Assembly (NCBI RefSeq): GCF_022201045.2
Contig: NC_068560.1
Coordinates: forward strand, 30,397,501 to 30,461,500
Reading direction: 5' to 3'
Source of the DNA: Citrus sinensis
Taxonomy: Eukaryota; Streptophyta; Magnoliopsida; Sapindales; Rutaceae
DNA length: 64,000 nt
The notes below the pieces were generated by a model that was not told where the DNA came from, did no database searches, and saw only the letters and a list, made by a program, of their open reading frames with translations. A program made the translations under genes and the position numbers. Below are positions 1-64,000 of the stretch, piece after piece (position 1 is the first letter of the stretch; every line of letters starts with the position of its first letter).

Positions 1-699
1 CTTGTTTCACACAGCTTGGGAGGGCTTTGCGTCCTACAACTTCTTAACCGAAACCCTTTACCCTGGCGCAAGAAATTTATCAAACACTTTGTCGCTCTGT
101 CTGCTCCGTGGGGTGGCACCGTCGAAGAAATGCTCACTTTTGCTTCAGGCAGTACGCTAGGAGTTCCATTCGTTGATCCATTGGATGTGAGACAAGAGCA
201 GAGGAGCTCTGAAAGCAATCTATGGCTCATGCCTAATCCCAAAGTGTTTGGGAGGCAAAAACCGTTGGTTATAACCCCGAATGCTACTTATTCAGCGAAT
301 GATATCACTGAATTCCTCGATGCCATCGGGTTCCCTCAAGGGGTTCACCCTTATACCACGCGGATTTTGCCCTTGTTGGAGCAATTAAGTGAGCCTGAGG
401 TGCCCGTCACGTGCATTATCGGAACAGGTGTGAAGACACCGGAGACATTGGTATACGGAGAAAATGGTTTTGATGAGCAACCGAATGTTATTTATGGGGA
501 TGGAGATGGGACTGTGAACATGGTTAGCCTGTTGGCACTTGAATCGCTATGGGCCGATAACAAAAATCAGGCACTCAAGGTGATTACGGTTAGTGACGTT
601 TCGCATACATCAATACTCAAAAATGATGCTGCCCTTGATGAAATTATAGGTGAAATTTCTGACATCAATTCTCTTGTAAGTGGGAGAAATTTTGTATAG
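1..699 (+). CDS. Lecithin-cholesterol acyltransferase-like (LCAT-like 1) protein, 3' part
   Basis: The reading frame is open from base 1 to a TAG at 697-699 (232 codons); the 5' part lies outside the window. It starts within the lipase nucleophile elbow: S-H-S-L-G-G, with the catalytic Ser encoded at 13-15. A second motif, YGDGDGTV (bases about 490-515), supplies the acidic residue, and VSHTSI (about 592-610) the His. This Ser/Asp/His order and the ALSAPWGGT segment after the elbow are typical of the LCAT/PDAT alpha-beta hydrolase family. The compact plant LCAT-like 1 branch fits best; its members act on phospholipids or acyl lipids, and the exact substrate cannot be read here. No intron is seen in the fragment. 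The C-terminus ends shortly after the His region, as usual. Family assignment is firm, the precise paralogue less so. Confidence 0.88.
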   Translation, partial: LVSHSLGGLCVLQLLNRNPLPWRKKFIKHFVALSAPWGGTVEEMLTFASGSTLGVPFVDPLDVRQEQRSSESNLWLMPNPKVFGRQKPLVITPNATYSANDITEFLDAIGFPQGVHPYTTRILPLLEQLSEPEVPVTCIIGTGVKTPETLVYGENGFDEQPNVIYGDGDGTVNMVSLLALESLWADNKNQALKVITVSDVSHTSILKNDAALDEIIGEISDINSLVSGRNFV

Positions 700-1048
700 A
701 GCCAATTACATTTCACGACACAGCAACATTGAAGCAAATTATATTTTGTTTGTTTATTGTCTGTCAAAGATTTTGCTTGATTTTAATTTGCAGCCGGACA
801 GTTAAGTTTTAATTTGTATGAAAATGTCAGCGATTTAACATTCAGTTGAAGAAAAAGCACATTAGCAGAATGTGAGAAAAGTATTATACAACAACCCGAA
901 AGAGAGTGGACGAATTGGTTTTTATTAACCTCAGAAAATTGTTATGAACGTATATTGATTACGTTGTTGTAAACTTACAGGGACTCTCCATCGATTTATT
1001 GGTATTGAGTTGTGGGTAGCTTAAAACATACAGCTGTTGTGTAAAAAA

Positions 1049-1698
1049 TGTTAAAAGCTCGTTTAGTCCCTATATTTTGAAGTTAGTGCCCGTTTAGTCC
1101 CTATATTTTTAAAAATACCTCAAACCATCCCTACCATTAAATTATTGACACTTTTGCCATTATCTTTTGTTCCTTTTAACTTATTTTTATCATATTGCCA
1201 TATTATAATAATTTTTAGACATTATTAAAAAGAAAAAAATAACCCTATTATAATAATTTTTTTAGACATTATTAAAAAGAAAAAAATAAATTACCAGTTT
1301 AACACCAAAAAATAAAATAAAATAAAATAAAATAAAATATATTAATTTTTGTGGAACACACTCTTGAGTTAAAATATTAATTTTTCTAAAAAAATTGATA
1401 ATTTAATTTTTTACGATATTAATTTTTTAGACATACGTGACCTTTCACAAAAATTAATATATACATTTTTTGTTTTTATTTTATTTTTGAGTTTAATTTG
1501 ATAATTTGATTTTTTATTAATATCCACAAAAGAAACATTATTGTAAAAATGTAATATTGTAAAAGTAAGTTAAAATAAAAAAAATAATGGCATAAGTGTC
1601 AATATTTAGTAGCAGGGACGTTTTGAGGTGTTTTTAAAAATACAGAGACTAAATGGACACTAACTTCATAATATAGGGACTAAACAAGCTTTTACCCT
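1049..1698. mobile_element. Mutator-like MITE with long terminal inverted repeats and 9-bp TSD
   Basis: The left end begins TGTTAAAAGCTCGTTTAG and the right end, read on the minus strand, GGGTAAAAGCTTGTTTAG. Similarity continues inward for roughly 110-150 bases through the GTTTAGTCCCTATAT, ACCTCAAA and TATTGACACTT blocks. The flanks 1040-1048 and 1699-1707 are both TGTAAAAAA, a perfect 9-bp duplication, which is the Mutator hallmark. The duplicated word is A-rich, so some coincidence is possible. There is no coding capacity. An internal ~47-bp tandem duplication lies at about 1202-1290, and an AAAAT run at about 1308-1340. Confidence 0.8.
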
Positions 1699-3724
1699 GT
1701 AAAAAAATATAACAATAAAATAAAAGTTACTAATATCTATTAAGTATGATTTTTAAATAAAATTTCGGATAAAAATAATAAAAGATATTTTAAATTTTTT
1801 ATCTTACAATTGGTAGATTAAAATAACTTAACTTTCAAAATATAATAATTAATGTTTATCAAATATTTTAATTCTCTCAATATCGAATGGGGCCAAAATC
1901 AGGTGAGAAGTAATTTAATCAATTTTTAACTGCTCAATAAAATCTATGAGTGATAATTAACAATTAATACTGGAGTAGGTGCCATAATTTGTATCGAAGG
2001 ATTCCAATTTTCCTCCAAGAATCTCACTATATAAACAACAACTTGGAAAAAGGAGATATTCATTGATTCTCTAGGATTTGATTGACAGGTTCATTCTCTC
2101 GTGCAAATTGAAGAGAGCCACAAGCTCTGTGGAGGAGCATCCTGGAGTTGCTCAAATATAGTTCCTACTTTATTTCCACTTTCTCATGAATCAAATGCTA
2201 AGCCGAACGTCGAAGTGTCTTTGACAAATGCCAAACAACCACTTGGAGCTTTGAGAGTTTGAAGATGAAGAACAAACTGAACACTTTATGTATTAAAGGG
2301 TTTTGTCACCATCAAAGATCAATGGCGAAATGAATCGATACCAAAAGGAATATATTGCTAATATTGACATTTGAGAAGTTAATTTTTAGCACAATTACTT
2401 TTAGTGATGCTCACACATGGACATTCACACGAAATTAAAATGCGTGCATAGTTAAAAGATAAAAAAACTATAGATTTCAACGTATTGTTTTTTTCTCGTT
2501 TAATTTATTAAAGTTTGTGATTTTTTATCTTTTAACTCTGTCAGCATGAAATTTTTATGCATATATTTGTACCTGAACATGATTGTATTATACTCTAATT
2601 CACAAATTATTAAGATAAAATATGCTATTATAAGGATAGTGCAATTTATGAAAGTGAAATGAAGAAGCATTGCAATCATAATAGACATATGATCAGTGCA
2701 CCTTTTTAAGTTTTTAAAGAGGCCAGTGAGTGTGAATATCATTGTATTCTCATCTTGCTATGGGTTTTCAATCCACTTTCTTACACGGTTACACCGCCTT
2801 CCACAAAACTTATTTTTATACACTACTTTGAGTTTTTTTTATCGGTAACATATTTTCACCGGCGTAGAAATAGTGCCTCACCACAAAACTTATTTTTGTG
2901 TACGAGTTTTTATCGGTGGGTTGAAGGCGACAAATCCACCCACCACCACCACCCAGCTTGTGAATATTTTATTCTTAGAAATTTCTGTCACAATGACTAA
3001 AACTCCGCGTAGTATCTGGCGTGTCCCACCTTTTCTTCATAATTCATGTACTTGCTTCAGTTCATTTACTCTCTTAAGGTTTTTGTGTTATTGAGTTATT
3101 GTAATTTTTAAGTTATAATTATTATAAAAAAATTATAATTATTTAAAAAAATTGTAATTATTAAATATAAATTAATAATATATAATAAATATAAATTTTA
3201 AATAATAATTTTAATAAAATTATTAAAGATATAATAAAATTTTCATTATATAAGTGAAAAATCATATTAACATAATTTACAAGCTACAATGGCTAGTGTT
3301 TACTAAACATTTTAATTCTGTGACTTTTAAGTTACAACTGCCCAACATCAATCACAAACGCATCCTAATTATATTTTGTTGGTGGTATCTACTTGTAGGG
3401 AATGACAAATGTAGAGAATTGCAATAATAATGGTAGAATTTTATTGTGTAAAGTAATATATTTACAATTCTGTATGTAAGAAGAAAATAATAATAATAGG
3501 TAAACTGTAGAAAAATAATGTGTATTTCAAGGCACGTTACAAATGTCGCTTTCCTTAAGATGTTATTTTCCTCCACCAATTGAATGATGCACAGTTAAGC
3601 AAATACGCCTCCATGATACAATGAAACACTTGTTTGTATGCTTGCGTTGTGCATCGACGAAAGCAAACTATAATACTCTTAAATGTTATAAGGCTACCAA
3701 GAAATAATATATTGTTCCTGTAGA

Positions 3725-4132
3725 AAACAATATATTAGATATATAATGAACAAAAATAAGTGTTATATGATGAAATTCGTTTTAGAAAAAAATGGATGAG
3801 AAAAGAGTGATGTGGGATCAATATTTTCATTTCTAAATAGTCTAAACATGACCTCTATTTATAGATATACTTATGCCATTTCATTTGAGTTGTCATCTTT
3901 CATAATATCCCTTCATTCATAGCCATTGGATCAAGAATTAATTTTAATACATGGTCCAAATTAAATCATCACCATTTCAAATGAAATGTCACAATGAAAT
4001 TATGTGTTTTCAAATGAAATGGCACAATGAAATTATATATCATTAAGTGAAAAGATACATCTTCTATAAGGCACAAATAAATAGATATATTTTAACAACA
4101 AAACACCATTTATTTTGAAAAATGTTCCAACA
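3725..4132 (-). mobile_element. Probable solo LTR of a Copia-like retrotransposon
   Basis: On the minus strand the segment opens with TGTTGGAACA at 4132, has a TATA-type CTATAAATAGAGG at about 3855-3868 and continues into T-rich sequence towards about 3725. This is the usual layout of a plant Copia LTR. No internal retroelement coding sequence is next to it, so it is either solo or the remainder was lost. The low-coordinate boundary and target duplication could not be fixed by eye. It looks old. Confidence 0.4.
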
Positions 4133-4597
4133 TATTTCCTCATCATTGATTATACTTTTATTTTTTGTTCTAACAAAGTTCTACCCTCAAATTCTTTTTA
4201 TAAAAAAATATAAATAAATGAATAAAAGTACTTGCCATACTAAGAAACAAAAATAATAGCAAAATCATTATGCTTTTCAAGTGTGACCCCTTCTAAATAA
4301 TTTGTAATGACAAATTTTTTCCAACTTGTGAAACATAATAATGGTTCATTTCACATGCGCCAAAACAAAACAGACGAGATCAACGGTCTACAATAGCTCG
4401 ATTAAAACTTTGCTTTCATGGCATCATCCAATAAGATACACATTTTGAACAAGATGGTTCACAAAACAGCTGATTCCGCCACTCACACAGCGGCAACAAT
4501 TTTTAAACCCCAAGCTTTGAACCAATCACTTTCTAGCCCCCAAGAAGAAAAGGAAAAATGAAAAAGAAAAAATAAAAATAAAAATTTGAAAAAAAAA

Positions 4598-6740
4598 ATG
4601 TCATGGCTGGCTCGCTCGATCGCAAACTCTCTCCATCTCGACGACGATGACGATGGAGCAGAAGAAAACGACGTCGTGCCGGACCGAAGCAACCTCGACA
4701 CTTCACCCACCAATCATTATCAAATCCCCCCACCAAAGGATGATCGAACTCAATCTCCACCAGAACAGTTAGAGGAAAATGAATTCCAATCGCGTGGCGT
4801 TAAAGAAGACTTGACGGAATTCAAGCAAACCCTAACTCGCCAATTCTGGGGAGTCGCGTCGTTTCTGGCTCCACCCCCGACAACACACGATAATCAACAA
4901 GGCTCGAGCAATAATTTGGACGAATCAGGGGCGCCGGATCAGTCCGACGAAGAAGATCCGCTAGATTCGGGGATCGGAGTGTCGGAGATGTCGAGGATGG
5001 GTTCGAATTATTATCCGCTTGGATCGGAGGAAAATGAGGGAGAAAATGGGAATGGAGACTACGGAGAGGAAGAGGAAGAAGAGGAGGGATTAAGTGCGGT
5101 CGGGATCACGGACGAGGTGTTAGCTTTTGCGAGTAACATTGCGCATCATCCTGAAACATGGCTTGATTTTCCTCTAGACGAGGAAGAGGATTTGGATGGT
5201 ATGGTTCTTATTGGATTATTTATGCTAGTAATATAATAGCTGAATTCAAATTGACTATAAAGTCACTTGATCACATGATCATGGAATTTTCTATTACTTG
5301 ATGGTTGCTTTTGTCATATTGCAAATGCATTACCCCTTATGATTTTACTGAAGTGTTTACTTTGATATTCTGATTTCACTTTCTAAATCATCTGTGTACT
5401 GATAGTAGTAAATATTGAAACACAAGGACTTAGTGATTCTGGTTATACAAAACAATGGTCGAGTTTTAGTTTCTTGTCCCGGTCTTTTATTTATAGGTTA
5501 AGCTTTGGAGTTTTCTTTTTTTCTATTTGAGACCTCCTTCTACGTGCTGTCCAGTCCTTGAAGACTTGTGTGAGGATGTAGCGTTTGGAGAACCTGGGTA
5601 TGTACAAGATCGGGTAGCTGTCTATTTAGTTGTTCTAGTTTCTCTGATCCCACTTCTCCTAGTAGGGACATTCCAAAACCGTAGCATGAACCGAAAAACA
5701 AACTCTTCCTCCTGGGAATGAGCTAGCATAGTTGGTGGTTCTGATTTATTGAATGTATTTCTTATTTTTACCCACATTGCTTCATAACTGTGCACTTTCA
5801 AGACTTTACATGGTATTTATATGCCTGCCTCTTTTTTCAGATTTTGACATGTCTGATGCTCAAAAGGAGCATGCTTTGGCTATTCAACATTTTGCTCCTA
5901 GATTAGCTGCTCTGAGAATTGAACTTTGCCCTTTTCATATGAGTGAGAATTACTTTTGGAAAATTTATTTTGTTCTGCTGCATTCCAGGCTCAACAAACT
6001 TGACGCAGACATTTTGTCTACACCCCAAGTAAGTTGAAACTTTGCAAGTATGTGTGTCTATATATATGTGTGTGTAAAGTTAAAGAGAGTCTAGCTACAT
6101 CTCTTACAAATTTTGCAAACTGCTTTCATGAATTTGATTCTTGTAGGTGTTAGGCAACTAGTAATTATACAACATTCACTCCATACATTCATGTGTGCTA
6201 AAGGGATGATTGATGAGTTATTATTCTTCAACCCATTGTTTGCAGGTAATGGAAGCAAGAGCAATGTGGATGCAAGAGCTGCATAAGCAAAGAAAGCCAG
6301 AAAGTAACTGGTTTGAAAGAAGCACTTCCTACATGAACGATCATGAAAATGTATTGCAGGAAGACCTTGTTCCTACCTCATCTTGCCGTACACCTGAAAT
6401 CATGTCTCCCAGGATGTATGCCGCTGAGCCAACCACTTCCACCATGACCACTGATTGTGAAACTGAGAAGCACCCAATTGAAAGCACAGAGGTTCAATTT
6501 ATTGATAAGGCTGTCATTGTGGAAAAACAGGTAGTGACTGAGGATAAGAATTTATTGGTTGGCCGGTCCTCTAAAATACAAATTCCAAATTATGAAGACG
6601 ACTATGATGACTGGCCGGATGAAGATTCAGATTTAGGCAGACAGAATGAAACTGCAATTTGTGTGGGGAATGAAGATGACATTTCTTTCAGTGATCTTGA
6701 GGATGATGATAGTGTGCCCATGAAACCAAAGGTTGTTTGA
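4598..6740 (+). CDS. BSD domain-containing protein
   Basis: Three exons: 4598-5198, 5841-6028 and 6246-6740, with GT-AG introns and phases 1 and 0, giving 427 residues. The start is the ATG at 4598 (MSWLARSIANSL); there is an in-frame TTG upstream but no ATG. Residues about 60-190 are acidic and Ser/Gly-rich, with an E-run at about 160-167. Exon 2 encodes the BSD fold (about residues 201-263), ending in the hallmark aromatic pattern: ENYFWKIYFVLLHSRL follows a conserved ALRIELCP. The tail is acidic (DDYDDWPDEDSD near the end). BSD domains occur in TFIIH p62, synapse-associated proteins and DOS2-like factors; the plant proteins of this shape have no assigned activity. Chromatin or transcription roles would be inference only. 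Intron 1 is 642 bases long. Confidence 0.9.
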
Positions 6741-8626
6741 AAATGAAACCAAAGTCGATTGAAAATGCTATGAATTTATTAGAATGCCATGCTCATTAAG
6801 CTCCAGTGCAGCGTAAGCTTTGCTGATCGGAAAAGAAACGGATGGAGATTTGATTTGATATGAAATCGACACTAGAGATTTGCTTAAGCCGTAAGAGTCT
6901 AGGGTTTGTTGCACATTTTCGTAACCAAGTCTGTACATGATGATGATCAAGTGTTCATACAGTGATGGCGTGTTCCCTTCCCAAGATCATTGAGCTTTTA
7001 TTTATTTATTAAACAAATATGTTTATGTGTCTTAATAACTAATATTCGTAGTTACTTAAAAAAAGAATTATTATTATTATTTGGAAATCAAACTCCTTAT
7101 CCGCCCACTTCCACTCGTGCCCCAAACCTCTATTAATTAGACTTTGTATTACGAGATTCAATTAAATGAGTTAAACTTCAAGTTCGAAAATAATAATAAT
7201 AATAATAAATAAAGAAATAAAACTTTCTTATTGTAGAATCAACCAACCAAACTTTCCCACCACTGCGCATTGAAGTCTTTAATAATCGAAATTATTTTCT
7301 GTTAAAAAAATTGAAATTGAAGCTCCTAAAGGTTGCCCATGCCATAATGAAGCATTGAGTTGAAACTATTGTTGTTTTTGTTTTGTCAAAACAAAATATT
7401 ATTTTTGTTGACTCAAAATTAACACTATCTGTATCTAGCATAACGGTCAATAAGATGTTTACTTATGTATATTTGAGTAAATTTCCAATCATTATTTTTT
7501 GGTTTATATTATGGGTCGTGATGTGGAAGGTAAAATTGAGTGTCAGTAATGTCTAAATTGTGTAGAATTCATAACAAAACTCAGTTAAAAATCATGGTTA
7601 TAAATAGTGTTAAAGTAATTTGGGTAGAACAAAGTCCAAATCACCAAGACAATGAAAACATGGTGCTAAACTTGAATTGCTTAAGGATGGTAATGGGTAC
7701 CGTCCGCGATAGATTTGTCATTATTAAATCTAAATACGCCTAAAATCTAAATTATCAAATCCATCCGTAACCTATTGTAGGTTTTAATTTTTTAAATAAA
7801 ATTCACCAATTGCAAATTTTGACAACTATCAAATCCGCAATGGTACGAGGTAGATTTTTTGTTGATTTCCACATTCAAAATCACAAATGTTTAATATGTA
7901 AATTTATAATAATTGCCTAAAATTCCACACAGCATACTCAATTCTAAATTTAACCAATGTAAATGAAAAATTAAAATCTCAATATCCATCCAACACAAAT
8001 TCTCAAATTTAAGTATAAAATACACAAATCTATAAAAAAAAAAAACCACAAGTTAGTATCAAGAAATAACAATTATCATTTTATATTATCATTCAACACA
8101 AGTTCTAAGAAAAGTCTTCATTGTGTTCACCACCAATAGTACCCTTCTAACACGATTCCTACAATAATATTTTCTAAAGATTAATACTTTTTTTTTAAAA
8201 TACTAATCCGAAAAACAAAATTTTAATAATGAAATAATTCATGCACTGAGTTAAAGAATGATAGTCCATATAAAATTATAATAAGTATATAATAATTCAT
8301 GCATTAAGTTAATTGCAACTTGCAGACACATTTGCACTTTGCATTATTTACTTTATATATTTTTAGATTTAAATATTTTCAATTAAAATTAAATTAAAAA
8401 TATATTAAAAGGCTGCGGGTTGGCGGATACACATGCTGGTATCTATCGAATATTTGGTTAATACCAAACATACTTGCAACCTAATGCGGGTTTCAATTTA
8501 TAATACCAAACTTGCATGCAACCCACAAAATTACCCGCATAGGTGGATTTAGGAGGTTTGTAGATACAATTAACATCTATAGAACTACCCCCAACTAATA
8601 AATAGAAAAAAAAAATTTTACCCGAA

Positions 8627-8629
<3 letters not shown>

Positions 8630-8663
<34 letters not shown>

Positions 8664-8664
8664 T
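8630..8664. repeat. ATT microsatellite
   Basis: Uninterrupted ATT/TTA repeat of about 11 units, 38 bases before the Mutator-like element. Confidence 0.95.
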
Positions 8665-8702
8665 GTTTTTATCCCCCCAAAAGATTTAGAAATTATATAT
8701 TT

Positions 8703-9653
8703 GAGTTTTGCTATTTGCCCCGGGTCAAACCCCGAAAGTAATAAAGGAACAACGTCGTTTCAATCTTTTTTTTTTCCTCATTCAAGTTAAACGACGTCGT
8801 TTTGGCAAAATTGTTACAGTCCAAATTGGTTGCTCTCTGTCTTCGTCTCACAGCCCCTTTCCCCTTCATTCTTGGTTGAGGCAAAATCAATAACAGCCTC
8901 AAATTGCTTTCTCTTTCCCTTCGTCTCATAGCTTCTTTCTCCTTTTATTTCTCTATTTCGCTTCACCTTCGTTTCACAGCCACCATCACGCACCCACCAC
9001 ACCGACAGCCATCAGCGTGGCAGCCACCATCACGCAGGGTTCCATCACAAATACCCAGCCATCAGGGCAAAAGTGACCTTCTACCTACTAATTTGACGAA
9101 AACTAATTCAGAAAGGGCAAATATGAGACCATGGAGTGCAGATCCTAGGATATCCCAAACAAAACCCATGATTTATTATCTGTCAGTAATGTCGCCGTAT
9201 CTATCAGAATCTAAATCCAGTGCAATTATAGTCATAGCAGCTGTTATTATCACGACAACATTTATCATTGCAGCATTCAGTTTATTCTTCACTAGAAAAT
9301 AATCAAATAGGGTGGAAAAAACTAACGATGATGATGCCAAAAGAGTAGCAGTTGATGCCGAAAGATAGGCTTAGGCATATGCATACATGCGACTATCTGC
9401 AGCACTTAGAAAACCCAGAACAATAAAAGCTAGGGTGAGTTTTAAATCAAGAGGAGTGGGAAAGGTTTTAAATACGAAATATGCAGGCCACAAGATCAAA
9501 GCAGTCAAAGGCCACCCAGCAACTGCAACAATTTTACCAAAACGACGTCGTTTTAGAACTTGGTTAAGGAAAAAAATAGAGGGATTGAAACGACGTCGTT
9601 TATTACTTTCAGAATTTGACCCGAGATTTGACTTGCGATACCTAGCATTTTCC
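8703..9653. mobile_element. Mutator-like (possible Pack-MULE) element with ~115-bp TIRs and 9-bp TSD
   Basis: A 951-bp element flanked by perfect 9-bp duplications TATATATTT (8694-8702 and 9654-9662). The left terminus reads GAGTTTTGCTATTTGCC and the right, on the minus strand, GGAAAATGCTAGGTATCGC. Both continue into CGGGTCAAA, GAAAGTAATAAA, CGTCGTTTCAATC, CAAGTT, ACGACGTCGTTTTGG and AAAATTGTT, in the same order over about 115 bases. Each TIR carries two ACGACGTCGT-type palindromes (the outermost left one is degraded). No transposase is present. The interior (8904-9302) is open for 132 codons from a TTG; its first ATG, at 9123, would give 59 residues ending in a hydrophobic helix followed by FFTRK. 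Long TIRs with a 9-bp duplication define Mutator-like elements. That the interior is a captured host fragment is inference. Confidence 0.85.
8904..9302 (+). other. Open frame with predicted membrane helix inside the Mutator-like element
   Basis: An open frame of 132 codons inside the 8703-9653 element, with no ATG until 9123. It contains a His/Pro/Ser-rich stretch and ends in a ~20-residue Ile/Ala/Thr-rich hydrophobic segment with a basic stop-transfer end (FFTRK). This resembles a receptor-like single-pass segment. I do not recognise the protein. It could be a fragment captured by the element or a chance frame; no promoter or splice evidence supports expression. Confidence 0.3.
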
Positions 9654-10247
9654 TATATATTTATATAAACCACGGACAACACGGGCGGCTTCAGCCCACA
9701 CGTGCTTAATACTGACAGTCCTCAAGTCCTTAACGGCAGGCCGTTTCGAAGTTTAATGCACAACGCCCAATCATATTTCCGCGCGCTTCTTAAAAATAAT
9801 GATAAAAAATCTGCAGCCTCGAAAGTTTCCAAGGTCTGGGCTCTTCAGCCAATCAGCATTAGTTATATGCCCATGTGGACATAAAACATAAAAAGATTCG
9901 TCAGCTCCGTTCAACTCGGCAAATTCTCTCTCCTCCTCCTCCTCCTCCTCTGCAACTGCAGCCACCAGGTTCGTCGTCTCCCTCTCATTCACTTGTTTCC
10001 TCATAATTGCATACACAATTTCACTCGCGCATCCAACTAAAAATATTGATGTAAAACCGTTATATCCGCTCATCAATTTCAACCCCACTGACACATCAAT
10101 TTATTTGGAAAAAAAAAAGAAAAAAATAAACCCTAGATTTCTCGATCCTTTAAATAAAAGAAAAGCCATCTTTACCTTAATCTTCTAGCAAGTTCCATCT
10201 TTTTACATTTAGAAAACCACCCTTTGCTGCTCTAGGGGTGGTTTTTA

Positions 10248-11525
10248 ATGGAACTTCAATTGGTGAAAAACGCGTTGAATTTCTCTCGGAGAAGAAAGAA
10301 GTGGTTGATTTTGTTAGCTCTGCTTGGGGTCTCTAGTTATGGGGCTTACAAGGTTTATAATTTACCTTCTGTGGCAAAGAAGAGGGCGAGACTAATCAAT
10401 CTGTTAACAGCTTTGGGGAATGTAGTTGAACTGGTTTCTGATTCTTCGGAGATGATGAGTGTTGTCTGTAAAGATTTAAAGGATTTTTTGCAGTCTGATT
10501 CTGACCAAATTCCCAATAGTTTAAAGCAAATTTCTAAGATTGCTAGATCCGAGGAGTTCTCTCAGTCTTTGATTAGGCTTTCTGAGGCTGTCACAGTAGG
10601 GATTTTGCGTGGGTACAAGATAAACTCAATAAATGAGAATGATACGGGAATTGGTTCTGTAAGTTCGAGTTTTAGTGATAGGGTAATGGATAGGGTTTTC
10701 TCTACTGCTGGTACTGGCTTTGTTTCGGTTGTGGTAGGTAGTTTTGCCAGGAACTTGGTTTTGGGATTTTACTCAACTGGTGCTGCGGTCGGTGGATTGG
10801 GCATGAGTGATCAGGCAAATGTAGTGCGTTGTGGGGAGGGGTCATCAGATGTGCCCAAATGGGTAAATGTGGTTTGTGACGACAAGTGTAAGGAACTGAT
10901 AGCTGATTGCATACAGAAGTTTGTGAGCACAGCTATTGCAGTTTATCTTGACAAAACGATGGATATCAATGTTTATGAAGAGCTTTTCACTGGTTTGACC
11001 AATCCCAAGCATCAAAACAACGTGAGGGATATTTTGGTTTCTGTCTGTAATGGTGCCATGGAAACACTTGTGAAAACTTCTCACCAGGTTTTGACTAGTT
11101 CTACATCTAATTCTACGCATCCGAGTGTTGAACATACTGATGGGGGATATGAAACTAAAGATCATTGTTTTGAGCAAGAAGAGGTTTTGAAACCATTGAA
11201 TGGGGGAAGCTCATATGATGGGATCCAGAGTAGCGGATGGGTCAGGCAGGTTTCTTCTACCTTGGCTGTCCCCAGCAATAGAAAATTTGTGCTTGATGTG
11301 ACTGGAAGAGTGACGTTTGAAACCATAAGATCCATTGTGGAGTTCTTGTTTTGGAAGATAGCTGATGTTCTTAAAAGAAGTTCTCATGTAGTTCGTGAGG
11401 AGGTAGTGGACAGGGGATTGGAAGTTATCAGATATGTTGGTGCAAAGTCTTCAGTTATAATTACCATATGTCTGGCTTTGTATTTACATGTCCTGAGTGG
11501 TACTAGAGTTCTCTTGCCTGCTTAA
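10248..11525 (+). CDS. PHLOEM PROTEIN 2-LIKE A10-type membrane protein
   Basis: A single-exon ORF of 425 codons with an ATG start and TAA stop. A short basic N-terminus (NFSRRRKKW) precedes a hydrophobic segment at about residues 18-36. A conserved-looking block follows, with [21 protein letters not shown] and [20 protein letters not shown] second helix lies near the C-terminus (about 402-422). This arrangement matches plant proteins catalogued as PHLOEM PROTEIN 2-LIKE A10. That name is inherited from annotation: I see no PP2 lectin core, so a lectin role should not be assumed. Location in an internal membrane, with both ends anchored, is inference from the two helices. The function of the family is unknown to me. 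An upstream non-coding exon is possible but not proven. Confidence 0.85.
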
Positions 11526-11675
11526 TTTTCTCAAAAGAAATCTTCATCAAGCAGACATGAAGACTTAATATTGTAGCTTCATCGGGGAAAGCTTTGTATG
11601 TATATATTTTGTTGTCTCACTCAATGGAATTTTAAAACTGATGCCATCAATTTCACTTTGATGGATGATCTACCT

Positions 11676-11932
11676 ACAGGAAATTCTTAGCTTCATTATG
11701 TTTGGAATGTCTTCGTTCTTTTATGTAGATGGGCAAACATAAAACTTTACTGGATCAATAATGTATAGTGTTTAGTTAGGTTATACTAGCTACAGGAAAT
11801 GCTTAGCTTCCACATTTAATTAGTATGTGTCATTATCTTCATTATGTTTTAATTTTTTTTTGTTGATTTGTTCTTTTATATAGATGGGGAAATGTATAAC
11901 TTTACTGGGATTTAATAATGTGCAGTGTTTAG
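11676..11932. repeat. Diverged tandem duplication, units of roughly 100-140 bp
   Basis: Two copies share, in order, CTACAGGAAAT-CTTAGCTTC, TTCATTATGTTT, TTCTTTTAT-TAGATGGG, ACTTTACTGG, and AATAATGT followed by AGTGTTTAG. The first spans about 11676-11771 and the second about 11789-11932; the second has an insertion of about 30 bases. They lie in the 3' UTR or just beyond the PP2-A10-like gene. Confidence 0.75.
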
Positions 11933-12189
11933 AAAATCTATACTCTACTATTGTTAATGACTTCGAAAGAGAAAAAAATGTAGTAGTCTAAACTCTCTTT
12001 CAGCTCTTGATATTTATGATCCTTGTCAATTCCGTGGCCACAATTAAGACTGGATAGAAATTGTGAAGTAGAAATACATATTTGATGAAACATAAAAATT
12101 GGAACTGACTGCGGGCTATAGCCGAGGTGAGATTTTTTTTTTTTTAACCAAACCAACAAAAAAAAAAAAATGTAGTTGAGAAGTAACAA

Positions 12190-12256
12190 GAGCCAGTGGC
12201 CCTTGGGTTCAACAGCTCTCTCCCTTGAAAAGGCAGGAGGTCATGGGTTGGGATGA
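12190..12256 (+). repeat. tRNA-derived SINE-like fragment
   Basis: Contains AGCCAGTGGCCCTTGGGTTC followed by GCTCTCTCCCTTGAAAAGGC and AGGTCATGGGTT, which resembles the box A to box B region of plant tRNA-derived SINEs. Box B is degraded (GGTTGGGAT). No poly-T/A tail or target duplication could be tied to it. Confidence 0.35.
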
Positions 12257-13799
12257 GGATGGGGTCTCTGTATTTACAATTTTAAATGCAAATATGCAAT
12301 TGTTGTTGCAATACATTTGTGAATATTTCTATTTTTCTTTGTTCATTTGTAAAGTGGCAACAGACTCCTTGGACTGTGATAGGGTCATGGTTTTTCGAGT
12401 TCGAAGGCTCTGTGGGTGTGTTGTGGCTGAATATTCAGAAGTGGGACAACTGTCGCTTTAGTTCTAAATTTTCTGTTAAGGTGATTCTTCCTGTTTTGTT
12501 TCATTTGGGAGGAGGAATGTGGATTGACTGTTGCTTAAAACTATATCGTCTTGATCCAAATGCATTTGTTCAAATCTGAAATATAAACTTTCAATCAGTA
12601 AAAAATTCTAAAACACAACTGCTGATGAATTCTTGAGGATTGCAAGTGGGTGTTGATTCTGCAGAATTAGAGAGGATGGGCGGATGATTTCTGGTTTAGC
12701 ATTGAGTAAACTTTCATGATCTTCGATGCGGATGGCACAATCATATCATATAAAAGTGAATATTTCTTTCAAAGGAGCTAGTAACTTAGGACTCACCTTT
12801 ACTTATTAGCCAATGGATTTTATTGAAACAAACACTTGCAATTGCCTGTATAGGAATGGCTTTATGTGGTGAGGTGGTTCTTATAAGAAATGGCTTTCGG
12901 CATCTTATAGTTTTCGATCTATAGATCCTTTAAGTTTTGGTGATGGAAGAAAGGAAGCTCAAAACTGCTAAGAGTAGTTAGAATTGAAAGATGGCTTTGA
13001 ATTGTGCAATCATTGTGGATTCCTGGTGGAAGAATTTTGACTGGTTTGAAGCTTTAGGGGTAATGCAATTGGTCAGTCACTGTTAGTTAGTATTACCAGT
13101 TTACCACTACCCAATTTGTTACTTTTTCTCTGTTTTTTTGGATGGCTACAATCCACAAACATATCATGGCTCTTTTTGAAATTAAAGTTCGATAAAATGT
13201 TTGCTAAATACTATTTATTGTATCTTAAAAGTTCAGTTAATTTAATTATATCATTGTATGATGAAAATTTTATTATATTTTTATTAATTATGTTAAAATT
13301 ATTATTTAAATTTTATATTTACTATGTACTATTAATTTTTATTTTATAATTAAATTTTTTTTCAAAAATAATTGTAACTTACCTTAATACCAAACAGACT
13401 CGTATTTCTTTTGATGAAAGGGGGAAAGAGCAGGTTCAAACTCAATATTATTAGGACTTAGGAGCACCGACCCATTCCTGGACTACAAGTGCGAGGCCCC
13501 AAAGCACTAATACCACTACTTGAACAAGCTCCGAGAGTTTAATAATCGAATTTTATCAAGAATAAAAACATGAGGACATCCGATCAGAGGGATTGAAACT
13601 GCTGATGCTTAAAAAGATCTATTAAATGGCACCAAATCCGAACCAGCGACCACGTGATAGATCTGTACATATATTTATTATATTTATCAGTATTATCACC
13701 AACCAATCGGCACCCATCGATACCACTCAGTCAAGTAATAAATGTCATTAGTCTTCATTCATTTTATTATAAATGGATGCAGATACAGAGAGAGGAGGA

Positions 13800-14271
13800 T
13801 CATGGGCTGTGGTCCTGAGTATAGATATAATCCACATGAGCAGCTAGAGTCCTTCTAATCAAGCATCCATCTCCATCTTTTCCCACTCCTTCACAGCTCT
13901 CTTCTACCTGAAGAATAATAAAAATAACGATATGATAATATATATATAATTATCATGGGTCTTAAATTAGATCAGGTCCACCGTGAAGCACTGATAATAA
14001 CTCCACGATCATAAAGACAAATGGTAAATATATACGTATTGTTATGATTAGATGGTTGTCATTAGTGCACCACCGTAGAACTGATCCAACTTAGCCACTA
14101 CCTATGGGAAGTAATCTAAAATAAAAAAAATGGACGTACCATTCCGAGTTGAGTTTTAAGAGAGTGACCAGGGACAGCCAGAGTGGTGTCCGGACGAGCG
14201 GCGGCATAGTTTATTAACATGAAGCAGCAGACGAGGGCTATGGCGATAACTAGGCTCCTAAATTTATTCAT
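13800..14271 (-). CDS. PSK: Phytosulfokine (PSK) precursor
   Basis: Two exons on the minus strand, 14271-14140 and 13907-13800, joined across a 232-base GT-AG intron in phase 0, encode 79 residues. Residues 1-25 form a signal peptide (basic MNKFR start, hydrophobic core, NYAAA-like cleavage region). The C-terminal part holds Cys49 and Cys59, an RRTLAAH block and the hormone pentapeptide YIYTQ at residues 71-75. Asp70 precedes it, as needed for tyrosine sulfation by TPST. PSK is a disulfated secreted pentapeptide released by proteolysis and perceived by PSKR leucine-rich-repeat receptor kinases; it promotes cell growth and modulates defence. TATAAAA (minus strand, 14347-14341) lies about 70 bases before the ATG. 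Precursor length and motif order are normal for the family. Both exons are short and easily overlooked. Confidence 0.95.
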
Positions 14272-14340
14272 GTTGTTTTTGTTCTTCTTCTAATTAATCA
14301 AATTTCTGTGTCTTGTTCGGTTGTGTCTGTATCAACTCAT

Positions 14341-14347
14341 TTTTATA
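14341..14347 (-). promoter_or_regulatory. TATA box of the PSK gene
   Basis: Minus-strand TATAAAA, about 70 bases upstream of the PSK start codon. This is a plausible distance for a short plant leader. Confidence 0.55.
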
Positions 14348-15130
14348 CATACAGTTTCAGTGGGAATCTACAGAGCCAACTGATTTTCATTGTTGGTTAC
14401 CTTAAACAATGTGTACAAAATTTTTACCCGGTCCCAATAAATTAATTGCTCATTGGCATAATAGGAAATGGCAAACGGGCCATCGTTAATGATTCAGTCG
14501 CAGACAGCTCTCCATTTTACCAAATAGACTATATAATAACTCTTACTTTCCATATTCCCATTGTTTCCAATACGTATTATTTTGTTTCATCATCCGAATC
14601 ACACAGCATATGCCACGTAATTCAATTTCAACCATGTTATTAATAATCCCTGGAATTAACGTTACATGTAGTTGTTGGATATTTGTAGCACGTTATTTAT
14701 TATTTGAATGTGGACGTTTTCCCCGGGAGATGACCCGCCTTTGTAAAGAGAATACAGCAAAATCAGATCTTTCTCAGAAGTTCATAGAAATTTTGTCCAC
14801 ACGGTAAAAGGGTTATCAACGATCTAATCGGCCTGGGTTTGATGCACAGAAGCCCAAGCGGGGAAAGCGATCCAAAAGAACTTGTTTCTGTGCAAGCAGC
14901 TCTAAAAGTTCTTACATGGATTGGCCAATCAAAGAAATTACATAACTTTAATCTCCCTGTTACTAATATAAGAAAAATTTAATCAAGTATGTCTAGCATG
15001 CTCTAGATTTATAGGTACTATGTATATAATTTATATAAAAATTAATCATGAGATCACCCAAGTGGGTAAACTTATGATGACAAGCACTTTCATCTTGGGT
15101 CTCATCATTCTCTTCAATTTCTTATTAGTC

Positions 15131-15136
<6 letters not shown>

Positions 15137-15162
<26 letters not shown>
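15137..15162. repeat. TA microsatellite
   Basis: Uninterrupted run of about 13 TA units. Confidence 0.95.
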
Positions 15163-15579
15163 CATACACTTTCGTCTCCATTATCCTTAATCCTTATTGC
15201 CTATCATATTTCATATATGATTAATTTTCTCGTGTATCTATAAAGCAAGCCACGCGCGGACCATATTATCATTTCACCATATTTTCTGAGGGATACATAA
15301 AGGCCATATGCGCGATTAATTATTGACGCCTCTATAATTTGATATATTTGTCCTTTACCATATTCTTTATTTGCATGAGGGTTTCGCCCAATAATATTTT
15401 AATTGATATGAATCTTAGTTTATAATATGACTTTTTGCTAAGAAATTAACTATTTAATTTTGTGAAATGGAGGATGTTTCCCAAATAATTAATTATTATA
15501 TAGTAGTATTACACTTACCAAATAAAGAACCAAATTTTATTTTACTGCTATTCAGTATTACGTAATATAATATAAATTA

Positions 15580-16061
15580 GGAATGTTATCATATGTCATT
15601 TCACTATCAAAGTTTTCTAGACAATTAGTTTTACCCACTTATTATTTTAGTTTTTATCATTTTACCATTAAATCATTAAAGTCAACAGAATTTTTAACAA
15701 AAATTATATTAAAAGTCTATTACACTCTTAAACTATACAAGTGTAATCTAACCCTCTAAATTATAAAAATATAAAATTACTTATAACAAATAAATAATAC
15801 TTTTATCAATTGATTATTTTATACATCTAAAATAATTAATGGATAAAATTGTAAATATTATACCCTGTGAAATTCGTAAAATACTTAATATACTTTTTAA
15901 AAAAATATCCTTACGACATAAGCTAATTTATTAATGGAGTTAATGATTTGGTGGTAAGATAATAGAGATTAAAACATTAAGTGAGAAAACGTAATTGCCA
16001 AAAAATTTTAAAAATAAATTGATATGTCTAAAAATATTAAGTTATAAAATGATAATATTCT
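15580..16061. mobile_element. Fold-back MITE, Mutator-like, with 9-bp TSD
   Basis: The ends are GAATGTTATCAT (15581) and, on the minus strand, GAATATTATCAT (16060). The inverted similarity continues through a TAGACAAT/TAGACATATCAAT block, CACTTA-T-TTTTA, TTATCTTACCA/TTATCATTTTACCA and AAATCATTAA over about 110-130 bases per arm. Flanks 15571-15579 and 16062-16070 are both TATAAATTA, a perfect 9-bp duplication. No coding capacity. Confidence 0.75.
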
Positions 16062-16259
16062 TATAAATTACAAATATTTATTCGCTATTAAATAGATCTA
16101 TCATTTACTTTTATAGCAAGTTAGCAATCAATGATCGATTTTGACAATGGGACGGTGTGATGGCGATGCATCATTTGCCCTGTGTATCCCTCACGTTTTC
16201 CGTTGTTGTTGGTAACAATTTTTACATTACATAATTAATTTATATATGGGTTCCTCTAT

Positions 16260-16285
16260 GATGCTGTAAATATTTTTACAGCATC
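16260..16285. repeat. Short perfect hairpin
   Basis: GATGCTGTAAA and its exact reverse complement TTTACAGCATC are separated by a 4-base loop. It may be the end of a degenerate MITE or a chance palindrome; no conserved miRNA sequence is seen. Confidence 0.6.
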
Positions 16286-17663
16286 AATAATGTATTAATT
16301 CTGAACCATTAGATCTAATTAATGGTATACAATATTTGTACTAAAAAAATAATTTAAAAATAATGGTAACCGTTCAAGTGGATATATAATTTTTGTAAAA
16401 TAATTGTGACCACCCTTCGAATTTGAAACAATTTCACTTAAATAGTATATTTTATTTAAAATTACTTTTCAGCCCTCCTTTAAATTTGTAATATGATAAT
16501 TTTTTTTAAATAAATCTTCCAAAATCAGTTACCATTAAGTATAAAATATAATATCAAGTATGTTATTTAACACAAAGTCTTGCAATAATTTGTATTGTAT
16601 GAATTTAATTACAAACCACTAATACCTAAACAATAATGATAATAGAAAGCATTGCAATAAACGATTTTATATGTGTTTTATTAATAATACTATATGAGTC
16701 ACAACAAATGAGAAATATTTTATTCACCAATTATTATTGAAAAATATATATGTCTATATAACTATAGAGTGAGAAATATTTTGATTTAAATTTTTATCAA
16801 AAATTAAACTATTTATTTCATGCAATTTAATGGTGGAGGATATAATATTATGAAATGGTGCTTTGACTTTCAATATCAACCATTAGACTATGAGATATTA
16901 GTGGCTCAAATATTGTACCAAAATTTTAAGTTAAAGTATCACAAACCATATCTTTATAATGGAAATATAAAAACATACAATGATTTTTTTCCTCATTTTG
17001 TCCATTAAATATTATTTGATGTAATATTTATTTATTGTCACTATTAATTATCATAATAAAAGTAATGACTCTTCGTAGCATATAAATTTTATAATTACTA
17101 TCAAATAATAACAATAAAATAATCTTTCATGATTCATAAACTAAAGTTAATTAGGAATATGTGTTAGATTTAACTTTTATGAAATTAACAAAGTGAAATT
17201 TGAAAATAAAATGAAAACAAGCTTGTGAAAGTTAAATTTTATAAGGCTGAGATAATTTCCTACTATGTCAATAAAAATCTAAAAATATAAATGATTTTCT
17301 TTCACTTTTGTTCCCATGTAAATATTATTGAAGGCAATATTTTATTTATTGTCACTATTAACTATCATAACGTTGAGAAAATATGTTACGTGCAACGAAA
17401 ACATTGCTAACATTAACACAAAACTTGTTACAAGCAACGCAAAATTAGTGCCCTTCAACAACATACCGTATGAATCACAAACTTAACAAATAACAAAATA
17501 CGTAGTAGAAGTGACGACGCGAAAGAAAGAACTTGATTGCACGGGTCCCAGAACACACAGCCATCCCATGCACGATCATGATCAATGGCTGTCTTGTGGG
17601 GTAGCTGATAATAATTACGACGTGCATATGTTACTTAATATGTCCTCGACATTAACTTTATTT

Positions 17664-17665
<2 letters not shown>

Positions 17666-17699
<34 letters not shown>
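17666..17699. repeat. AT microsatellite
   Basis: About 17 TA units followed by AAGACG. Confidence 0.95.
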
Positions 17700-17701
<2 letters not shown>

Positions 17702-17933
17702 ACGATATTAATTATATCTATGCGGAAAAGCTAATCAATAATATACATGTCATACTCAATAAGATGATAGCAATAGCGCAGCTCCGTTGAGTCCAGCCTC
17801 AGGGGCAGGCACTTAATAATTTGTTCAAAATAAACTTCTTTAAGTCCCATAAGAACGAACGTATTTACTAAGAGCAGCAGCAGCAGCAGCCAGCAGGAGG
17901 TGCTTTGATTGATTTCTGGTCCGTCCTCTCTCG

Positions 17934-18281
17934 ATGGCAGCGGCTACCTCCTCCAGTGGCACTTGTGGGGGCTTATTCAGCTATAGGTCAAGTTCGGAGG
18001 ACCCCAAAATTCGAGGCTCGTCGGGCCACGGCCACGGCGGCTCGCCCGGGGCCGGTTGCGTGGCCATGTGGTTCGTCAACGGTGTGGCGTCGGCTTTCTT
18101 TGCTTCTTTAGAGCGCTGTTCTTGCATCCGCATAGCCACCGCCGAAGACGACGTGGATCAGGAAAACGACGTGCCGTTGATTCACAACGATGGGAATGTA
18201 ATCGTGAGGCCGCATGATATTGATGGCGGCACCCGCAGGAGAAGGGCGACTGCAAAAGGAAAAGGCAAGAACAAGGGATAA
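17934..18281 (+). CDS. Small uncharacterised plant protein (115 aa)
   Basis: ATG at 17934, TAA at 18279-18281, single exon. The N-terminus is Ala/Ser-rich (MAAATSSSG), followed by a Gly/His-rich stretch (GSSGHGHGGSPG). The central hydrophobic block (CVAMWFVNGVASAFFASLERC, about residues 42-62) then runs into CIRI, an acidic stretch (about 70-78) and a lysine/arginine-rich tail (RRRRATAKGKGKNKG). GC content and codon use are clearly higher than in the spacer, which supports it as a gene. A CAG-type repeat lies in the leader (about 17876-17893). The amphipathic F/A segment with paired Cys looks like a conserved plant-specific small protein, but I cannot name the family or a function. A second frame over the same bases is judged a shadow. 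Confidence 0.6.
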   Translation: MAAATSSSGTCGGLFSYRSSSEDPKIRGSSGHGHGGSPGAGCVAMWFVNGVASAFFASLERCSCIRIATAEDDVDQENDVPLIHNDGNVIVRPHDIDGGTRRRRATAKGKGKNKG

Positions 18282-20541
18282 AGCTCAATTAATATTATAC
18301 TGTTATTTATTAGGTACGTGAAAATTTTATATATGGGTAATGGGTTCTCTCTCTCTTTTTTTTTTTTTCCTTTTTTTCAAAATTAATATGTCATTATTGT
18401 CATGTTCATGTGGTTCCTCTGGCCTTGTGGGATAATTTAAATACGTGTTAATTGAATATGATCAAAGTGAATGAAATAAACAATTATTTTCATCATCTAT
18501 TTAACATATATGAGTGTGAGTGTGAGTGTGTGTTTTCATTTATAAAAGTTATATTCCATAATTACGTAGTGCTATATATACGTGTCATTTCTGGGGATCG
18601 ATTTTTAACTTGCTTATCATTTTATTAACTAATTAATTTTGTGGATTAATTAGGTGATTATTTTGGGATTGAATATTACAGTTTAATCACAGAGATGAGA
18701 TCCTTCTGTCAATCAAAGTCTACTATACAAAAAAATCTAATTAAGAAGAAACATACGGTATAGATATACATTTTTTTTTTTTTTTTGCAGAATCTCTTTG
18801 TCCCTGGGGGTCAGTCTGAAGGATGAAAATGCAATCCACCATGCATTGATTTATCGTTTCCTGGATTCGAAAGATTCAAACGTTTTCTTTCTTATTACAT
18901 ATTCGAAATTAAAGAGGAAGGTGCGGATTTGACTGCCATTATATTAAATTTAAAAAATAAAAAAAAAATAATTTTTCTATAATCCCACCACTAGTGAGAG
19001 TTTATTAGTGTTGGTTATCAAGTTGCTATTATTGGTTCAAGCTAGTTTCATTTTTTCACCTTGTTATCATAATAGGGTTGGTGGGAAAGCAACTGAAAAT
19101 GAAATCTCCCTCGACAATTATTAACCATCAACAAAAATTAGTGTTAATTATAAAGTTCATTAATTGTTTTTAACTCTAAATTTTAGCTATTAAGAAAAAA
19201 ATATATTGGGCTTCTTTTTTTTTTTTTAATGTTTTGTGCTGTTATTGTGTTTAACATTGAAGCGTTGGGAGAATTCTAGCGAATATTTTTGGTGCGTAGT
19301 CTCTTTTGGTTTCAGACAGCTGGTAGTCTAAGCCTATACCGTCACAATGCATGCACATGTCCCCTTTAAGTTTTAATTTAACGTTACCAATACTGAGGGT
19401 AAATTAAAGAATTATAAAAAATAAAAAAAAGAAAAGAAAAGGCAAAGCATGAACACGAAAGTCTAAAAGCTGATTTAAAAGTAAATTCAAAACTGCTTTT
19501 GGGCTTTTGGCTACGATGTTGAATGATGTCGCCACACTCAATTGTCATACACATCAGTTACCTTCACGATCATATCGATCGTTTGTTGGCCAAAGTCTCC
19601 TTTTACTTTTGTTTTTATCTTTTCTCCTTTATAGACATCAAGATCAAGGCTGAGGGAATCCAAAGATAAGTTGTCGTCCTTAAGACGAACTGAGTATTTG
19701 CTGTTTTTTTTTTTTTTTATTTATTTTTAACTATAGTAGATTTCACCAACTCAATTAAATGACACCCACAAAAGTTAATATGAATAACTTTCCTAATTAA
19801 ATATTCAAAGAGATTGATCTCGCGCAAACTCTTCATTTCACCTAGAAGATCACTTCGCGAAAGTACTCAAATCTACTTTTTTTAAAGTTTTTTTATTTCT
19901 CAGTGATGTTGAATGTTTGAGTGAACTCAACTAAGGTTTAATTGTTTAGTTAGTGAAAACAAAGCCCAAAATCTAGCTTACCATGGCATCATGTGATAGT
20001 GTTATTCTCTTAAAACAAATTTTTACTTTTACTTATAAAAAAAAAAGGGAAAAAAAAAGTGCCAAAATGTAATTGGATCTAAAGTCATCGAATCCGAACG
20101 CCTTTGAAAGAACATGTTTTAATATACATTCAGTTGAAATTTCCTCATCAATACAAATTTGAACTACTACAACAAATACAATTCAAAGTTGATTATATAT
20201 TTTGTAACCTCACAAATAAATTACACTAGTAAATAATATAAAATTGATTTAATTGCAAATGCAATTCATAGGATACATATTAAACTTTACAAAAGATTTT
20301 AGTTCTCTCTTTCTTATTTTTATTATATGTTCAAATGTTTAAGTCCTCTAACTAAGTAATTTTCAAATATTTTTATTTGATTAATCACCCAAATTTAAAT
20401 CTTAAGAACGTTAAGAGATAAAATTAATCACACAACTGTTTTAAACTTCATCATAACTAACCGGTAGAAAATAAAAAAATACATAAAAATAAAACAGACA
20501 TCACAGGCGGGCCAACGCGACAGGCCGGGCGGCCCGGTTAT

Positions 20542-20625
20542 AGCTAATGATTGTTCTAAACGCTAATCACTGCCATTAGATAAGGCCCACAAATCCAGCT
20601 GGCTAATGATTGTTCTAGACGCTAA
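20542..20625. repeat. Short direct duplication
   Basis: GCTAATGATTGTTCTAAACG at 20542 recurs as GCTAATGATTGTTCTAGACG at 20602, with one mismatch and a ~60-base period. Confidence 0.85.
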
Positions 20626-22430
20626 GCAAATTAGAGAGCATAGAAGATTCCAGATCAGTAGAGGTTTTAGAAGGAAGATTAAATTGGCAAAACCAACTGT
20701 GTATCTATCATTGCGGATTTCATTTTAAATTGAATAAAATAGACCGACCATAAATTTCCAACCGTCAAATTAAAAAATTATATATCAAAATTGAAAATTT
20801 AAAGAAACTTGAAAAAGGAAAAAATAAATAAAATTACTATGGGACCCGCAGACCACTGCCTTCGCAAATTTGGTTTCTTTCAACAGCCATGGGAAGCAAC
20901 TGATTGGAGATCCTCTTATCAGCATGCCTTTTTTATTCCAATCACAGTAATGGCCTTTCCCTTGTGTTACATACGTGTCGTGTTTTCATATAATTAAGGA
21001 AAACAACGTAAAATTTTTTAGATCCACACAAATATAGTTGGAGATTGTTGGGGGCCCTTATCAATCCCCTCGAACGAAACTACTGTCAGACTCTGATCCT
21101 TTCGTCCTAAATATCTAAATTATTTCATTATCACATTTTATCTATTAGGGTCTAGTTTTAATACCACTTGTTGGGAGACTTAGGATAAAATTTATAAGTA
21201 TCTAACACAAAAGATTAGTCTTTTAGATGGAATAACCGATCTCCTTATGAACCCAAGTATCTTCCATTTATTAGTCAATGTAGGACACAACTCAACAGAG
21301 ATACAGACGTGAAAGAATTGAGTTACTTGCGTGCTAGTACCATAAACGAAAAAGAAGATAACGGAACATTAATGTTAAGTCATTTATTTAGCAATTTGCT
21401 TAAGCAAAACTGATCATTAAATTAAATTGATTAATTTTATGATTAACTGTGGGTGAACCGGCGGTATTGTTTTCACAATGGAATAACAAAACGAAGCCAA
21501 ACAAAAACAACAGAAAAAAGATTAAGGTGGTGGTCGATGACATTCTCAGAAAAAGGCAGCAGGAATCTTAATTGAATTGTTTTTACATGAGCGGCCGCAT
21601 GCACATGCACATTAAGCCAACTTCACTTCGTGAGTAAAACAGGGTGAGATTTAATTAATTAGATGTCAATTAATGTCTAACTATATATATATATAACTGT
21701 AGAACGTGAGCATGCTGCATGCATGCATGTTAGCCTCCACTATACGAACCTTTTAGCCAAAAACCTAACATGCCCCATCCAAACTAACTGCACGCCCACA
21801 TTAAGAATTAAAACTCCTATACATCCCGTTACCCCTTTTTTATAGCGACCTCGTATCGAAAACATTATTTTATTTTTACGGACGAGAAAATTTATCCATT
21901 AAATATCAACCTTTTTGATATTCGGATGGCTGCAAATATAAAAACATAAATGCACATTCAAACTCAACTTAAATACGAAAGCTTGGTGTATGGAATCTTA
22001 ATCTTATACTATTCTAACATATTCGTGCATGGAGTATATATGATCGATCATGCATGCTTAGGCCATCAAATAAAACAATAACACAGCCCTTTTTTTTTTA
22101 TTTTTTATTTTATATAGCATTTCTGACCTCACTCGCGTATCCCATACGACATTGTGGCTACCTGTCCGATAAACATAGCAGTCATCCCTAGTCTTTATTT
22201 TATTTTTAAGTATATTGTTTTGTTTGATTCTTCGTGATTAAGCTAGCCCTAGCTAGCTTAACTCTTCTACTGATGGCCCCCCACCTGACGATAAAGCAAA
22301 TTAACAATAGCACCCCCACCACCTCACAACTTACATGTTATGGGTTTTACTTTTTAATGCTCTTTTACAAAAGTGCCCCCACTCTCCAAAGTCTTTGCTT
22401 AATTGGACCCACATCCACCTTTTCTACCTC

Positions 22431-22438
22431 TATAAATA
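22431..22438 (+). promoter_or_regulatory. TATA box of the bZIP gene
   Basis: TATAAATA at 22431, 115 bases before the bZIP ATG and in a locally CT-rich context, as expected of a plant core promoter. Confidence 0.6.
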
Positions 22439-22545
22439 CTCATCTCTTACATTTGCTTCTTCCCTTTTCCCCTCCTTTCCTTTCATCTCCCTCCTGTTCA
22501 TTAATTCATTCTTGATTAATTAGTTCCTGTCTCGCTATATCAATA

Positions 22546-22968
22546 ATGTTCTTAGGTGAAGAAGCAGCGGCTCAGTTCCAGTTACCGGTTCTTGAAACCA
22601 GGTTCACCGCCGATGATATCCAAGAATGGTTATCTGATCTCTTCCAGTCAAACTCCGGTTCTTCGGAGGGGTCAACTCGGGCGGTTTACTCCGATGATGA
22701 GAGGAAGAAGAGGCGCATGATATCGAACCGGGAGTCAGCCCGGCGGTCCCGCTGGCGAAAGAAGAAGCAATTAGAAGATCTCACCGAGGAACTGAACCGG
22801 TCGGCAGTAGAGAACCAGGTGCTGAAGAACGAGTTGAACATTGTATTAAACCAGTGTTACCTACTATGGAGAGAGAACGAGCAGTTAACATCTGAGTACG
22901 TTGCTTTGCGGACAAGACTCTCCAATCTTTATCGGATCTTAGGCTCCATGCAGACGCCGTCACAATAG
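22546..22968 (+). CDS. Small bZIP transcription factor (group S-like)
   Basis: Intronless ORF of 140 residues starting at the ATG at 22546. The basic region (about 53-74) contains N61RESARRSR69, the invariant N-x7-R pattern that contacts ACGT-core DNA. A zipper follows with d-position residues L79, S86, L93, V100, L107, L114 and L121. The N-terminus (FTADDIQEWLSDLFQ) is a short acidic/hydrophobic segment that could activate transcription. Small size, no intron and a position of the zipper close to the C-terminus place it with the S-type plant bZIPs, similar to those called basic leucine zipper 4. Dimerisation with group C partners is known for that class but not shown here. I did not find the sucrose-responsive uORF of the S1 group in the leader. 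Confidence 0.93.
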   Translation: MFLGEEAAAQFQLPVLETRFTADDIQEWLSDLFQSNSGSSEGSTRAVYSDDERKKRRMISNRESARRSRWRKKKQLEDLTEELNRSAVENQVLKNELNIVLNQCYLLWRENEQLTSEYVALRTRLSNLYRILGSMQTPSQ

Positions 22969-24302
22969 TTATCCAACGTTCAACATAATTTGACCAACTC
23001 ACTATTTATATAAGCTCATAAAAAAATAAAGCTCAAATATTATAATATGACGCTAAAATATATATATATATATTATTAGAGCTCTCGCCTCTGTGCACGC
23101 ATGCATGTTGGATTTAAAATTGGCTTTTTTGACTGAAACCCCCACGTGTTTTACCGTGTAAAGAATCTGTGGTCTGCCTTTTTTGGTTGTCTTTTTTTTA
23201 AAGCAGCTATGTTCATTTTTACGTGTCTTGTTGTTAGTGGCAGCGAGGCAATCAGTGCATGTGCGGGAATTTAATTAATTTTGTAGTTTCGGCAGCTGCT
23301 GATGATCAAGTTTGGTCCATCGATGTAAATAATCCTTTTTGCGTTCCAATTATTGAATGCGATGTTTTGTTGCGTTTGTTTTGTCTTTGTACAAATTGCT
23401 TTCTCGCTTGGGCGATCATTCATATAATGATGCTAAAAAATTATCTACTTTTACCCGTCCAAACAGAGATCAACAGACGGAATTGGAAACACGAATACTT
23501 TGAGAGAGCGTGGGGTCTACCTTTTTATGCCCTGGCCTACAAAATCATTCTAAGATCCATGTGATAAAAAGTTGATGGGACTGGAATTCCTTGAGGTTAA
23601 AAGTGAATTAAACGATAACCGAATTTTGCCGAATATGTATATTATTCATCCAACGGTGCAGAAACAATGTGTTCGCGGTGAGCCATGCATTACATTCAAC
23701 ACGTTGCACTCCCAATAAATTGTACCTTTAAGAAAAATAGAAATTAAACCAACGACAGCCAAGACACGTGTTTACATCAAAACCCTATTAAAGGCCTATC
23801 ATTTGGGCAGACTTACCATTATGAGGTGGAATTCATAATTTTTTATTTATTTTAAATAATATGAATTCTATATATAATTTAATTAGTGATCCTATTGATA
23901 TTCCTATTGATATACCCCCCATGGTTAACAGCGAAAGTTTTAGTTCGACATGGTAAGGTGGTGTGTTCTTTAAAAAAAAAGAAAAAAAAAAAGCCATCAC
24001 AAGCGTAGGGCCTGTCTTCTTATCTTAAGTTACGTGGGTATTGTTTTCTTTCTATTTTTAATACACAAAGGAATGGCAATCTAATGCACCACGGCATCAG
24101 TTTGTGAACCAAAAAAACAAAGAACGTATGAGTAGGCAATCGAATGACAGGTCATCAGTTTGTGAGTCACTGGGCTTTTCTTAAAGCACGTGATCTTGGA
24201 CTGAACTAATCAGGTCGTGGCAGGCTGACTAAGCTTTCCGCTTCGTCAACAACGCCGTGAAAAACTGAAAATCCTCTTGGATCTTTTTTTTTTTTTCTTT
24301 TT

Positions 24303-24333
24303 TCTTCTTCTTCTTCTTCTTCTTCTTCTTCTT
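24303..24333. repeat. CTT microsatellite
   Basis: Ten CTT units within a long pyrimidine tract. Confidence 0.95.
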
Positions 24334-24953
24334 TTATAAAGTAATACAATCAAAACGTTTACTAATATTAATTAATAAAAAAATTTATTAAGACTATTTT
24401 ATCAAATCTATTATGATACAGTTTAAAATTCTACATTTATTATTATTGAAAAACATTTATTTCACTCACGTTAACGGGACCAAGTATCAAACTCTACCAA
24501 ATTATATAATTAGAAAAACAATAATGAGTTTCTAATAAAGGTTTTGAATCGTAGCCCTCACACTATATTCTCTCATTTATATTTAACAATATGTTCCATC
24601 TGGAAATATTACCAAATGCATAATAATTGGCCTCATAAACTAATTGATTCTTGTTGTTGGTTTGATTGGTACACTCGAAGCCAATTAGTGAGTGTAATGT
24701 TTTATTAGCACTTGAAAAAGTTGCGTCGGCCTTGGACTGTGTCCAATATTGGTAGTGTGGAATCTTCCAGCCATTGCTTGAAGCGTAGAGACTTGGTTCC
24801 TGAACCATCTAGAGTTCGCTTTATGGTTTATTCTTGCATAATCTTGTATTTGCTTTCTCTAATATGATTTTATGGTTTATATTGGTTATTGGCGACTATT
24901 CATTTTATTTATTGCACTGAATTGTAAATAATAAGAAAGCAACTCGGTGGTTT

Positions 24954-25936
24954 TAGGGACAAGTTGGTAATATTGTAGTTTCTAAAATAATTACTGCTAA
25001 CTATATTATAGAAATAATAAGTTGTGAAAATAATCATAAATGTTTGGTTAATTTATTTTTAATCGTGTTATGAGCTTAAAAACAATTGTATATATTTGGT
25101 AACTTTCACTTATAAAATACTGTAAGAAGGTCTTAGTCTTACTTAGGATCGTGGCATTCGTTATTTGATTGCAAATGTGGATAGTCAATGTGTCTTCCAA
25201 CTTATTTCCTCCACTAGTATGATGCCTAATGGACACTTTTCTCTCATAATTGCCATCAAGGGACTGATGAACAAACAATGGCTCATTACCATAAAATATA
25301 TATATCGTGAAGCCAATTTTGCTGCAAATTCCATGGCAAAACATCCTTACCTTGGTCTTCATGTCTTTGAAACTTCCCATGAGGGGTTTGGTTATTAGTT
25401 ATGTAATGATATGTATGGGACCTCTGCTTCTCATTCTATTTTGGCTTAGTTTTTCCTAGGCTCCAATGTATTAAAAAAAATACTATAAGAATTTAAATGA
25501 CTTAAATAGACATAATATTCAATAAAATTTATTTACTCATGCATTTATAAATATGTGTATATAATAATATTTTATTTGTATGTATAATAATTGATAACTA
25601 AAATAAATATTTTTATTTTATTATTTTTTTGTTCGATATATAATTGGTAATAATAATTATCTCTTTAAATGTAATGATTTTATTTCCTAATTGAATGATG
25701 ATAATTTTATATTTTTATAATATATGTTAGGATATATATTGGATTGTATTAAGTATGATATTGATTCACAAAATCAAATTTTTAAAAATTATTCTTTCCC
25801 TACTTTTCAAAATCTATTATAAGAATGATGACTTTACCAAAAGTGATTTAAAAAAAATGACCAAACACCAAAATTAACTTTTTACTTTTCAAAACCGCTT
25901 GTAAACCTCTCAAAAACAATTTCAAACCGACCCTTA
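24954..25936. mobile_element. TIR-type (hAT-like) non-autonomous element interrupted by a LINE
   Basis: One end reads TAGGGACAAGTTGGTAATATTG (24954). The other, on the minus strand, reads TAAGGGTCGGTTTGAAATTG (25936). The same two ends, with matching interior words (for example ATAAAAATATTTATTTTAGTTATC), occur inverted at 39379-39908. That copy lacks the ~360 bases of the LINE, so the interior insertion is secondary. Superfamily assignment rests on the TAGGG-type ends only, and a target duplication was not found. Confidence 0.6.
25129..25476 (+). mobile_element. 5'-truncated LINE fragment with RNase H remnant and TSD
   Basis: The frame encodes GIRYLIANVDSQCVFQLIS and, later, IKYIYREANFAANSMAK. 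These match the plant RNase H pattern in which a D-S acidic motif is followed by H/Y-x-Y-R-E-A-N-x-x-A-D. The family-typical Asp after A-N-x-x-A is Asn here. The frame stops at about 25398, followed by a TTTTGGCTTAGTTTTTCCTAGG tail and an A-run. The flanks 25114-25128 and 25477-25491 read AAAATACTGTAAGAA and AAAATACTATAAGAA, a 15-base duplication with one mismatch. Target-primed LINE insertion with 5' truncation explains all of this. A host RNase H-like pseudogene is less likely given the tail and duplication. Confidence 0.7.
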
Positions 25937-26519
25937 GAGTGTTCAACGATATTTTTAAATCACTTACTCTAATTGTCATTGCTTTGTTAAGTGCTATAAA
26001 ATTAATTAATTGAATGGGTTAATTTGATTTAATAACTCATAGATGAGGTGATTAGATTTTTAATCACGTTGATTCGTTTGGTTTAAAGTTGGTCATTGAA
26101 ATAATTTTAAACTTGGTATAACTACTTCAAAAGTACTAAAATCTACTATAACTCAATTCATCTCCTCTTAGGTTGTCGTATGTAATTCACAAAAATATAA
26201 CTTCATGCATGCACTTGCCTATCAAATTAATGTTAAAAAAAAGGATCCAGGTGGCAGGAAAAAAAGAGTTTTAAACTTATAGTTAAAGTTTTTTTTTGAA
26301 TTACATGAGACTAATACTCAGATTACAACTTATATTATATGAGATTTATAATTGATATTTACAATCAGACAATTACTGGGACTAGTTTACATTAATTATT
26401 ATATAACACTGCCCATATTTTACCCTCTCAAATATTTGAGAGATGTCTACTTCACTCACATTTCGAAATAGAGAATAATGCCTTCACTTAATTATATATC
26501 ATAATTAAGGAATAAAATA

Positions 26520-26640
26520 AGCTTCTACATGCGTCGTGGGGGCTCGAACCACTGCTCTCACAGATGTAAGTTTAATTTGAAAAATAACCCTATCGCTCGC
26601 TCATTAGACCACTGGATTTGATTTTGAGTATTAAAGCCTA
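26520..26640 (-). repeat. tRNA-derived SINE-like element
   Basis: On the minus strand AGTGGTCTAATGAGCGAGCG resembles a degraded box A. About 50 bases later GGTTCGAGCCC (26550-26540) is an exact box B of the GGTTCGANNCC form. The spacing fits a Pol III promoter. No tRNA cloverleaf can be folded by eye, so a SINE remnant is preferred. Boundaries are approximate. Confidence 0.45.
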
Positions 26641-27227
26641 TAGATACTCCACTAACCAAAGTTAGGTGCTTTCTAAAAGAAGTAACATGTTATTTGATAT
26701 TCAATGAATTTTATCAACATTTTCTCAATTAATCCCATTAAAAATTTTTATTTTAAAGCAATGTGTTACTTTGTTTTTAAAATGTCATATCATTGTCACT
26801 CGGCCTTTGGTCGGGTGGTCAAGACTGCTGCGTTCAAACCTACACAAACGCATATTAGTGAAGATTAAAACTCTTAACAGTACTTCATAAAAATTACTTT
26901 ATAAAAATTGACGTAAACTACTCATAGTAATAGTCTGATTTGTATCAATTATAAAAATACCATATTATTATTACGGTGAAATAGAAAGGGATTTTTTTTA
27001 ACTGTAATAATAACAATAAAAAAAAGTTAATAATAATAAAAAAAAAAACAGATGAATACTAGTAACAGGCTATCAGGTATCAGCGAAACAACAGCGACCG
27101 CAAATTATACATTCATTCTCGCCACAAAATAAAATAAAGTTGGGGGTTTGGGGGATATTGCTGTCTATTCATCAACGTTAGAGAGACAGACAAGCAAGTA
27201 TTTGGGTTCGGCAACGCAAAAGAAACG

Positions 27228-29730
27228 ATGCTGCTTAGCCTAAGCCAAGCTGCAGTACCAACAGCAAGAAATTGCTCCATCAACCTGAAACTCAGCAGCT
27301 CGAATCCTCCTCTCACATCAGATTCTCATAAAAAATCAAAGTTCATCGTCAAAACAATACACCCAAGAAGAAGAGCTCTTAGCCTAACCCTCGCAAAAGC
27401 CGATGGAAGCGTTGATTCTAATAACTCTGCCGCCGCAACTTCAAATTCAACTTCTCGTTCTTTTCAAGACGAAACAGTTTCTGTGGGTCAAGGGAATGTT
27501 CCTTTAGAAGGTGTTATCCAGTTCGAGAAACCCGATTTTTCTTCTCGTATAAACAAATGGGGGTATGGATATGGATGTTCACATTATTAATATATTTTTT
27601 TTATATTAGCTGATTATTTCTTGTTAATATTAGCTGGTATGGTGATATTTCAGTCGCGTGGCTTTGCTTGCTGGCGGGGATGTGTTGGCGTTGCTTTTGT
27701 TCTCTGCAATTGGAAGGTTTAATCATGGCTTCTCAGTCTTTGACTTTGATACTCTGCGTACTGCTGATCCTTTTATTGCTGGTATTCTTATGTTTCTCTG
27801 TCTATTATTTTTAAATTCCATGGACTGTGCTGAAAGCTTTGGCATTGTTTTGAGAATGTGTGTTGAGCTTGAATTGAACATGGACCACTTATTAATCAAC
27901 CCTGTGGAACATTGAAGTGGCTGACGTGCAGGTCGTTGTTAAAGGAATTAATTTTTCCTTGGATTCCCAGTGATAAGTAGCCTCCAGTTCTCTGGGAAAT
28001 ACCCCTAAATTTTAATTTCCTAGAGTAGGAAAATTCTAATGTGATGTGTTTGGTTGTTCGATAGGGTGGTTCTTAAGTGCTTACTTTCTTGGGGGTTATG
28101 CGGATGACGGCCGTGGAATGAATGGTCTCTCAAAGGCCGTTGTTGCTGCCACTAAATCATGGGCTGCTGGGGTTCCAGTAAGTTTAACACCACTAACCAA
28201 CCCACCTCTACACACACCCCCCCCCCTCCCCCCCAACCCAAAACTTTTGGTCTTCTCTCTATGTCATGGTGTGTACATACAAGTATCTGCATTTGTGCTA
28301 GTAAGTTATGCTGCTTTTGATTCTTTGTCACTACAATTGTTGATGTCAATTATGTACCTTTAATGATTCATTTATAGTAAATTGAATTGATAGTTCTCTT
28401 TCTGCTTGCTATAAGATACACGTTAACGCTCAAACTCACTAAGCAGACTTTTCGATTGCTTGATCCCAGTCTCTGGGTATGGATGTAGTCACATTGATGC
28501 AACCATTTTGGATCATTTTTTGCAGATCAATAAGGGAATGAAGTATCAGGAACATTTTGAATGTTCAAATTTGTGCTTTATGTGTTACTAAAATGACTAT
28601 TCTCTCTTGCTTCCGTGGACAAAGGCTATATTTCCTAACGATGTTGAAACCTCACATTCTTTATCTTGTGTGTTTCCTGTTTGATTAAATATTAATATAA
28701 TATAAACTATAACCATTTGGTGGTTATTGTCATTGATTCTGCATTCACGCACAACAAGTTTGCCCTGTCACTCTTTGAACTCCTCCTCCCCCCCCCCCCC
28801 CCCCCCCCCCCAACCAAAAAAAACAATTCAAACGCTTTATTATTCTCTATTGGGTTTGCATTTTTGTTGTCTCACAGTTGTTTCACTTTTCTAATTTGTG
28901 GGCTGCATTTTCTGAAAGACAGTTATTATCAAAGCTCATTTCACTTTGCTTTCAGCGTAAATGCTGTTTGGTTGGTCAGCATGTTTCAATTACTGGATAC
29001 TTTGTAGCTACATTTTCTCTGGTTGCATTTTCATATACTGTAGCAGAAAGATGCTTGCTCAAATTCCATTTGTTTCCTTTTCTTTTTGGCAGCTAGGGTT
29101 AATTATAAGGGCAGTAACATCTGGCCATCTTCCACCATATACCTTCATCTTAGTAACAATGGGAACAACTGCTGTCTTACTCATTGGATGGAGAGCATTA
29201 TTGTTCAGCTTTCTTCCAGATGATAAGAGCAAGAAAAATGATGTGTACCGTCGCGGCAACCCATTTGAGTTATTTGAGGTATGGGCCTTTTCCTGCTTAA
29301 CACATGCAGTAAGATTTGAATAAATTTTTTGTTTGATTGTGTGGACATCAAAATTTTGATCATGTAGCTGCCCCAATTAAATCGATTAATTTGTGAGATT
29401 ATAATTTTTTGTTCTCCATTCAAGTAATTAATGGTGCAGTAAAATGATAAAGAAAAAAGTGACACAGTTTGTTTAACATTTGTATGTTTAAGATTTGTTC
29501 TATGTTGAAAGATTTAAGAATATGATCATTTAGGTTTCCAAGCCATTTTATTCTTTTGCTTGAGTACGGCTTAAGTGTCCTATAAAAAAAAAGAAAAAAA
29601 GTTTATATGTATCAAAGTAAACTCAAGTAGCTTGTCCCTAGTACACCCTTATCAAATACATTAAGACTATAATTTCTAACAGCACAGAATGTTGTTGCAG
29701 TTGCTCACATCACTGGTTCGAAGGTGGTAA
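27228..29730 (+). CDS. DUF3054 domain membrane protein, probably plastid-targeted
   Basis: Five exons: 27228-27562, 27654-27781, 28065-28177, 29093-29278 and 29701-29730. All junctions are GT-AG, phases sum correctly, and 263 residues result. The last exon adds only LLTSLVRRW before TAA. Residues 1-60 are Ser/Lys/Arg-rich without acidic residues, as in a chloroplast transit peptide. From about residue 112 the sequence becomes a polytopic domain: RVALLAGGDVLALLLFSAIG, DPFIAGWFLSAYFLGGY, SWAAGVPLGLIIRAVTSGH and TTAVLLIGWRALLF, probably four helices. This is the DUF3054 pattern shared by cyanobacteria and plants; its function is unknown. Plastid membrane location is inference. A 24-C homopolymer lies in intron 3, and intron 4 is 422 bases. 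Confidence 0.9.
28788..28811. repeat. Poly-C run in DUF3054 intron 3
   Basis: A homopolymer of 24 C, prone to length variation and sequencing error, which does not affect coding. Confidence 0.95.
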
Positions 29731-32700
29731 TATGTCTCAAGATGAACAGTTTTCTGCCTTAATCTTGTTTTTGTTCATAGTCCCATGCTTATCAGCTTTA
29801 GTTATATCAGGTAAGAAGAACCTCAGGCAGATACAAATCCTATATTATGTTTGACATTTTGAATTCCAATATCATAGCACTTGCTGGGACTCTTGACTCT
29901 TTCTCTATTAACAGTATGTTGTTTTGCCATTAGTCCACTGTTTATGTAGGCAAGTTAGATCCTTGTGAGCAAATCAGAACTAAATAACAATAAGGGAGAA
30001 AGTATGTGAATTGTATTGGTAGCATTATCAGGGTATCTCCGTATCTGTCTATTTTCCCAAAGTTTAGTGGGTTATATATATGTCATGAACAAAAAGGCCT
30101 TGGACCGGCATGTTTTTTTCATGAAACTTCAAGTGTATATTCCAACTGTGTTGTTTGTCATTGATTACAAAATTCACGAATATTTTTGTAATTTTTTTTT
30201 TAAAAGAAACGACAGTTCTGTAAAAGTTACCTGCAAGTGAAAATATTTTCTTACAAATATATTTAGAAGAACAATAAGCTCCAATTATAACTTTTTTGCT
30301 TCCACCTAATTTAAAATTGTAAATTTGTAATAGGTAATGTATTTGATAAATAAGGCATGTTACAGGAAAACCCAGGCCAAATAAAGTATATCATTCACAA
30401 ACGGATCCTTAGACATGGTTTATTTTAACAGGTGAATCTTAGATATCCCCTGCCGATAGCTCAAATTCAAAGAGAGGAGTTTTATTGGGAGCGGGGGTGC
30501 ATGGTACCTAACAAAAATTGGCATTGTAGATGAATTTTTCTTTAAAAATAATAATAAGCTGTGTGGGTGTCCTACTGTGTCTGTTCCCCAACAAAATCAT
30601 CATAAATCATTCAAATGCCCTATTGTGGTTTAATTATTATAGTTTAAAAGCTACCGAATTAAAATTTTTAATAATCACTTATTGTCGTAGTTTAAAAGTT
30701 AAATTAATTTTATTCATAATAAAAATTGTATAATATATTTATTATTTTTATTAAAATTATTATTAAAACTTCATATATATCACACAATATCAATTTTTAT
30801 TTTATAATTACAATTTTTATCTAAACAGTTATGATTTTTAAGCCACAAGATCTCAATGTTGAACAAAACCTCCGTCATTCAATAAAAAATTTTCAATCCC
30901 TTCACGTGATTCTTGGTAGTGAAGTATCACTCAGTGGAGTGCCAGGCATGTAATTACATCACCGAATGCAGGCAGTAATTAGTAGCAGCCCATCAACAAA
31001 GGTTCATATGTTTGTGGGCAGACCTTTGAACCGACCTTTTTATGCAGAATGAAGCAAATATATTTCAGGGCAAAAGAAAAATTCTATTGTGTTATATCAA
31101 ATTGCGAAACAAATTGTCAGAAAAGAAGGCAGCTAATGGGATACTGTCTTGGTGTGACTTTTATTTCCTCTTGAACACTTGCAAATGCGCGTACAGGCAA
31201 TGATCAGAATCTTGATTTTGAGGCCAAAATGTTTTAGATAAAGTTGGGGTTGCAGTCACAATAATGGAAACGTAGCCAGACCTGTACTGCAAGATTCGAT
31301 TCCCATGAATGATGTGAATAATGCCTTTCCCTGGAGTGGTTGGCAGCAAAAGATCTTCTATGTTTATTGTTGGTCTATATTTTATACAAGCTTCCCAAGA
31401 TAACGTACCTGAATTGTTCGGCTTCCAAACTCATCAAATCATCATATTCTTTTATCTTTTCTGTTTTGAGCCATTGCTCATCATTATGCCGAATACACAT
31501 ATTCTGATTTTGCTCTTATGAGTTTTACTGTGCATTTGCGCGGCACATTATTATAATAGATCATAAGTTACACGTAATATCTTGTATCACTGACAAGTGA
31601 GTTCTTGAACTGATTTATAAGTTATAAACTCTCATAACTTAAGTTAACACATTTTAAATTGCAAAGCTCAATAACAAAACCGTTGATGAACCTTGTACCC
31701 CTTGATTGTTGGGCCTAGATTGTTTCATACATACCTAGTAAACAGGAAAAACTTATTATATACAAATTAAACATGCTTAGTAATTACTTATGTTTTGAAG
31801 TAGGGTAGAACTTTTTATGAGAAAAATTCATGTGGGTAATTGATGGTTAATAGATGAAAGTGTAAGAGTAATTCACGTGGGTAATTGGTGGTTAATAAGT
31901 AAAAGTGTAAATAATTGTTAAATCTCAACTATGTACTATCAGCCACAAACATCTATAACACCATATTATTAAAAGCTGAAGAGAGCAGATCATTAGGGGA
32001 GATGACTCCAATTCTTATCGAACACTTTAGCAGCTTTGCTTTAAAAGCACACATGCTACACAACTATACCAAGATCGGAGCCTAAGCAATGCTGCCCGAA
32101 ACTTGTTTGCAAAGAAGTGGGAACATCAAAGACTCAGAATGATTGTATGATCTTATCAGACCGAGCCGTCACGGAATTTCGATAAGTAAGCATCATTGTT
32201 TTGAGCTTTCCTAAACAGCAACCTTTCTGCTAAAAATTTAAATGGAACATACATGATGATCGATGATTACTTCTCTTCTGCGCATGCTTCCATTCCATCA
32301 GTCTCATTGGACGAATATGGGGCTTTAAGATTCTTTGCATGTGATTTAATTTGTGTAACATCCATCGTGGACAAAATTTTGTACTAATCATGCACTTTAT
32401 TAGTAAATTTAAATCTTATATACTTGAGCTGTACTACACATGTTTTAATTAATTTCATCGTCAACCGCCCATCAATTTTTTACATCAAGTGATTGATTAT
32501 TGAGTTTTCATCAACTTGCAAGTAAAGCTTTGTATAATTTTGTGTAAAAAGCGATTGATTGTGGTAACTTTATGTAAAGCAGAGAAGCAAAAGCTCCTTT
32601 AAAAGCATAAGAGAGGCAGCAGCAAGCATTTTATATGCAGAGAGAAAACTGTTTGTGCTGAGAAAATTTGGAGTGACAAAATCTCAAGAGATTCTTCTTC

Positions 32701-35700
32701 TCATAGGTATCATCCTCATCATTGCTAATGAGGCAGGACCACATATATCTTTAGTCAAGTTCCAAGCATGCCTCACGCGTGATAGGTGGATCCATTTTGT
32801 TTTCCTTGAGATCTCATTTATTAAATTAAATTGTATTAAAGTTTTCATAGATAAATTAAAAAAAAAACAAAAAATTGTTGATATACATCGAGGATTTATA
32901 ACACATGCAACCATATTACCTAGGATCTTACCTGTCCGCCAATATTTGAGATTTGGGGGGCCAATTATTCAAGTTTTGCTGCTTGATTATATCATGTGTA
33001 CTACTTCAATTATTGATTGAATCATAATTAAATGGTGATTAATTAATTGGGGAAGTTAAGAAACTAAGATGGTTAAATTTGATGGGCTGGTGCCATAACA
33101 TTGATGCAATGTTATCATCGTTTTTTTAACACATGTTATGTCATACTGATAATATTAGTTTCTTACCCTCCCGACATATTATGTTAGCATTAATGGATAA
33201 CTTCAACAATTTTATTATGTCGCTTCAGTTTGTATAAAATTTATAGTTCATTAACAAAATTATAAAATAATATAAAATTGCAATGTCGCTTGCATGACTT
33301 TGTGTGATGTTAGTTTATATAATATAGATTTTTTTAATGAAAAAAAACTCCAAATTTGATTAAACCTAAAAAAAAATACCCTTTTTCCTTGACGTTATGA
33401 ATTTATTAAATGAATGAAAAATGTCTAAATTACACTTAACGTAATGGGTGTGAATCAAATGGGTAAATTTCCAATGTGAATCACTGAATCTAAAGGTGAA
33501 AGGTGAAATAAGTAGTAGCCCTTAAAACTTCTCATTATATGCGTACCAGTCTAGTCCCAGGTTGCTTAGAAGGCCTCCGCAATGTACCAAATGTTAGACC
33601 CGATGGGTCCGCAACTGGTCTCATGTTAAAAGCACAAGGGTCAACTCAGCGTGAGCTGTCATACTGGGAGTTGGCTTCAAATTTCAACAAGCAAAGCAAA
33701 CAACAATTCACATCCGGAGAAGAAGATACTCAAAATTGCGGGAGACTTTCACTGACGGCCCCACGCCTCTTCCCCCATCGGCCCTCTTCTTCCCATAAAA
33801 ATGATTTCGGTGAGTACCCGCATTGATAATAAGTTTGGTGTACCATCTCAATCATCAAATCAACAACGCTATTTTCTTTTTACTACTATGAGTCCGGCCA
33901 GCGGGTCCCATATTCCCATTACAGGACGCCAAAACCAAATCCAAATCACATCAGCCTGCGTCTCACACGCGCCCTCACAGTAGCGTGAGGTGCCTGCCCT
34001 ACACCACTTCATCATGAATTTAGGGGGTGCCAATTAGGCGTTAATTCCGCAGTAATTGCATTTCATTATTCCGCCAGCAAGACCACAACAACCAGACATT
34101 TTGTTGACCAGATTATATTTGGTTTGACCAGGCTATGGCTCTGTCTACTGTCTGGTGTCTATAGGGCTACAGCTGGAAATCGTACCAGGACAAGAAGGTA
34201 AAATTGATGATTAGATTCCATTATTCCTTGTGTCCCTTCTCCTCATAAGCCCCAAAGCAAAGTAAAAGGAGAAAAAGGATTGCTGCAGCAGGTTTATTAA
34301 ACTAAATAAATACTAACCCCATCGTTAAACAAATGATAGCCTGCACTGTGCTTCACAGTACAGTATCTTTTCTGAGTTGTCCAATCAGGGAGTTACACTT
34401 GTCATAGAAGTGGCATCTCTCTGCTTGTGGGTCATACGTCAATCCCACAATTGTTACTGACAACACACAAAAGTAGAACTTACAAAAATTATTACCGGAA
34501 ATAAACAAGAGAAGAGTCGAGTGTAAAGAAGGGAGATTTGGTGGGGTCCCCGTGCGGGTAAACCTTGATCTTGACGAGTGGTGAGCGTTCATGGCGAGTG
34601 ATGGAGCTTAGGTACAGCATAATGAGTATGATTCTCTCAAAAGAAAAGAAATGAAGAGGGAGGGTTAGTTGACAGCTCAGCAAAAATGAGTGTGTAACAG
34701 CAAAGAGAGGTCTGTTAGAATGGTTGGCAATATGTGTCAGTTTTTTTTTTTTTTTTTAAATAATAATAATGACAAAGTATGTTAAAGAAGGAAGCAAGCA
34801 AGCTTGGGTTTCAAGAAGAGAACCTCTCCAATCTCTTGTAAGATAAAAAGATTAAAAAAATTCAAGGAAAAAAGAGAGAAATATGTCTTTTATATATATA
34901 TATATATTTAATAATAATTAAAAAATTACAAAGGGTAAAGAGCTAAGAAGTAGGAAAACTGGAAAAGACATTAGGTTCTGTAATAATTTAGCAAACAAGG
35001 GCAGTTGGCAGAGTGGTTAGTTTGTCTTTTAAAATCACACATGTCACCTGTTAGCTTGGGCAGGTAAGCAAAGGCATTCTCTCTCTCTTTCTCTCTCTCT
35101 CACTCACTCACTCACTCACTCTCACTCACACTCTTCTTAACCCTCTATGTAATAGAGTGCTCTGTCTTTGTGGCCTTATAGCTCTTTATACTTCCATGTG
35201 ATCAATAAAAGTTGGAATTTGATGCCTTCTTTGTTGTTTGTGCAAGTTACCAATTAGTGAATTTGGGTCTTCTTGTCAAATTTATGCAAGCATTTGATGC
35301 TCTTTGAGGTACTATCATACACCCACTTTAGGGGACTGTGAAATGAAACTCTGTCCATTTCAGTTTTTGCATAATTCAAGTAGAATTTGATTCTTTTTGG
35401 CCTTTTTAGGTACTTATCTCAGAATATCTCTAAAGGGGTTACTGCAGTTTCCCCTTTTATTGGTTCTTGGGGTTGCTGGATTTTGATTCAAAACTTGAGA
35501 ACTAGTTTTTGTTTTTTTTTCTTCTGTGTGTGTGTTCTTTTTCCACTCACTTGTGCTTCTCGAAACACTGCTTTCAATTTGATATCCATCTTTTGAAGCT
35601 TGAGTTGATCCATCTCAATTGGGTTCTCAAGTTGAAAAGATTCAAGCCTGCTAACACCAATCAATCACATTGGCGATATCATTGTGTGGGAGAATGTGAA

Positions 35701-36236
35701 AAATTAGTTCTTGTTAAGCAAAAGAGAAAAAGGGAATCTGCTTTCTTTTTTGTCAAGTGTTGTGAGCTGTTACTTGGCTAATGCTTCGCTTGTATATGTC
35801 TACTTTATGCCCTGAAAGGTTCACTTTTCTTGTCTGTGTGAAGCATTTTCCTCTTTTAACTTGCATGATAGACTAGACCTGATCCTAGGGTTTTCGAGGG
35901 ATGAGGTAAGTAGCTGGTGATTCTTAGATATTATGCCTGATAGATTGGATTTCCACTTTTACTTTTGAAAGTCTACAGGATGCTGCAATGAGGGTTTTCT
36001 TTTACTTTAACATCCTATCAGTTCTATAAAGCTGCCGAGGATTCTTGTTCCTTGTTGAGTCCTGCAAGATATCACCAGCTGATTTTGGTCAAACTCCACT
36101 TTGCCTTTAAATTTATAGTGGTTCCTTCAGTTTAATACCTATTTTTAGTCCTGGTCTGGGCCAACTGTTCACTAGGGGTTTCATTTCACTCATAGCTACG
36201 TGACTTCCTTGGAGTTTTAGCATTTGAGACAAAAAT
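29731..36236. other. Large spacer and leader region upstream of the bHLH gene
   Basis: 6.5 kb without a supported gene. A ~47-base direct duplication lies near 31825-31915. 33540-34000 is less AT-rich with two overlapping frames but no domain. 34700-34760 and 34890-34920 are A/T runs. 35078-35134 is a CT/CACT microsatellite, probably near the bHLH transcription start. 35140-36236 is likely a long 5' leader; GATGAG-GTAAGT at about 35900-35911 is a good donor for a 5'-UTR intron, whose acceptor I could not choose. GGCAGAGTGGTTA at about 35010 resembles tRNA box A but lacks a partner. Confidence 0.5.
35078..35134 (+). repeat. CT / CACT microsatellite in the bHLH promoter or leader
   Basis: CT dinucleotides followed by CACT tetranucleotides; pyrimidine tracts of this kind are frequent at plant transcription starts. 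Confidence 0.85.
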
Positions 36237-38573
36237 ATGGGTGCTGGTGACAATGATGATATGGGGTTTCAGCCTAGAAATGAGAGTGCTATGAATTGTT
36301 CTTCAGGGATGATACCTCAAAAACTTCCAGGGATGCAAATGAACTCGGTGCCAATGTACAAGTCTGTGAGTGGGCCAGACCATTTCTATGGTTCTGGGTG
36401 GGAACCAATTGTTTCATTGAATCAGGGTGAAAGTTTTGGAGTCTCTTCAATGGTTTCTCACAATGAATTTGCCCCTTCTTACCCTGTTGCACTGGAAAAC
36501 CAGGGAATGAGTAGCACGTCCAACTTAGATCAATATTCATCTGATCCAAGTTTTGTTGAGCTGGTGCCAAAGATTCCAGGCTTCGGAAGTGGGAATTTCT
36601 CAGAAATGGTTAGTTCTTTCGGCCTACCTGAAAATGCTCAGATTGCTAGTAGTGGGTGTCCTCCAAATTATGTTCCTCATAAGGAGGGATGCTATGAAAG
36701 GAATTCAAGGAATGTTTCACAATCTTATGAAGACCATCAAATCTGTGAAGAAGCAGCTATAGGAGTTGCAACCAATGGGAAGACCAGAAAACGAGCACCT
36801 GAGTCTAATTCTCTCCTCAATACAGATAAGGTAAATTGACTAGCATATCATCTTCATACCATTAAGAAATTTAAGGATTCGTCTTCCACTTTAAGGTATC
36901 TAGTAACCCACTTGAGTGTATTGCTTTTGTATACTTTGTAGAATGTTGAAGTGGAGCTTCAAAAGGATCCTTCTGGAGACAGCTCTGGCATTTTGAAAGA
37001 ACAAGATGAGAAGAAACAAAAAATTGAGCAGAACACTGGTGCAAATATGCGTGGTAAACAAGCTGCCAAGCCAACCAAAGACAGTTCTCTAAGTGGAGAG
37101 GCTCCTAAAGAGTATATTCATATGAGAGCCAAAAGGGGTCAAGCTACTAATAGTCACAGCCTTGCAGAAAGGGTACATCCTTTGATTAAATAGTAAAATA
37201 TAAAATGTTGGAGATTTCTTTCTGTTAAACTTAGTGGCTTGCTTTCAGGTGAGAAGGGAAAAGATTAGTGAGCGGATGAGATTGCTTCAAGAACTTGTTC
37301 CTGGGTGCAATAAGGTAATTGGAGGAGGCCTAGCTCATCGATTAAGCCCTGTTTCTAATCTATGAAGACCAATACTCATTTGTGGTATTATACTTTGTTT
37401 TAGATCACTGGTAAGGCAGTAATGCTTGATGAAATTATCAACTATGTGCAATCACTGCAACAGCAGGTCGAGGTATGCTATTTTATGGCTGTAAAATGGA
37501 GGCATTTTAATCTTCAGTTTACTTGTTTAGTTCTCTATTAAAAATTGTCAAGGAATTACTTTTGCTTGAAAAATATATCATCTGGCACTTTTGAGGAGCC
37601 AATTTTAACATTTGCTATCTCACGTTGCAGAAGATAAGGAATTTATTGAAAACAAAATTTAATGGCCATGTCATCAGCCTTCTGACTGTTTCTGGAACAT
37701 TGCTAATCATCTTTTTGATGTGTATCTTCACTGTCAGATTCTTAAATGGACCATAACATGTTAACAGAAGTTTTCCCTGGTCCAATGGACAGAATTAGTA
37801 GGAGATCTTGTCCAGACAAATGGTTCTTTTTGATATCTTCCAATGGTTCTAAATTAAAAGAACAATCTTTTAGTTCATAGTTAGTCTGTATTACTAGTGA
37901 CGTTCTGTTGCTTGGTTTTGCATGTTTTACATATTTTGACCAAGTTTGTACTTGTTTTGCTGTTCCAGTTTTTGTCAATGAAACTTGCCACAGTCAACCC
38001 AGAACTGAACCTTGATATAGAAAGGATTCTATCAAAAGATGTAAGTTAGTAGTGCAGATAGTGCTCATATTTTGAGGGATTCATCTGCTTTTTCATCTAA
38101 CTCTTTTAAATTTTTAGGGTTCAATATGAATTATTAGTTATTTTCTATGTAGATTCTCCATGCACGCAGTGGTAGTGCAGCTACTATCGGATTTAGTTCT
38201 GGAATGAATTCCTCTCGACCTTACCCACCTGGAATTTTTCAAGGAACCATGCCAAGTATCCCTGGTGCTAATCCACAGTTTCCTCCCTTGCCCCAGGTAT
38301 TATGAAGATCTTCATATCATACTTCTCTCACACTTTGCTCATTAAGAGTACTTATACAAGACATTTCTTCCACACACAGTCTGTCTTAGACCATGAGTTT
38401 CAAAGTCTTTTTCAAATGGGATATGATTCCACTTCAGCTGTTGACAGTTTGGGACCAAATGGTAAGTGGCAAGTAACTACTACCTAGTGTTCAATGTGTA
38501 AGCTTTTCTCTCAACCTATTCTAACTTTGAAGTTCAATTGATTTGAGCAGGGCGCTTGAAGTCGGAGCTTTAA
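36237..38573 (+). CDS. bHLH74: bHLH74-like transcription factor
   Basis: Eight exons: 36237-36830, 36942-37172, 37249-37314, 37404-37472, 37969-38040, 38153-38296, 38380-38461 and 38551-38573. All introns are GT-AG, joins are phase-consistent, and 426 residues result. The N-terminus ([11 protein letters not shown]) and the C-terminal NGRLKSEL are hallmarks of the bHLH74 branch of plant subgroup XII, the group that also holds CIB and BEE factors. The DNA-binding core runs from [20 protein letters not shown] across exons 2-5. H-x3-E-x2-R-R (SLAERVRREKI) is the E-box/G-box reading pattern; helix 1 ends [11 protein letters not shown] and helix 2 holds [19 protein letters not shown]. The rest is Ser/Gly/Pro-rich and probably disordered. 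Subgroup members act in growth, flowering and light responses; this gene's role is not shown. Confidence 0.93.
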
Positions 38574-39163
38574 AATTTGGAAAGATCAGAACGTTTCAAG
38601 TTGGAAAGATCAAGATGTTTCAGGTCCTGCTAACAGAGAATCTGGAAGTTCCAAAGCCGAAAGTAACTCATTTAGAAAAGAAAGCAAAGGAAAGAAGTAG
38701 AGAGAAATGAAATAAAAAATCAGTTGTATAGGTTCTGAGCTCCTAACTGTTTGTTCTTCGAACTTTTAGCAGAAGAAGACAACTTGGTAGAATCACAATC
38801 CATGTATATTCAGACAGCAAAATGGGAATTTGATTATTCATGATTGTTTTCGATTGGTATTGTAGATTAGAGGAAGTATGTGTGAAACTCATCAATGTTT
38901 TCAAGAAACAATTCTTAAAGAAAATTTCTTGTAGATTGAGTTGAGACACTTTATTGGTGAGCTAAAGTTTTAATTTCATGAAGCCATTCCATCTTGGGCA
39001 CTATTTTCATGCAATGAAGTTTTTTTTTGTGTTTCTCCAGGAGGAGGTTTCACGTTTTATAAGTGCTAAGAGTGTAGATGGTTGTTTAACCATTTTACGC
39101 GAGAAAGCAGACAGATCTTCCTTCTTGTAAATTGGCAATAAGGGGCTGATATTATAATGTCCT

Positions 39164-39182
39164 CCCCCCCCCCCCCCCCCCC
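39164..39182. repeat. Poly-C run
   Basis: Nineteen C in a row followed by CTC units. Confidence 0.95.
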
Positions 39183-39378
39183 TCCTCCTCGAAGATTGAG
39201 TAGTATTCTTATTTCTAAAATTTAGCACAACTGGTAATTAAATGGTATTATTATATTTAAAATATAGCACAAATGTTAAATAAATTCCTTCCCTACTTAT
39301 GTCACCTAAGCAAGTTGAGTAAATTATTAGTATTGCTAACAACTGGTAATTAAATTCCTTTTCTTCTCAGGTGACTAA

Positions 39379-39908
39379 TGATTCGTTTGAATTGTTTTTT
39401 GAAGGTTCAAAAATGGTTTTGAAAAGTTAAATACTAAATTTTGGTGTTTAGAAAAAAATTTTAAATTATTTTTGGCAAAATCATTCCATCCTACAGTATA
39501 TTTTTAAAAGAAGTAAATTTATAAATCTAGTTTAGAGAATTAATTTTATACTTATATATATATATATTCATACATATTATAAGAATCCAGAATTATCATT
39601 ATCAATTAAGAAATAAAATAGGTCATTATTATTTTACTAATTATATTGAGATAAAAAATAAAATTAATATTATAAAAATATTTATTTTAGTTATCAATTA
39701 TTATATTTATACAATAAAATATATTTTATAAACATGTTTATAAATGTGTATATCTATTGTTCTATATATAGATATGACTGCATTTAACATTCATAAAAAT
39801 TTTAAAAATAAATTTTACTAAATATTTAACTAATTTTTTTCACAACTAATTATTTTTACTACACAACTATAACAATTTAAAGATACAATATTACCAAATT
39901 GACCCTAA
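39379..39908. mobile_element. TIR-type (hAT-like) MITE, inverted relative of the 24954-25936 element
   Basis: It begins TGATTCGTTTGAATTG and ends TACCAAATTGACCCTAA. The reverse complement of the end (TTAGGGTCAATTTGGTAATA) matches the start of the 24954 copy. Interior words such as GGTTTTGAAAAGT, ATAAAAATATTTATTTTAG and TTATAAATGTGTATAT match that copy in reverse. A longer flanking duplication may exist: AAGTTGAGTAAATTATTAGT at about 39311 versus AAGTTGACTAAATTATTATT at about 39910. Confidence 0.6.
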
Positions 39909-40029
39909 CCAAGTTGACTAAATTATTATTATTGGATTGCTACACATTTCTTTTAATTAAAAAAAGCAATAATAATAATAATATACTATTTAAAAATAAT
40001 ACACGAACATCTTGTATTAAAAGAAGTTA

Positions 40030-40975
40030 ACTAGTAATAATATAAGTGGATAAGTTTTGTGCTATATTTATAAGTTTTTGTTTTGTTTACTAGTAATATA
40101 TCAATTTACTAATTTCATATTAGTTTACTTGTTTTATTTTTCATTTACACGTGTTATGTTTTATTTCTAAAATTCATGTTTTATTTTATAGTTATTGTTG
40201 ATTTATTAGTTTATATTATATTTATAAGTTTTTGTTTTGTTTACTAGGAATACATCAATTTACCAATTTTATGTAGTTTACTTATTTTACTTTCTATTTA
40301 CAAGTCTTATGTTCCATTTTTAAAATTTATATTTTATTTTACACTTAATGTTGATTTACTAGTTTTATATTATACTTTTAAGTTTTTGCTTTATTTACTA
40401 ACAATACATTAATTTAATAGTTTTATATTAATTTACTTATTTTACCTTCCATTTATAAGTTTTATATTCCATTTTCTAAAATTTATGTTTTATTTTGCAC
40501 TTAATTTTAATCTACTAATTTTATGTTATGTTTACAAGTTTTTATTTTGTCTACTAGTTTTATATTAATTTACTTAATTTACCATATATTTACAAGTCCT
40601 AATCCTATGTTCCATACCCAAACTTTATGTTATATATTGCAATTAATGTTGATTTACTAGTTTTATATTATATTTATAAATTTTTATTTTGTTTATTAGT
40701 AATACATCAATTTAATAATTTTTATATTAATTTAATTGTTTTACCTTCCATTTACAAGTTTTATATTATATTTTTAAAATTTATATTTTATTTTGTACTT
40801 AATGTTTATTTGCTAATTCTATATTATATTTGTAATTTTTTATTTTGTTTACTAGTAATATCAATTTACTTTTTTTTATTAATTTATTTACTTTACCTTT
40901 CATTTTTTAAGTCTTATGTTTTATTTTCAAAATTTATATTTTATTTTACTAATATTAATTTATAAGTTTTAAATT
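40030..40975. repeat. AT-rich tandem array, ~155-bp unit, about 6 copies
   Basis: The landmark TAAGTTTTTGTTTTGTTTAC recurs with variation at about 40071, 40225, 40379, 40535, 40678 and 40832, giving intervals of 143-157 bases. Each unit also has ATTAATTTACTT-TTTTACCTT, CATTTACAAGTTTTAT, TTAAAATTTATATTTTATTTT and TTAATGTTGATTTACTAG in the same order. Copies differ by substitutions and small indels, so the array is old. It is a minisatellite/satellite-like array without coding capacity. Confidence 0.8.
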
Positions 40976-41494
40976 AAATTTTATAAATTTAAAATATTGA
41001 TTCAAAATATTCACTTATTATTATCAATTAAGTTCTTCGTTGGATTAGGAGGAGGCACTAAATCCCAAGAATGATTTGCAAGTGAACAATTGGATTCACA
41101 GTCACGCCATAATGGATCCTTTTGAGGCTTATGTACATACAAAACAATTAACAAAGGGTCCCGCGGTCTTACATGACGCGAGATATTGAGCTTTCTTTTC
41201 ACATAAATCAAAACATTTGTAAGCCTTTTCTTGATTACAATAGCCTAAGAATAATGTTTCAGAGAAAAAAAAATTATATACCATAATTTCAGGCTACTGT
41301 TTATTAACATCCTAAAGAAACAAAAATCCATAAATACAAAACAAAACAACAAAAAAAATGTAGTACCGCACATCAATTCTTCTAGGCATTGGCCTCCCTC
41401 AAGAATTGAACAAAGGGAGGCAGATACCAGTGCAGCCTAGCTTGTCTCGACGGATGTTAATTCGTACTACTTCAATTTTCTGCAAACTCAGATT

Positions 41495-45602
<4,108 letters not shown>

Positions 45603-45654
45603 TTCTTTTCTTTTCCACCGGTCCGGACAGAAACCGAAACCGAAACCAGACGAC

Positions 45655-45689
<35 letters not shown>

Positions 45690-47931
45690 GTTTTAGTTTT
45701 TTTCTTCCGTTTCTGTTGCCTCGCTGGCTAAGCCGTGATTACTGATTATACACGACACGAGAAGTGTGGAGTTTGGCAAAAGCGTCTTTAACCTTTATAG
45801 ATGTTTGGCGCGTCCGCAAAAAAAGCAAATTACAAGATACAAGTCACACAGTACACACCACCGTTACCGTTAGTTTTACTTTTAATGCTAACTTGTACAT
45901 ATATTTTTAACATTTTTTATTCACCTTAAGCTACGCCTCCTTGGACTGTCTCTGCTTTTATTATTCCTTTTTTTTTTTCCCCGTTCTTTTCTTTCTGGTT
46001 TATTTCCACCGGCTATTTGATGGTTTTGGTAAACGCCATATTTTAAGAATCTAAATTTTATCTTATTTATATCATTATTTTGAAGCATCATTATATTTAT
46101 AAAGTTAAAATATAAATTTTGTAAACAACCTAATGCGACATTCATATTCATGTAAAGTTCTATATATTAATATGATACTAATTGGAACACAAATTTTGTA
46201 AACATCATATTATTGTCTTTTCATATCTTTTTAACATCATTTTACTTTATATTTTACAAAATTCATCGATTATTTTATCTTTAGAAGATCTTTTTTAAAA
46301 AAAGAAAAATAGATATACATTTCATTTCATCACATATTTAGTAGATCGACAATACAAAAATAGTCAAGATTGTTATACATTTAATATATTACAATTGAAT
46401 AATAAGCAATGGCAATCTTGTTGACAACCAAAGAAGATATCCCTATATTATGTAGAAAGATATTTTTATATAATGTATGGCTTTTTTTTTTAAATTCGAG
46501 TTGTTTTTATAACTTAATCTTCATCGTCATGGTAGCCTCCACCAATTGATGCCATGACGGTTCTTCTGCATAGACCAATTTATAACACAATTTTTTACAT
46601 TTGTTATTTACTCTCCAACGTATCACAATGAGGCTCAAATCCGTACCCAGAGGCACAAAACTACACTTGTAATTATTCAATTACCAAACTTCAAGAATGA
46701 GTAACGATGGTGAAGAGACTTGTAAGTATGTTACGAATAGCGTGATATGCAAGTATTAAACGGACGCCGAAGACAAAAACGTCATAACTTTAGTTGGCCA
46801 CCGTGCACTTTACCCTTTTAGTCAAGCACGTACTACATTATTATTATTTAAAAAAAAAAAATAGCATCGTCTGTTATATAGTAAAAGAATTTCTCAATGA
46901 AATTACATTTAAAAATACAAGAAAGGGGGAAAAAAAATGAAAAAGAAGGAAAAGAGGGTTCCATGTCTCCATGAAGTTTGAATGGACGAGGAAGTGGCAG
47001 TCGACCAACCTTCGCCTTCTCGTGCGGGCGTGCTCCACATTTTTCTTCGCGCAGAGTCCACAATTATTAATTTCAAACGAATGATGAAAGACAGTCCACA
47101 ATGTTTTTGGGTTCACATTGATCAATACCTACAGTAATTTATTATTGTGCTAACAGATCAATCTCGCTCGTAAATGCTTTTAGTATTACAAAACTGAACG
47201 TTATCAGTGGTTGGAGATTATGGATTATGCACGGTTAACGAAATAACAGATACCGTTACATACTTTCATTGTGTTCATGGCAAAACAAACCGGATAAGAG
47301 CTGGGGGTGAAAATGATACAACTCAATTGAAATATTTTTTCTCTTTTTAAAAGTCATTGTTGGCTGGCGATTTTATATATTTTCTACGCCAATAATGTGT
47401 ATAACAAACTTTATCAACTCACGAGTTAATTAAAAGAAAAAGAAAAAAAAAAAGGAAAAGGAAACGTTTATTATGATCAACACACACACACCTGCAACCT
47501 TTGCTGAGACTTCCAAAAAGATAATTGATCATATGTGGGATCAGATGTTTGTACTGGTTCACAAAATCACAATATCATGCGAAAATTAAAAAAAAAAAGA
47601 GCTCAAAACAACGTCGTTTTGTATTGATTTTTATATTTACACGTTATTATTATGTCCATTCTCAGTCTGTATTTCTTATATTATTCATACGTCAAACTAA
47701 AATCTTATTCCCCCAAGTAGAGCACGATTTAATCTACATTTTCATATATATATAAAAAAAATTTAAAACACTATTTATGTCTTATTATTACTATTTAATT
47801 TTCAATGGTTGGCACTTTTGTTTAGTAGTAACGAGGGTTAATTCTCTGTAAGAGCCAAAAGGGCCATGAAAAGTCCAGCCCAAGCTTGAAGCGAACGGCC
47901 CAATGGTCCATATAACAGCAGGAGGAAACCG
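45603..47931. other. Spacer between squalene epoxidase and the HhH protein gene
   Basis: The squalene epoxidase leader lies next to a TC microsatellite (45656-45687). The rest is AT-rich with no supported gene; minus-strand frames at 45921, 46848 and 46874 have no domain. AACAACGTCGTTTTG at about 47607 is a degenerate copy of the palindrome seen in the 8703-9653 element. Confidence 0.5.
45656..45687 (-). repeat. TC microsatellite in the squalene epoxidase leader
   Basis: About 16 TC units 54 bases upstream of the start codon (GA on the sense strand), a position typical of plant 5' UTR repeats. Confidence 0.9.
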
Positions 47932-47964
47932 ATGATTCAGGCAGGCGGGAGGAAAACGGCGACT

Positions 47965-50900
47965 ATGGAGTTGGAATTCGAGTGTTCAAATGTGAACAAG
48001 TGGAAAGAGGCGCTCGCGTCTTACGAAGCCCGTGTCGAATCACTCAACAAACCGAACCTTATTTCACTTGACGATTATTACCGTAAAGAACTTCCCTCTC
48101 TAATTCACCAACGTAACCCTAACCCTCACATCAACACCACAGAGCTCTCTAAGCTCGTGCGGTGGAAACTCACTCGTGGCAAATGGAGGCCGCGTTTGTT
48201 GGACTTCGTTTCGTCGTTGGATGATTCTTCGGTGAAATCGGCTTCCGAAAAGGCTTTTAAGTCGCTTCCCGATTTAACCAAAGCTGTGTCCGAGCTCACC
48301 GTTTTGAAAGGCGTGGGTCCCGCCACCGCGTCTGCCGTTCTGGCTGCTTATGCCCCTGGTGTGGCGCCGTTCATGTCTGATGAGGTGTGTTTTTGTTCGT
48401 TTTCTTTTAAATTTACTCTGTTATGCAGTTTATTTATTTATTTTTATTTAACCTTTGTTAATGGAATGGAAGGCTATGGGGGCAGCACTTGGTCACTCTA
48501 AAGACTATTCATTGAGGCAGTACTTGTTGTTTGCTGATAAACTACAGGCCAAAGCTAAGGTCAGTGACATTTTTTTTTTTAAATGTTTGTGTACATTTCA
48601 GTTTGTAGTATGTTTAATTGTATTGCATCACTTGCTTTTGCAACTTGATTTGGATATCAAATGACTTCGTTTCTGTATAAATGTTCGCTGATTGTGTTAT
48701 ATGTCTTATTCTAAGTTAAACTATTTACATTGTGGCTATCAAGATTATACGATGCGATTGTCATTCCTGAAGGAACTTTTCTTCTAATTGATGGAATATT
48801 TTGGGTAAAATTGTTAGGAATCATTGAGTTGTGTCTTCACTTCAAGTGTTGGACATTGATATGAGCTCTTTTATTATTTCTGTCACTGCTGCTGTAATGT
48901 TTAATATAATGCATGTCCTTGATTGATGTGAAATATACAATACTTAAGGTCACTGATTGAAGAATGGGAACCTATTCAGATGGTCCATGGGAAATGCTGT
49001 TTTCATAGCTGTCCAACTAACGTCCTGTCAGTCACTAGTGGGGGAACAAATTCCAGGGACCATTTTTATTTTAAGTTGATGGCACGTCTGAGCGATTTCA
49101 ATATTATTTCCAGATGCCGAAAGTGATTTTCCTGAACATCTTCTCAAAGAGTATTTTGTGTTTTACATATTTTTGTTTTACATGTTTTAACTTTCATTTG
49201 TTTATCAAATGCTTAAATGTTGTTGGTAGGAAACATCCTCTCTTTGCCGTTTGTGTCACTCTAAACAGTCTTTCTTGCAATTTTATTTTTCTCTTTTTGA
49301 AGTCTATGGGAGTGCACATACTCGTCAATTTGAGAAGAGTGCCAATTCTATGCTGCAATTATTATTTCATGCTTACTACCCAACAAGCATCTTTGCCTTA
49401 TCATATGACAACTTCTTGACTTTTTATTGACTTGTCTTTTCTGAAACATAATGGATGCTGGACAGTCTCTTCTTTATTAGTAAAGGGTTTGTTGGGATTA
49501 ATTAGTAAGTCAAAACCTCTGATGTCATTGGAGCTATGTTATGCATTGTTATTGATTAGTGTCTTGAGTAATTTATAAGCGTACTGCATAAATTGTCAGA
49601 GCTTTTTGTTGAATAGAAGATGATTTTAAGTATGAGATGACATATTTCAGTCAATTTCTTACCCATGAAAAAGAAATATTGAGACTGTACGACAGTGGAA
49701 ATTAATTCAATATCAAGTTTCTGTCGGATAATGGCAGAGAATATAGTTTGATGTATCTGGTCGTCATATTCTGAATTTTTTTCCCCTTAGCATATTTCTC
49801 TTTAAAGGCCAACGGGATGGGCAAAGCCCAAATGAATTTTCTAGCCCCTACCTTCCCCAAGATCATACTTAGATGATCATTAAAAGAAAGCCTCTTGAAA
49901 TTGAGCCCCTGGGGGCATATTGTGACCAGATGATAATGCTACAATTCAATTATTCATTTACATAATTTTCTCTCAATTATCTTTATGCTCAGACAGAGCA
50001 TAGTACTGGTAGTTTATTTTATTTTCATTATATGGGTATTCAGTAATATTATGTGTGTGTGTGTGTGTGTGTATATCTGCTCAGAAAAATGATAATAAAT
50101 TATTGGATGATGTTGCATCACTTTGAAGGTATTGTTGTTGGATATACATGGACTGTCCTACATTGGAGTACAGAATTAGAAAAATCCCCCCCCCCCCTAT
50201 CAAGAAATGGACTAGAAGTATACTTTCGGGACAGTATCCTTCTTTTTCCATTCCAAGAAGTAATGTAGCATTCATCCATTAGATGGTCAATTTGTACCTC
50301 AAAGTTACTTAATCACTCCATTTCAACATCCATTTGATGAATGTTACCTCACTTAGGATAAAAAATAGTTGGGATACTACTCGGGAAGTGTAGTATTATT
50401 CTAACAAATATGTGTTAAATATGATGGTAAGTTTGCTCTGCTGGTACTTTGATTCTAATTCAGTTCACCAGTGGTGGATTACTGTTAATCTCCTTATCAA
50501 CCCAATCTCTGGTTGCCAAGTCTTCCAGTTGAGTCTCTATATTGTATATCCGGCTATGCCTGATGTTGACTAGTCTTGGAGAGATGCTGTGGGATATTAT
50601 TAAAATGCCCAACTTGGAGATTTACAGTAGCCCTTGGAGATTATGGTTCTATAATTCTAGACTAGTGTATTTCAATGTTTAAAGGAGGTTCAGCGGTGAG
50701 AGCATATCATAAATGGAAGGCCAAGATAACTTAATGACTGGAAATATTTAACAATAACGTATAATCAAGAAATCATGTATTACTTAAACATCAATCAATG
50801 CCGCTTTCGCTTAGAATCTAGCGAGCCTGGAGTATGAGTGTGTTAAATGTCTGTGATCAAATACTTGCACTTATTGCTCGAATGGGTGCCAGCAAAGTAT

Positions 50901-51109
50901 TAGTCCAAATTTTAAGTTTCATACTGTATTCCTTTTCATCTGGTGATCTGCTGCAGGAACTAGTTTCTGAAGAAAATTCCTTCACACCATCCGATGTGGA
51001 AAGGGCACTGTGGAGTTCTGCCATAGGGTTAAAGTTGAAAGCATCAAAATCAAATCAAGACTCTGAGATTAAGACAACAAAAAACTCGAAAAGAAAGCGA
51101 AAGCATTGA
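47965..51109 (+). CDS. Helix-hairpin-helix (DNA-glycosylase-like) uncharacterised protein
   Basis: Exons 47965-48384, 48473-48559 and 50957-51109 give 219 residues, in phase 0 throughout. An in-frame ATG at 47932 would add 11 residues; 47965 (MELEFEC) is preferred because the extension looks like leader. Residues 30-80 hold a basic, aromatic region (DDYYRKELPSLIHQRN, KLTRGKWRPRLLDFV). Residues 114-130 form an HhH motif, LKGVGPATASAVLAAYA, as in HhH-GPD glycosylases and other DNA-binding proteins. SDEAMGAALGHSKDYSLRQY and TPSDVERALWSSAIG follow, and a basic tail (KRKRKH) could be a nuclear signal. The catalytic Lys/Asp of active HhH-GPD enzymes is not evident, so enzymatic activity is doubtful. 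The exon 2 acceptor (GGAAG) is weak. Intron 2 is 2.4 kb. A nuclear DNA-binding role is inference. Confidence 0.82.
50052..50072. repeat. TG microsatellite in HhH gene intron 2
   Basis: About 10 TG units. Confidence 0.9.
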
Positions 51110-52702
51110 TTTGATAATGAGCAATTGGCATGTTTCTGAGCGGTAACTTTGTTCATATGTCAACTATTATTATCTGATCAGCTAGTCATCTTCATTCTAC
51201 TTACAGGAAAACTCCATCAAATGTAGTTGCTATTCTTGGGAACAATGCCTTGTGATGCAGTAGTTTTTAAACATCTGCTGACTAATCCAAGAACATGTCA
51301 TGCTAACTGAAATAGATGAATTTTGCTTCCTGGTAACTTGAAAATCCTTGCTCTCGAAAGGTTTCAGGAATACTCTTCTGGGGAAAGTGTCTGGAAAAAG
51401 TTTCGGTACGCGTAAATTCATGTAAGGAGCTTAGTTTTAGCTAGGGTACTTGCTTAGGAGCCAAGCCATGTTTATTACCAAGTGTAGTTGTAAAATTAAA
51501 TAATTATAAGATAGCAGGAGCTTGAATGCATCTCCAATTGGTACAACGGGAATTATTTCTTACCTTTCCTGATGTTTGAATAATTATCGCTTGGCATGTT
51601 GTATTCAATTCCCAACTGTGAATCAAATGCTTTAAGCCTTTGACGGATTAATCTGAAAGATACTCATTCGAGGACAAGTTGGTGTTAAGATTAGGTATAT
51701 TATTAAAATATTTGATAAATATTTATTATTGTGATTTGAAAATTAAATTAATTTAATTTTACACTTTAAAAATGTACGATGAAAAATTTATAAAATACTC
51801 TTAAAATTATTATTTAAAAGTCAGATTTATTAAAAGATATTAATTTTATTTTTATTTTTATTTTTATAGATATATATTTTGTTTACAGTAACTATAATTT
51901 AAAAATTAAAGTATGGTGACACTTCCATACTAAAGAGGACGCCGAGTTAATTTTGTAGCCAGCTCCACACGTCTGTCGTTTGGCATTTTCAGACATTCAA
52001 CTAGAACTTTTGAAGTGAACACCCAAGAAAAAGAATGTGTGTCAGCGAATTCCAAACATGCGTATGTGAAGTGAAAGATTTCCATTTTAAAGCTTCGTAA
52101 AGCTTCGTGGAGTCCGGGGTTGGAGAAACCTTCTTTGTTGTGCACCGTGCTATGGTTACTTACAAAAGGCAACGGTAACGGCTGATAGCCGTTGCGACTC
52201 AGAAGGCAACCTAGCAGGCGCCCACCTTCACGATGGCACTTTAAAAAACAACGAACCAGCAAGTTCCACCTGTAAATCACCCAGGACAGGTTGCCGGTTG
52301 GTGACTTTGTGGGCGTCTCGTCTCGTCCATTTTGGCATTTTATCTTTGCACTTTCCGTAACGGTGCGGTCCCTTGAAGAGAATATTTTTCCCATTTCAAC
52401 CCCTTTTCCAGCGAACGAAGTCGTCAAAAGTTGGAGAGTCAGAGACCAAGCCAAAAACACAACAATCTTCGAAAAGAGACAGGACTCCAACTAAACCTTC
52501 TCTATTAGAAATTCAGACGTGGCAAAACATTATTGGTGTATAACAGTTGAAGTGTTGGTCGTCCACGTTGTTTCCCGCGTCAAGACTTCTTGATAGATAC
52601 AAAACCCTTGTCCGATCCGCGTTTTCAAATCGAGGCTGAATTTTGGAATTTAGACCACGGCTTCGTTTCAACTTTCAACTTCAAGGGTCAAACTCTTGTA
52701 AA
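51110..52702. other. Spacer between the HhH gene and the AVT6-like transporter
   Basis: 51110-51460 is probably the 3' UTR and beyond of the HhH gene. 51690-51900 is AT-rich. A 186-codon minus-strand frame (51930-52490) starts with a hydrophobic segment but has no recognisable domain and overlaps the expected transporter promoter. I do not call it. 52500-52702 is likely the transporter leader. Confidence 0.5.
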
Positions 52703-55700
52703 ATGACGATTCAGTCCTCAGTGGAGCGGAAGTATCGAAAGAGTCCTAGAGCCCCTCTCCTCCCGCAAGCACAATCGCAAAAGCACGATAATTTGGAGGC
52801 TCACGAGGCTGGCATTGATGGCGCGTCGTTCTCAGGCGCCGTCTTTAATTTATCAACTACAATTGTTGGAGCCGGAATCATGGCATTACCGGCGACGGTG
52901 ATGGAATTGGGATTGATTCCTGGTCTAATTATGATCGTATTGGTTGGTTGGCTAACGGAATCTTCGATAGACATGATAATGAGATTCAGTCGAGCTTCCA
53001 AGTCGGCCACTTACTCCGGTGTCGTCGCCGACGCTTTTGGTGGGGCCGGTAGGGCCTTATTGCAGGTCTGCATTGTTGTCAACAACTTGGGCATGCTCGT
53101 CGTTTACATGATTATCATCGGTAATATTTCATTTTTTTTTATTGCATACTTAGTGAACTACGAATTGAAATCACAGCTTTATTTGTGATTTGTGGACTTC
53201 GGTGGCAGGTGACGTGTTATCGGGGGCGTGGTTGAACGGGGTCCACCATTCTGGTGTGACCGAAGAATGGTTTGGTCAACATTGGTGGACCACGCGCTTT
53301 ACATTGCTTCTCCTCACCACGCTCTTCGTCTTCCTTCCTCTCATTTCATTCAGGCGCGTTGGTAAACTCTCCTATTGGTTATCCTAATTTTTGCTGGAAT
53401 AATTTAAATTTTGAAAAAGACCCTCAACCCCGCGCCCCCCCCCCCCCCGGGCCTTTTTTTTTTTTAAATGATATCCAACCCTGAATGTCCATTTCTGGAA
53501 CAGTGAAGATCTAGTGGTCAATTGTGGAAGACCATTGGCGCAAACTTTGGAGGTCTTCATTGTCATCTTTCTATTTGAATAACCTTGAGTGCACGGGATC
53601 AAGTCCCAGCTATTCTCCTCTCTAAAGTAGAGGTTTATCGGTCTCATCACATTTGGAGTACAATAACTTTTCTTTCAATATTAAAGTGAAGGCCTCTAAT
53701 ATTAAATGAGGATCAACCTTCGAACTATGCCATAATAAGATTATTAAGAAAAGTCCTGAGCGATTTTTGATTGTACATATTAGTGTATATATATTAAAAA
53801 AAAAAAACAGAGTACATGATAGAATTGTGTTCCACATTTAGCTATTAAAAAGGAGTCGCTTGGGGTTTATAAATAAGATAAGTCCCTTCATTCAATAGTT
53901 AGTCTTTTAGATTAAATATTTAAATAATTATCAATGAAAAATATAACTCTATATGCTTAATTTAATTTTTTTAAAAGATATATTCTTAATTTATTGACTT
54001 AGCTCTACTATATTTTTTGTTTTTTGATTGATTGTAAAGCCATCTTTTTACTGATTTTAGTTTCTATACGAGGTTGTATAGTGATGTTGAGCAACAGTGA
54101 TTGATGTCTGTACTTTTATTGTGCTAGATTCATTGAGGTACACATCGGCATTGTCAGTCGGTTTGGCCATTGTATTCGTGGTGATAACAGCGGGAGTTGC
54201 TGTTGTGAAAACAATTGATGGAAGCATTTCCATGCCGCGTCTGTTGCCTGAAATTTCCAACCAGGCATCTTTTTGGAAACTTTTCACCACTTTCCCAGTT
54301 CTAGTCACTGCTTATATCTGCCACCACAATAGTACGTTCCTTTTAAATCAATATTCTGACTTATTTACTTCATCACAGCACATGAATGAATTAGTTTGTG
54401 GCTATGTTCAGCCTAATGTATTGATGGGCTGTTTGGGGCAGCTGCGCTGCCACTGTGCAGCTGATCTAACCCCTTCATTTTAAAAGAATCCTCCTAACCC
54501 CTTCATTGTAAAAGAATCCTCCTAAAATAAAGGAGGTTGAGCACAGCGCAGCTGCCCCAAACGTGCTTTAATTGTTTTCAAGTATCTTAGGTTTTGCTAA
54601 ACTTCATTATCACTGTATTCTACTTCACTGTCACAGTTTGAACACCATATTTTATGTGAATAGAGAAATACACAACTGAATTAGGACAATATTTTTTTTA
54701 AATTAGTGGTTTTCCATGTTTTTTAAATTCGACAAGTGTTCTAGTTCTAAGTCAGTCGAAATGGAAATTTCTCTTGATGGAAATCCAGATGCCCTATTAC
54801 CTTCAATGTGCTATTTGATGATGCTATCGTGAAATGTGTTTTATTAGCAATGTATAAAATGTAGTTGTATTTTTTATTCTTTTAGATGATTGGTTGAAAC
54901 CAACTTTATTTTTGGAGTATTCAGTTATTCCTATTTGACTGCAAGAAGAAAGTAAGAACAATGAATCAACACATCGAATTACATCCCTAGCTTAATTACA
55001 CCTTAAGAGTGCTAAATGGTTATTGTAGTACAATTTTGGAAGATCTAAAGATTTCTCTTATTCATAAAAAATGTGATGTGTACCACCATAGATATGTATG
55101 TTTTTCTAATAGTCACTGAAATTACTTTTAATTGGTTTCTTTGGCCTGTAACTATTTTGCTGTTTACTTGTACACAATATTGCAGTTCACCCTATAGAGA
55201 ATGAACTGAAAGACCCTACCCAGATTAAGTCGATTGTTCGGACATCAATCACATTGTGTTCAACTGTCTACATTACTACAAGCTTCTTTGGACTCTTACT
55301 CTTTGGGGATCGCACTTTGGATGATGTACTTGCCAATTTTGATGGTGACCTTGGAATTCCATATAGCTCATTGCTTGATGATGTGGTTAGAGTTAGCTAT
55401 GGAATCCACTTGATGCTTGTTTTCCCAATTGTGTTTTTCTCCCTTCGGCTCAACCTAGATGGTCTTCTCTTTCCCTATGCCATTCCCATTGCATTTGACA
55501 ACCGGAGATTTTTTGCAGTGACTGCAGCTCTGATGGGATTTATCTTTGTTGGAGCCAATTTTGTGCCAAGTATCTGGGATGCCTTCCAGTTTACTGGTGC
55601 AACAGCTGCTGTCTCCGTTGGGTTTATCTTTCCAGCTGCAATCGCCCTTAGGTAAGTAATGGTGATGTGAAGTAGAATTATTTGTGACTTTAATCTCAGC

Positions 55701-56137
55701 CGTGGTGGTCTAAGAACCGTCAAAATGTTCAGTTGCCTGTCAGATTACATACTCTCATAGTTGTGATTGCATTATCAAGTCGATCACATTGAAGGTTGAG
55801 AAAACACTCAGCCTTTTGAACCTACAAACATTTCATTCTAAATTTTTGGTAATTGTTTAATCACAAAGTGGGTGAAATTAATACCAAGCATCAAGACAAG
55901 CTTTTTAGAGCATGTTTAACTTCCATTGGTTTATATATTGCTTGACATGAAGAAAGCTGTCCTTTATCCGCTAAAATGGTAAGTATTTCCTATACGTGTG
56001 TGTTCAGGGATACCCATGGAATTGCAACGAAGAACGACAGACTAGCATCATGGTTGATGATATCTTTGGCCGTCTCATCGAGCACAGTGGCAGTCTCTAG
56101 TGACATTTACAGCATTTTCAATGGAGTTGGAGGCTGA
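52703..56137 (+). CDS. AVT6: AVT6-type vacuolar/neutral amino-acid transporter
   Basis: Five exons: 52703-53120, 53209-53361, 54128-54331, 55186-55651 and 56008-56137. Phases 1,1,1,2 close correctly to 456 residues. The start is the ATG at 52703 (MTIQSSVERKYRKSPRAPLL). A soluble N-terminus of about 45 residues leads into the family signature GASFSGAVFNLSTTIVGAGIMALP, then about ten further hydrophobic segments. The conserved FPVLVTAYICHHN follows, as do ELKDPTQIKSIVRTSI and IWDAFQFTGATAAVSVGFIFP. This is the AAAP/SLC38-like family. Plant AVT6 members export amino acids such as Asp and Glu from the vacuole; substrate here is inferred from family only. Intron 2 carries a SINE-like fragment and intron 3 a small MITE. 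Confidence 0.93.
53508..53615 (+). repeat. SINE-like fragment in AVT6 intron 2
   Basis: GATCTAGTGGTCAATTGTGG resembles box A and CACGGGATCAAGTCCCAGC contains a box B-like GGATCAAGTCC, about 90 bases apart. Its ends are not defined. A 9-C run and a T-run precede it at about 53436-53466. Confidence 0.35.
54431..54562. mobile_element. 132-bp MITE in AVT6 intron 3
   Basis: The perfect 19-base inverted ends are GTTTGGGGCAGCTGCGCTG (54431) and its complement ending at 54562. The centre carries a tandem duplication of AACCCCTTCATT-TAAAAGAATCCTCCT, ~29 bases each with one mismatch. No clear target duplication was found. The superfamily is unassigned. Confidence 0.75.
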
Positions 56138-57934
56138 CCTTAAAAGTTAAAAGTGCGAGTGCAACCCTCTGGTTGCTCTTTTAATCCAGTTGCCGGTCAT
56201 CCAGATATGATGCACTTGGAGCCTACTGGGATTGTGCACCTGCGGCTGAACGAAAGATCTAAGCTCCAGTTCAGCATACAATTTTGGTACAGTCATTTAA
56301 ATATTTCATGTTGCGTATATTTTTAAAGTCAATTATGGAACATTGATTATTTGCTTATTTATGGCTATCTACAAATTGATTGGCAGTTTGATTAGTTTGT
56401 CATTGTTAAAGAGTTGGTTATCACTGCTAACAGATGGATTTTAGATAGTTTATGATTGAATTTTTTTGTATATATGGATTGAAAGCTTACTGACAGGACG
56501 GACTTATTATTTTTGACAATATTAACATTTTGGAGAGCCTAATGATAACTTAAAGACACACAGTCAGGATCTGATTTTGACAATCTGCTTACCACCATTT
56601 ATATTTGGTCGTGTTGACCGTGAACGTAACATCATCTTTTCTAAAGGCCAATGCAAGGCATTTATCCTGTTGCTTTCCAAGACTAGAATATATACTCTTT
56701 AGTCATAGCCACTAGATTTCCCCAAGTGTTCCAAGGATCTCTCCAGTAGCTAAGCCTGAGCCTGAGGCATCATCAATCTTTTTACTGTATCCTAATGTTA
56801 GAATAATTATCAAGTATCCACTAGATTTGATGTTGACCGGTTTGATCTTTGCGAAAATAAACTTGCTTTAAATGCTTACTTCAGTAACATTAATACGATC
56901 ATTCACGGTTCAAGCCAACAGGGGGGAAAAGAATGCAATCATTTGAAAAGATAAAAAATGAGATTTTGATCCCTCTTATAAATTAATTTGACCACTTGAG
57001 TCTTTTATATATTTTTAATATCTCATTTTATTCTTGTGTTGAATGAATAATAATGATAGATTAGAGTTGCAAACTACTTGTACCAACTATTCTGTAAAAA
57101 TTAATGAGGGTTAACAGCTTTAGTTGGATGAAAACATAAAAAAATGAAAAAATTATGAAGTTATGTGGAGCTTTCATCCAAGCAATATTAAGATGTCATA
57201 TTAGCTGTTATGAGAAGTTTGTGGCTCTACCATTGTAATTAAATAAATAAAAAAAAAAGAACAAATTATTGAGGGTAATTGTGACCTTTTAATCCTTACA
57301 AAATTAATAAATTTTAATATTTAGAAAGGTGAGGTTATTTGAACCTGTAAAAATACTCTCTGAACTCATTTTTCAATAAACCCATCATTGCATTTTAAAA
57401 ATCACATTTTTACTTTTAACCATTAAATCTTAAATGTAATTCCAATTTACTCATTTATTCATATTTCTTCTTTCTTCTCAAACTCATGAGCGAAATGTTT
57501 TTTTTTTTTCTTACTAATTTAGGAATAACAATAGAACCCACAAATTCACCCAAATCCACCTACCAAAATCCGTATGTTGTAGGTAATTTTACGGGGATTG
57601 TGGGCGGGTTTGATATCACAAATGAAAACCTACATATGATATTTGTTCGCCAAACCTGCACTTTTTTGCAAATACTTTTTAAAATTTTAATTAAAAAATA
57701 TGTAGACCTAAAAACACATAAAGTGTGTAAACTTGTGTGTAGCTGCAACGTGTAAGCCCTAAAGTCTATCTACATTTTCAGTCGATCTCTCATCTAAAGT
57801 AAACTGAAGGAGATTGATCTGTCATCTACCTTCAGTCGTGACCGTGAGTCGCACACCTTGCCTGCTGCCCAACTCCCTTCTTAATCCAAACAATCAACAT
57901 CCAACTCCCTTCTTTGCCGACAATCGTGTCGTGC

Positions 57935-58100
57935 TATTGTAGTTGTTGTAGGGGCCGCTAATTCTGTAGCTACCGTCACCGCCATTAATTCTACAGCTAC
58001 TGTTGCAATTGCTGCCTCCATCATTGAGTCTGCAACTACTGCTACCGTTGATTCTGTAGTCGTTGTTGCTGCTTCCATCGTTGTTACTTTTGGATGCTAG
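57935..58100. repeat. Degenerate triplet-rich repeat
   Basis: Repeated GCT/GTT/ACT/ATT triplets with recurring AATTCTGTAGCTACC and AATTCTACAGCTACTGTT words. All frames therefore look artificially open (Ser/Asn-rich on one strand, Ala/Val/Thr-rich on the other). Probably non-coding. Confidence 0.5.
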
Positions 58101-58658
58101 TTTGTGTTTTTTAAAATTAATTTTAAGCACTTTTGAGTTTTAATGGACTTGTACATTTCATACTTAAACTTGCCGATTCCCATTATTTTTCTTTGAAGAG
58201 TGAAAAAAGTTTTAAAAAAATTGTTTGTCGAGTTGCACAGTAATAAGATATGAACATGAAACGAGAATGATATAACTACTGATGAAAAAAAAATCATTTG
58301 TTTATCAAACAATGCTTAAATTTTGGAACTTTAAAAGTACGAAAAATCAAAGGACTTTATTTGCGTAGCCTTTCTTCTACATATGTATCTTTACATCAAA
58401 TATACACTTAGGGACACTGATTATCGGTAACTAATTACCATAAACACAATGATTATATTTTGAATACATGATTAATTAGTAAGTTTAATACTATAAAACT
58501 TTATCTCTTACTTTGAATAAAAAATTATGAAAAGAAAATTGGTAGAGTTATAAGTCAGGCTAGGTGTATATATTATTTTAATTTATTTTGTCCTTTTAAC
58601 TTTTTAATTATTTCACTCAAAGACATTAAAGTAATAAAAAAAATTATGAAAACATGGG

Positions 58659-59366
58659 CAAGGGCGAAGATAAGAGGAGGCTAACCGGGGCTGCCGCCCA
58701 ATGAACTTTTTGGAAAAAAAAAAAAAGTTAATTATAATTCGTCCTTATTAAAACTTGCAATAAAAAATAGAAGGTGCGAGTGAATCACTACATCTTTACA
58801 TTTTATATTTATTAAATAAAGTTGTAGGGTTGAGTGATTTATTTTGTCTAACATTACAAGTGAAATCTCAAGACATTTTAAATGTTGTACACTTAACCTC
58901 AACTGAAAAAAAAAAAAAAAGATTCAAAGGCTGGAAGACAATAGTTGAGAAATTTTTATTAAGATTGGAGTTTTATTCAAAGAAAAAAGTGAGATAGATA
59001 TGCCCGATTTGAGAACTCACCATATGAGAATATTTTCTTCTGTAAAATTGATTAAGATAATACATCAAAACAAGATGGAGAACGAATTTCTTTAAAATTG
59101 TATGATTGTTTACATTAAAAGAGAAATTGCGAACAATATAAAATCAAATGCGATGATAGATGAGTTCGCTTTTTATAAAGAATAGCATGATATAACTTCG
59201 TTGATAATGCTTTTATGATTTATATTGTCCTTTTATTATTATTATTATTATTTGTTTATGTAGTGTATTTTAATAATTTCATTTGTATAGAACAATTTTT
59301 TTGAGAAATAAATTTAATTTGAAAAAAATAGCACCTCCCTAAGAGATGGTGCTAGCTTCGCCACTT
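58659..59366 (+). mobile_element. hAT transposon relic with 8-bp TSD
   Basis: The 708-bp element starts CAAGGGCGAAGATAAG and ends CTAGCTTCGCCACTT; the reverse complement of the end, AAGTGGCGAAGCTAG, matches the start as a short TIR. Flanks 58651-58658 and 59367-59374 are both AACATGGG, the 8-bp duplication of hAT elements. The interior at about 59070-59190 translates to KMENEFL, a stop, then NCMIVYIKREIANNIKS and MIDEFAFYKE. This resembles the C-terminal region of TTF-type/zf-MYM1-like hAT transposases, with in-frame stops. Most of the transposase is deleted, so the copy cannot move itself. Confidence 0.8.
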
Positions 59367-61171
59367 AACATGGGTGCCAAGAGTACTATTGTGTGTTTAA
59401 ATAATCCCACCCTTTTTAGTTTTTTAGAAATCTATAGTCATTCATTTATATGTGGAAGTCATTTTTAGCCAATAACCCTATAATTTTTCCACTATTATTT
59501 TAATACGAAGGATAAAATAAAATATTAAAAACATTTTCAAGGACTCGAGTTGTAAAAAAAAAAAATCTAAAAAGTATATGAAAGTGTTGTTCTCCCTTTA
59601 AATAGTAAAGGTCTTTTAAATACAACAAAAGAGAGAGAAGAGGAAGAGAAAGTACCAGTCCGACTGCCCTTTAACTAGTTGATAATAGGAGCAAAATGCA
59701 TGGGTATGAAACTTCCTTCAGAGAATGAGAGACAGAGAGAGTACTTTTAATTGCGTAATTATAGCTTAGTTATGTACAGTTAATCCACAGCTGTGCATGG
59801 GTAATAAAGCATTAAGTGCACGCAAACAGATATTAATTAATCAAGTTGTTAAAGCATCAAGCAGATAGCCTTTGAGTCGAGCCTTGACCTTCCCCCGTGC
59901 GTCCACCGTCATTGCACTGCTAATTACGCGGAAACTTATCATATTAGCCGCGTATTCACTTTGTTTATATTTTTGTTTAAACGGAGTTCAGATCACAAGA
60001 GAGACTAAGATTGAATCATTAAGATAAGTTAATAGTGCATTACAAATGAACTTAGACATCTACAGAAGTCAAAATGAAGAAATAATAATAATAATAGAAG
60101 GGAGGAGGAGGTAGTAAACATGGAAACCATATTATTGGTAAAGAGATGCACGTTTTGCATGTATTTTTTAGGTCATGATTCGGGGATACAAAGCTCCAAA
60201 AATAACGAATGATTGGAAGCTTTTTGGACTGCAAAATTGACTCATAATATAAAAATATACGATCGAGTTGAACACCAACACAAACTCCAAATTCAAATTA
60301 TATACACATAAAACTAATGTGCCCATAATACATAACTTATGTTAATAATAGTGGCGTCAAAGTTCCAAAAGTGTAGTGTCGGTAGTGTCATTGGCCTTCC
60401 CCACATGGGATGGGACCTTATATCACATTTGTTTTGTGTCACCCATTGTTGTCCAGTTAATTTAATTTTACAAAATTCAATCGGCCGTCCACCTGTATAA
60501 GCAATAATATGAATGAACATACAAAACGGGGTGAGACTAATGTCGTTTTTATGCACACCTAAGCCTTTTTGATTAATTAAACAATTAATTCGCGAGAGCA
60601 CCGACCCTACATGTTTTGGAACTTTTTCTTCCTCTTTTTCGATTATGTTATTACTCACGTCTTGTGTAATTCTCTCGAGGTCGAGGGGAAATTTTGTTTT
60701 CAAAAAGCAATCATATGTAGTAAGTAGAGCTGTCATCCATGAATTATCCGAATGAATAATGATGTGATCATATTTAATATCATACGAGAGAATGTTATAT
60801 TATCCAAGGTTGAAAAGAGATTCTCGTTGTTATTATTATTTTTATTATTTTTTTGAGCAGGACTATTGGCACCCCTCTAAACATATCTTAATATTTTTAT
60901 TTTTTTAATTAATTTCATTAAAATATTTTCTAATTCTTATTATTAAACCTCATTTCAACAAATGAGCTTCTTTCATTCAAAAGAATATATATATATAAAT
61001 ATATGAGTTTTCATTCTCTTTATTGTAACCACTAATGATAAATTTCTCACCTGAAAATGAGAGAAAAAAGTAATTTTTTTAATTTAAAAAATGTTAGATT
61101 TTTTAAGAGAAAAAGATATTTGATTTTTGAGTGGTGTTTAATTAGAAATCATCTATTATGTAATTGTACAT

Positions 61172-61380
61172 AATAAGTAATGATACAGTCACAAATTTTT
61201 ATATAAATTTATTTTAAATAAATTAATTTAACATCAATTTATTAGTTAAATAAAAATATAATATAATAAAAATAAATAATATATATTAAGAGATATTTAA
61301 TTCAATTAATTATATTATATTATATTATATTAATTTATAAAAAAAAATTATACAAAAATTTATAACTATATTATTATTCT
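61172..61380. mobile_element. Probable AT-rich MITE with imperfect TIRs
   Basis: The left arm AGTAATGATACAGTCACAAA and the reverse complement of the right arm (AATAATAATATAGTTATAAATTTTTG) agree over about 45 positions. Both have AAATTTTTRTATAA in the same place. The middle is almost pure A/T. The target duplication was not resolved. Confidence 0.5.
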
Positions 61381-63370
61381 TTCATCAAAAGTGGCTGACC
61401 AGCGGAGATTGCGCACAAATACCTGGAGGCACGACATGCACCGCCGGCTTCTCTTCCCCAGGGGGACCACCGCTCGTGAAATGTGTCGCCCTCTGCGCTC
61501 TTATGCTCTTAACTCATTTTCACAATCGTCACGTGCGGTCTTTGATCTCCTCCAATAATTACACGTATCATAAATCAACGGCCCATCTGACACCTCCTGG
61601 GAACCCCCTTGCGAAAACCCAAGTTTACCCCCTATCCGTCCCGCAAATTGTTTCTCAATAAATTAATAAATTAAAATCTCTACAGTCTGGACGCAGTAGA
61701 GTGGCCACTCATTTTTCATCACACTGTACTTCGAAATTTTGAAACTTCCCATCTCCTCTCTTCTCCTCTCGTGTCATCCTGATTCACGTGACGACAGCTA
61801 AAAACTCATTAAAACAGAATTTTGTTAGCATACAAGCGCAACCACATTGCCTTCAGTGCTCCCTACGCATTGGTTGGCGGACAAGTCACCATCACGAAAA
61901 TTAATGAAACTAAGTACCCACCGTAACACCGCGGTACGCATCATTATTGTCGCTTCAGCCCCCACCTGTATGTCAACCCAATTGCCAACTTTACCCTTGT
62001 GAGACATTCGCAGTTTCTGACCGAAACTGTCGGTGGGCTATTCCAAGGACCGAGGCTATTTAAGACCATTCATGTCCTCGCCAAAATCCCAAGGAGCTCC
62101 AACAGTGCAACCGCATTTTCGGCGCGTGTCCGCACTTTCAAGTGAAATGGATCCAAGAAAAACTGAATATTCAAAATCGTGCGCCTAGATTTTCTAGTAA
62201 TTTCATTTTAAGGAAGGAATTTTCAATCAATGAAATTCTTATGATAATTATTAGATTAGTATATTTAAACTACATGAGGAAACTCATCAAAAGAAAGTAT
62301 GAAAATGGAATTAGTAATACAAGTGACCTAGGGAAATATAGGATTCATTTCCTTAAACAATATACCAAAATAATTAAAACTACTGAATTTTATTCTACTA
62401 TATATAAAAATAAAATGGTTCCAATGTAGCCTCTAGTTAACTTCTAGTAACGATATAAAATGTACCGGATCTCATCAAAACGAGTGACCTCTTAAGAAGT
62501 CTTTTTGTTGCACGCCATTCTTTAAAAAAGGAAAATTTCAATTAACTGGGACTACTCTGGTTTAACTCTTTACTGGGAGCCAGAATGGGGTGGACTTTGT
62601 CTTCGTCTCTACTCCTCTCCTCACATCCAATTACAATGGGCGGTCTAGATTTCATTTGACTTTCTTCTTCTTCTTCTTCTTTTTCGGTTTTTTAAACAAA
62701 GAGAGAATTTTGAAATTTGCTTTTCAAATTACTGAAAAGCCCCCAACAGAAACGCCTAAACAGGAATATTCTTTCTTTTTTTTTTTTTTTAGGAAAGAAA
62801 AAAAGAAAAGGGATTGGGCCCTGCCCCCATGAGCACGCTACGCGTTGGGGGTTGTTGAACTTGAAATGGTTTTGGTCGTTTTGGTTCTTCTGTTTGAATT
62901 TTCTCGAGTTTTGTTCGCGTTTCATTTACAAACATTGTTACATTTACCAAACCAAACCACAAGTTATCGGATCCAACCTCCCAAGCGATTCACCCGCGCA
63001 AAAAGTTACCACGGTTAAAATAATAATTAAAGAAAAAAACGGATTTTTATTACAGTGAGTTTATTACACAGACAGACAGACACAGTGGATGGTTTAACGG
63101 AATCACGAATTTAGAATTGGCCTTTTTATTTGGTAGTTGCTAAAAATTAAATAAAGTTTAAAACAAGTAAGGTGGAGTGAGAGATTCGAAAGGGGGTTGA
63201 TCCAACAACATTGCCTCATTATAATTTAACCTCGTGCTCCTAGTGGGGGGGGGTAGAAGAAGACCAATCAAAACTTCAATTTCTCGGAAGCCTTGTTTGA
63301 TTGAGATGTTAGCATACAACGTGCTGCGTGTGTCTCTTTCGTTGGCTTGGAGATTGGTTTATTAAAATTC

Positions 63371-63392
63371 ATATATATATATATATATATAT
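63371..63392. repeat. AT microsatellite
   Basis: Eleven AT units. Confidence 0.95.
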
Positions 63393-63695
63393 TGTTTTTG
63401 GGGGAAAGAGCAAAAGTATTTTCTGTGGGGACTGGGGGGAGACCGGAGAAGGAAGGTGAAAGGAATCAAAATCAAAGACGTGTTGAGCTGTTACCATCCT
63501 TTTTCATAAATCCAAAAAAATTTTATTTTGTTTGCTTTTTCACTCTCTTTTTTCGTTTCTTCTTTAATAACAAATTAACAAATAAGGGAAATAATAATAA
63601 TAATAAGAGGCAGGAGGCTTGGTGCTAGCTGTAATCGAACGAGAGAGAGAGGCGTTTTTGTTTTTTGTACTAGTAGTAGAGTATTAAGTAGAGCT

Positions 63696-63717
63696 TGCCT
63701 GCCTGCCTGCCTGCCTC
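63696..63717 (+). repeat. TGCC microsatellite in the CSLC12-like leader
   Basis: Five TGCC units about 150 bases before the ATG, in the presumed 5' UTR. Confidence 0.9.
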
Positions 63718-63868
63718 CCGAGTCTGAGAGTCTCCTCGTCCTTCTTCCACGCGTCTCCTCCTTTCTTCTTCATTACAATGAGATCGGAGTTGTAGGGAGT
63801 TTTCTTAAACTCGGTTGTCTTGTAAGAAGAGTGCGTTCTTCGGTTTAGTTTGTTTGGAAGTGAATCAG

Positions 63869-64000
63869 ATGGCTCCTCCTTCTTCGACGGCGTCGTTCGG
63901 TTGGTGGAAGAAGAAGAGCCACGCTCACAGGGGTGGCGGCACTCCCGTCGTCATCAAAATGGAGAACCCCAACTGGTCTATGGTCGAACTCGAAGCTCCT
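63869..64000 (+). CDS. CSLC12: CSLC12-like xyloglucan glucan synthase, 5' end
   Basis: ATG at 63869; the frame is open for 44 codons to the window edge. The N-terminus reads MAPPSSTASFGWWKKKSHAH, followed by a GGGTPVVIKMENPNWSMVEL block. The GTPVV-KMENPN-WSMVELE string is a hallmark of the cellulose-synthase-like C12/C6 proteins. CSLC enzymes are Golgi multi-pass GT2 glycosyltransferases that make the beta-1,4-glucan backbone of xyloglucan. Only the cytosolic N-terminal tail is visible, so the catalytic D, D, D and QxxRW motifs cannot be checked. A GC-rich coding start after a T-rich leader with TGCC repeats supports this ATG. Confidence 0.82.
   Translation, partial: MAPPSSTASFGWWKKKSHAHRGGGTPVVIKMENPNWSMVELEAP

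Follow-up and report, generated by a model that had tools for sequence, protein, structure and literature searches.

The 951-bp element at positions 8703-9653 of the window (the whole 64,000-nucleotide stretch of DNA that was analysed) is an ordinary and well-supported Pack-MULE, a new example of a well-known kind, whose end architecture is notable. It is very probable that this non-autonomous element was moved in trans by the FAR1-MULE-SWIM (Jittery-like) transposase of its own family and inserted with a 9-bp duplication, an ancestral copy having captured 455 bp of a purine permease exon and then transposed. Pack-MULEs are said to be the subject of the 2004 work of Jiang et al.

At the structural level, the element is flanked on both sides by TATATATTT (8694-8702 and 9654-9662), whose copies match at 9/9 positions. 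The perfect 9-bp target-site duplications (TSDs) announced in an earlier reading of the DNA, hereafter the sequence-only reading, are thus borne out, and their length is that expected of MULEs (9 bp, range 8-11). The terminal inverted repeats (TIRs) are long, as in MULEs: the left one (8703-8820, forward strand) opens with a type A tip (GAGTTTTGCTATTTG...), the right one (9519-9653, reverse strand) with a type B tip (GGAAAATGCTAGG... read inwards), and element positions 19-118 pair with 820-921 at 80% over 106 columns. Each end contains two sites of the ACGACGTCGT type, located at 8749-8758 and 8791-8800 on the left and at 9542-9551 (inner) and 9590-9599 (outer) on the right. Two self-complementary sites had been claimed for each TIR; the number stands and three of the four sites are exact, but the outer left one, ACAACGTCGT, is not self-complementary because it carries one mismatch. 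The interior comprises a subterminal segment (8821-9065, forward strand) common to sister elements that lack the permease piece, whose matches reach element position 361-363, about ten bases (around 9066-9074) at the left edge of the captured piece that lie outside both neighbouring segments, and the captured fragment itself (9075-9529, reverse strand). As befits a Pack-MULE, no transposase was found in the element: it has no stretch of at least 40 bases unshared with the other elements read, the sister copy included, and Pfam is blank on its open frame. TIRs of about 115 bp around an interior devoid of transposase were therefore correctly read. An empty site for the window insertion was not found in this genome. 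Of the two flanks of the insertion, only the left one is repetitive: at about 8050-8580 it consists of a roughly 500-bp dispersed repeat, of which dozens of copies exist, most of them at 70-82% identity. A 425-aa open frame (10248-11525, forward strand) starts about 0.6 kb downstream of the element; Pfam assigns it to no family, and it presumably resembles the plant 'phloem protein 2-like A10' proteins.

The sequence-only reading had staked its case on other copies sharing these TIRs, and such copies exist, both the sister described below and further two-ended elements. The search covered 299.7 Mb in 11 contigs and returned at least 130 matches, distributed over C1 to C9, with 40 of 106 candidates scored, so that all counts are lower bounds. 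Among the places listed, 25 were read (L001, L005-L008 and L015-L034), of which 19, counting the window element, allowed both ends to be set. Left out were L027, L028 and L030, with one end unrecognised by the two window-derived queries, the deletion relics L015 and L016, and L031, where a single end was seen. At the ends as set, 9-bp TSDs are perfect in 11/19 elements and carry at most one mismatch in 17/19, a count favoured by the partial use of the duplications in placing the ends; in a displaced control, with the left 9-mers moved by 9-59 bp, the corresponding figures are 19/969 and 21/969. L005 and L007 are the two elements that fall short, and in each a shift of one end brings the match to 8/9. 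Two members carry pieces of other genes. The piece in L018 is of the protein kinase type (Pkinase, 5.6e-22), and the sequence elsewhere that matches it best is C7:25233799-25234445, at 91% over 647 bases. L034 contains a piece of an SNF2-type remodeller (3.1e-10 to CHD4 in a PDB search; no match in Pfam); the sequence adjoining this piece is 95% identical to C5:37909486-37909935, which makes a same-gene origin a candidate only, and the piece also adjoins a dispersed repeat for which about 38 further places were listed.

Relatives carrying a transposase were sought with the Pfam MULE domain, which gave at least 150 matches, with 150 of 899 candidates scored. When 30 MULE-domain loci with 1.5-kb flanks were compared with the TIR queries, only L036 matched, and it combines one family end with a transposase. 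The 5.5-kb element at C3:18468887-18474425 has both a type A tip (29/30 against the query string) and a type B tip (25/30), two copies of the TSD TTTTCCTAT, and a transposase split into four pieces that are 94, 93, 88 and 85% identical to the 741-aa frame of L065. The latter locus, on C1, displays a type B end and, after it, the 741-aa frame, which is uninterrupted and comprises FAR1 (67-153), MULE (274-368) and SWIM (560-586) domains; the second end of L065 is absent from the 6.5 kb read. L032 (5.8 kb) has ends that match, a one-mismatch TSD and a transposase broken into several pieces; two frames of L032 found no match in Pfam. For the L063 transposase, a candidate end (L090) lies about 1.2 kb away, and a second one is absent from the 1.5 kb read (L107). 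Ends like those of the window element are consequently present in elements with MULE transposase, both of them in C3:18468887-18474425 and L032 and one in L065 and L036. The identity of the window TIRs to those of transposase-carrying elements is moderate, with 86% over 73 columns (L094) and 73-74% over 103 (L106, L065). The transposase is broken, in the parts read, in the two elements with both ends, and none of the relatives is picked as the working copy. Taken with the sister copies and the sister's empty sites, these like-ended relatives support the assignment to non-autonomous MULEs made from the letters of the window, and the FAR1-type transposase of the family would have cut out and inserted the element by acting in trans on its ends. 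Three further observations concern these loci. The order of A and B ends relative to the transposase in L032 is opposite to that in C3:18468887-18474425 and L065, as if either the interior or the ends had been swapped. Directly outside the left tip of C3:18468887, at about 51-106 of L094, there is a reversed tip-like string together with a ATGACGTCGT site, as if that element had inserted at or beside the end of another one. In L065 (4349-6499) the 741-aa frame is followed by what looks by eye like a Copia-type retrotransposon frame, which may have separated it from its other end.

The paired palindromes of the TIRs are a family trait of the ends. Across 43 family ends, recovered by queries (the whole element or its ends) that themselves contain the sites, there are 1.26 sites per end at one mismatch or fewer, against 0.002 in single-base shuffles, and 34/43 ends hold two sites at up to two mismatches, spaced by 36-52 bp (mean 46.1, sd 2.7), a distance that does not correspond to an integral number of helical turns. 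Although well conserved in these ends, the sites share this property with the GTCAAACCC blocks and a T-tract, for which reason conservation alone does not single them out. Throughout the genome AAACGACGTCGTTT occurs at 144 places, compared with 9 for the reversed control. Location was analysed for the first 50 places listed, from C1 to part of C3, 15 of which fall in or just beside family matches. In the 314 bp fetched around each of the remaining 35 (and around one of the 15), a MULE tip was recognised 40-83 bp outside the palindrome in 18/35 cases, with scores of 19-27 out of 28 where 200 single-base shuffles reach at most 18; L084 has a tip score of 21 on the wrong side and was not counted. 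Together, 33 of the first 50 listed copies are thus situated in or beside family ends. The other 17 divide into ten copies in a second repeat family and seven, L084 included, in neither. This second family (L074, L076, L087, L089, L091, L093, L095, L096, L097 and L102) bears AAACGACGTCGTTT and, in part, nearby sites like TGACGTCA, and is devoid of MULE tips.

Two functions, both of which the sequence-only reading had suggested, can be envisaged for these palindromes, namely transposase binding and service as bZIP/ACGT-type sites. GACGTC is a C-box-like core, and this resemblance in sequence, along with the location of the element about 0.6 kb upstream of the ATG of the 425-aa frame, would fit with their being chiefly host bZIP-type regulatory sites carried into promoters instead of sites of transposase recognition. 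This explanation seems improbable, though worth weighing, since the pairs recur at a mean spacing of 46 bp in 34/43 ends, those of transposase-carrying elements among them, and since the two repeat families contain or adjoin 43 of the first 50 listed copies. Because of the latter figure most of the AAACGACGTCGTTT enrichment needs no free-standing promoter motif, and free-standing promoter palindromes were rejected as its main source. The paired arrangement thus favours a function in the element over a host promoter motif, and the palindromes would be the best candidates for transposase-binding sites. Among the open-licence papers listed, judged by title, none pointed to the pattern in plant transposons or TIRs, which is weak evidence.

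In addition to the palindromes, the ends are distinguished by two tip types, A (GAGTTCTGCTAT) and B (GGAAAATGCTA). By likeness of the first seven bases, every two-ended element (19/19) joins one end of each type. Descent of the 19 from a single ancestor whose ends were already unlike may be all that lies behind this, and descent fits because for 37/43 ends the most similar end in another element, outside the tip, is of the same type; a requirement for unlike ends would also explain the pattern. A bolder and rather doubtful proposal is that the paired palindromes, about 46 bp apart, and the unlike tips together constitute the recognition code of a FAR1-type MULE transposase, in which a pair would be bound at each end and only A would be synapsed with B. 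Such a code would have seeded many of the genomic AAACGACGTCGTTT copies (33 of the first 50 listed), with those of the window element preceding a long open frame by about 0.6 kb, and might be usable by host FAR1-derived or bZIP regulators.

With respect to the interior, the stretch 9075-9529 aligns with the opposite strand of C9:33499638-33500092 at 94.07% identity over 455 ungapped bases. The donor frame on C9 is a purine permease (Pfam PUNUT, PF16913, 320 bits), so that the element contains a fragment of an identified host gene whose donor is kept elsewhere in the genome. Capture of a host fragment had been proposed from the letters of the window, on the understanding that a donor gene should exist, and this part of the proposal is confirmed. 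When the donor coding stretch was used as a query, it was found at five places in the genome: the donor, the window copy, a sister on C3 and two deletion relics on C3 that retain 39 bases of the donor-like stretch. The permease fragment of the sister still scores 109 bits against PUNUT and has no stop in the permease frame, compared with three stops in the window copy. The ancestral copy would have gained the 455 bp in reverse orientation while a gap in its interior was being repaired, probably through a template switch. At the right junction, GTTACAG at the inner edge of the TIR, as several sister ends have it, resembles GTTGCAG of the donor, a short likeness consistent with such a switch.

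Movement after the capture is manifested by the sister at C3:28773112.., which is 90% identical over 760 bp, has both tips and is flanked by its own TSD, AACCTAAAG, twice. It is deleted for about element positions 32-189 and as a consequence lacks both left palindromes. Its site is a duplicated region. Of the element, the paralogues L015 and L016 there keep no more than roughly 170 bp at the right end; four further paralogues (L066-L069) are empty sites and present AACCTAAAG a single time, at the 9-bp overlap between the two flank matches. L015, L016, L017 and L066-L069 (C3:28.69-29.38 Mb) form a cluster of closely alike duplicated segments that by eye resemble TIR-domain resistance genes on the minus strand; the sister Pack-MULE, together with its deletion relics, serves as a marker of the duplication order in this cluster. 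In principle, two elements could have captured the same permease exon independently, and the K2P distance between window and sister (0.077) is in fact slightly above that of each one to the donor (0.062 for the window, 0.050 for the sister). This is very unlikely, given that the fragment has identical ends in both copies and aligns free of gaps, that the subterminal sequence is common at 90% over 760 bp and that eight differences from the donor are shared (19 are found in the window copy only and 14 in the sister only); the K2P pattern also fits a donor held back by selection. A single capture followed by transposition is accordingly preferred: two copies with the same capture occupy different sites, hence the element transposed after capture. 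With T = k/2r and the non-coding Citrus rate of 5.62e-9 given in the accessible part of PMC6466647, the split between window and sister would be about 6.8 million years old, if organism and rate apply.

Finally, the sequence-only reading had drawn its sign of capture from an internal frame (8904-9302, forward strand) of 132 aa with a TTG start and a hydrophobic stretch at its end, interpreted as a receptor-like membrane helix. Capture was the right conclusion reached for the wrong reason, because from 9075 on the frame runs against the permease gene, in antisense to its codons, and the aligned frame of the sister contains a TAG stop. That this frame is a gene is very unlikely, and a used small membrane protein or a captured receptor fragment can be dismissed almost entirely: the frame is open and ends hydrophobic, yet this stretch is the complement of permease codons, Pfam gives nothing for it, the sister frame is interrupted and TTG would be its start in a plant nuclear genome. 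A used membrane protein was accordingly rejected. Small RNAs could mediate an action of the antisense piece on the permease gene, a candidate effect only.

The importance of this case lies in that one genome links a Pack-MULE to its donor, to a sister copy along with the empty target sites of that sister, and to relatives that carry a transposase, which is why capture and later movement rest on sequence evidence and not on a guess. The paired palindromes and unlike tips provide, besides, a testable model of recognition by FAR1-type MULE transposases, which bears on the origin of FAR1/FHY3-type host regulators from such transposases. No Pack-MULE with a purine permease was found in the open-licence literature. 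Several known systems are close to the one described here. Like the Mutator-type MITE families of six Citrus species (PMC6466647), the element is short, non-autonomous, of Mutator type and near genes; that survey removed elements above 800 bp and, in its accessible part, reports no autonomous partner for the active family DTM63. In grapevine (PMC2528002, as far as its available text goes), transposons with transduplicated gene fragments include MULEs, and antisense capture with a proposed antisense effect is described as well, in that case for a CACTA element with a piece of a PPR gene, unlike the MULE studied here. CitMule, the FAR1-MULE-SWIM elements of clementine (Terol et al. 2015, PMC4334395), agrees in its FAR1, MULE and SWIM transposase domains and its 9-bp AT-rich TSDs. 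In contrast to the long TIRs of the window element, those of CitMule are short and degenerate (17 bp at 100%, 34 bp at 88% and 65 bp at 78%), and the accessible part of that paper makes no mention of a captured gene. One of five published CitMule TSD strings (TTTTGAATT) occurs, once in each, in a group of MULEs with a 737-aa frame (L046-L049), a coincidence that is uninformative alone. In the accessible part of PMC6446971, which cites the 2004 Pack-MULE work of Jiang et al., a table with an incomplete TSD entry gives FAR1 for some other MULE groups too. With Pack-MULEs the element shares MULE TIRs, a 9-bp TSD, the lack of a transposase, a host fragment whose donor is kept and more than one copy after capture; it differs from them in a fragment that is antisense to the element's longest open frame and in TIRs that combine two ACGACGTCGT-type sites per end with two distinct tip types.
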